Of a DNA stretch of 34,722 nt, positions 1 through 34,722 are shown one piece after another. Each line of letters begins with the position of its first letter. The first letter of the stretch is position 1. Source of the stretch: Clostridia bacterium (GTDB lineage Bacteria; Bacillota; Clostridia; Christensenellales; Aristaeellaceae). The notes beneath the pieces were generated by a model. The model saw nothing but the letters and a program-made list of their open reading frames with translations, was not told where the DNA came from and did not search any database. The position numbers were made by a program, and so were the translations under genes. Location: positions 1-34,722 of the forward strand of contig JAFTPN010000075.1 in NCBI GenBank assembly GCA_017463245.1, given 5' to 3'.

Positions 1-141
1 AGGAAGAAGGACATGGAGCAGAATCGTTTGCTTTCCCCGGTGACGCTGGCGGCGATCGCCGCGCAGGTGCTGAGCATCCTGGTGCTGGCCGGTGTGATCG
101 ACACCGGCGTGAGTGAGGCCATCGAGGCTGTTGTTGTGGCA
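1..141. repeat. Terminal direct repeat (copy at 34582-34722)
   Basis: Bases 1-141 are identical to 34582-34722. The contig therefore closes into a circle of 34,581 bp. The overlap falls inside the small holin gene, so it is not a natural gene boundary. The simplest reading is an assembler overlap from a circular or circularly permuted molecule; a true short terminal redundancy is less likely but cannot be excluded here. Confidence 0.95.
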
Positions 142-204
142 GTGTTGGAGCTGCTGACGACCTTCGGTGTGCTGAACAATCCTACCAGCAAAAAGACTTT
201 TTGA
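13..204 (+). CDS. Small phage holin (63 aa)
   Basis: This 63-residue protein has two hydrophobic stretches, roughly residues 8-28 and 35-50, and ends in FGVLNNPTSKKTF. That tail resembles the small r1t/phiLC3-type holins of Gram-positive phages, which end in a charged cytoplasmic NxPT-like segment. Such proteins form pores in the host membrane and time release of the endolysin. AGGAAGAAGG sits just upstream of the ATG. On the circular map the gene follows the endolysin (33511) and another membrane protein (34296), so it closes the lysis cassette, and a strong terminator follows at 208-243. Because of the terminal overlap its 5' part appears again at 34594-34722. Assignment rests on size, hydrophobicity, motif and context. 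Confidence 0.75.
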   Translation: MEQNRLLSPVTLAAIAAQVLSILVLAGVIDTGVSEAIEAVVVAVLELLTTFGVLNNPTSKKTF

Positions 205-207
205 CGG

Positions 208-243
208 AAAGAGGAGCCCTGCTGAAAGGGCTCCTCTTTTTTT
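208..243 (+). terminator. Rho-independent terminator after the lysis cassette
   Basis: A perfect 10-bp stem (211-220 with 227-236 around a 6-nt loop) is preceded by A residues and followed by a run of seven T. It would end the late (structural and lysis) transcript before the lysogeny region. Confidence 0.9.
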
Positions 244-246
244 GTC

Positions 247-286
247 TTGACAATATTTCGTTGTGTGTATATAATGTAATTACACA
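247..286 (+). promoter_or_regulatory. Sigma-70 promoter with an inverted repeat, upstream of the RHH gene
   Basis: A consensus promoter: TTGACA at 247-252, a 17-bp spacer and TATAAT at 270-275. A hyphenated inverted repeat TGTGTA (264-269) / TACACA (281-286) straddles the -10 box. A repressor bound there would block the promoter. The natural candidate is the ribbon-helix-helix protein encoded directly downstream. The promoter is seen; autoregulation is inferred. Confidence 0.8.
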
Positions 287-306
287 TAATCAAAGGAGGG
301 GGAAGC

Positions 307-510
307 GTGAAGGGCGTGAGAGGTCGGCCGAAAATTGCTGAGCCGAAAAGCAAACTGCTACAAGTGCGCATGGATGAAAGGATGATGCAACTGCTGGATG
401 AGTGCGTGGAGCGAAAGCAAGCGACCCGTGCGGAGATCGTGCGGGAAGGTATCGTGTTGGTCAAGGAATCGCTGGAGAGAACGGAAGTGCTAAAAGAAAA
501 ATACGACTGA
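307..510 (+). CDS. Ribbon-helix-helix (CopG/Arc-like) DNA-binding protein
   Basis: A 67-residue protein starting at GTG 307, eight bases behind AAAGGAGG. A basic N-terminus (RGRPK) leads into a beta strand around residues 18-23 (LLQVRMDE) and two helices (residues about 25-52), with the ATRAEIVREGI pattern typical of RHH repressors. Such proteins bind DNA as dimers through the paired beta strands. It lies between its own strong promoter and the tyrosine recombinase. It may be an autorepressor, or a regulator or directionality factor for the recombinase; sequence does not decide. Its last codons overlap the left arm of a 12-bp inverted repeat (501-541). Confidence 0.8.
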   Translation: MKGVRGRPKIAEPKSKLLQVRMDERMMQLLDECVERKQATRAEIVREGIVLVKESLERTEVLKEKYD

Positions 511-541
511 TGATGATCTTGGCGGATAGCATCAGTCGTAT
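501..541. repeat. 12-bp perfect inverted repeat at the 3' end of the RHH gene
   Basis: ATACGACTGATG (501-512) and CATCAGTCGTAT (530-541) form a perfect 12-bp stem with a 17-nt loop. No T-run follows, so it is not a classic intrinsic terminator. It could be an attenuator, an RNA stability element, or a binding site for one of the neighbouring recombinases. Confidence 0.7.
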
Positions 542-623
542 CGTGCATCAGATGAGCCTCCGATGTACACTGTTATTTTAGCATACAGGTTTCCTTCTGG
601 CAAGACAAAAAGGAGGAATGTAT

Positions 624-1640
624 GTGAATGGTAACGCTTTTGAACAAATGAAGAATGGATTCCTGGTGGAGTTGGAGCGGTGTATGCCTGGGCTGGATGG
701 CAGTGATGTGGCGTGCATCCTGGGCGCATTGGAGCGGGCTGCTTTTCCGTATGAGGTGCAGCTGAAGGAGGTTGCGTTGACGGCCTATGTGGATCCTGTG
801 CCGCAGCTGCTGAAGGTCTATCTGGCAGTGAAGAAAACGGAGGGGCTTGCGGCTGGCACGCTGGAAAACTACAAGAGGATCCTGACGCGGTTCTTCCTGT
901 GGGTTCGCAAGCAGCCGGCTGAAGTGGTATCGAATGACATTCGCATGTTTATCTATGAATACCAGCTGCAGCATGGGATCAGCGACAGGACGCTGGACAA
1001 ATACCGTGAGATTATTTGCTGGTTCTTCAGCTGGGCGCATATGGAGGAATATTTGCAGCATAACCCTGGGCGTGCGATCAAACCTATCAAGCACGAAGTG
1101 CGGGAGCGTCAACCTCTGAGCCAGGTTGAACTGGAATATCTGCGCATGGCCTGTGAAACAAAACGGGAACGGGCAATGCTTGAATTCATGTATTCGACTG
1201 GCTGCCGTGTGACAGAGCTGACGACTGTTAAGCTGGACGACATAGACTGGCGCAAGGGCACAGTGCATCTGTTCGGTAAGGGGAAGAAGCATCGCACGTC
1301 GTTCGTGAATGCAAAGTGTGAAGTGGCTCTGAAAGAGTACCTGAAAACGCGGGATGATGATTGTGAATATCTGTTTGTAACGCAGCGCAAGCCGTATCGC
1401 AAGCTAACCAAGTGTGCGGTGGAGAAGGTCGTGCGACTGCTGGCAGAGCGGTCGAAGGTGACCAAACATGTGACGCCGCATGTGTTGCGTCACACAACGG
1501 CGACAACGGCTGTAAACGCCGGAATGCCCATCGAGGACGTGTCGAAGCTGCTGGGACATTCGTCGCTGAATACAACGTTGATCTATGCAAAGGTAGCCAC
1601 GAACCGGGTGCAGACGGAGCACCTGCGCTGCGTGGTATAA
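624..1640 (+). CDS. Tyrosine recombinase (XerC/D-like integrase)
   Basis: A 338-residue site-specific recombinase. The N-terminal half (residues about 60-155) is a SAM-like core-binding domain; the C-terminal half is the catalytic domain. Catalytic residues are visible: Arg195 in TGCRVTEL, the beta-hairpin lysine in GKGKKHR (about 219-222), His286 and Arg289 in HVLRH, His312 in LLGHSSLN and nucleophile Tyr321 in TLIYAKV. GTG 624 is chosen because AGGAGG (611-616) lies 7 bases upstream of it; ATG 618 in the same frame would leave only one base of spacing. It integrates or excises DNA, probably the phage genome. Oddly, a second integrase of a different family lies convergently just downstream. 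A hairpin terminator follows at 1646-1671. Confidence 0.92.
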   Translation: MNGNAFEQMKNGFLVELERCMPGLDGSDVACILGALERAAFPYEVQLKEVALTAYVDPVPQLLKVYLAVKKTEGLAAGTLENYKRILTRFFLWVRKQPAEVVSNDIRMFIYEYQLQHGISDRTLDKYREIICWFFSWAHMEEYLQHNPGRAIKPIKHEVRERQPLSQVELEYLRMACETKRERAMLEFMYSTGCRVTELTTVKLDDIDWRKGTVHLFGKGKKHRTSFVNAKCEVALKEYLKTRDDDCEYLFVTQRKPYRKLTKCAVEKVVRLLAERSKVTKHVTPHVLRHTTATTAVNAGMPIEDVSKLLGHSSLNTTLIYAKVATNRVQTEHLRCVV

Positions 1641-1645
1641 TGACA

Positions 1646-1671
1646 ACGCTGATCGGAATGCCGATCAGCGT
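1646..1671 (+). terminator. Hairpin behind the tyrosine recombinase
   Basis: A perfect 11-bp stem with an AATG loop starts five bases after the stop codon, followed by the weakly T-rich ATTTCTATG. It is probably a terminator, though the T-tract is poor. Confidence 0.7.
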
Positions 1672-1900
1672 ATTTCTATGCGTTGCGGTTCTCATTTTGA
1701 CGCAGCAGTTTGAAATTGTGGGAATATAGTGATCCCCCGGGTGAAAAAAGTTTGACTTGGGGAGGGTGAAAAACCGGCACTCCTCAATCCAAATAATGGC
1801 CCCGGGGGAATGCACGAAAAAACTGGGGGGTCAAAAAAGGTATCACTTTTTTGTTTTTAGAAAAAGTGATACCTAAAATGGGACGGGTTATTTTTTGCTA
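1672..1900. other. Intergenic region between convergent integrases
   Basis: About 230 bp without a convincing gene. It holds two GGGTGAAAAA-like direct repeats (about 1739-1748 and 1765-1774), CCCGGG-containing segments (near 1736 and 1801), and a 14-bp inverted repeat (1838-1851 with 1861-1874, around a 9-nt T-rich loop). That inverted repeat can serve as a bidirectional terminator between the two convergent genes. The region is also a natural place for attP of either recombinase; no core can be identified without the bacterial junction. Confidence 0.5.
1838..1874. terminator. 14-bp inverted repeat, likely bidirectional terminator
   Basis: AGGTATCACTTTTT (1838-1851) pairs perfectly with 1861-1874 around a 9-nt loop. 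A/T tracts sit inside the stem. It lies between the 3' ends of the two integrase genes. The arm sequence resembles other sites around the serine recombinase (see 3556-3673). Confidence 0.6.
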
Positions 1901-3496
1901 TTAAATTTGTAACCACTTTTTTGATGAATCAAAAGTATCAGAAGTAACAGATAAATAGCAGGGTGGTTTTTCTTTTTTTCGTATTCGCCGTTGGACTATG
2001 GCAATTATGTGTGTAGTCCTCATCTCCACATTACAATCGCCAGTCAGGGAAAAACTGTATTCGGTGGAACTGACTGCGATTGTCCCGAATGCCGCTTGCA
2101 GAAGGGTTTGCACTTCTGTGGGCGGCATTTCTTTTGCCCGTTGGAGAGCATTGGCGGCTTGGAGAATTGTCCGGGAAGAATACGGCCGTTTCGGCTCCAG
2201 GGCGCGCATCCGCTGCCGAATGGTGTTCTGCTCCTGCTCCAAGCGGTTGATCTCGGTGAGGACGGCAGCGGGCGCCGGGGCGCTGGTGCTGCTGAGCGCG
2301 TTGGTGAGATTGCCGATCTGGGTGGAGAGTGTGGTGAGGATCTGATTGAGGCGTGAGATCTCCGGCGACTGCTGTTCATCCTGAGTGGTGGAGAGCTGGT
2401 TGGCGACCTCGCAGGCGCGCTCGATCAGCTCGGGGGAGCGGGCCAGCTCATCCAGGACGGAAAAGGCTGCTTCCTCGATCTTCTCTTTTCTGGCGGGCGG
2501 GACACATCCGTGTTTACAGGTGTAGTACCGCTGCCGGGTTCCGTTGCGATCGGTGCCGCCGCAGTTGACAATCAGCGGTGTGCCGCAGACTGCGCACCGG
2601 CATAGGCCGGAAAGCAGGAAACGGGCGCGGGTGGACTGCCGACCGGAATAGATCCGGTTCTCTGCGCGGATGGCGCAGGCAGCTTCCCATACATCCTGGG
2701 TGATGATGGCCGGAATGCCGCCGGGGATCCGGATGACCTGAGATGGATCCTTCAGGCGGGAGGATGAGCGGTGGCCGCGGGCATCCGCTGCGGCGAGACG
2801 GTTGTGGATGTAGGTACCCACATAGCGCTCGTTAGAGAGAATGTAGTTCAGGGAGTTTTTGCCGTAGGGATTCCCCTTGATGGTGCGCAAGCCTGTGCCG
2901 TTGAGATATTCCAGCATGGGGGTGTAGCCGATGCGGGAAATATACATGTCGAACAGCTTGCGGACGATGGGGGCGGTGGCCTCGTCGATGTGGTAGTGTC
3001 CATCCACGATGCGGTAGCCCAGGGGAACCGGCCCGCCCAGGAATCGGCAATCTTTGGCCAGGGACTGGTGCACCATGGCGACCCGCTCGGAATCCTGCTC
3101 ACGTTCAAACTGGGCAAAGGTACCCAGCACGGAGAGCATGGCGCGGCCGCCTGGGGTGGACGTGTCGATGGATTCGGTGGCGGAGATCAGGGTGACACCG
3201 TTGGGGTTGAAAATGTCCTCGATGATGGTGAGAATGTCGCGCAGAGATCTGGAAAGACGATCCAGCTTCCAGACCATGACCACATCCACCGTACCCTCGC
3301 GGCACTCCTGCAGCAGCTGCTGGATGGCGGGGCGGTTGAGGGACTTGCCGGAATAGCCATCGTCCACGTAGCAGGTGAAATCGTCGTAGCCTTTGATGGT
3401 GGCTTGCGCTTCGAGGATCTTCTGCTGCGCTGGGATGGATTGCCCGTTTTTTGCCTGTTCATCGGTTGACACGCGGGCGTAGCCGCGGATGACCAT
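1901..3496 (-). CDS. Large serine recombinase (integrase)
   Basis: A 531-residue serine recombinase. The N-terminal resolvase domain (residues 1-150) carries the nucleophile Ser10 in YARVSTDEQ and the VWKLDRLSRS motif at 75-84. The recombinase domain spans about 155-270. A zinc ribbon follows with Cys301, Cys304, Cys327 and Cys331. A coiled coil covers about 370-435, with a further C-terminal extension. This is the full architecture and length of phage and ICE integrases such as the phiC31/TP901 class, which recombine attP with attB and need a directionality factor to excise. The ATG has a good ribosome site (AAAGGAGG) upstream on the minus strand. It looks intact. Sharing the region with a tyrosine integrase is unusual; one of them may serve a task other than prophage integration. 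Confidence 0.95.
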   Translation of the reverse strand: MVIRGYARVSTDEQAKNGQSIPAQQKILEAQATIKGYDDFTCYVDDGYSGKSLNRPAIQQLLQECREGTVDVVMVWKLDRLSRSLRDILTIIEDIFNPNGVTLISATESIDTSTPGGRAMLSVLGTFAQFEREQDSERVAMVHQSLAKDCRFLGGPVPLGYRIVDGHYHIDEATAPIVRKLFDMYISRIGYTPMLEYLNGTGLRTIKGNPYGKNSLNYILSNERYVGTYIHNRLAAADARGHRSSSRLKDPSQVIRIPGGIPAIITQDVWEAACAIRAENRIYSGRQSTRARFLLSGLCRCAVCGTPLIVNCGGTDRNGTRQRYYTCKHGCVPPARKEKIEEAAFSVLDELARSPELIERACEVANQLSTTQDEQQSPEISRLNQILTTLSTQIGNLTNALSSTSAPAPAAVLTEINRLEQEQNTIRQRMRALEPKRPYSSRTILQAANALQRAKEMPPTEVQTLLQAAFGTIAVSSTEYSFSLTGDCNVEMRTTHIIAIVQRRIRKKEKPPCYLSVTSDTFDSSKKWLQI

Positions 3497-3682
3497 GACA
3501 GATACCTCCTTTTGCCGCTGGGGTGTGGATACTTGTCCACACCCCTTGCATTTTTGGTGTTACTTTTGCTACTTTGCTAACCTTGTGCCGGGAAACGCTT
3601 GAAAAATCAAGGCTTTGCGGGTGCAGAGAGTGCCACGGGAAAGTGTGACCGGTAGCAAAACAAAAGTGTTACCGGGTAGACA
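3497..3682. other. Upstream region of the serine recombinase; candidate attP
   Basis: A 186-bp gap. An imperfect inverted repeat pair, 3556-3582 and 3651-3673, shares the core GGTxxxACTTTTG and TTTGCTA(A)CC. Large serine integrases often have attP next to their own gene, and attP is built of half sites with imperfect dyad symmetry. This is a candidate only; prophage junction reads would settle it. Confidence 0.35.
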
Positions 3683-4057
3683 TCAATCGCCGGAAAGGCT
3701 TTCGACGTAGTCCTGCGCTTGTTTGGTCGCTTTCTGGAGGTAGGGCTCTTCGGCGTCGCTGATCATCCCATCTTCCAGGTATTGTTCAGTGAGGAAGGTG
3801 AGGCGTTTAACGGGGTCATTGGGGTAGTATTCCATGGCAAAGTCGTAATTGGCTGCGGCCTTGCCCTTTTCAATGCCTTCGGATACTTTCTGGTTGGATT
3901 CTTTGGTCGTATTGCCTCCCAGGTTTCCAAGAACTCTTTCCATTTGTTGTGCATCATTCTCCTGTGTGGCGTTGATGACGAGGCCGATGCCGAATACGAG
4001 CAGAATGAGGATGATAATGCTGAAGACGGTGTTTTTGGTGTTACTATAGTCTCTCAT
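3683..4057 (-). CDS. Membrane-anchored protein of unknown function
   Basis: A 124-residue protein with a single N-terminal membrane segment (residues about 11-29, very rich in Ile and Leu) and a mostly helical, charged remainder. A GGAGG box precedes the ATG. It lies directly downstream of the repressor on the same strand, so it is probably expressed in the lysogen. Small single-pass proteins in this position often act in superinfection exclusion or host-surface modification, but there is no recognisable domain and the function is open. The palindrome at 4102-4117 separates it from the repressor. Confidence 0.65.
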   Translation of the reverse strand: MRDYSNTKNTVFSIIILILLVFGIGLVINATQENDAQQMERVLGNLGGNTTKESNQKVSEGIEKGKAAANYDFAMEYYPNDPVKRLTFLTEQYLEDGMISDAEEPYLQKATKQAQDYVESLSGD

Positions 4058-4101
4058 GGTGTACCTCCTTGTGTGTTGAAGGGTGTTCCAGGGTGTGAAA
4101 A

Positions 4102-4117
4102 TCCGCGACGTCGCGGA
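4102..4117. repeat. Dispersed 16-bp palindrome, copy 1
   Basis: TCCGCGACGTCGCGGA, a perfect palindrome, flanked by A-tracts (AAAA before, AAAATGG after). Identical cores occur at 12016-12031 and 26739-26754 in the same orientation. Here it lies in the 66-bp gap between the repressor and the membrane gene. On the minus strand it can fold as a 6-bp stem with an ACGT loop followed by TTTT, so it could terminate repressor transcripts. Confidence 0.85.
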
Positions 4118-4123
4118 AAATGG

Positions 4124-4504
4124 TCACCGGCGATCCAGCTCGGCGACGGCCTTGCGCAGGTATGGCAGCATTTCATCCAGCAGCGCCTCGGGCATGTCGG
4201 CCAGGGCGCGGATGAAGTTCTTTTTTACTTCGCTCTTGCCGGACATGATGGCTTCCAGCTTCTCCATGTCGGTGGGTTGAGCCTCAGCAAAAATCGGGCC
4301 TTCCCCTGTAAGCAACCATTCTTTGTTGATGGCGTATGCGTGACACAGGGCGTTTAAGAATCTGTCGGTAGGGTTGTTGCTTTTATCCTTTTCGATCTTT
4401 GAAATGTAGCCATCGGAAAAACCAATTTTTTCAGCCATTTCATCTTGCGTAGTTTTGAGAACATTTTTCCGAAGATGTCGCAGCCGTTTTCCAAATGTGT
4501 CCAA
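4124..4504 (-). CDS. CI-like XRE-family repressor
   Basis: A 126-residue protein with an N-terminal helix-turn-helix: residues about 4-60 contain FGKRLRHLRK, TTQDEMAEKIGFSDGYISK and IEKDK. This is the HTH_3 fold of phage repressors. A C-terminal tail (about 75-126) could serve dimerisation. There is no S24 peptidase domain, so RecA-dependent self-cleavage is not expected. TTG 4504 is preferred as start because AGGAGG lies 7 bases upstream; GTG 4513 in the same frame would overlap that ribosome site. It is divergent from the early operon and probably binds the TGAGTAGAA repeats at 4543-4612, which overlap both promoters. It most likely maintains lysogeny. Confidence 0.88.
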   Translation of the reverse strand: MDTFGKRLRHLRKNVLKTTQDEMAEKIGFSDGYISKIEKDKSNNPTDRFLNALCHAYAINKEWLLTGEGPIFAEAQPTDMEKLEAIMSGKSEVKKNFIRALADMPEALLDEMLPYLRKAVAELDRR

Positions 4505-4527
4505 AATGTTCACCTCCTTTCAATGAG

Positions 4528-4556
4528 AATATAGCACAAAAATTCTACTCAGTCAA
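4528..4556 (-). promoter_or_regulatory. Promoter for the repressor (PRM-like)
   Basis: Read on the minus strand: TTGACT (4556-4551), a 17-bp spacer and TATATT (4533-4528). The -35 box lies inside operator copy 1 (4543-4555), so the repressor probably controls its own synthesis. Confidence 0.7.
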
Positions 4557-4612
4557 GAATTGCAGTTGACAAAACTGAATGAGTAGAATATAATGATGAC
4601 TGAGTAGAACGG
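4543..4612. promoter_or_regulatory. Early promoter (PR-like) with three operator half-sites
   Basis: The early promoter is TTGACA (4566-4571), a 17-bp spacer and TATAAT (4589-4594). The core TGAGTAGAA occurs three times: inverted at 4543-4551, at 4580-4588 in the PR spacer, and near 4601-4609 just after the -10 box. The first two form a long dyad, TTCTACTCA...TGAGTAGAA. The arrangement lets one repressor cover both divergent promoters. Confidence 0.75.
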
Positions 4613-4664
4613 AAATGGAACATTTCGCAAAATGTGCTGAAAACGTGGATAAGGAGGTGAGGAT

Positions 4665-4931
4665 GTGAAAGCGGCGGTTTCGGTATTCATCGATCAGGGG
4701 AGTGAGCGCGCCCTGAGCTTGCGAGATCCAGCCGGCATAGAGCAGCACAAGGCAGTTTTTGTTCACAACTTGGGTGTGCTGCTGAGGCAGACCATGGTAG
4801 ACGTGGCTGGCTGCGAACTGCTGCCCGGTGAGAAGGTACAAGTTACTTACTCCAATGGCGCGAAAAAGATCGTGGATGTTGAAATGGACAGTTGCTTGGC
4901 GATCATTTTGGACGTCGCCCGGCATGTTTGA
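4665..4931 (+). CDS. Early protein of unknown function (88 aa)
   Basis: First gene behind the early promoter. GTG 4665 is preceded by AAGGAGGTG at proper spacing; the ATG two bases earlier runs straight into a stop. The 88-residue product is mixed alpha/beta without membrane segments or a recognised motif. As the first gene released from repression it could be an antirepressor, a small regulator or an anti-defence factor, but nothing in the sequence decides. Confidence 0.7.
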   Translation: MKAAVSVFIDQGSERALSLRDPAGIEQHKAVFVHNLGVLLRQTMVDVAGCELLPGEKVQVTYSNGAKKIVDVEMDSCLAIILDVARHV

Positions 4932-4947
4932 GGAGGTGAACAAAAGA

Positions 4948-5100
4948 ATGGACAAGCAGGATCCTCGCATGGATAAGCTAAGCGAAGCTGCTGGCCTGGT
5001 GGAGCTGCTGGACGACGCCGATGTTGAAGTTGCTGAGGCTGTGGCCAGGGCGCTGCAGCTGGGCTACACCCTGGGCAAGCTGGCGCCGAAGGCTGTGTAA
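4948..5100 (+). CDS. Short acidic/helical early protein (50 aa)
   Basis: ATG 4948 lies 9 bases behind GAGGAGGTG; upstream in-frame codons have no ribosome site. The product is helical and acidic in the middle (LLDDADVEVAEAVARAL). No family recognised. It is tightly spaced with its neighbours in the early operon. Confidence 0.6.
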   Translation: MDKQDPRMDKLSEAAGLVELLDDADVEVAEAVARALQLGYTLGKLAPKAV

Positions 5101-5113
5101 GGAGGTACTGAGG

Positions 5114-5338
5114 ATGGACGCGATGGATGCGATGGTTTACGCCCATGCCCGGCAGATGGGCGTGCGCCGCCCTGGGATGCCTGAGGGTGTGGTGCTGGTG
5201 CCGGTGAGTGTGGAGGGCCGGGGCGGACTGAACGCCTTCATGGTGACGCCGGGCGCTGCGGCGCCCTGGTCGCCCACAATGGCGGACGTGATGGCCGATG
5301 ACTGGCAAGTGGCAGACTGGCGGGGTGCCTGTGGCTGA
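5114..5338 (+). CDS. Tad2 (DUF2829)-like small protein, possible anti-Thoeris factor
   Basis: 74 residues from ATG 5114, with GGAGG 8 bases upstream. The layout resembles the DUF2829/Tad2 family: an N-terminal helix (MVYAHARQMG), an RRP turn, a strand (VVLVPVSV), a variable loop, then APWSPTMADVMADDWQV, close to the family's W-x-PS-x-x-D-x-x-A-x-DW ending. Characterised Tad2 proteins sequester the cyclic-ADP-ribose-type signal of Thoeris defence. The usual ALKxGKKVxR opening is poorly conserved here, so the assignment is tentative. Its place among early genes suits an anti-defence protein. Confidence 0.5.
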   Translation: MDAMDAMVYAHARQMGVRRPGMPEGVVLVPVSVEGRGGLNAFMVTPGAAAPWSPTMADVMADDWQVADWRGACG

Positions 5339-5573
5339 GATTCCCGTGAGTGTGACCGTTTCCCGCAAGGACGGCAGCGCACAGATCCAATGGGCAGAGG
5401 GCAGCGATGCCGATCTGCAACGGGTGGTGCAGCTGTTGATCCGTGCGGGAGAGATGGTGCTGGCATACGAAAAAACCGGGCGCAGCTGCAACTGCGACCC
5501 GGCAACAGAGAAAAATAACCGACCTGATTATAACACAAGGGAGAACAAAAAACAATGGCAGACAGAGCTTTGA
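5331..5573 (+). CDS. Early protein of unknown function (about 80 aa)
   Basis: The frame is open from 5298. GTG 5331 is the most likely start because it overlaps the preceding stop (5336-5338) and gives the product MAEIPVSVTVSR...; ATG 5298 would overlap the Tad2-like gene by 41 bases. The ribosome site is weak (CGGGGTG), suggesting translational coupling. The product has a short beta region, a helix (residues about 24-45) and a polar C-terminus with a CNC motif. No family recognised. Confidence 0.55.
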   Translation: MAEIPVSVTVSRKDGSAQIQWAEGSDADLQRVVQLLIRAGEMVLAYEKTGRSCNCDPATEKNNRPDYNTRENKKQWQTEL

Positions 5574-5839
5574 GAGTTAAAGCGGATCCTGTGAGTACCT
5601 GGGCGCAATGGAAGATCCGCGAATCGGTAGACATGGAGGCTGATACGGTGCTGGTGAGCGCTGTGTGGGCTGACGGTGACAAGCGCCAGGTGCAGGTGCA
5701 CCTGATCGGCGATGCGAATGACCTGCTGTTTTGTGTGAGCAGTGCGGTGCTGGGTTTGAATCGCCATCAGAAATGGGCGCTGCTGAAGATGCTGCTGAAC
5801 CGCGGGCGGCGGGCAATGATCCGCAAGGAGGTGCAGTGA
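5555..5839 (+). CDS. Early protein of unknown function (94 aa)
   Basis: ATG 5555 is preceded by AAGGGAG; the gene overlaps its neighbour by 19 bases. The product is alpha/beta with a basic C-terminal helix ending MLLNRGRRAMIRKEVQ. No membrane segment and no motif recognised. It sits directly before the DUF3102-like gene in the same operon. Confidence 0.65.
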   Translation: MADRALRVKADPVSTWAQWKIRESVDMEADTVLVSAVWADGDKRQVQVHLIGDANDLLFCVSSAVLGLNRHQKWALLKMLLNRGRRAMIRKEVQ

Positions 5840-5840
5840 T

Positions 5841-7190
5841 ATGGCTATGTGGCTGGAACTGACGGAACAAAGCTGCAAGAACTGCGGACTGTTGACCTGC
5901 TGCCCCTGTATGCGGCAGGGAACATTAACGGATCTTTCTGAGAGGAACCACGCCGATCGGCCAGGGTGGTGCAATTCCTGGCGGCCTGACCATTTGGCAC
6001 CCGTGGACGGCGCCCCGGGGTGCTGCGGGGATTGCCATTACTGCGATGGGGGTATCCGCTGCGGGAAGCTGGTGGAGATCGCCCGGGAAGTGATCCCCAC
6101 CCGTGTGTATGTGGGGACGGACGCGGCGCTGCCTGGTTGCAGCATGTATGCGACGGGCGGTGCCGGTGACGACCTGGATGCTGTGTTGGAATCAGATTTT
6201 GATGATTTTGATTCTTGTGAAGATGTGGGGATCCCGATGATCGAGGATGAGGCCAGGGAGGCCCTGGCAGCTGCCCAGGCGGAGAACGCGCCGGCGATCG
6301 CCGATCCTGAGCGGCTGGCGGTGGTAACGGCTGAGGTGCAGTTGCTGAGCAGTGAGGTGCTGCGGAACATCCTTCAGATCGGTAAGAGGCTGATTGAGAT
6401 CAAGCAGCTGGTGGGGCATGGTCAATTCGGATCCTATGTGAAGGAAAACTGTGGATATAGCCATGATGTGGCGAACCGGTTTATGAAGGTGGCGGAACAG
6501 TACACGGAAGAGACGCTGCCTGTTGGGCTGAGCGTGAGCAAGGTGTATGAGCTGCTTTCGTTGCCTGAAGCGGAGCGTGCCGCCTTTGTGGAAAACCATG
6601 ATGTGGAAAACATGACGGTGCGGCAGCTGCGGGCGGAGCTTGCGGCGGAGAAGCAACGCACCATGCAGCTGAGCAGCGAAGCTGTGCAGCTGAGAGCGGA
6701 TGCCAGAGACGCGAAGGCGCGCGCTGCTGGCGCCGAGGCCTCGCGTGAGCGTGTGTATGATATGCAAGCGGCGCTGCGTGGCGAAAACGCCGACCTGCGG
6801 GAGAAGCTGAATGCTGCCCGGGCTATGCGACCTGAAACTGTGACGGTTGAGGTGGAAAAGGTTGTACCGCCGGATGACTATGAAGCACTAAAGGCTGAAA
6901 ACGAATCCATGCGGGAGCAGCTGCAGGCGCAGAAATATGACCCCTTCGACAAGGCTGATGAGCTGGTGATGGAAGATCTACAGGAAGCCTGTGAGAAGAT
7001 GGATGAAACGCTGGACGCCATTGTGCAGAGCTTTGCAGCGCTGCGGATGCGGGCGCGGGAAGATCTTCAGTTGCTTCATACGATGAAGCGGCTGGTGGGC
7101 AACATTGTCAGCTATGCCGGCAACATCGACCTTGAACACACGGTGCTGATGGAGGAAGCGCGGAAGGAGGCGGGCGAAGGTGATGAGTGA
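5841..7190 (+). CDS. DUF3102-like protein with Cys-rich N-terminus and coiled coil
   Basis: 449 residues, start ATG 5841 with AAGGAGGTG upstream. Residues 1-80 are Cys-rich (CKNCGLLTCCPC, CCGDCHYC, CGK), likely a zinc-binding module. Residues about 165-235 contain ILQIGKRLIEIKQLVGHGQF and YSHDVANRFMKVAEQY, the pattern of the DUF3102 domain of phages and plasmids. Residues about 255-370 are a long charged coiled coil, and the rest is helical. DUF3102 proteins are common in early regions of Firmicutes phages; a DNA-binding or partition/replication role is suspected but unproved. The fusion of a Cys-rich segment, DUF3102-like domain and coiled coil suggests a scaffold-like early protein. Confidence 0.75.
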   Translation: MAMWLELTEQSCKNCGLLTCCPCMRQGTLTDLSERNHADRPGWCNSWRPDHLAPVDGAPGCCGDCHYCDGGIRCGKLVEIAREVIPTRVYVGTDAALPGCSMYATGGAGDDLDAVLESDFDDFDSCEDVGIPMIEDEAREALAAAQAENAPAIADPERLAVVTAEVQLLSSEVLRNILQIGKRLIEIKQLVGHGQFGSYVKENCGYSHDVANRFMKVAEQYTEETLPVGLSVSKVYELLSLPEAERAAFVENHDVENMTVRQLRAELAAEKQRTMQLSSEAVQLRADARDAKARAAGAEASRERVYDMQAALRGENADLREKLNAARAMRPETVTVEVEKVVPPDDYEALKAENESMREQLQAQKYDPFDKADELVMEDLQEACEKMDETLDAIVQSFAALRMRAREDLQLLHTMKRLVGNIVSYAGNIDLEHTVLMEEARKEAGEGDE

Positions 7191-7473
7191 ACGTTGCCCG
7201 TACTTTGTGACGGCAGTGAATGCTGCAGGTGTTCACGCGATTATGTGCTGTGATGGGAAGCGGATGGCTGCCCAGCTGGTGAATGGTGAATGTACTGGTG
7301 ACATAACCGACCATGTGCATCACCGGTGCGACGGCCCAGGTTGGCGGGAGTGTGTGTATGCGAGGGAACTGGCGTACACGCCGGACAGCCTGGGTGTGAC
7401 CGTTGTGAGTTTGCTGCGTGCTTGCCTCCAAGGGCAGCCGGCTGTGGGTGGGGGTGCGCAGCGTGACCGATAA
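7183..7473 (+). CDS. Small Cys/His-rich protein, unknown function
   Basis: About 96 residues. ATG 7183 overlaps the preceding stop codon; AAGGAGG lies about 12 bases upstream. Cysteines and histidines (RCPYF, MCCDG, ECTGD, HVHHRC, ECVYA) suggest a zinc site. It is probably translationally coupled to the preceding gene. No family recognised. Confidence 0.6.
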   Translation: MSERCPYFVTAVNAAGVHAIMCCDGKRMAAQLVNGECTGDITDHVHHRCDGPGWRECVYARELAYTPDSLGVTVVSLLRACLQGQPAVGGGAQRDR

Positions 7474-7672
7474 GGAGTACAATCGCCTGCGCTCCAAGCT
7501 GTGGAACGAGGCTCACCCCGATTATGGGCGGCTGCGTGCGCGGCAATGGCGGAGGGAGAACCCTGAAAAGGCGCGGGAGATCCGGCAGAGGTACTATTGG
7601 GGGCATCGAGAAGAGATTCTTGCGCGGAAGCGGGCCAAACGGCAGGAGGCAAAAATGCAATGTATACCCTGA
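7463..7672 (+). CDS. Small basic protein, unknown function
   Basis: GTG 7463 (giving MTDKEYNRLRSKLWNE) overlaps the previous stop and has a G-rich ribosome site at 7446-7454. The 69-residue product is strongly basic and helical, with the repeated pattern ENPEKAREIRQRYY / HREEILARKRAKRQ seen in small phage proteins that accompany HNH or zinc-ribbon genes. It probably binds nucleic acid; the role is unknown. Confidence 0.6.
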   Translation: MTDKEYNRLRSKLWNEAHPDYGRLRARQWRRENPEKAREIRQRYYWGHREEILARKRAKRQEAKMQCIP

Positions 7673-8196
7673 CAAGTGATTCTACCGGAAAGGTTTACCT
7701 GGATACTAAGCAGGGTCGGGCGCAGCTTGACCGGGATGAAGGACGGGAGCGGCTGACAAATGACGCGCTGGAAGCGCTGATTATCATTGATGCTTGTCAG
7801 CAGCTGCAGAAACAGGCTGTTAATCGGCTGGCCTCTTTTCAGGCGAAGGTGGGGCGAGGCAAGATGCTGAAGGCGCATGTGGCGGGGATTGGCAAAGAGA
7901 TATGCGACATGATGGAAAAGGTGAGCTGTGGCCAGGTCAAGACTATGCAGGCGAATACCCACCGGGTTTCTATAACGGTGAGTAGTGCGCGGGTACCGTG
8001 CAAGGTTAACATTGACATGGATCACCTGGTTGCGATTGCCAATCAGGCTGTTGAGACGTGTGGCCTGGGTTGCACGAAAACGCCGAAAGAGATGCAGCAA
8101 TGCGCTGTGCGCCGGGCATTAGAGCAAGTGCCCAGTATGGCGATTAAGACCGGGCGGAGTGCTGAATGCCCGTATGCGGATGTGTGGCCCGAATGA
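7660..8196 (+). CDS. Early protein, possibly DUF5651-like (178 aa)
   Basis: ATG 7660 is preceded by AGGAGG at 7644-7649 and overlaps the previous gene by 13 bases. The product has a central helical region (residues about 30-85), a beta-rich middle and a C-terminal Cys cluster (TCGLGCTK, QQCAVRRALEQVP, CPYAD), likely a metal site. The C-terminal pattern recalls the phage family DUF5651, but I cannot confirm it. It directly precedes the primase-helicase, so a role in replication or its control is plausible. Confidence 0.65.
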   Translation: MYTLTSDSTGKVYLDTKQGRAQLDRDEGRERLTNDALEALIIIDACQQLQKQAVNRLASFQAKVGRGKMLKAHVAGIGKEICDMMEKVSCGQVKTMQANTHRVSITVSSARVPCKVNIDMDHLVAIANQAVETCGLGCTKTPKEMQQCAVRRALEQVPSMAIKTGRSAECPYADVWPE

Positions 8197-8215
8197 GTAA
8201 CGGAGGAATTTACCG

Positions 8216-11071
8216 ATGACATTGCAGGAGTTTCTTGCCAGACTTGAAGGCGTGAGGGAGACGGGCGGCGGCCAATATATGGCACGGTGCCCCTGCCATA
8301 ACGATAAAAAGGCCAGCCTGAGCGTGCGGATGGGAGAAGACAAGATCATTTTGCAATGCCTGGCGGGCTGTCAGTATGAGGATATCCTTCACGCCCTGGG
8401 TGTTGACTGGAAGGATCTGTTGGTGCCTGAGAAGCTGGCGGAGATCCAGAGCGGCACCCGGGGCAAAGCCCGCAGCAAGCCGAAAAAGGCAGCAGCTGGG
8501 GCAGGGTGTGAAAACCCGAAAGAAAAAAAGCCGGTTGACCTGGACAAGCTGGCGGTGGGCAAGCCTTATCGGCGGCGTGAGAAGCAGCCGGACGGCACAG
8601 AGGCTTGGGTGGAAGAAACAATCACTGCCTGCTATGAGTATCGTGACAAAGCAGGCAATGCACTGATGCGGGTTTTCCGGACAGATGGCAAGAGTTTCCC
8701 CACGATTCACCAAGCCGATGGCCGCTGGTATTGGGGCGATGGTGGACACACAAACTGCTTGTATATGCTGCCGGAGATGTTGGCAGCGATTAAGAAGGGC
8801 AAGCCGATCTTCCTGGTGGAAGGTGAGAAGGACGTTGAAAACCTTCGCAGCCTGGGTTTTGCGGCCACAACGAACAAGGGCGGCGCGGGAAAATGGCATG
8901 AGAGCATCAGCGATCATTTCAAGGGTGCAGTGGTATACATTGTGCCGGATCTGGATGAAGCTGGCCGGAAACATGCTCGGATTGTTTCAAAGGCGCTGCG
9001 GGATGTGGCTGCGGAAGTCAGGATCGTAAACCTGAGGCGTCAGGATGAATACACATTGCCGGATAAAGGGGATGTGAGCGACCTGATCGCCGCTGCAGGA
9101 ACTGCGCAGGCGCGCCGGCTGCTGGGTGAACTGGTGGCCCAGTCGCCTGTGCTGAGCCGTGTGGTGGGCGACGGTGAATATGCTGACTGGTTTGAAGGAA
9201 TCCCTGGTTGTGTAGTGCGCAGTGCGTGTATCTGCAGTGTGGCTGCTGACGGCGGCCAGCGCCAGCTGAGCAACTTTGTGGCCTTGCCGGTGGAACAGGT
9301 GCTGGTGGATGACGGCAGCGGCCAGCCGCGGTATCAGCTGACGGTGGAGGGATGGAGCGCAACGGGGGCGCGGCTGAAGACGCTGAGCCTGCCAATGAGC
9401 GAATTCGACACTATGCGCTGGCCGCTGGCACGGTGGGGAATTTGTGCCAATGTGACCGACGGCAACGGTGTGACGGCAAAGCTGCGCAGGATCATTCAGG
9501 AAGCTGGCCTGCGAGCAGCGGTGCACCGGACGCTGTATTGCCATACAGGTTGGCGCAAGATCGACGGAAAGCTATGCTATTTGCATGGCAGCGGCGCGAT
9601 CGGCGCGGAAGATGTGCAGGTGAAGCTGGACTTCGGCCTGGAACGATACAGCCTGGAAGGCCTGCGCAGTGGCCCGTTTGCGGAGATGCCGCGTGAAGCA
9701 GCGTTGCCTGCCTGCCAAGGGGCTACGCTGAGTGTGATGCACGTGGCTGGCCTGCGGATCGGCGTGCCGGTGGTGGGCTTCCTGTTCCTGGCACCGCTGC
9801 GGTACTTCCTGGAACAGCGTGGCCACAGGCCCAGCTTTATCCCGTATCTGGTAGGCGGGACGGGCATGGGCAAAACAACCTTCATGAGCCTGGCGATGAA
9901 CCACTATGGTTATGACTTCCATTTCGAGGGGATGCAGCCTGGCTCGTTCGACGATAGTGCGGCAGCTATGGCGCAGAAGCTGTATGAGCTGAAGGATATG
10001 CCGCTATTTGTGGATGATTACAAGCGTGAGAGCGATCCTGCCCGGCAGCGGGCGCGCAAAAGCCTGGAAGAGATTGTGATCCGTATGATTGCCGATGGTA
10101 TGCGGCGCAGCCGAATGAACGGCGAAATGGACGCCCAGCACGACCGATATGCCCGAGGACTGTGCATACAGACGGGTGAGGAACTGCCCGACGTGACGCT
10201 GAGCAGCTTGGCCCGCCTGTATGTGATAGAGCTGCGCCAGGGGGAGGTGCCTGTGCCTGGGCGCAATCAAGGCGCTGTGCAGGAGAAGCGGGTGGATGAG
10301 ATGGCCAAGCTGTGGCGGATGGCCAGGGAGGGAGTGCTAAACGAAAGTATGCGGGGGTATATTGAATACCTGCAGCAAAGGGCTGATGAACTGCCGGAAG
10401 CCTTGGAAGCGGAACTGGATGCGCTGCGGATGGAAGCTGTGAAGCGGGTGAAGGGTGACCATGCGCGTATGCCTTCGGCTGTGGCGTATCTGATGCTGGG
10501 TATATCGACCCTGCTTGACTATGTGACGGCAGAGGGTGGCCTGATGGCGGGGGATGCGGATTATAAGTCGCAGATGATGGAACGCTGCTGGGCTGCCATG
10601 GTGGACAACAGCGACCGTCAGGAAGCCGAAATGCGCAGAGAGAAACCCACGGCGGTGTTCCTGACAACACTGCGGGAAGTGTTGGCCAGCGGGCGCTATG
10701 TCATTGAAACGCTGGGGCATGTTTCGGGTGTTGTGCCGCGGGACGTGATCGGCTACAAGGATGATAATTATTATTACTTGATACCCGGTGAGGCATTTGG
10801 TGCGGTGCAAAAGAGCCTTGCTGCCCAGGGCAGTGGGCTGGCCATTGGCAAGAACAGCCTGATGGGGGCGCTGAAGGACGAAAAAAAGATACTGCCCAGC
10901 AAGGATGGATCCACGTGTCAGCAGATTAAGCGAGGCGGCATCCATGGGCGGTATATGGTGATGCCGCGCTGGGTGCTGGATGAGACTGAGCCGGTGGTAC
11001 GTACATCGCAAGGAAATTTCCTGATGGTGGATGATAAGGACGACCCATTTGGGAAGGAGGGCGGACAGTGA
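8216..11071 (+). CDS. Primase-helicase (zinc finger, TOPRIM, DUF927-type ATPase)
   Basis: A 951-residue replication protein. An N-terminal CHC2-like zinc finger is visible (Cys25, His28, Cys48, Cys52). A TOPRIM-like segment follows (about 198-270) with IFLVEGEKDVENL and VPDLDEAGRKHA. The C-terminal half is a DUF927-type superfamily 3 helicase with Walker A GGTGMGKTT at 547-555 and a Walker B-like LFVDDY near 600. Phages use such fusions to prime and unwind DNA at their origin. A CGGAGGA ribosome site precedes the ATG. SSB and the late regulator follow in the same operon. The gene looks complete. Confidence 0.9.
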   Translation: MTLQEFLARLEGVRETGGGQYMARCPCHNDKKASLSVRMGEDKIILQCLAGCQYEDILHALGVDWKDLLVPEKLAEIQSGTRGKARSKPKKAAAGAGCENPKEKKPVDLDKLAVGKPYRRREKQPDGTEAWVEETITACYEYRDKAGNALMRVFRTDGKSFPTIHQADGRWYWGDGGHTNCLYMLPEMLAAIKKGKPIFLVEGEKDVENLRSLGFAATTNKGGAGKWHESISDHFKGAVVYIVPDLDEAGRKHARIVSKALRDVAAEVRIVNLRRQDEYTLPDKGDVSDLIAAAGTAQARRLLGELVAQSPVLSRVVGDGEYADWFEGIPGCVVRSACICSVAADGGQRQLSNFVALPVEQVLVDDGSGQPRYQLTVEGWSATGARLKTLSLPMSEFDTMRWPLARWGICANVTDGNGVTAKLRRIIQEAGLRAAVHRTLYCHTGWRKIDGKLCYLHGSGAIGAEDVQVKLDFGLERYSLEGLRSGPFAEMPREAALPACQGATLSVMHVAGLRIGVPVVGFLFLAPLRYFLEQRGHRPSFIPYLVGGTGMGKTTFMSLAMNHYGYDFHFEGMQPGSFDDSAAAMAQKLYELKDMPLFVDDYKRESDPARQRARKSLEEIVIRMIADGMRRSRMNGEMDAQHDRYARGLCIQTGEELPDVTLSSLARLYVIELRQGEVPVPGRNQGAVQEKRVDEMAKLWRMAREGVLNESMRGYIEYLQQRADELPEALEAELDALRMEAVKRVKGDHARMPSAVAYLMLGISTLLDYVTAEGGLMAGDADYKSQMMERCWAAMVDNSDRQEAEMRREKPTAVFLTTLREVLASGRYVIETLGHVSGVVPRDVIGYKDDNYYYLIPGEAFGAVQKSLAAQGSGLAIGKNSLMGALKDEKKILPSKDGSTCQQIKRGGIHGRYMVMPRWVLDETEPVVRTSQGNFLMVDDKDDPFGKEGGQ

Positions 11072-11427
11072 CAAGTAGGGCGATCGTGGAGGCCAGCCGC
11101 AGGGCGCTGGAACTGCACAAGAGGCAGGTGGAGGCCAATGCGTGGATGGCTGAATTAAGTCGAGACCGGCCGGATGCGCTGAGCGACGCCAGGGTGCTGC
11201 TGGATGAGCTGGCCGCCTGTGCTGACAAGTGGGGAGAAGCTGCTGTGCAGGTGCTGCGGCGAATACCTCCTGGCCGGGAATGTGTGGTGCTATGGCAGTA
11301 TTATCTTTTGGGATTGAGTGTGAATGAGATCCGCAAGGGTATGCGTTGTGACCTGCGGACGGTGACGCGGGCAAAGGCCCGTGGGCTGGAAATGCTTGAC
11401 GAATTGGATAAGGAGGAAGAACCATGA
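11068..11427 (+). CDS. Sigma-region-4-like regulator (ArpU/RinA type)
   Basis: 119 residues. GTG 11068 overlaps the primase stop and lies behind GGAGGGCGG. The N-terminal half is helical. Residues about 75-112 (VVLWQYYLLGLSVNEIRKGM, then RTVTRAKARGLEML) form a helix-turn-helix like sigma-70 region 4, as in ArpU, RinA and other late transcription regulators of Gram-positive phages. These switch on packaging and structural genes. Position fits: last part of the early operon, just before SSB and the packaging genes. Candidate targets are the three repeated elements at 11851, 26125 and 26786. Confidence 0.75.
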   Translation: MTSRAIVEASRRALELHKRQVEANAWMAELSRDRPDALSDARVLLDELAACADKWGEAAVQVLRRIPPGRECVVLWQYYLLGLSVNEIRKGMRCDLRTVTRAKARGLEMLDELDKEEEP

Positions 11428-11813
11428 ACAAGCTGACGATTATCGGTAATCTGACAAGAGACCCTGAAATCCGTGACTTTGGTGATAGCCGGGTGTGTAA
11501 TTTTACGGTTGCGGTGAACCGGCGCACCCGCAGCGACCATCCTGAAGCTGATTACTTCCGGGTGAGTGTGTGGAATGCGTTGGGCGACAACTGCATGAAG
11601 TATCTGGGTAAAGGCAAAAAGGTTTGTGTGATCGGCCCGGTGAAGGCCAGTGTGTATTCGGATCCGAACGGGAAGGCGCGGGCCAACCTGGAAATGAGGG
11701 GGGACGAAGTGGAGTTCTTGACGCCCAGGGGGCAAGGTGAACCTGCGCCGGATGAGCAGGTGGATGCGCAGAGCGGTATGACCAGGGTGGATGATGAGGA
11801 TTGTCCGTATTGA
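11424..11813 (+). CDS. ssb: Single-stranded DNA-binding protein
   Basis: 129 residues with a clear SSB OB-fold: MNKLTIIGNLTRDPEIR at the N-terminus, CNFTVAVNRR, YFRVSVWNALGDNCMKYLGKG and a middle strand region to about residue 95. The linker is short and the tail acidic (DDEDCPY), resembling the DDDIPF-like tip that recruits partner proteins. It protects single-stranded DNA during phage replication. It overlaps the regulator by four bases and ends the early operon; a strong terminator follows. Confidence 0.95.
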   Translation: MNKLTIIGNLTRDPEIRDFGDSRVCNFTVAVNRRTRSDHPEADYFRVSVWNALGDNCMKYLGKGKKVCVIGPVKASVYSDPNGKARANLEMRGDEVEFLTPRGQGEPAPDEQVDAQSGMTRVDDEDCPY

Positions 11814-11816
11814 CGG

Positions 11817-11849
11817 AAGGCGGGCGCGTGAGTACGCCCGCCTTTTTTT
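11817..11849 (+). terminator. Terminator A, end of the early operon
   Basis: A 10-bp GC-rich stem (AAGGCGGGCG, 11817-11826, with 11835-11844) and an 8-nt loop run straight into seven T. It starts four bases after the SSB stop. Confidence 0.92.
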
Positions 11850-11850
11850 A

Positions 11851-11886
11851 TTGCCATCTTGCTGCCATGCGATATGGCGGTGGTAT
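11851..11886 (+). promoter_or_regulatory. Late element, copy A
   Basis: A 36-bp element beginning TTGCCATCTTGC, directly behind a terminator T-run. It aligns without gaps to copies at 26125 and 26786, with 24 of 36 positions identical in all three. All contain CCAT-N5-ATGG at the same offset. TTGCCA, 16 bp and TATGGC could be a -35/-10 pair. Here it precedes HNH and the packaging genes. Likely a late promoter or operator; function is inferred. Confidence 0.6.
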
Positions 11887-11964
11887 CAATGGTACGAGGG
11901 GCATGGGGACACCTCCTAACCTGCCGATCCGGCCGCGTGCCGGGGAAGCAACACTCCTTTCTCG

Positions 11965-12010
11965 CCGGGATCCGGTCGTTTGCAGAGAGGCGGACGGATC
12001 CCGGTTTTTC
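11965..12010 (+). terminator. Second terminator in the early/late junction
   Basis: CCGGGATCCG (11965-11974) and CGGATCCCGG (11995-12004) form a perfect 10-bp stem with a 20-nt loop, followed by TTTTT. It lies between late element A and the HNH gene, so read-through or antitermination may be needed for packaging genes if transcription starts at element A. Confidence 0.75.
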
Positions 12011-12015
12011 AAAAA

Positions 12016-12031
12016 TCCGCGACGTCGCGGA
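12016..12031. repeat. Dispersed 16-bp palindrome, copy 2
   Basis: TCCGCGACGTCGCGGA flanked by AAAAA and AAATTGG, in the same orientation as the copies at 4102 and 26739. It lies six bases after the T-run of the preceding terminator and 14 bases before the HNH start codon. Confidence 0.85.
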
Positions 12032-12045
12032 AATTGGAGGCAAGC

Positions 12046-12366
12046 ATGGGGCGGTATACGGGAAAAAAGGCAGATCCTTTTTACCTGAGTGCGAACTGGA
12101 AACGCTTGCGTAAGATGGCGCTGGAACGTGATCATTACCTGTGTCAACGATGCCGGCGCCGGGTGGCGGTGGTGGTACACCATATCGTACCCGTGAAGGA
12201 GTGTCCTGAGAAAATGCGTGACCTGAGCAACCTGGAAAGCGTGTGTGCCATGTGCCACAACCTGCTGCACCCGGAAAAGGGTAGGGCAGTGGCTGTGAGG
12301 GATGATCTGCCCGGGGATGTGCGCATTATTGACCTGAACGCCCGGAGAAAGGAGAAGGGGACATGA
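12046..12366 (+). CDS. HNH endonuclease next to the terminase
   Basis: 106 residues, ATG 12046 behind GGAGG. HNH signature: LERDHYLCQRC (first CxxC), VVVHHIVPVKE (the HH pair), NLESVCAMCHNLLH (second CxxC and final His). In HK97-type phages of Gram-positive hosts the HNH protein beside TerS and TerL takes part in cos cleavage and is required for packaging. That makes cos packaging likely here, with cos probably in or near 11880-12045. It overlaps TerS by four bases. Confidence 0.9.
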   Translation: MGRYTGKKADPFYLSANWKRLRKMALERDHYLCQRCRRRVAVVVHHIVPVKECPEKMRDLSNLESVCAMCHNLLHPEKGRAVAVRDDLPGDVRIIDLNARRKEKGT

Positions 12367-12764
12367 TGATCAGTGAACGGCAGCTGCGGGATGAGCGTAT
12401 TCAGCGAATCACCCGGGAAGCCGCGCTGAAGAAGGCGGAGATCGAGAACCAGCTGATGGAAAGCTATGGTGCGATCTTGCCGGCACATGCGGCGCTGCTG
12501 GATGCGCTGCTGGATGTGGAGATCATGCGCCTGGAAGCTGCTGAATGCGTGGCTGAAAAAGGCCAGAAAGAACGATATTCCAATGGCAAGCAAACGCTGG
12601 AACGCAAAAACCCGGCTGTGGACACCATGCTGCGGGCCAGTGCAACGGAGGCGAAACTGATAAGCGCGCTGGGATTGAACCGACGCAAGCGGCCCGGGAA
12701 GGCCGATGCGGAGCTGGACGATCCGCTGCCTGAGGATGATGTGAGCGACCTTGACGATTATTGA
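12363..12764 (+). CDS. terS: Terminase small subunit (P27 family)
   Basis: 133 residues. The opening is helical (ERQLRDERIQRITREAALKK) and the middle contains YGAILPAHAALLDALLDVE, then NPAVDTMLRASATEAKLISALGL, the pattern of P27-type small terminases that recognise phage DNA and deliver it to the large subunit. The C-terminus is acidic (DDPLPEDDVSDLDD). It overlaps HNH by four bases and TerL by 14 bases, so translation is coupled. Confidence 0.85.
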   Translation: MMISERQLRDERIQRITREAALKKAEIENQLMESYGAILPAHAALLDALLDVEIMRLEAAECVAEKGQKERYSNGKQTLERKNPAVDTMLRASATEAKLISALGLNRRKRPGKADAELDDPLPEDDVSDLDDY

Positions 12765-14631
12765 TGCGCAGGGGCGCAAGGAGATCTTCGATCAGTACCC
12801 TGGGTGTGACAGCCGGGTGTTTGAGTATGTGGAGGGTGTGCTGAGCGGGAAGATCGATGCATGTGAGGCTATCCGCCTGGCGTGTAACCGGACGATGCAA
12901 GATTTGGCTGACGGGCTGGATCCTGCCTGCCGGTGGACGTTCGACACGGAAAAAGCCTGCCGCCCGATACGCTTTGCAGAGAAGTTCATGAGGCCTTCGG
13001 GTGACTATGACCGCATGGAGCTGCTGCCATGGCAATGCTGGGTATACGCCAGCATTTTCGGCTTTGTGGACAGGCATGACGGCCGCCGCAAGTACTTGCA
13101 GGTGCTGCTGCTGGTGGGCAGCGGTAACGGTAAGACGCCGCTGGTTGCTTCCATGGCGCTGTATCAAGTGAGCCAGGAAGGTGTGCGAAACGCTGAGTTT
13201 GACATCCTGGCGAACAGCAAGGATCAGGCTGGAACGCTGCTGAACGACTGCCGCGGCATGGTGGAAAGCAATCCGGCACTGAAGCGGAGATTCAAACCGC
13301 TGCAGAACCGGGTGGAGTACTTTGCCGATGGCGTGAAGGGCCAGAGCCGCAGCGCGGTGCCTGATGCTGTGATACGGACGCTGAGCAGCAATGCCCGAAG
13401 CCTGGACGGCCTGCGACCGACCACGGCGGCCTTTGACGAAGCGCACGAAATGAAGACCTATGATCAGATAAGGCAGATGCGCCGATCGCTGGATAAGAAG
13501 GCTGCTGCGGGTGAACCGCTGCTGATCATTTTTTCCACAATGGGCTTTGTGCTGGATGGCCCGCTGATCAGCGAATACCGCAGCGCGAAGCAGCTGCTGA
13601 AGGGCAATGGTAACAAGCAGGTGAATGAACGCAGGCTGGCGATCATTTACGAACTGGATGAACACCTAAGCCCGGACGACTATCAGCACTGGGGGCAGGC
13701 GAACCCCTCGCTGGGGGTGCTGCTCTCGCTGGAAAGTATGCGGCTGCGATATGCTGAAGCTCAGCTGGCGCCTGACCTGCTGCTGGACTTCTACACGAAG
13801 ACGCTGAACCTGTTCACGAAGGTTTCGAGCCTGAGCTACCTGGATTATGAGCTGATCCAGCGCAACCAGGATGTGGTGCCGCTGGAGGGTGTGCTGGGGC
13901 GTGAGGCTTTTGGTGGGTTTGACATCTCTACCAGCTACGACCATACGGGCGTAGCGTTGGAGATACCGCTGGATGACGGGCGATTCCTGTTCCTGTTCCA
14001 CTGCTTTGTGCCGCGGCGGGTGGCGGATGCGAACCGGGAAAACCTGGACTATTATGCCCACGCCATGGCGGGCGAGCTGACCATTATTGATGGTGACTAT
14101 GTACACCAGAGCTATGTGCTGGCGTGGTTTGAGAAGTGGGCGAAGGTGTTTGACATCCGTGCGATCGGCTACGATCCGGCGAACGCAACGCTGCTGGTGC
14201 AAAGCCTGAGCAGCTGGCGAGGGGAAGACAAGCCGGTGTTTGTATGCGACCCGGTGCGCCAGGGTGCGCTGACGCTGAACGCACCTATGAAACACCTGAA
14301 GGAACAGTTTTCGGACGGCAAGATCGTGTATAACCGATCGACGTTGTTTGAATGGTACTTGAACAATGTGAAGTTGCGCAAGGATTTTGCTACCAGGGAC
14401 AATGAAAACTGGGTGCCGGTGAAGTTGGACAAGTATAGCAAGATCGACGTCTTCATGGCGGCGCTGGATGCGCATACGACATGGATGCGACGCTGCCCGC
14501 CGCCTGGCGCGGAGGTGCAGGAAAGCGCGGTGGCCGTATATGACCTGGAAGACTTGCCTGGCTACCTGGCTGGAAGTGACTATGCACAAGAAACACCCGT
14601 GAACGATGACCTGTGGAACTGGGGGGACTGA
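12751..14631 (+). CDS. terL: Terminase large subunit
   Basis: 626 residues, the HK97-like Terminase_1 type. The ATPase domain has Walker A GSGNGKTP at 123-130 and Walker B AFDEAH at about 227-232. The nuclease domain has acidic motifs, GGFDIS at the start of the second domain, GYDPANA and KIDVFMAALDAH near the C-terminus. It pumps DNA into the prohead and cuts it. TTG 12751 is the only reasonable start: no ATG or GTG in frame lies near, and GAGGATG lies 12 bases upstream inside TerS. Confidence 0.93.
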   Translation: MTIIDAQGRKEIFDQYPGCDSRVFEYVEGVLSGKIDACEAIRLACNRTMQDLADGLDPACRWTFDTEKACRPIRFAEKFMRPSGDYDRMELLPWQCWVYASIFGFVDRHDGRRKYLQVLLLVGSGNGKTPLVASMALYQVSQEGVRNAEFDILANSKDQAGTLLNDCRGMVESNPALKRRFKPLQNRVEYFADGVKGQSRSAVPDAVIRTLSSNARSLDGLRPTTAAFDEAHEMKTYDQIRQMRRSLDKKAAAGEPLLIIFSTMGFVLDGPLISEYRSAKQLLKGNGNKQVNERRLAIIYELDEHLSPDDYQHWGQANPSLGVLLSLESMRLRYAEAQLAPDLLLDFYTKTLNLFTKVSSLSYLDYELIQRNQDVVPLEGVLGREAFGGFDISTSYDHTGVALEIPLDDGRFLFLFHCFVPRRVADANRENLDYYAHAMAGELTIIDGDYVHQSYVLAWFEKWAKVFDIRAIGYDPANATLLVQSLSSWRGEDKPVFVCDPVRQGALTLNAPMKHLKEQFSDGKIVYNRSTLFEWYLNNVKLRKDFATRDNENWVPVKLDKYSKIDVFMAALDAHTTWMRRCPPPGAEVQESAVAVYDLEDLPGYLAGSDYAQETPVNDDLWNWGD

Positions 14632-14633
14632 GA

Positions 14634-15818
14634 TTGTGGCCATTTAACAAGGTGAAGAAACCTGACGCCAGTGTGCAGGTGCATAGATTGGACGCTGGTG
14701 TGGGCATATTCCCGCAGCTGGGGGATGTGCAGCTGGAAAATAGTGAGCCGGTGTTTTCGGCGGTGACTCTGCTGAGCAATACGCTGGCCAGTATGCGGCT
14801 GAGGTTGTACAAAGGATGGGATGAGTGCACGGATCACCCGTTGCACAAGTTGCTGTGCTACCGGCCGAATCCGCGGATGACGCCATTTGAATTCTGGCGG
14901 ACGATGGAGGCCTGCCGATCGACAAACGGCAACTGCTACGCGCTGAAGGTTCCTGGCTATGACGGTTTCCCTGTTGCCCTGGATGTGCTGGATCCGCAGA
15001 GGGTGACGCCTTGCCGGGACGTGGAAACCGGTGACATGTGGTATGAACTGCGGCCGCAGGAAGGCGGCTGCTTGTATGTGCCTCGCAGCAGTATGCTGCA
15101 TTGCCGGCATGTTTCCACCAGCGGCGATGCGGGCATATCGCCCATGGACGTGCTGAAGTCCACGCTGAAGTATGATGAGCAGATCCGCCAGTTTTCGCTT
15201 TCACAGGTCAAGGGCATCAGCGGCGCGGTGGTGCTGGAAATCCCGTCGGATGTGGGTAGCGAACGGTCGAAGAAGATTGTTGACGCCTTTATGGCGCAGT
15301 ACCAGCGCAGCCATTCCTCGCTGCTGGTGGCCAGCGGCGGCGCAAAGGTGACCAGCATTGCCCGCAGCACGGTGGACGCCAAAGTGTTGGACGTGGACAG
15401 GATCACGGTGGGCAAGGCTGCCCGCGTGTACACCATCCCGCCGGCGCTGCTTGGTGATTACAGCAAGGCGGCCTATAACAGCCAGGAGCAGCAGCAGCTG
15501 GAATTCCTGGAGCGGACGATGATGCCGATCAAGGCCATGTATGAGAGTGAACTGAACACGGAGCTGCTGAGCTACAGGGATATGCAGGAGGGCTGGCACT
15601 GGGCCTTTGATGTGGAGGATCTGGTGCTGGCGGACAGTCTGACCCGTGCGCAGGTGCAGCAGATTCAGGTGCGCAGCGGGCTGCGCAAGCCGAACGAGGT
15701 GCGCGCCAGAGATGGCTTCGGCCCTGTGGCTGGCGGCGATCGTGTGTATTGCAGCCGTGACCTGTATCCGTTGGACAAGCTGGAACAGCTGAGCAAAGGA
15801 GGCGTGACCAATGAATGA
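14634..15818 (+). CDS. Portal protein (HK97 type)
   Basis: About 394 residues. TTG 14634 (MWPFNKVKK) with a G-rich ribosome site overlapping the TerL end is preferred; GTG 14613 is an alternative. Portal motifs: VFSAVTLLSNTLASM, HPLHKLLCYRPNPRMTPFEF, NGNCYALK, ISPMDVLK and IPPALLGD followed by SQEQQQLEFLERTMMPI. It forms the dodecameric ring at the capsid vertex through which DNA passes. It is followed with a small overlap by the prohead protease. Confidence 0.93.
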   Translation: MWPFNKVKKPDASVQVHRLDAGVGIFPQLGDVQLENSEPVFSAVTLLSNTLASMRLRLYKGWDECTDHPLHKLLCYRPNPRMTPFEFWRTMEACRSTNGNCYALKVPGYDGFPVALDVLDPQRVTPCRDVETGDMWYELRPQEGGCLYVPRSSMLHCRHVSTSGDAGISPMDVLKSTLKYDEQIRQFSLSQVKGISGAVVLEIPSDVGSERSKKIVDAFMAQYQRSHSSLLVASGGAKVTSIARSTVDAKVLDVDRITVGKAARVYTIPPALLGDYSKAAYNSQEQQQLEFLERTMMPIKAMYESELNTELLSYRDMQEGWHWAFDVEDLVLADSLTRAQVQQIQVRSGLRKPNEVRARDGFGPVAGGDRVYCSRDLYPLDKLEQLSKGGVTNE

Positions 15819-16518
15819 TTTTTACCATTTCGCCGATCTTGAAGGCGATCACCCGACGCTGTATATCGAAGGCTACATTTCGCCCGGTGAGCCGTGGTGG
15901 GATGCGGATTTGCGCTGCTTTTGCAGTCCGAGCAGCTTCAGGGACGCGCTGAAGGAATGCGAGGGCAAGCAGCTGACGGTGGTGATTGACAGCGAGGGCG
16001 GCGACGTGGCTGCAGGTGTGGCCATGTATGAGAGCCTGCGTGCCCATAAGGGCGATGTGCAGGTGAAGATCTACCGTGCGTATAGCTGCGCCAGCCTGAT
16101 CTGCCTGGGTGTTGACAGGGACAAGCGCAGCATTTCCGCCGGCGGTAGCGTGCTGATCCATAACCCCGGCGCGAAAGCGGAAGGGGATTGGCGTGATATG
16201 GAGAGCGCTGCGGCTTTCCTGAAATCCATCCGTGACGCGGCGGTGGGCATCTACACCGAACGCCTGGGCGTGACGGAGGACGCGGTGATCGACCTGATGG
16301 ACAGGGAAACCGTGTGGAGCGGCCAGGCCGCGGTGGACGCCGGCTGGGCTGGAAGCCTGATCGGCGATGAGGAGGCCCACGCTGAGAACAAGCGCAAGCT
16401 GAAGGCCAGCATGGCTGTGAGTATGGCAGCCACGGAAAACATGATCCGCGCAGCGCTGGAACGTGCTGATGAGGATAAAGAGCGGGCGGAGATCATCCGC
16501 CAGCTGGACGGCAAGTAA
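15811..16518 (+). CDS. ClpP-like prohead protease
   Basis: 235 residues with a ClpP/S14 fold: VVIDSEGGDVAAGVAMYESL, YSCASLICLGVD (the serine region), SVLIHNPGAKAEGDW (the histidine), and an acidic residue in the following helices. It matures the capsid by removing the N-terminal scaffolding part of the major capsid protein, encoded next. AAAGGAGG precedes ATG 15811, which overlaps the portal end by eight bases. Confidence 0.9.
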   Translation: MNDFYHFADLEGDHPTLYIEGYISPGEPWWDADLRCFCSPSSFRDALKECEGKQLTVVIDSEGGDVAAGVAMYESLRAHKGDVQVKIYRAYSCASLICLGVDRDKRSISAGGSVLIHNPGAKAEGDWRDMESAAAFLKSIRDAAVGIYTERLGVTEDAVIDLMDRETVWSGQAAVDAGWAGSLIGDEEAHAENKRKLKASMAVSMAATENMIRAALERADEDKERAEIIRQLDGK

Positions 16519-16550
16519 ACCCAACGACCTAAGAAAGAGAGGACGAGAAA

Positions 16551-17741
16551 ATGCCCGCATTTGCCAACATGACTGCGCTGATGGAAGCGATCAACGAGAT
16601 CCAGCGCGACATTCCCACCCTGCGCGACAACGCGCTGAACCTGGCCAAGGATAAGAACGCCGACATGGCGGCTGTCCGCAAGGCCAAGGCGGCCTATGAG
16701 GACGCCAACACCCGCCTGTCCATGCTGAACGAGGAAAAGGAACGCATGGAAGATGAGGCCACCTTCCGCCTGCGTAAGAAGCCCGGCGGCGCTGCTATGA
16801 GTAAGAACGAGGCCCGCGGCCTGTTCTACCAGATGGCCTTCAACGGCGGCGACACCACCAAGATGCCCAAGATGGCCTATGAACAGCTGGGCCTGATCCC
16901 TGCTGACAATGCCGATCAGGGCCACGGCAGCCTGCTGGTGCCTGAGACCATGGCCAATGAGCTGCTGCTGGCTCCCCAGGTGACCAACCCCCTGCGTGAG
17001 CTGATGACTGTGACCATGGTGCCCAACCTTGAAATCCCCCGCCTGGGCTTTGAACAGGATGATGATGGCTTCCTGGACAAGGACGGCGCCAGCGCCAAGG
17101 AACTGGCCCTGAAGGGCGACCTTGTGGGTTTCGGCAATCATGCGTACCGCGTTCGTGCTTCTGTTTCTGAGAGCATCATCCGCACCACGCCCCTGAACAT
17201 CCAGTCTGCGGTGGACGCTGGCCTGGCCAGCAGTGCTGCCCGCAAAGAACTGAAGATGATCTTCGGTGAAGATCTGGCTGCCAATGTGAAGCACATGAGC
17301 CTGTACCAGAAGGGTGCTGACGGCGAGTATGTGATCGCTGCTAAGGAAGGTGGCGACCTGTATACTGCCTGGTGCGCTGCCTTCGGCGATCTGGAAGATG
17401 AGTACCGTGAGCGTGCTGCCGGTGTGCTGCGCTTCAGCGATTACCTGAAGATGCTGCGTGCCATTGCCCCCAACGCCAACCTGTTCGACGCCGCCCCTGA
17501 GAAGGTGCTGGGCATGAAGGTGAAGTTTACCGAGCGTGCTGCCATGCCTGTGGTGGGTGACTTCAAGATGCTGCACCTGAACTTCGCCTGCGCTCCCTGG
17601 TATGACGTGGAGAAGGTGCACGACAAGGGCCTGCGCCGCTTCTACCTGAACAGCCTGTACGACATCCAGGTGAAGATGGCCAGCGCCTTCCGCCTGGTGA
17701 AGGTGACCGAGGGCGCTGCTGACGCTGCTGACGCGGAGTAA
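16551..17741 (+). CDS. Major capsid protein (HK97 fold, with scaffold domain)
   Basis: 396 residues. Residues 1-80 are a charged coiled coil acting as the internal scaffold (delta domain). The capsid domain follows, with GSLLVPETMANELLLAPQVT, MTVTMVPNLEIPRL and VSESIIRTTPLNIQ. The codon usage is visibly different from neighbours (many GCC, AAC, CTG and AAG; few GCG), as expected for a highly translated gene. AGAGAGGACGAG precedes the ATG. The upstream ClpP-like protease probably removes the scaffold. Confidence 0.93.
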   Translation: MPAFANMTALMEAINEIQRDIPTLRDNALNLAKDKNADMAAVRKAKAAYEDANTRLSMLNEEKERMEDEATFRLRKKPGGAAMSKNEARGLFYQMAFNGGDTTKMPKMAYEQLGLIPADNADQGHGSLLVPETMANELLLAPQVTNPLRELMTVTMVPNLEIPRLGFEQDDDGFLDKDGASAKELALKGDLVGFGNHAYRVRASVSESIIRTTPLNIQSAVDAGLASSAARKELKMIFGEDLAANVKHMSLYQKGADGEYVIAAKEGGDLYTAWCAAFGDLEDEYRERAAGVLRFSDYLKMLRAIAPNANLFDAAPEKVLGMKVKFTERAAMPVVGDFKMLHLNFACAPWYDVEKVHDKGLRRFYLNSLYDIQVKMASAFRLVKVTEGAADAADAE

Positions 17742-17758
17742 GGGGCGGGTGAGCAAGC

Positions 17759-18058
17759 ATGGCTGATTTGCCTGGACTGATGAAGCAGTATGGCTATTTT
17801 GATGACGGCAACTTTCAGCCGGAAGTTGCTCAAATGTGCCTTGATGCTGCGAAGGAATACCTGACGGGTGCAGACGTGCGGGAGCCTGCGGGCGGAAGTG
17901 CGCTGTATAACCTGGCGTGCTATATGCTGGCCAACCACTGGTATGAGAACCGTGGTGTGGTGGCGATCGGCACGGTGCAGGGCAATATTGCCATGGGCGT
18001 GCAGAGTATCATCTGGCAGCTCAGCGATGGCACAAGTGAAGGTGAAGGAGGCGGCTAA
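17759..18058 (+). CDS. Head-tail connector (gp6-like)
   Basis: 99 residues, helical, with the usual pattern of HK97 gp6-type adaptors: MADLPGLMKQYGYFDD, EVAQMCLDAAKEYLTGAD, ALYNLACYMLANHWYENR, and a C-terminal QSIIWQLSD. It forms a ring under the portal. Position directly after the capsid gene agrees. Confidence 0.85.
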   Translation: MADLPGLMKQYGYFDDGNFQPEVAQMCLDAAKEYLTGADVREPAGGSALYNLACYMLANHWYENRGVVAIGTVQGNIAMGVQSIIWQLSDGTSEGEGGG

Positions 18059-18059
18059 T

Positions 18060-18416
18060 GTGCGACACACGGGCGACCTTAACACCCGGGTGAAGCTCTA
18101 CCGCCGGGACACCGAAACGGCGGACGGACAGAGCGTGGACAAGCTGGTGGAGCTTTTGCCCGGTGGGGTGTGGGCTGAGGTGTACAGTCAGAACGACAAG
18201 ACCTTTGCCGCGGGCGACGCCAGGTACATGGAAAGCGTGAAATTCTGCACCGTCCGCCGTCCGGTGGCCTTTGAACTGGCGCCTGGTATGCTGTTTGAGC
18301 ACAAGGGCGCCCTGTACGAGGTGAAGGAAGTTGTGCCGGGTGTTTTCCGTGGAACGGTGAAGCTGCGCGGTGTGAGTGTTAAGACGCTGGGCACGGGGGT
18401 GATGTACGATGGTTGA
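18060..18416 (+). CDS. Head closure / head-tail joining protein
   Basis: 118 residues. GTG 18060 has AAGGAGG 8 bases upstream; the ATG two bases earlier is in another frame. The sequence shows the joining-protein pattern: RHTGDLNTRVKLYRR at the start, GVWAEVYSQNDKTFAAGDARYMESV and AFELAPGMLFEHKGALYEV. It stoppers the portal channel after packaging. It overlaps the next gene by eight bases. Confidence 0.85.
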   Translation: MRHTGDLNTRVKLYRRDTETADGQSVDKLVELLPGGVWAEVYSQNDKTFAAGDARYMESVKFCTVRRPVAFELAPGMLFEHKGALYEVKEVVPGVFRGTVKLRGVSVKTLGTGVMYDG

Positions 18417-18789
18417 TGTGAACGTATACCTGGCTGAAGCATTGGAGGCTGGCGGCATTGAATGCCCGGCCTGCGAATCGCCCATGCGAGGTGACGAACC
18501 TGGCCCGTATATCACCTGGGAGCAGCGAAACCGGACGGATATGTATGCCAGCGGTGAGGTCTACATGCGCCAGCGTCTGCTGGTGCTGAATGTGTATTTC
18601 CCGCCTGAAATGCATGGATGGCGGCAGCTGCAGGAGCATGTGGCCTGGTGTGTGAACAACTTCCGCCAATATGCGCCGCAGATGGTGAGCGCAGCCTATG
18701 GGCTGAGCGGTGCGCTGGATGTGCCGGCCATTAACCGCCGCAGGGCGCAGATGATGATCACCGTGCGTGAGGTGCCTGACGATGCCTAA
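18409..18789 (+). CDS. Probable tail terminator / tail completion protein
   Basis: 126 residues, alpha/beta, starting MVDVNVYLAEAL, with GPYITWEQRNR and a central LVLNVYFPPEMHGWRQLQEH strand-helix unit. Size and neighbours fit the neck/tail-terminator class that caps the tail tube, between head closure and the gp10-like protein. The family match is by context and fold pattern, not by a diagnostic motif. Confidence 0.65.
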   Translation: MVDVNVYLAEALEAGGIECPACESPMRGDEPGPYITWEQRNRTDMYASGEVYMRQRLLVLNVYFPPEMHGWRQLQEHVAWCVNNFRQYAPQMVSAAYGLSGALDVPAINRRRAQMMITVREVPDDA

Positions 18790-19234
18790 AGATTGGGACA
18801 GGGGATTCGGTGCGGCGACTGATGGCGCTGTGCTGACACCTGCCGACATCGCAACGGTGTTGCAGGCCGGCGTGGATGCTGTGATCGATGGCGTGCAGAG
18901 CGTGGTGCGAACGACTGCCGAGAACCCCACCGGCCAACTGGAAAAGAGCATCACGGCGCAGATCTACCCCCGCGTAAGCGGCGGCAAGGCTGTGATGGGC
19001 TGGGATGAAGCGCCGATCCCGCAGAACCGGAAACGAGGGTACGTTGACGGACGAGGCCGGGCGCGCAAGGTGGACACGGTTGACGATTATGCGCGCATAC
19101 TGGAATATAGCGAACGGCGGCAGCTGCGCCACATGGAAGTGGGCTATGACGCGGTGAGCGACATTGCAGAAAAGCGCATGGAAGAAGCGGCTGATGCGCT
19201 GCTGGCCAAGATGGCCAGGGACGCGGGGCTGTAA
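18782..19234 (+). CDS. HK97 gp10-like neck/tail protein
   Basis: 150 residues from ATG 18782, with GAGGTG 6 bases upstream; the open frame begins earlier but lacks a ribosome site. Pattern of the HK97-gp10-like family: long N-terminal helix (AVIDGVQSVVRTTAENPTG), a beta hairpin (KAVMGWDEAPIP), a flexible basic loop and a C-terminal helix (RMEEAADALLAKMA). It lies directly before the tail tube gene, as in related phages. Confidence 0.75.
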   Translation: MPKDWDRGFGAATDGAVLTPADIATVLQAGVDAVIDGVQSVVRTTAENPTGQLEKSITAQIYPRVSGGKAVMGWDEAPIPQNRKRGYVDGRGRARKVDTVDDYARILEYSERRQLRHMEVGYDAVSDIAEKRMEEAADALLAKMARDAGL

Positions 19235-19252
19235 TGAAAGGAGCGAAACAAA

Positions 19253-19885
19253 ATGGCAGATACTGTGAACAATGTGAAGCCTACGTGGGAATTGACGGTG
19301 CGCGATTTCTTTGTGCACTTCAAGGCCAATGAGGATGGCGGCATTGAGACCGACATGCAGATGCCGGTGATTAAGGAACTGCGGGTGCAGCCCAATGAGA
19401 ACACCCGCAGCATTTATGCCAGCGGCGTGGTGTATGACACCGTGACGCAGCTGGCGGAGAGCAAAGCCGGCCTGACGGCCGTTGCTCTGCCCCGTGAGTT
19501 TACCGACCGCGCCCTGGGCGCGAAGAACAAGGGCGCGGTGAGCTATGACACCGTGTTGCCGGTGAAGGAGGAATTTGCCTGCGGTTACTGGTGCGAGAAC
19601 CAGGACGGCAGCGCTACCTACTACTATCACCCCCGGTGCAAGCTGGTGCAGAGCGATGCGACCCACCGCACCTATGATTCTGCACAGACGCCTGATCCCA
19701 GCGTGGTGTATGACATCCTGCTGCTGGGCACGGACGAAAAGGTGTGGCGTGTGCGGTACTTTACCGCCAGCGTGGAGGAAGGCAAGGTACCGCTGACCCC
19801 TGCGGAGTTCTTTGCGCTGCACCCTGAAACGATCGAGGATATTGAGGCTATTCCCGGCACTGAAAAGGCCGCGGCTGCCCAGTAA
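19253..19885 (+). CDS. Major tail (tube) protein
   Basis: 210 residues, mainly beta. Motifs such as ASGVVYDTVTQL, REFTDRALGAK and YDILLLGTDEKVWRVRYF fit the phi13-type major tail proteins of Firmicutes siphoviruses. It polymerises into the tail tube. GAAAGGAGCG lies upstream of the ATG. A long terminator follows, which is unusual because the tail chaperone and tape measure normally follow in the same operon. Confidence 0.85.
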   Translation: MADTVNNVKPTWELTVRDFFVHFKANEDGGIETDMQMPVIKELRVQPNENTRSIYASGVVYDTVTQLAESKAGLTAVALPREFTDRALGAKNKGAVSYDTVLPVKEEFACGYWCENQDGSATYYYHPRCKLVQSDATHRTYDSAQTPDPSVVYDILLLGTDEKVWRVRYFTASVEEGKVPLTPAEFFALHPETIEDIEAIPGTEKAAAAQ

Positions 19886-19898
19886 ACCGAGAACAATG

Positions 19899-19934
19899 AT
19901 GAGGCCTGTGGCGGGGTGCCGCGGGCCTCATTTT
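19899..19934 (+). terminator. Terminator after the tail tube gene
   Basis: An 8-bp outer stem (ATGAGGCC at 19899-19906 with GGCCTCAT-type arm ending at 19931) and an inner GGC/GCC stem are followed by TTTT. It separates the tube gene from the Tal gene. Confidence 0.8.
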
Positions 19935-19964
19935 GCAATATGAGAGGTGAAAGGAGGTGGCGGA

Positions 19965-22085
19965 GTGATATGCGTTTATGACGGGCGGGACGCAGAGCGC
20001 GGCGGGCATGGCCTGGGAGTGATCCATCCGAGCGAATGTATCATTACGGAGGAGACCGGCGGCAGCTATGAGCTGAGTGCGACGCTGCCCCTGGGTGGTG
20101 AATGGCTGCTGATGGAGCGGGGCAATGTGGTCCGTGCGCCGGGCGCGCCGCACCGGCTGAGCGGACAGGTGCAGGACTTCCGCATCTATGGGGTGGAGCT
20201 GGCGGAGGATGGGCGATCCATCCGGGTGCAGGCCAGGCACGTTTTTTATGATGCGGCAAATGCCTTTGTGCAGGCGCCGGTGGAGTTTGACGCCGCTGGT
20301 GTACCGGCTGTGCTGGAAGCCATGGGTGCGGCAGGCGAAGGTGTGCCGTATGCCCTGGATGTGCAGACGGGGGATGCGACCTATACGGGGAGCATTGACC
20401 TGGTGAACTGGGTGAATGCGCTGCTGGATCCGGACGCGGGTATCGTTGCTCAGGCGCGGTTGCGGCTGGAAAGAGACTGCCTGACGGTGCGCTTGCGGCC
20501 TGAAGGTGGCGACGACAGCAGGCTGACGGTACGCTGGGGGCGAAACATGGCCGGGCTGACCCGCAGCACGATGATCGATCAGGTCGTGACGCGCCTGCAG
20601 CCGGTGGGCGAAGATGCTGAGGGCAATCCGGTATACCTGCCTGAAAAGTACGTTGACAGCCCGCGTATTGGCGAATATTGGCGGCCGCTGGTGAGTGTGT
20701 GGCGTGTATCCGGCGCGAAGGTTGGCCAGCGGACGCACGATGCGGACGGCAACACGGCGGAAATGACGCTGGAAGATGTGCACAACATGCTGCGCAAGGC
20801 TGCCCAGGAGCGCCTGCAGAGTGGATGTGACCTGCCTAAGGAAAAAACATCGCTGGCGTATGTGGATATGAACCGGATCGGCGCTGCGGATGCTGCATGG
20901 GCAGCGGCGCATGTGTGCTTGTATGACTGGTTGACGATCGTCCACGGGCCGGCTGATGTGCGTGAACAAGTGCAGGTGACCGGGTATAGCTGGGACGTGC
21001 TGCGGCAGACGTATACGCAGTTGGAGGTGGGTGATGCCTTCCGCGACCGGACGGACACGGTGATTGTGACTGCGCCGCAGCTGAGGAAAGAGGTTGCGGC
21101 TGCGAGGAAAAACAGTCTTCGGGTGGAAGATCTGATCGATGTGGAAGCAGAAAAGATTCGTTTGCAAGCGCGGGATATCGAGCTGATCGCTTATGACGTG
21201 AAAGACCTGGATAGCCGTACAAGTTCAGCTGAACTCCGACTGGATGGCATGGATGGGCAGATCACGGCTTTGGGTACGGATATAAGCGACCAGGGCGATG
21301 TGATCAGTCAGGTGTTGCTGGATCTTAATGCAGCGGAAGCGGATATTCTGCTGAAGGCGGAGCGGACGGAGCTGGATGCGCTGGCAACTCGGGTTAGTAG
21401 TGCGGAGATCTCACTGGATGCTGTGGAAGCTGAGGTGGTACTGAGGGCGCTGAAGGATGACGTGGAGGCGGAGTTTAAGGTGCAAAGCGACCTGATCTCT
21501 GCCAATGCGGCTGCCATAGCGCTGAAGGCTGACAAGATCGACTTGCAGGGTTTTGTGACCATGGAGGAATTTGAATCCTTTGAGGGCAGTGTTTCGGATC
21601 TGTGGGCAGATGAACTCAAAACGCTTTATGTCGGCGCTGAAAGTGTCGTAGCCGGATATGGTGATTTTGATAATCTTGTATTCGGTGCAATCAATGGCGA
21701 AAGCTCTGATGTGTGGGTGGGTGAGATTGTTTCGGGCTTGGGCTATGCCACCCAGGCCTGGGTGAATGGCAAAGGCTACGCCACGCAAAGCTGGGTTAAT
21801 AGCCAGCAATTCGACACAGTAGGAAGCGTGAATACCAAGGTCAACAGCCTCAGCAATTGGGTGCTTGAAAACTACCCCACGAAAATCTGGGTCAACGCGC
21901 AAGACTATATGCCCAAGAGCGGCCTGACCACCGCCACCACCAAGGTCTGCACCGGCACCCAATACACCACCGCCACCACGCCGCCCTTCTTCAACGCCAA
22001 CGGCACCCAGGTGTCCGGCGGCATCACCTACGTCAAAAGCGTTACTTATAACACTACCGAACTGACCTATTTGGTCTATGCATAA
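19965..22085 (+). CDS. Tail-associated lysin/baseplate hub (Tal) with C-terminal fibre
   Basis: 706 residues from GTG 19965, with AAGGAGG 7 bases upstream. The N-terminal part (about 1-380) matches the minor structural protein/hub family: CVYDGRDAERGG, ETGGSYELSATLPLGGEW, WVNALLDPDAG, and ADVREQVQVTGYSWDVL near the end. It sits below the Dit ring at the tail tip. Residues about 385-560 are a heptad-rich coiled coil. The C-terminus (about 580-706) has GYATQ-WV repeats typical of fibre tips, and its base use changes to C-rich codons after about 21880, suggesting separate acquisition. No peptidase motif is evident. The gene is placed before the tape measure rather than after Dit. Confidence 0.8.
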   Translation: MICVYDGRDAERGGHGLGVIHPSECIITEETGGSYELSATLPLGGEWLLMERGNVVRAPGAPHRLSGQVQDFRIYGVELAEDGRSIRVQARHVFYDAANAFVQAPVEFDAAGVPAVLEAMGAAGEGVPYALDVQTGDATYTGSIDLVNWVNALLDPDAGIVAQARLRLERDCLTVRLRPEGGDDSRLTVRWGRNMAGLTRSTMIDQVVTRLQPVGEDAEGNPVYLPEKYVDSPRIGEYWRPLVSVWRVSGAKVGQRTHDADGNTAEMTLEDVHNMLRKAAQERLQSGCDLPKEKTSLAYVDMNRIGAADAAWAAAHVCLYDWLTIVHGPADVREQVQVTGYSWDVLRQTYTQLEVGDAFRDRTDTVIVTAPQLRKEVAAARKNSLRVEDLIDVEAEKIRLQARDIELIAYDVKDLDSRTSSAELRLDGMDGQITALGTDISDQGDVISQVLLDLNAAEADILLKAERTELDALATRVSSAEISLDAVEAEVVLRALKDDVEAEFKVQSDLISANAAAIALKADKIDLQGFVTMEEFESFEGSVSDLWADELKTLYVGAESVVAGYGDFDNLVFGAINGESSDVWVGEIVSGLGYATQAWVNGKGYATQSWVNSQQFDTVGSVNTKVNSLSNWVLENYPTKIWVNAQDYMPKSGLTTATTKVCTGTQYTTATTPPFFNANGTQVSGGITYVKSVTYNTTELTYLVYA

Positions 22086-22095
22086 GGAGGCGCCT

Positions 22096-22269
22096 ATGAA
22101 CGAAGCCATTATGAAAGCCCTTGGCTGCCTGAACGAGCTGGAAGTCCACGGCGAGCGCAACTGTGTGCTGCTTGTCACTGCCATACGCGAGCTGAAGCCC
22201 TTGCAGACGGCGCAGCTTGTAAGTGCGAACGATGCAGCGCGGCCTGTTAATGAGAATGAGGAGGAATGA
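22096..22269 (+). CDS. Small protein following Tal (57 aa)
   Basis: ATG 22096 has AAGGAGG 5-6 bases upstream. A helical protein with an acidic end (NENEEE). No family recognised. Its place between Tal and the next small gene suggests a tail-associated or assembly role. Confidence 0.6.
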   Translation: MNEAIMKALGCLNELEVHGERNCVLLVTAIRELKPLQTAQLVSANDAARPVNENEEE

Positions 22270-22271
22270 CC

Positions 22272-22517
22272 ATGGGTATCAATGTTACGAACGATCAGCA
22301 TCTTTCCAAGTATATTACCGTTCCGACTGAAAACGGTCGCCCGCAGCGCGTGGCCACCATGATCGGGCGTGTGGCGCCTGGTGTATCTATGAACCTTTCT
22401 CTGATGGTCGCTAACGCTGAGCTGGCGGGGAAGTATCAGGCTGAGATTGCCACTGCGTTGGATGAAATGTGGAATGATCTGCGCGCGAAGGCTGCGGAAG
22501 CTGGCTTGCCGGTGTGA
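22272..22517 (+). CDS. Small protein between Tal and tape measure (81 aa)
   Basis: ATG 22272 is preferred over ATG 22266 because GAGGAGG (22258-22264) is correctly spaced only for the former. The product has a beta N-terminus (YITVPTENGRPQRVATMIGR) and a C-terminal helix (LDEMWNDLRAKAAEAG). No family recognised. A terminator follows. Confidence 0.65.
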   Translation: MGINVTNDQHLSKYITVPTENGRPQRVATMIGRVAPGVSMNLSLMVANAELAGKYQAEIATALDEMWNDLRAKAAEAGLPV

Positions 22518-22521
22518 GACT

Positions 22522-22556
22522 GCGGAGCGGGGTGTGACGGTGCGCTCCGCTCTTCT
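22522..22556 (+). terminator. Terminator before the tape measure gene
   Basis: GCGGAGCG (22522-22529) pairs perfectly with 22543-22550 (13-nt loop), followed by TCTTCTTTT. Confidence 0.8.
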
Positions 22557-22577
22557 TTTGTGTAAGGGAGTGAGAGA

Positions 22578-25500
22578 ATGGGCGTAAGACTTTCTAATAT
22601 TGTGCTGAGGGTGGATGGCGGCGATAAAGCGCAGAAGACGCTGAATGACGTGAGTCGCGCGATGAGCCTGAACCAGATGGAGCTGAAGAAACTGGAAGCG
22701 GCCTATGGCCATAGCAGCAAGGATATGGACTACCTTGCCCAGCGCAGCGACCTGCTGAAGACCCGTTTGCAGGAGCAGGAAAAGGCTACGGCAGCCCTGC
22801 GGGAGACCCGAGAGAAGTACCTCGCGACCGGCAAGGCGAATCAGGATCAGCTGGACAAGCTGGACAAGCAGATCTTGCAGGCGGAAACCTCCGAGGCTCG
22901 GCTGGGGCGCCAGATCAGAGAGTGCGAGGGTGAGCTGAACAAGCAGCGCGCTGCGGCTGCGCAGGCGTCTCAGGCGCAGGAGAAGCTGGGGAAGACTGCC
23001 CAGGTGGCTGCTCAAGGTCAAAAAACGCTGGGAGAGGCTGCCAAGGCCGCGGGAAACGATGCAGACAATGCTCGGGCAAAGTGGAACAGCTTTATGGACA
23101 CGCTGGAGAAGCGCGGCGCCAAGGTCGAGAAGGTTGGCAAGGCCATGACGAAGGCTTTGACCATTCCAATCCTGGGAATGGGCGTGGCCAGCGGTACATA
23201 TGCGGTGCAGTTGGAAGATGCGCTGTATGAGACGGCTACGCTGCCGGGCTTTTTGAGCGGAACGGCAGAGCAAAAGCAGGAGCAGCTGGATGCGTACCGT
23301 GCGGCGCTGCTGGCAGGCAGCAACCACAGCCATACGGATGTGAATCAGTTGGCCAGCGCACAGTATCAGGCGATCAGTGCGGGCGTTACTCCGGAGGATA
23401 GCGCCTACTGGGCGGAGCGGGCTGCCATGGCTGCCAAGGCGGGCAAGAGTGACGCCCTGACGGTGGTGGATGGCGCCAGTAGTGTGGTGAACGCCTGGAA
23501 GGAGGCTTCTGGCGGGCTGGATCATGTGCTGGATGTGATGCTGATTGCACAAAACTTTGGCAAAACTGACGTGGGTCAGCTGGCCAGCCAGGTGGGCCAG
23601 GTGACGGGCATGGCGCCTCAGGTGGGCGTGGGCATGGAAGAAGTGTTTGCTTCCATCGCTGCCATGACGCTGGGCGGTATGAGTACCAGCGGCAGCGTGA
23701 CCGGCCTGAAGGCCGTGATGAGCAGCGTGATCAAGCCGACGGCAGAGGCCAGAGAAGAGGCAAAGAGGCTTGGCTTGGAGTTTAATACTACCGCAATGCG
23801 AAGCAAGGGATTGACCGGCTTTTTGGCTGATGTTGCGGAGAAAACCGGCATGAACGTTGATAGCCTGGGTAAGCTGTTTGGCTCTGTGGAGGGCTTGAAT
23901 CAGGTGCTGGCGCTTGGAACCAGCCAGGCAGGCGCCTATGCGGATGTACTGGGGCAAATGCGGGCTGCCAGCGGTGTGCTGGATGAGGCTTTCGAGACCC
24001 GTGTGAGCAGCCGGGCGGAGAGGCTGAGTGGATCGTTGAATCGGCTGAAGAACGCTGGGGCGGAGTTGGGCGAAGCCTTCCTGCCTGCGGTGGACATGGC
24101 TGCGGATGTGCTGGGCGGTGCTGCGGATGCCATCAGCGGTATGGACGAAGGCGCACAGAAAACGGTGATCGGGCTGGGGCTTGTAACGGCTGCGGCCGGC
24201 CCTGCCACCCGGGCAGTAGGCGCGCTGATGAAGAATATCAAAACCATTGCTTCCCTGGCGTCGAATCCCTGGGTATTGGGTGCGGTGGGGATCGGAGCAA
24301 TCGCGTGGGCGCTTTCCAGCGTCGAAACGGATGCGGAACAGCTGGAAAGGGTGTTGGGAAGCCTGAATGCGAACCTGTCGCCCGAAGCGCAGCAGAACAT
24401 CACGAATGGGATCAACGCTGGCATTGAGGCGGCCAGGAAAGACTTTGAGATCGAAGCGAAGGCCAAGGTGACGATGGACGGTGAAGCCATGCGCGCGGAA
24501 CTGCAGGGGCTGGTGAATGATACCCTGGATGATGGGGAGCTGAGCTTTGGCGAATACAGCAGCTGGCAAGCCTATGTGGAAGGCAAGCTCACGCCGGATG
24601 CGGCTGCTGGATTGAAGAGTGAAGCTACGGCGGACATTGCTGCAGAGTTGACCGCTGCGATCGGCGACATGAACAAGCTGCTGGAAGTGGTGTACCGTGC
24701 CGGCAATACGGCTACGGCGCAGGAGATTGCTGATCTTCAGACGGCCATTGAAAAGGTGCGTTCGTTGCATGAGGAAATGGATGCGCTGCGGGCTGAGATC
24801 GAAGCCGGTGAAGCTGCGAACGTTGACACTCAGGGCGATGCAGGTGAGGTTGTGGCTATGGGTCTGAGTTTGGCAGGCCAAGCAGCTGAGGCTGTGGGCT
24901 ATACTTCCGAAAAGTCTACCAAGCTGCAGGAGGCGATCGAAGCGGAGCAGAAAGAGGCGGAAGAGATCTACACGGCAGCGGTACTTGCTGCTGAGAATGA
25001 AGAACAGATCCAGGCGGCGAAGGATGAATTGGCAGCTGTGACTGCTGCCCATGAAGCTGCTCGTGAGAATGTGACTGCTTCTGCTACGGGTAGCTATGCG
25101 GCGCAATGGGCAGGCCTGGTGCAGCAGCACCCGGAAGCCTGGGCGCAGCTGCAGCCAATAGCGCAGATGCTGGACGTGCTGAGCGCCCTGGGTGCATCGA
25201 TGGACAGCAACAGGCCCGCCAGCGATGCTGTGCAGCGCATTCCGGCGGGCCTGTTGGGGTCACTGGGCTACGACTGGCTGCAGGATGAAAATGGCCTGAT
25301 GGATGTGTATATGGTTAATCAGAGTGGCGGCCTCACTATGCTGTATGATGCGATGATGACGCAGATGGATGAAGCGGCTGCGGGGGTGGATGCAAACCAC
25401 AATCCGCTTATTGAGTGGATGCAGGCGATGATTGACCAGGGCGTGGATCCTGCAAGCCTGGACACGGGTGCCTTGAGCCAGGACATGGCGGATGTGCTGC

Positions 25501-25976
25501 GATTGGTGATGGCCATGCAGGACAAGGACAACATTGGCACCGAGGCCATGGAGAGCCTGAGCGCCGGCATGAAGGAAGGCGCTGAAGGTGTGGAAGAAAC
25601 GGCTGATGAGATCGGCGATGGGGTTGAAAGCAGCCTCGCAGCGCCTGCAAAGGTGGCCAGGGGCGCCGGACAGGGCGCAGCTGACAACCTGGCGCAAGGC
25701 CTGGCCGCCGGTACGCCTGCAGCCGCTGCAGCTGCTGCAAGGTTGGCCGGCGCGGTGAGCGCTGCGCTGCAATTTGTGATGCCGGGCGCCGGGATCGAGA
25801 CTGGTGTCGGAACGCTGGCGGCCGGGGCTGTGACGAACAACAACAGCACCGACAACAGCGTGAACGTGACCATTCAGAGTGCGACCATGGGCAGCACGCA
25901 GCAGGCGAATAACCTGGCTGATCGGCTGGCCGCCTATGGCCGGATGAAGAATGCAGGCGTGGGGCTGAACGGCTGA
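22578..25976 (+). CDS. Tail tape measure protein
   Basis: 1132 residues, the longest gene. Residues about 20-190 are long coiled coils. A hydrophobic region starts near 195 (LTIPILGMGVASGTY), followed by the conserved tape-measure block (ALYETATLPG; DVGQLASQVGQVTGMAPQVG; GMSTSGSVTGLKAVMSSVI), a second hydrophobic segment (residues about 560-580, WVLGAVGIGAIAWAL) and Ala-rich helices to the end. It fixes tail length and helps DNA ejection; about 1130 residues predicts a tail of roughly 150-170 nm by the usual 0.15 nm per residue rule. It stands alone between two terminators. Confidence 0.93.
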   Translation: MGVRLSNIVLRVDGGDKAQKTLNDVSRAMSLNQMELKKLEAAYGHSSKDMDYLAQRSDLLKTRLQEQEKATAALRETREKYLATGKANQDQLDKLDKQILQAETSEARLGRQIRECEGELNKQRAAAAQASQAQEKLGKTAQVAAQGQKTLGEAAKAAGNDADNARAKWNSFMDTLEKRGAKVEKVGKAMTKALTIPILGMGVASGTYAVQLEDALYETATLPGFLSGTAEQKQEQLDAYRAALLAGSNHSHTDVNQLASAQYQAISAGVTPEDSAYWAERAAMAAKAGKSDALTVVDGASSVVNAWKEASGGLDHVLDVMLIAQNFGKTDVGQLASQVGQVTGMAPQVGVGMEEVFASIAAMTLGGMSTSGSVTGLKAVMSSVIKPTAEAREEAKRLGLEFNTTAMRSKGLTGFLADVAEKTGMNVDSLGKLFGSVEGLNQVLALGTSQAGAYADVLGQMRAASGVLDEAFETRVSSRAERLSGSLNRLKNAGAELGEAFLPAVDMAADVLGGAADAISGMDEGAQKTVIGLGLVTAAAGPATRAVGALMKNIKTIASLASNPWVLGAVGIGAIAWALSSVETDAEQLERVLGSLNANLSPEAQQNITNGINAGIEAARKDFEIEAKAKVTMDGEAMRAELQGLVNDTLDDGELSFGEYSSWQAYVEGKLTPDAAAGLKSEATADIAAELTAAIGDMNKLLEVVYRAGNTATAQEIADLQTAIEKVRSLHEEMDALRAEIEAGEAANVDTQGDAGEVVAMGLSLAGQAAEAVGYTSEKSTKLQEAIEAEQKEAEEIYTAAVLAAENEEQIQAAKDELAAVTAAHEAARENVTASATGSYAAQWAGLVQQHPEAWAQLQPIAQMLDVLSALGASMDSNRPASDAVQRIPAGLLGSLGYDWLQDENGLMDVYMVNQSGGLTMLYDAMMTQMDEAAAGVDANHNPLIEWMQAMIDQGVDPASLDTGALSQDMADVLRLVMAMQDKDNIGTEAMESLSAGMKEGAEGVEETADEIGDGVESSLAAPAKVARGAGQGAADNLAQGLAAGTPAAAAAAARLAGAVSAALQFVMPGAGIETGVGTLAAGAVTNNNSTDNSVNVTIQSATMGSTQQANNLADRLAAYGRMKNAGVGLNG

Positions 25977-25991
25977 CGCCTTGCCATAGGA

Positions 25992-26030
25992 ACAGCCCAG
26001 CGGTTTGTGCCGCTGGGCTGTGTGTTTGTC
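25992..26030 (+). terminator. Terminator after the tape measure gene
   Basis: A 12-bp perfect GC-rich stem (25992-26003 with 26010-26021, 6-nt loop), followed by the T-rich GTGTTTGTC. Confidence 0.85.
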
Positions 26031-26093
26031 AGTATTTCTTTCTTGTGGGGAGAAAACGACAGAATCACCAGGATAGCGGTTGTCGTGTGATGG

Positions 26094-26121
26094 AGAGGGT
26101 GGTGAAAGCTGCCCTCTTTTT
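26094..26121 (+). terminator. Terminator B
   Basis: AGAGGG (26094-26099) pairs with CCCTCT (26112-26117), followed by a T-rich run that leads directly into late element B. No gene lies between this and the preceding terminator, only a 70-bp stretch in which I see nothing further. Confidence 0.65.
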
Positions 26122-26124
26122 CTT

Positions 26125-26160
26125 TTGCCATCTTGCCACCATAGCGCATGGCGGGGCTAT
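26125..26160 (+). promoter_or_regulatory. Late element, copy B
   Basis: TTGCCATCTTGC..., aligned without gaps to copies A and C. It lies directly after terminator B and 29 bases before the tail chaperone start codon. In place of TATGGC it has CATGGC at the same spacing. Confidence 0.6.
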
Positions 26161-26188
26161 TGTAATGGCATGAAGGGAGGATGACCCC

Positions 26189-26548
26189 ATGCAAGAAACG
26201 ACTTTCTACGACAAGGCTGCGCCCAGTGAATGGGAAGTGGGCGGGAAAACCTACAAAATGTTCTTCTCGTTGAGGGCTGCGGCGAAGCTGGAAAGCTTGC
26301 TGGGCAAGCGTTACGACGCGATTGTGCTGGAAATGTTGCAGGTGGCGCCGGATGGTGACGGCCTGGCCCCGGCGATGAGCGTGGAGCGGCAGGCGACCAT
26401 CGTGAAGGTGCTGCTGGAAGAAGGCGGCACGCCGGTGCCCATGGCGGAGCTGATGGCCATGCGCATGATGGACTTCGCCGCCCTGGCCAGAGCTGCCCAG
26501 GCTGAAATGCTGATGAAGCAGCCCCGGGGCAGTAAAAAAAAAGCCTGA
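26189..26548 (+). CDS. Tail assembly chaperone, short form (gpG-like)
   Basis: 119 residues. The pattern YKMFFSLRAAAKLESLLGKRYD and a helical remainder (VPMAELMAMRMMDFAALARAA) fit tail assembly chaperones that coat the tape measure during tail assembly. The reading frame ends at a run of nine A (26534-26542) followed by GCC TGA. A -1 shift on that run opens the frame 26542-26736 and yields a longer GT-type product of about 182 residues. It lies downstream of the tape measure, opposite to the usual order. Confidence 0.85.
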   Translation: MQETTFYDKAAPSEWEVGGKTYKMFFSLRAAAKLESLLGKRYDAIVLEMLQVAPDGDGLAPAMSVERQATIVKVLLEEGGTPVPMAELMAMRMMDFAALARAAQAEMLMKQPRGSKKKA

Positions 26549-26736
26549 CGGAAGATGACGGTACACCCTGGAACTGGGCGCAATGGCTGCTGACCGCCCG
26601 GAAGGTGCTGAGCCTGAGCGTGGAGGAATTCTGGCAGACTACGCCAGCTGCCCTGCACGATCTGCTGAAGGCTGCAACGCAGCCAAGCGCACCGCTGGTG
26701 AAGAAAACCAAATATGCCGATGTGGCGGGATGGTAA
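26542..26736 (+). CDS. Tail chaperone T-domain, reached by -1 frameshift
   Basis: Has no start of its own. In the -1 frame after the A9 run it reads SLTEDDGTPWNWAQWLL, then VLSLSVEEFWQTTPAALHDLL, ending VAGWstop at 26734-26736. The W-x-W, LSxxEFW and TPxxLxxLL pattern is that of the T part of G-GT tail chaperones. The slip site is A AAA AAA followed by G. The fused product recruits tape measure to the tail tube; the ratio of short to long product matters in related phages. Confidence 0.85.
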   Translation, partial: SLTEDDGTPWNWAQWLLTARKVLSLSVEEFWQTTPAALHDLLKAATQPSAPLVKKTKYADVAGW

Positions 26737-26738
26737 AA

Positions 26739-26754
26739 TCCGCGACGTCGCGGA
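26739..26754. repeat. Dispersed 16-bp palindrome, copy 3
   Basis: TCCGCGACGTCGCGGA, two bases after the frameshifted stop codon, flanked by AAAA and AAAATG as in copy 1. It is followed at once by terminator C. Confidence 0.85.
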
Positions 26755-26758
26755 AAAT

Positions 26759-26783
26759 GCTCTCCAAATGTGGAGGGCTTTTT
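26759..26783 (+). terminator. Terminator C
   Basis: A 7-bp stem with one G-T pair (26759-26765 with 26772-26778), followed by TTTTT, ending the tail chaperone transcript. Confidence 0.75.
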
Positions 26784-26785
26784 GT

Positions 26786-26821
26786 TTGCCACCTTGCTGC
26801 CATGCGTTATGGTGGTGGTAG
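26786..26821 (+). promoter_or_regulatory. Late element, copy C
   Basis: TTGCCACCTTGC..., directly behind the T-run of terminator C and 25 bases before the next start codon. The TTGCCA and TATGGT boxes are 16 bp apart, as in copy A. Confidence 0.6.
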
Positions 26822-26845
26822 ATTGAGGCAAAGGGAGGCGGCGCT

Positions 26846-27085
26846 ATGTGGCGGCGGCAGATCGGCCGGGAGGGATATGTGCGCGCAGTGGGCATGGCGC
26901 GGTTTGCAGAAAGGGCGCTGGGGCGGGATCCGTATGATCCGGCAAGGTTGAGCACCAGGCGATTAAAAAGGATGCTGTGTCCCCGGGCAAAGTGTAAAAA
27001 GTGCGAGGATCAGTGTGGATATGGCCGTGAATGGCTGAGACGTAAAGCGACTGTAACGGGCGGTGAAGATAATGCTGGAAAATGA
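26846..27085 (+). CDS. Small basic Cys-containing protein before Dit (79 aa)
   Basis: ATG 26846 behind GGGAGG. Very basic, with a cysteine cluster (CPRAKCKKCEDQC) that could bind a metal. No family recognised. It overlaps the Dit gene by 14 bases, so it is co-translated with it and probably serves tail assembly. Confidence 0.6.
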   Translation: MWRRQIGREGYVRAVGMARFAERALGRDPYDPARLSTRRLKRMLCPRAKCKKCEDQCGYGREWLRRKATVTGGEDNAGK

Positions 27086-27779
27086 ATTTATGTGGCGGGG
27101 CGTGCCTTCGCGGGACATGGGTGTGGTGGTGCAGGAAATGCCTGGCTACAAGCGCCCGGCGCGGCGGTTGGACAAGGTGAGCATCCCCGGCCGCAGCGGC
27201 GAAGTGGTGCAGGACTTGTTTGGCTGTGATGTGTGGGAGGATGTGCAGTACACGCTGAACCTGGCGGTGAAGCCTGGGTACGACCGCGTGCGGGTGTTGG
27301 AATGGCTCAGCGGCGACGGGGAGCTGGTGTTGGGCAGCGTGCCGGACAGCGCGTTCCACGCCCGGATCGAGGCGGAGACGCCCAGCAATGAGATTGCACC
27401 CGGGCACCCAGGCAGCTATCTGCAGTTGGCACCCACCTTTGTGTGCAGCCCGTGGAGGTATGAACTTTTCCCGCGGGCTGCGGTGCAGCTGCTGGGTGGG
27501 GCTGCTGGGTGCAATCCCTTTGGCTTCCCTTCGCTGCCGCTGCTGCGGGTAGAAGGGACTGAGGGCGCGGTGCTGAGTGTGACGGTGGGCGCCATGACGC
27601 TGGATGTGCGGTTGACCGCCAGCAGCGCGGTGATCGATTGCGATCTGGAAACAGCCGTGGGCGCCACTACAGGTGGCGAATTTGTGCAACTGCCGCCGGG
27701 TGACTGGACGGCTGAGGTTAGTGTGACGAACGGGGAAGTTGCAAGTGTGACGTTGGAACACCGTTACAGGAGGGTATAA
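27072..27779 (+). CDS. Distal tail protein (Dit)
   Basis: 235 residues from ATG 27072 (GTG 27063 is possible). The N-terminal half shows the Dit/Siphovirus_tail pattern: RDMGVVVQEMPGYKRPARR, VSIPGRSGEVVQDL, and YDRVRVLEWLSGDGELVLG. The C-terminal half is a beta galectin-like domain with PSLPLLRVEGTEG and a final strand. It forms the hexameric ring at the tail end that carries Tal and receptor-binding proteins. It is separated from its usual partner Tal by about 5 kb. Confidence 0.88.
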   Translation: MLENEFMWRGVPSRDMGVVVQEMPGYKRPARRLDKVSIPGRSGEVVQDLFGCDVWEDVQYTLNLAVKPGYDRVRVLEWLSGDGELVLGSVPDSAFHARIEAETPSNEIAPGHPGSYLQLAPTFVCSPWRYELFPRAAVQLLGGAAGCNPFGFPSLPLLRVEGTEGAVLSVTVGAMTLDVRLTASSAVIDCDLETAVGATTGGEFVQLPPGDWTAEVSVTNGEVASVTLEHRYRRV

Positions 27780-27910
27780 AAGGCAAAATGCCGTGTCAAT
27801 GACGCATGAAAAATACGTCCGAAATGACTTTGAGTGTCGTTGCTTGTCCATTCAAAACGTTGTAAAAGGATAGTGCCGGAAATGGCCATATGAGAAGAGG
27901 AGTGAAGAAA

Positions 27911-28795
27911 ATGATTGTTGCAAACCTGAAATTTATTACCGACTTGGATCGGGGTGTGCGGATGACGATGTTGCGGAACGCCTTATTTGTAGGCGACCAG
28001 GACGCTCACCGCTTCATCGTGAGCTGCTTCCGCAACACCTCCCGTCAGCCTGTTGACCTGACCGGCGCAGGCGTGACCGGCTACTTCATCCGTGCTGATC
28101 AATCCACCGTTGTCATTGACGGCAAGGTGGAAGACAACTGCGCCGTGTTGACGCTGCCTGCCGCCTGCTATGCTAAGCAGGGCCGATTCGGCCTGGTGAT
28201 CAAGGCCAGCCTGGGTGACGTAATCCACACCATCCTGTGGGTGGAAGGCGCTGTCAGTGTGAGCCACACCGGCGCCATCATCGACCCTGGCGAGGTTGTA
28301 CCCACACTGGATGAGCTGCTGGCGCAGATCGCCGCCATGGAGATTGCTACCAACAACGCCAACCAGGCGGCACAGGATGCCGTCACCACCGCCAACGCCG
28401 CTGCCCGGGCCGCACAGAAAACGGCTTCGGATGCTGCCACCGCTGCCCAAAAGACCGCAGCCGATGCCGCCCAGGCAGCAAAGGCCACCGCAGACGCAGC
28501 AGCAGCCAGGGCCGACAAGGCGACAGGCGAACTGCAAGGCTTTGCGGATTCTATCACCGCCCAGCAGCTCCTCCAGTACGACACCATCCCCGATACGGTG
28601 CAGCAGTACACCTACAACGCTTCCGGCACCCTGACCGCCATCCAGCATATGCAGGACGGTGAACCGGTGCGGACGGATGCGTTTGCCTTTGGGGATGCGG
28701 AGATCGTGGAAACCCGTACCCTGGCAACCGGGGAAACGCTGACCATCACCACCAACCTGGACACCCTGGAAACGACTGTGGAGTATGCGGCGTAA
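27911..28795 (+). CDS. BppU-like upper baseplate protein with coiled coil
   Basis: 294 residues from ATG 27911 (AGAGGAG 8 bases upstream; ATG 27890 has none). Residues about 1-105 are beta-rich and resemble the BppU N-terminal domain, which attaches to Dit (FIVSCFRNTSRQPVDLTGAG, TILWVEGAVSVSHTG). Residues about 130-205 are an Ala-rich trimeric-type coiled coil (repeated AAQKTA and AAKATAD). The C-terminus is a short beta domain. It is likely the adaptor between baseplate and the variable receptor-binding protein encoded next. Confidence 0.75.
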   Translation: MIVANLKFITDLDRGVRMTMLRNALFVGDQDAHRFIVSCFRNTSRQPVDLTGAGVTGYFIRADQSTVVIDGKVEDNCAVLTLPAACYAKQGRFGLVIKASLGDVIHTILWVEGAVSVSHTGAIIDPGEVVPTLDELLAQIAAMEIATNNANQAAQDAVTTANAAARAAQKTASDAATAAQKTAADAAQAAKATADAAAARADKATGELQGFADSITAQQLLQYDTIPDTVQQYTYNASGTLTAIQHMQDGEPVRTDAFAFGDAEIVETRTLATGETLTITTNLDTLETTVEYAA

Positions 28796-28819
28796 GCCGA
28801 TACGGAAAGGAGAATAACA

Positions 28820-30502
28820 ATGCCTGTATCTATTTTCGAGGGGAACAAAGCCGAGCGTGTTGCTAAAGCCCTGGAGCGTCTGGCTGGTAACTCTCGTATC
28901 GACCAGACCTTTGAGGCCCTGCTGGACGGCACCAACACCAGCAAGATCTTCGGCCAATGGTGGCCGATCAGCGGCGAGGGAACGGATAGCCGCTACACCC
29001 GCCTGGAACGCTGGTTTTCCATGCTGGCGCGGTGCTGGGCTGGCAAGACCTACACCGTGCGCTGGAATGACTGGCGTGTGAGCAACGACCCCAAGGGTAC
29101 GCCCCTGGCCGACCTGGCCGACAAGGCTCCGGCTGGGTGCTACACGGAAACCGATGCCAACACCCCCGAATGGTGCGACGAGGATCCCATGACCTGGTAC
29201 GTCCGAGCCAATGCCATCAGCTTGGCAGATGGCACCATGCACATTCTGGCGGTGGAAGGTGTCGATCCTGGCTTTGATGTCAGCGGCAACATCGCCCCTG
29301 TGTACACCTTTAGCCTTGCGCTGTGGATGGCGCACTACACCGACGGCACCCATGAGTACAAGACCTGGGCGACCACCCAGCAGGGCGGTATGCGCCCCAT
29401 GGCCTGCGACGTGGCTCCCGACAACAGCAAGCGCATCATGACCTGGCACGCTTCCTTTGGCGGCAGCATGACCGCCGACGGCAAGCTGACCTCCGGCGTG
29501 GGCAATCAGCCCGCTTTCCGCGTGAGTGCCACCGCTGGCCTGACCGCCGCCCGTAAGTGGAACGCTTATGAGGGCACCTACTCCGATACCGACCGCGATC
29601 ATCTGCTGAATATGTGGCAGCTCCGGCACTTTAGCCTGGAGAACTCCGGCGAGCTGGAGGGCTGCCTGAGTTACACCTGGCAGTATACCGTGGCCATGGC
29701 CGAGGATGGTGTGACCAGCGTATTGGTGACTACGGCGCAGGCGGCCTCCATCCTCATTGGCAGCTCTGTGGAGCTGGGCAGCCATCCCGATGGTACGGAC
29801 AGCGACCGTAACACCGCCGCAAACCGTGACCTGATCGCCTACGCCAAGGTGGAACGCATCGAAACCGTGACCATCGACGGCGCGGAGTACGCCCGTGTGC
29901 ATCTGGGCATTGTGGAGCCGGTGGACATTCCTGCCACCGCGCTGCTGTCCAGTATGCCGTGGGAACCTGGCAGCACCGAGCGACTGCCTGGGCGCAAGGA
30001 TGGCAGCTTGTATAGCTGCACCAACGGCAAAACGCCTGCCCGTATCGCTGGCATTGAGGTGCTGGACGGTGCCTATGCGGTCGGCCTGGATCCCCTGTGG
30101 ATGAGCGACTACGACGAAAGCCGTACGCCCCAGAGCATCTACACCGTATACCAGTGCCGTGATAGTGAAAAGCAGTCCTCCTCGACTACCAACTATGAGG
30201 AGGTCGGCACCTTCCAGAGCGCGACCGCTGGCTGGCACTACGTCAAGCGTTTTGCCATCCGCAAAGACGGAATGCTGCTGCCGGAAGCCCTGGGCGGCTC
30301 CAGCACCACGGGCATGAAGTCTGCTTTCCGCTTCAACGCGTCCTCCGGCGTTCGCTGCCTGTGGTGCTTCGGCGCTTTGAACTTTGGCGGCAATGGCGGC
30401 GTTGCCTACGCGTATGGCAGCTACGGTCCTGGCACTGCGCACTGGTACGGGCGGCCTCGGCTTTCTGGTGCTGGGAAAAAGCGGGGTGAATGGGCGGCGT
30501 AA
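28820..30502 (+). CDS. DGR target: variable receptor-binding tail protein
   Basis: 560 residues, ATG 28820 behind AAAGGAG. Residues 1-60 are a helical attachment segment, followed by a large beta domain. The C-terminal 60 residues carry the variable repeat (codons from 30320, residue 501 on), with GVRCLWCFG, GGNGGVAYA and the WYGRPRL end typical of C-type-lectin-fold DGR targets. Twelve residues differ from the template-encoded version, nine of them at Asn (AAC/AAT) template codons, which cannot mutate to stops. By position it binds the host surface at the tail tip. The stop codon lies in the loop of an 8-bp hairpin. Confidence 0.92.
   Translation: MPVSIFEGNKAERVAKALERLAGNSRIDQTFEALLDGTNTSKIFGQWWPISGEGTDSRYTRLERWFSMLARCWAGKTYTVRWNDWRVSNDPKGTPLADLADKAPAGCYTETDANTPEWCDEDPMTWYVRANAISLADGTMHILAVEGVDPGFDVSGNIAPVYTFSLALWMAHYTDGTHEYKTWATTQQGGMRPMACDVAPDNSKRIMTWHASFGGSMTADGKLTSGVGNQPAFRVSATAGLTAARKWNAYEGTYSDTDRDHLLNMWQLRHFSLENSGELEGCLSYTWQYTVAMAEDGVTSVLVTTAQAASILIGSSVELGSHPDGTDSDRNTAANRDLIAYAKVERIETVTIDGAEYARVHLGIVEPVDIPATALLSSMPWEPGSTERLPGRKDGSLYSCTNGKTPARIAGIEVLDGAYAVGLDPLWMSDYDESRTPQSIYTVYQCRDSEKQSSSTTNYEEVGTFQSATAGWHYVKRFAIRKDGMLLPEALGGSSTTGMKSAFRFNASSGVRCLWCFGALNFGGNGGVAYAYGSYGPGTAHWYGRPRLSGAGKKRGEWAA
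30319..30466 (+). repeat. DGR variable repeat (VR)
   Basis: 148 bp matching 30595-30742. All 119 positions that are not A in the template are identical; 16 of 29 template A positions are changed (for example 30605, 30606, 30614, 30650, 30651, 30659, 30660). Changes yield C, G and T. The invariant GCGGCCTCGGCT near the 3' end (30451-30462) is the probable initiation-of-mutagenic-homing region. Confidence 0.98.
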
Positions 30503-30510
30503 GCCGCCCA
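30491..30510 (+). other. Hairpin behind VR (DGR target recognition element)
   Basis: TGGGCGGC (30491-30498) pairs perfectly with GCCGCCCA (30503-30510) around the loop GTAA. It begins 24 bases after VR. In the Bordetella phage DGR a similar hairpin with a 4-nt loop just behind VR strengthens target recognition. Here the loop contains the gene's TAA stop codon. Confidence 0.75.
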
Positions 30511-30511
30511 G

Positions 30512-30528
30512 AGGGGCGAAGGGCCCCT
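30512..30528 (+). terminator. Second hairpin behind the target gene
   Basis: AGGGGC (30512-30517) pairs with GCCCCT (30523-30528), loop GAAGG, followed by the weak ATATTG. It may be a weak terminator or part of the DGR structure. Confidence 0.5.
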
Positions 30529-30562
30529 ATATTGACTGAATCTCCTACCTGTGAATGAAAAG

Positions 30563-30578
30563 GAACCCGAAAGGGTTC
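30563..30578 (+). other. GAAA-tetraloop hairpin upstream of TR
   Basis: GAACCC, GAAA loop, GGGTTC, then GGGGTTTT; it lies 17 bases before the template repeat. It could be a terminator, or a structured 5' portion of the template RNA. Confidence 0.6.
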
Positions 30579-30594
30579 GGGGTTTTATGGCATG

Positions 30595-30742
30595 GTCTGC
30601 TTTCAACTTCAACACGTCCTCCGGCGTTCGCTGCCTGTGGTGCTTCGGCAATTTGAACAATGGCGGCAATGGCGGCGTTGCCTACGCGAATGGCAACAAC
30701 AGTCCTGGCAATGCGAACTGGAACGAGCGGCCTCGGCTATCT
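30595..30742 (+). ncRNA. DGR template repeat (TR) RNA
   Basis: The 148-bp donor copy. In the target's reading phase it is rich in AAC/AAT codons at the variable sites (13 such codons). The reverse transcriptase copies this RNA with errors at adenines, and the cDNA replaces VR. An open frame runs through it (30551-30829), but only because it mirrors the target gene; it is not a protein gene. Confidence 0.96.
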
Positions 30743-30968
30743 TTGGCATTACCAGCCTTTGGGTTGGTAACGCAAGGCAGGAAGTCCTGTCTAATATGCC
30801 ATAAAGTCCTCCGCGTGAAAATCGACTAATACCAGCACGGCCGAAAGGTCAGGCGCGGCGCATCGGCGACCGCGTGGGGTGAGTAGTAGAGAGGTCTGCC
30901 TGATTCGTAAGGCGTGATCTAACCGAAAGCCCCTGAGTCCAAAAGAAAACATCAGGAGGTGTATCGAG
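30743..30968 (+). ncRNA. Noncoding spacer between TR and RT, probably part of the template RNA
   Basis: 226 bp without a supported gene. It is rich in short complementary segments and ends in AGGAGGT, the ribosome site of the RT. In studied DGRs the RNA downstream of TR is needed for priming and binding by the reverse transcriptase and Avd. No avd gene lies here or between VR and TR. Confidence 0.6.
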
Positions 30969-32276
30969 ATGGCGCGGTTATACAATCACCTTACAAGCGA
31001 TCTGGCCTACTGCGCTGTATCGAAATGCCTGGAGCATAAATGGCGCAGGAACGATGTCCAGACCTATATCGAGGAATGGACGGGGTATTCCAGAAAAGAG
31101 CTGTACGCAGATGAGATCGCCCACAAAGGACTGTCCGTCGGCATGAAGTACAACATCATCTGTGAGCTTGCCTGCGCTGCGGAGGATATGGTGGACGGGA
31201 TCATGCACGGCATCGACCCAGATCTCGACCCCGTATCCGTCCGCGAAAAACCTGATGGTGCTACTGGTAAAATACGCCGCATTGCATATCTGTGTATGCG
31301 GCATCAGGTATTAGGGCATTTGGTCAAATTGGGGATCGAGCCGCTGCTGAATGCGCGGCTGCTGCCCACGCAACACGCCAGCATACCAAGCAAAGGCCAG
31401 ACGGGCCTTGCAAGGCAAGTCGAACGGATGCTTAACCGCAAGCTGGGCATCAAAATGTATGTGAAAACAGATTGCACATCGGCCTATGCGTCGGTGATGT
31501 ACAGCCTTTGCATCGACCTCATCAAGAAAGAGATCCCACGGGCGAAATGGATCCTCGCTTGTCTGCGAGTGCTGGAACGCTATGCGCCCGACGGCCACCT
31601 CATCATCGGTGGTTATCTGGACGCATGGCTGTTCAACTTTGTAATGAGCTATGCGCTGCGGTATGTCCTCAGCCTCAGTAAGAGCCGCAGGGATAACAAA
31701 TACCCTCTGGTGATCCGCGCTGGTACCTTCATGGACGATATGGTGCTGATGGGACGGTCGGAAACAGCTTTGCGGCAGGCGGTGAAAAGCCTGACCGACT
31801 GGCTGCAACGAACATTCCACATGACCATGCGCACCACCACGGCCATCATCCGGCTCTACACCGTGGAGGAAGAGAAGGAACATAAGCGCAGAGCGAGGCC
31901 GGCGGCGAGGGGCTGCCCAAGCATCGACATGGGCGGCTACCGCATCCACCGCAGCCATATCACCATCCGCAGACGCAATGTCAAGCGCATACTGCGCTGC
32001 TTCACCCGTGCCTGGACGGAGCTGCAAGCCACCGGCACCATCAAACGCCAGAGGGCTATGCAGATCATCAGCCGCAACGGCATGGTGAGCAACACCGATG
32101 CTTACAGGCTATGCCATCAATACCATGTATACGAGTTACTTAAGGTCGCCAAGCGCGTGCAAGCCTATTGGCTCCGCGTGGCCGACCGAAATAGGAAGGA
32201 GAGATTGAATAATGCTGTTAATCAACACCGAATCCACCGTGAAGCCCTCTGCCGTGTTGCTGGAGCGGCTGGGTGA
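30969..32276 (+). CDS. DGR reverse transcriptase
   Basis: 435 residues, ATG 30969 with AGGAGGT 9 bases upstream. RT motifs: YVKTDCTSAYASV (catalytic Asp168), FMDDMVLMG (Asp256, Asp257), and the preceding palm and finger blocks. It is basic, as DGR RTs are. The motif-4 segment, which normally reads [I/V/L]GxxxSQ, is here IGGYLDA (213-219), lacking the Ser-Gln pair. The C-terminal thumb is long and basic. It acts on the TR RNA just upstream. Its 3' end overlaps the next gene by 65 bases. Confidence 0.95.
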   Translation: MARLYNHLTSDLAYCAVSKCLEHKWRRNDVQTYIEEWTGYSRKELYADEIAHKGLSVGMKYNIICELACAAEDMVDGIMHGIDPDLDPVSVREKPDGATGKIRRIAYLCMRHQVLGHLVKLGIEPLLNARLLPTQHASIPSKGQTGLARQVERMLNRKLGIKMYVKTDCTSAYASVMYSLCIDLIKKEIPRAKWILACLRVLERYAPDGHLIIGGYLDAWLFNFVMSYALRYVLSLSKSRRDNKYPLVIRAGTFMDDMVLMGRSETALRQAVKSLTDWLQRTFHMTMRTTTAIIRLYTVEEEKEHKRRARPAARGCPSIDMGGYRIHRSHITIRRRNVKRILRCFTRAWTELQATGTIKRQRAMQIISRNGMVSNTDAYRLCHQYHVYELLKVAKRVQAYWLRVADRNRKERLNNAVNQHRIHREALCRVAGAAG

Positions 32277-32526
32277 CGGAAGTGCCAATGTGCGTCTTGC
32301 CGACAACATCCGCGAGGAGGCACGTGAGGGTGAGAAGGTCATCGTCTACGATGAGGTGGTTTTCACCCTGACCGCCGACCGCAAAGAAACCGCCGCTGAC
32401 ATCGAGGCCGAGTTTGCCGCCTGGTGGGCGTATGGCTCCGCACCGGAGGAGGCCGAACCCACCACCGAGGAACGCCTGGAGATCGTCGAAAGCGTCCTGA
32501 TGGATCTGATTGGAGGTGCTGTGTGA
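32212..32526 (+). CDS. Small acidic tail-associated protein (104 aa)
   Basis: ATG 32212, behind AGGAAGGAGAG, lies inside the RT gene. The product has a beta N-terminus and a very acidic C-terminus with WWAYGSAPEEAEPTTEERLE. Proteins of this kind commonly follow tail-fibre genes in clostridial phages, before an XkdX-like peptide; function unknown. The gene probably belonged directly after the fibre gene before the DGR cassette came between. Confidence 0.65.
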   Translation: MLLINTESTVKPSAVLLERLGDGSANVRLADNIREEAREGEKVIVYDEVVFTLTADRKETAADIEAEFAAWWAYGSAPEEAEPTTEERLEIVESVLMDLIGGAV

Positions 32527-32657
32527 TGTTTGCACTCATCAAGCTTAAGTATCGTATGCGCCAGCTCACCGCCGCCCAGGTGTGGGCGTTTGTGGATGAC
32601 CGCATGATTACCGCCGCCCAGGCTGTGAGCATCTGCGGCCCGAGGCCGGTGGAATGA
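32526..32657 (+). CDS. XkdX-like short peptide (43 aa)
   Basis: ATG 32526 overlaps the preceding stop region, behind GGAGGTG. The product is basic at first, then VWAFVDDRMITAAQAVSICG, which recalls the XkdX family (short proteins with a 'GxITxxxxxxITG' ending) found between tail-fibre and lysis genes of Firmicutes phages. Function unknown. Confidence 0.6.
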   Translation: MFALIKLKYRMRQLTAAQVWAFVDDRMITAAQAVSICGPRPVE

Positions 32658-32836
32658 GCATGATGGAGGAGCTGTGCCGCCTGCTGGAAGAGTGCGCCCA
32701 CATCATCCGCAAGCAAGCGGAGTTGCTGGCAATGCACGGGATCCAGACGGAGGATGGGGAGCTGGAGAGGGCAAGGGCAAGGATGCTTTCCAACCCGATT
32801 GGTGACTCAAAAATCGGAGCCATGGTTAGTCCATGA
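32654..32836 (+). CDS. Small helical protein with altered C-terminus (60 aa)
   Basis: ATG 32654 overlaps the previous stop. A helical, amphipathic protein (MEELCRLLEECAHIIRKQAE). Residues 47-51 (NPIGD) are encoded in the left direct repeat. In the right repeat at 33392-33408 the same GAC codon is followed by TAA, so the ancestral protein probably ended at Asp51. Insertion of the minus-strand cassette removed that stop, and the frame now runs nine codons further into the cassette's terminator hairpin. Confidence 0.6.
   Translation: MSMMEELCRLLEECAHIIRKQAELLAMHGIQTEDGELERARARMLSNPIGDSKIGAMVSP
32792..32807. repeat. Direct repeat flanking the inserted cassette, left copy
   Basis: AACCCGATTGGTGACT, repeated as AACCCAGATTGGTGACT at 33392-33408. 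The two copies bound the 584-bp stretch holding the minus-strand gene pair. Joining left to right restores GAC TAA GGAGG, that is a stop codon followed by the ribosome site of the next plus-strand gene. Confidence 0.85.
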
Positions 32837-32843
32837 CTCCGAT
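32813..32843 (-). terminator. Terminator of the minus-strand cassette
   Basis: ATCGGAG / CTCCGAT and CATGG / CCATG form a 12-bp stem with one mismatch and a 5-nt loop. On the minus strand it is followed by TTTTT. It overlaps the last codons of the HTH gene and of the plus-strand small gene. Confidence 0.85.
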
Positions 32844-33008
32844 AATCCCCTCTGCTCTGAGTCTAAACTCAATGAGGGATAGTACATAGGGTGGGCAGCT
32901 ACGTTTGCCGGACAGCCAATCTTCGAGGGTGCGCAAGGGGACACCAAGATGGTCAGATAACTGGCGTTGGGTAAAGCCGGATGCGGCTTTGATTTCGGCG
33001 ATGGTCAT
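32826..33008 (-). CDS. Small HTH protein (antitoxin/regulator-like)
   Basis: 60 residues. Helix-turn-helix: IKAASGFTQRQLSDHLGVPLRTLEDWLSGKR, then PPYVLSLIEFRLRAEG. This matches short XRE-type proteins common in clostridial genomes, in which the HTH is nearly the whole protein. Its start codon overlaps the stop of the upstream partner gene (TAATG). The 17-bp palindrome in the cassette promoter is its likely operator. The pair has the layout of a toxin-antitoxin or a self-regulated accessory (moron) unit. Confidence 0.8.
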   Translation of the reverse strand: MTIAEIKAASGFTQRQLSDHLGVPLRTLEDWLSGKRSCPPYVLSLIEFRLRAEGIIGVMD

Positions 33009-33268
33009 TACAGGGAAATCTCCAAGTATCGTGCGAAATGGGCGCGGGTCATAAAGGTATAGTCAAAGCCCTCATCGACGGCGAAAGAATCTTTGTCGGT
33101 GTAGTACGTTGCCATGATCGTATTCTCGGCATTGTCTGCGTCAACGTACACGCGATACTTGCCACCACGGCCTGCTGCAAAATCAGCGGCTTCGGCAGCC
33201 GTAGCAAATCCATTGTGGCTATCAAAGATGCAGCTATCATTGGACAGGGAAACGTTGTAAAGCTTCAT
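33008..33268 (-). CDS. Partner protein of the HTH gene, unknown function (86 aa)
   Basis: ATG 33268 has GGAGG upstream; the frame is open 21 codons further but without a ribosome site. The product is alpha/beta: MKLYNVSLSNDS, then FATAAEAADFAAGRGGKYRVYVDAD, and ending HFARYLEISL. No membrane segment. It could be the toxin half of a pair with the HTH protein, or a lysogen-expressed accessory factor. No family recognised. Confidence 0.65.
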   Translation of the reverse strand: MKLYNVSLSNDSCIFDSHNGFATAAEAADFAAGRGGKYRVYVDADNAENTIMATYYTDKDSFAVDEGFDYTFMTRAHFARYLEISL

Positions 33269-33321
33269 GGTGTACCTCCATACCCGGCAGCGTTTCCTGC
33301 CTGCGGCTATCTCTTGACTAT

Positions 33322-33350
33322 ATAATACCACGCATTGCGTGGTTTATCAA
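33322..33350 (-). promoter_or_regulatory. Promoter and operator of the minus-strand cassette
   Basis: On the minus strand: TTGATA (33350-33345), exactly 17 bp, TATTAT (33327-33322). The spacer is a near-perfect fit to the palindrome ACCACGCAATGCGTGGT (33327-33343; two 8-bp arms around one base). A protein bound there would block RNA polymerase. The cassette therefore has its own regulated promoter. Confidence 0.8.
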
Positions 33351-33391
33351 CAGTATTTTCAAAAAAATTGGAAATAAATCGAAAATCTAAT

Positions 33392-33408
33392 AACCCAGAT
33401 TGGTGACT
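33392..33408. repeat. Direct repeat flanking the inserted cassette, right copy
   Basis: AACCCAGATTGGTGACT, followed by AAGGAGG, the ribosome site of the Zn-ribbon gene. It differs from the left copy by one extra A. Confidence 0.85.
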
Positions 33409-33422
33409 AAGGAGGCATGACC

Positions 33423-33551
33423 ATGTGCAATGATAACCGTTGTATCTGCTGCGGCGCCCCGATCCCGGAGGGGCGCCAGGTCTGCCCGGAGTGTGAGGGA
33501 GGTGCGGTGTGTGAGCAGGATCCTGATGGATACATTCCTTCGGAGCGTTGA
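33423..33551 (+). CDS. Zn-ribbon peptide (42 aa)
   Basis: ATG 33423 behind AAGGAGG. Two CxxC-type pairs, CICCGAP and CPECEG, indicate a zinc ribbon. Small proteins of this kind often precede the lysin gene in clostridial phages; function unknown. It overlaps the endolysin start by 41 bases. Confidence 0.75.
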   Translation: MCNDNRCICCGAPIPEGRQVCPECEGGAVCEQDPDGYIPSER

Positions 33552-34290
33552 CGCCATCGCCGATGAGCGGCCTGAGTATCAGCTGGGGCATGATGGCAGC
33601 GACGGCAAATGCGACTGCATCGGCCTCATCATCGGCGCGATCCGGCGCAGCGGTGGCAGCTGGGACGGCATTCATGGCAGCAACTACGCCGCCCGGAATG
33701 AGATGGACTATCTGCTGCCGGCGACCGATCCCGACGACCTTAACGTGGGCGAGGTGGTGTACAAGGCCGCCATGCCCGGGCAAACCAACTACAACCTGCC
33801 CGACCGTTACGATAAGGATCCTGACAAGCGGGACTATTTCCACATCGGTGTGGTGCGCAGTGTGGATCCACTGCGGATCGTCCATTGTACCGGTCCAGGC
33901 ATCGTGGTCGATACCAAACTGGGCAAGTGGAACTACCGCGGATGGCTGCGCAAAGTCAGCCAGGAAGGAGAAGAAACTGTGAGTGAGATCCGTACGGCCA
34001 CGGTGGCCGCCATGGAGGGCAGCACCGTGAACCTGCGCCAAACGCCTGGCGGTGCGCTGCTGGATCGCGTGCCGGTGGGCGTCACGGTCACGGTGGCAGC
34101 CCAGCAGGATGGGTGGAGCCGCGTGCACCATGACGGCCTGACCGGCTGGATGATGAGCCGCTTCCTGCAGATGGAGGGCGAACCCGCTGCGGCGGACAAG
34201 CCCGCCGGCGACATGGTGACCGTTACCATGCCCAGGGAAATGGCCGAACAGCTGCGGGATCTGCTGGCCGATGGCGTTGGGTGGGGGTGA
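33511..34290 (+). CDS. Endolysin (NlpC/P60 amidase/peptidase with SH3 domain)
   Basis: 259 residues from GTG 33511, with GGAGGT 7 bases upstream; the open frame begins earlier without a ribosome site. The catalytic domain (residues about 5-150) has Cys36 in DCIGLI, His111 in YFHIGVV, and His125 in RIVHCTG, the NlpC/P60 triad. An SH3b domain follows (about 157-222: VNLRQTPGGALL, WSRVHHDGLTGWM). It cuts peptidoglycan peptides to free progeny. The C-terminal tail is short. It has no signal peptide, so it depends on a holin. Confidence 0.9.
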   Translation: MSRILMDTFLRSVDAIADERPEYQLGHDGSDGKCDCIGLIIGAIRRSGGSWDGIHGSNYAARNEMDYLLPATDPDDLNVGEVVYKAAMPGQTNYNLPDRYDKDPDKRDYFHIGVVRSVDPLRIVHCTGPGIVVDTKLGKWNYRGWLRKVSQEGEETVSEIRTATVAAMEGSTVNLRQTPGGALLDRVPVGVTVTVAAQQDGWSRVHHDGLTGWMMSRFLQMEGEPAAADKPAGDMVTVTMPREMAEQLRDLLADGVGWG

Positions 34291-34295
34291 TACCA

Positions 34296-34577
34296 GTGGG
34301 GTTGACGGAAATTGCAACATTTATCGGTGAAGTGACCATTCTGATCGGCGCCATTGCGCCGGTTTGGGCTACGATGCGCAGGATCAAAGAAGGCACGAAA
34401 TGCCAACTGCGCAGCGAGATGCTGCGGATCTACTACCACAATCGTGAGAGGCGGGTCATACGCCAGTATGAGTATGAAAATTTCATTCTGCTGTATGAGG
34501 CTTACAAGGCTCTGAAGGGTAATTCCTTTATCGACAAGATCTGGGCTGAAGTGCAGGAATGGGAAGTTGTTTCCTGA
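34296..34577 (+). CDS. Holin-like membrane protein (93 aa)
   Basis: One hydrophobic segment at the N-terminus (residues about 8-24: FIGEVTILIGAIAPVW) and a basic, helical cytoplasmic part (RRIKEG, YYHNRERRVIRQYEYENFILL). It resembles the single-pass holin or holin-accessory proteins that precede the small holin in clostridial phages. The start could be GTG 34287 or GTG 34296; 34296 is preferred for its spacing to GGGGGTGA. It ends 16 bases before the small holin. Confidence 0.7.
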   Translation: MGLTEIATFIGEVTILIGAIAPVWATMRRIKEGTKCQLRSEMLRIYYHNRERRVIRQYEYENFILLYEAYKALKGNSFIDKIWAEVQEWEVVS

Positions 34578-34593
34578 AAGGAGGAAGAAGGAC

Positions 34594-34722
34594 ATGGAGC
34601 AGAATCGTTTGCTTTCCCCGGTGACGCTGGCGGCGATCGCCGCGCAGGTGCTGAGCATCCTGGTGCTGGCCGGTGTGATCGACACCGGCGTGAGTGAGGC
34701 CATCGAGGCTGTTGTTGTGGCA
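34594..34722 (+). CDS. Small holin, 5' part (duplicate of 13-141)
   Basis: The first 43 codons of the holin gene at 13-204, cut by the contig end. It is present only because of the 141-bp terminal overlap and is not a second gene. Confidence 0.9.
   Translation, partial: MEQNRLLSPVTLAAIAAQVLSILVLAGVIDTGVSEAIEAVVVA

What the first reader, a model, noticed from the sequence alone, without database searches (positions are those of the whole stretch)
28820..32276. Complete diversity-generating retroelement aimed at the tail-tip receptor-binding protein
VR (30319-30466) and TR (30595-30742) align over 148 bp with 16 differences, and every one falls on a template adenine; all 119 non-A positions are identical. 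An RT with FMDD follows. Twelve amino acids of the target's C-type-lectin-like end are changed. This is the signature of adenine-specific mutagenic homing, so the phage can retarget host receptors.
Basis: partly seen in the sequence, partly recalled or inferred. Interest (0 to 1): 0.85.

Follow-up and report, generated by a model that had tools for sequence, protein, structure and literature searches.

The report
Active phage gene-mutating retroelement, unusual enzyme
A gut phage of ruminant bacteria carries a genetic device that keeps rewriting one end of a tail protein, and its copying enzyme lacks a signature once proposed to cause the device's adenine-only errors.

Summary
In detail: VR 30319-30466 and TR 30595-30742 align over 148 columns with 16 differences, all at template adenines. 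This is a diversity-generating retroelement (DGR) that acted recently. Genome G009 holds the same 34,581-bp circular phage with three differences from the window, all in VR opposite TR adenines. In nine related IMG/VR loci with identical TR, 26 of 27 VR columns opposite TR-A vary, against 1 of 117 others.

Beyond the finding: (1) the RT's lineage has IGGYLDA, or EA, ES, SA forms, where DGR RTs usually have (I/V/L)GxxxSQ. SQ had been proposed to cause the adenine errors; this lineage makes them without it. (2) No Avd was found. (3) A stem closes TR in a loop, followed by a conserved spacer RNA; covariation is strong and Rfam has no match at gathering cut-off.

Not shown: the C-type-lectin fold (weak), receptor retargeting, and that the RNA stands in for Avd. 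New variant of a known kind.

The parts
28820..30502 (+). target (variable) tail protein, 560 aa; phrog_17147-like, C-terminal part like phrog_5302 tail protein
30319..30466 (+). variable repeat (VR), ends 36 bp before the last base of the target's stop codon
   Evidence: differs in G009:C36 at 30425, 30440, 30441
30491..30510 (+). 8-bp GC-rich inverted repeat with 4-nt loop GTAA (holding the TAA stop), 24 bp after VR; candidate DNA hairpin/cruciform for target recognition
   Evidence: DNA fold z -2.9
30563..30578 (+). terminator-like hairpin just upstream of the P1 5' arm; significance unknown
30580..30593 (+). 5' arm of stem P1 (pairs with 30796-30809); one base separates it from TR
30595..30742 (+). 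template repeat (TR)
30796..30809 (+). 3' arm of stem P1
30743..30948 (+). spacer RNA between TR and RT; conserved helices P2 (30853-30858/30870-30875), P3 (30876-30880/30929-30933), P4 (30899-30901/30910-30912)
   Evidence: model R1 matches 30791-30948 (the window is in its training set)
30969..32276 (+). DGR reverse transcriptase, 435 aa; motif 4 IGGYLDAW (residues 213-220), FMDD (254-257)

Best explanation
It is an active DGR, apparently without Avd, of a phage that is probably temperate. Shown: VR differs from TR only at TR adenines; near-identical phages differ at such positions alone; the enzyme is a DGR-type RT. Inferred, largely from the BPP-1 model: a transcript with TR and the spacer RNA folds so that stem P1 closes TR in a loop and the spacer holds the RT; cDNA is primed near the 3' end of TR; the RT misincorporates opposite adenines; copying stops at the P1 5' arm, which sits at the 5' border of TR; the cDNA replaces VR, guided by the identical GC-rich 3' end and perhaps by the hairpin after VR. 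The result is a pool of tail proteins with altered C-termini. The RT does this with motif 4 IGGYLDA in place of IGxxxSQ. The confidence given is for identity and recent activity; I put the RNA steps at about one half.
For: VR/TR pattern. Recent homing: 3 of 3 differences in 34,581 bp lie in VR opposite TR-A, and G009 carries both VR variants. Nine IMG/VR loci of the lineage (eight contigs): TR identical, VR variable at 26 of 27 TR-A columns and 1 of 117 others. Same cassette order in relatives. Repeat pairs with mismatches confined to template A in the RT-proximal copy in 36 of 43 loci; C- or T-confined pairs in 0, G-confined in 2, with the other copy as template. Closest solved structure by sequence and by fold is the BPP-1 DGR RT. 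RNA: 92.2% of cells paired and 144 doubly changed cells, against 38.5-53.8% and 18-37 when slid.
Against: No transcript, cDNA or homing was measured. The single-sequence RNA fold is no better than shuffles (z -0.9, 20 of 100 shuffles as good). P1 did not reach p < 0.05 in 4 of 29 lineage loci, and the loci aligned in A4 were chosen largely because P1 had been found. One non-A polymorphism occurs (L073/L074). L049/L050 (19 of 22 VR differences at TR-A) and L051/L060 (21 of 22) are not purely at A; their TRs differ too. The hairpin loop GTAA does not fit the published GRNA consensus, and 13 of 29 lineage loci show no perfect stem of 6 bp or more at 22-36 bp after VR.
Confidence: 0.95

Rival explanations
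1. A relic: a DGR that once worked but whose RT is dead, its motif 4 having decayed from SQ.
For: Motif 4 lacks SQ; [quoted passage not shown]
Against: VR variants in otherwise identical genomes; DA, EA, ES or SA in all 33 loci of a scan whose pattern did not touch motif 4; VR diversity among DA-type loci; intact ORF and confident model, pLDDT 92.
Confidence: 0.03
2. The VR differences between copies are assembly or strain-mixing artefacts, not homing in this phage.
For: The three G009 differences come from metagenome assemblies; contig C36 wraps the circle 1.23 times.
Against: Artefacts would hardly choose three VR positions opposite TR-A out of 34,581; separate IMG/VR contigs show the same confinement.
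Confidence: 0.03
3. Another RT system (group II intron, retron, DRT, CRISPR-associated) lying by chance beside a repeat.
For: Weak hits to group II intron, CRISPR-associated and DRT RT models.
Against: Best matches by sequence and fold are BPP-1 DGR RT; adenine-confined repeats accompany the RT in 36 of 43 lineage loci; no Rfam family at gathering cut-off in the window.
Confidence: 0.01

Closest known systems
Bordetella phage BPP-1 DGR (mtd-avd-TR-brt)
   Same: Target with VR, TR, spacer, RT in this order; adenine-only VR changes; GC-rich hairpin after VR; its RT is the closest solved structure
   Different: BPP-1 has Avd and motif IGSLTSQ; the window has none found and IGGYLDA. BPP-1 hairpin loop GAAA, here GTAA. 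Spacer model R1 finds nothing in BPP-1; a TR-enclosing stem is not significant there (p 0.8)
Gut-phage DGRs without an annotated Avd in the stretch shown (FP_Epona, crAssphage LMMB, Butyrivibrio phage Arawn)
   Same: Target, short intergenic TR, RT, no Avd annotated there; TR-enclosing stem significant in Epona and LMMB, p 0.067 in Arawn
   Different: All three keep SQ in motif 4
crAssE-Sib DGR (PMC11054128, passages read)
   Same: A DGR whose RT is said to carry GxxxSP instead of GxxxSQ and was missed by myDGR (one passage of the paper states the two motifs the other way round)
   Different: SP there; here a lineage with DA, EA, ES or SA
Faecalibacterium phage DGRs Roos and Pioen (PMC11792537, passages read)
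   Same: Phage DGRs with VR variation seen in sequencing reads
   Different: SQ-type RTs (Roos, Pioen), target with DUF6273

Membership tests
Diversity-generating retroelement | TR/VR pair with differences confined to template adenines | tested here: met
   16 of 16 at TR-A
Diversity-generating retroelement | RT of the DGR type with YxDD-like catalytic motif | tested here: met
   FMDD; BPP-1 RT best by profile (E 9e-16) and by fold (E 5e-14); in a tree with BPP-1 and other DGR RTs, but no non-DGR outgroup was used
Diversity-generating retroelement | (I/V/L)GxxxSQ in RT motif 4 (characteristic, not universal: 15 of 155 DGRs vary in PMC3521204) | tested here: not met
   IGGYLDA; IG kept, SQ replaced by DA. 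Not treated as defining, because the survey counts its exceptions as DGRs
Diversity-generating retroelement | directed, TR-templated change of VR in nature (homing) | tested here: met
   (population evidence, no experiment)
Diversity-generating retroelement | TR outside the target gene, followed by a structured spacer RNA | tested here: met
Diversity-generating retroelement | accessory protein Avd (usual, not universal) | tested here: not met
   PF22296: 0 of 9 lineage genomes or records, control Lagaffe found; NF033474: 0 of 2, but nothing rang in its controls, so uninformative
BPP-1-type target site | 7-10 bp GC-rich hairpin, 4-nt GRNA loop, 4-34 bp after VR | tested here: inconclusive
   stem and distance met, loop GTAA does not fit GRNA
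C-type-lectin-fold DGR variable protein | VR in a C-type-lectin fold at the C-terminus | tested here: inconclusive
   best PDB match is a polysaccharide lyase at E 0.019; TaqVP 5vf4 third, E 0.1-0.5 over three chains; none below 0.001; VR blocks pLDDT 43-69; no Pfam match better than E 0.017 in any of 23 members

The most novel reading that the evidence does not exclude
A deep lineage of DGR reverse transcriptases has replaced the SQ dipeptide stepwise (SQ to SA to EA/ES and DA) yet keeps adenine-only infidelity, so SQ does not set that specificity. The lineage also dispenses with Avd, its role being taken by a lineage-specific RNA that clamps the template in a loop with stem P1 and whose 5' arm ends the cDNA.
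Probability: 0.4. Interest if true: 0.68.

Novelty: new variant of a known kind. Interest (0 to 1): 0.52.

Why it matters
The 2012 DGR survey hypothesised that the SQ motif has a vital role in the adenine-specific errors. It noted that its exceptions still show adenine exchanges and that SQ may not be absolutely necessary, but could not exclude sequencing errors or very recent inactivation (PMC3521204, passages). A conserved lineage with DA and live adenine-specific diversity, and kin with EA, ES or SA beside adenine-confined repeats, argues strongly that SQ is not required. It gives a natural comparison set of enzymes for asking what does set the specificity. Motif-based detection may miss such DGRs, as reported for crAssE-Sib with myDGR (PMC11054128, passages). 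The spacer RNA and TR-enclosing stem supply a covariation-backed structure for a DGR without a detected Avd.

Tried and rejected
Relic reading: rejected. Other RT systems: rejected. Rfam: no family at gathering cut-off in the window; one sub-threshold sRNA match in 30500-30990 at E 0.16 (19 bits, cut-off 112), taken as chance. Downstream 104-aa ORF as an Avd substitute: relatives follow many RTs of the group but also SQ-type RTs L003 and L035; I suspect an XkdW-like tail protein (recall), not tested. Second VR: none in G000 or G009. Exact search for VR variants in IMG/VR: 0. RT search with the single protein in IMG/VR: 6 stretches, none confirmed; relatives came from alignments.

First scans for relatives used patterns that include motif 4, so they cannot show how constant it is; one search used a pattern from another region. 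My repeat finder extends only across template-A (or, on the other strand, T) mismatches, so adenine purity inside a pair is by construction; the unbiased tests are, and one search is the control with other bases. One search gave 60 of 117 non-A columns because L070 has a 3-nt indel and was out of register; L070 was dropped and repeats the count.

A TR-enclosing stem was sought outside the lineage: 4 of 13 distant relatives and 4 of 13 named phages with a repeat pair (four more had no pair; Arawn is in both sets) reach p < 0.05, uncorrected; BPP-1 does not (p 0.8). So such stems are not unique to this lineage. From recall, the 2025 BPP-1 cryo-EM paper describes flanking RNA that primes and terminates synthesis; it is not held, so I do not claim the stem as new.
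Full report
OBSERVATION. VR 30319-30466 and TR 30595-30742 align without gaps over 148 columns with 16 differences, all at template adenines; the 119 non-A columns are identical (hypergeometric chance 6e-14). A repeat finder that knows nothing of adenine gives the same borders. Twelve residues of the target change. The RT ORF 30969-32276 carries FMDD.

CONTEXT. The window's ends repeat over 141 bp, so the contig is a circle of 34,581 bp. It is contig C59 of a 2.7-Mb, 92-contig genome, G000. It encodes a tyrosine integrase and a tape-measure-type protein, a large terminase and tail proteins: a tailed phage, temperate by inference. The target is the last gene with tail-family matches before the RT. 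G009, of the same genus, carries the same phage. The source of G000 is not told. Close RT relatives are uncommon: of 300 genomes sampled in the family, 16 match at E <= 0.001 and 5 at 50% identity or more, G000 and G009 included.

ACTIVITY. G009 contig C36 (42,558 bp) covers the whole circle and differs from the window at three positions: 30425, 30440 and 30441. All lie in VR opposite TR adenines and change residues G536S and H541S. C149 (5,995 bp) has the window's VR. Two VR states therefore coexist in one assembly. In a cluster of ten IMG/VR loci with a DA-type RT, pairs differ at 10-21 VR positions, all or all but one at TR-A, while TR is identical over the compared stretch; the exception is L073/L074, two loci of one contig with no VR difference. 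For nine of the ten (L070 dropped for an indel; nine loci on eight contigs, eight distinct VRs), 26 of 27 TR-A columns and 1 of 117 other columns of VR vary, P 2.5e-26, relatedness not corrected for. Two more divergent pairs are less pure: L049/L050 19 of 22, L051/L060 21 of 22 at TR-A; L056/L081 (22 of 22) and L052/L001 (15 of 15) are pure.

THE ENZYME. Pfam RVT_1 E 1e-9, phrog_1423 reverse transcriptase E 6e-38. The only PDB sequence match is the BPP-1 DGR RT (E 0.002; with a profile E 9e-16). The AlphaFold model has mean pLDDT 92, and the two best fold matches are BPP-1 DGR RT entries 8ub7 and 8ubd. Motif 4 reads IGGYLDAW. In the alignment with relatives (IGSYLSQYL in L003-L005) the leading IG is kept and SQ is replaced by DA; HMMER's alignment to BPP-1 puts a gap there, so this register rests on the relatives and the conserved N223. 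A scan of viral contigs by a pattern outside motif 4 gave 33 loci: DA 28, EA 2, ES 2, SA 1. In a tree of 75 DGR-type RTs (midpoint root, no non-DGR outgroup), the DA group and the EA/ES group join with support 0.91, L108 (SA) joins them with 1.0, and SQ-bearing L034/L035 come next (0.99). Of the 33 RTs outside, 26 have SQ; the rest are SP, SH, NQ, DQ or SC. The order SQ, SA, EA/ES and DA is an inference from this tree. The 2012 survey found 15 of 155 exceptions (SP, SH, NQ, PA, AQ, VQ), noted that they still show adenine exchanges, and hypothesised that SQ defines fidelity, with the caveat of sequencing errors or recent inactivation (PMC3521204, passages). A 2024 paper reports a GxxxSP DGR (PMC11054128, passages). 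DA is not among the variants in the passages I read. One search was my only search for the motif itself (open-access library); two of its four papers (PMC12386605, PMC4244168) I did not open. So I cannot say that DA is unpublished.

NO AVD FOUND. bAvd PF22296 has no match in G000 and eight lineage genomes or records, and is found in the control Lagaffe at E 7e-15; some virus records are fragments. NF033474 gave nothing in G000 or G009, but nothing rang in its controls either. In the window the VR-TR and TR-RT gaps are 128 and 226 bp, and in most lineage loci both are under the 387 bp of BPP-1 avd. L051, L060 and L083 (581 bp) and L058 (719 bp, its RT start uncertain) are exceptions.

THE RNA. 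The TR-to-RT spacer is conserved in sequence and structure across the lineage. A stem, P1 (30580-30593 with 30796-30809), pairs the TR 5' flank with the spacer and so closes TR in a loop. A scan against shuffles finds it in 25 of 29 lineage loci at p < 0.05, uncorrected (misses L058, L080, L084, L107). In 19 of those 25 its 5' arm ends within -11 to +6 nt of the TR start; the other six have TR calls under 120 bp. On 23 loci, 22 of them chosen because P1 had been found, 28 pairs (P1-P4) are 92.2% paired with 144 doubly changed cells and 24 pairs changed on both sides. Sliding the partners gives 38.5-53.8%, 18-37 and 11-14, and 0 of 500 shuffles reach any observed value. P2-P4 were not used to choose the loci. 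A covariance model of the spacer from 20 loci was run on 39 sources. It finds the place upstream of the RT in lineage loci outside its training set: L057, L091, L106, L107, L058, and parts of L053 and L064 (cut by contig ends). Among 18 more distant DGR loci it finds 4 at E < 0.001 (SQ-bearing L034, L035, L004 and SC-bearing L007), and one at E 0.45. It finds nothing in BPP-1 and 12 other named phage records. So the RNA is probably older than the loss of SQ (inference). The single-sequence fold is not better than shuffles (z -0.9). In BPP-1 the spacer is reported to fold, recruit bRT-Avd and prime cDNA, and a motif in the avd mRNA to end it (PMC12875486, passages). By analogy P1 would mark the end of the cDNA; this is inference.

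TARGET SITE. Twenty-four bp after VR stands an 8-bp GC-rich hairpin with loop GTAA that holds the stop codon. Of 29 lineage loci, 16 (window included) have a perfect stem of at least 6 bp starting 22-36 bp after VR, with differing stem sequences; loop GTAA recurs in L063, L047, L052, L067, L069 and L084. BPP-1 homing is much weaker without its hairpin, and the published loop consensus is GRNA (PMC3240598, passages), which GTAA does not fit.

TARGET PROTEIN. The family accompanies the RT (39-60% identity to the window in alignment A6). The model has mean pLDDT 82.9 but is poor in VR. No PDB match is better than E 0.001; the first is a polysaccharide lyase (E 0.019), and TaqVP, a DGR variable protein with the C-type-lectin fold, comes third (E 0.1) with two more chains at 0.4-0.5. 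The lectin-fold claim is plausible, not shown.

VERDICT. A real, recently active DGR; the finding is correct. The novelty lies in the RT lineage without SQ and the covarying template-closing RNA. DGRs as such, phage DGRs without annotated Avd and single SQ exceptions are known.

Noticed in passing
1-141 and 34582-34722: Identical 141-bp ends: the contig is a circular phage genome of 34,581 bp.
   Followed up: yes
618-1640 (+) and 1901-3496 (-): A tyrosine integrase and a large serine recombinase side by side in one phage.
   Followed up: no
32212-32526 (+): A 104-aa ORF overlapping the RT's 3' end; relatives of it follow many RTs of this group; possibly an XkdW-like tail protein (recall).
   Followed up: partly
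30563-30581: Two overlapping terminator-like hairpins; one reaches into the P1 5' arm, so the folds may compete.
   Followed up: no
19947-22085: A gene matching tail families (PF06605 below its cut-off, several PHROGs) lies before the tape-measure-type gene 22578-25976, not after the Dit-like gene.
   Followed up: no
16637-16735 (-): tRNA-Met call antisense inside ORF 16551-17741, probably a false positive.
   Followed up: no
L073 and L074 (one contig, IMGVR_UViG_3300031853_000021): Two DGR loci about 39 kb apart on one 78.7-kb contig with no VR difference over the 103 bp compared; two phages or a joined assembly.
   Followed up: no
L039, L040, L041, L043, L036, L007: More distant DGR RTs with other motif-4 endings (NQ, DQ, SH, SP, SP, SC), each beside a repeat pair found by the adenine-confined search.
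   Followed up: partly
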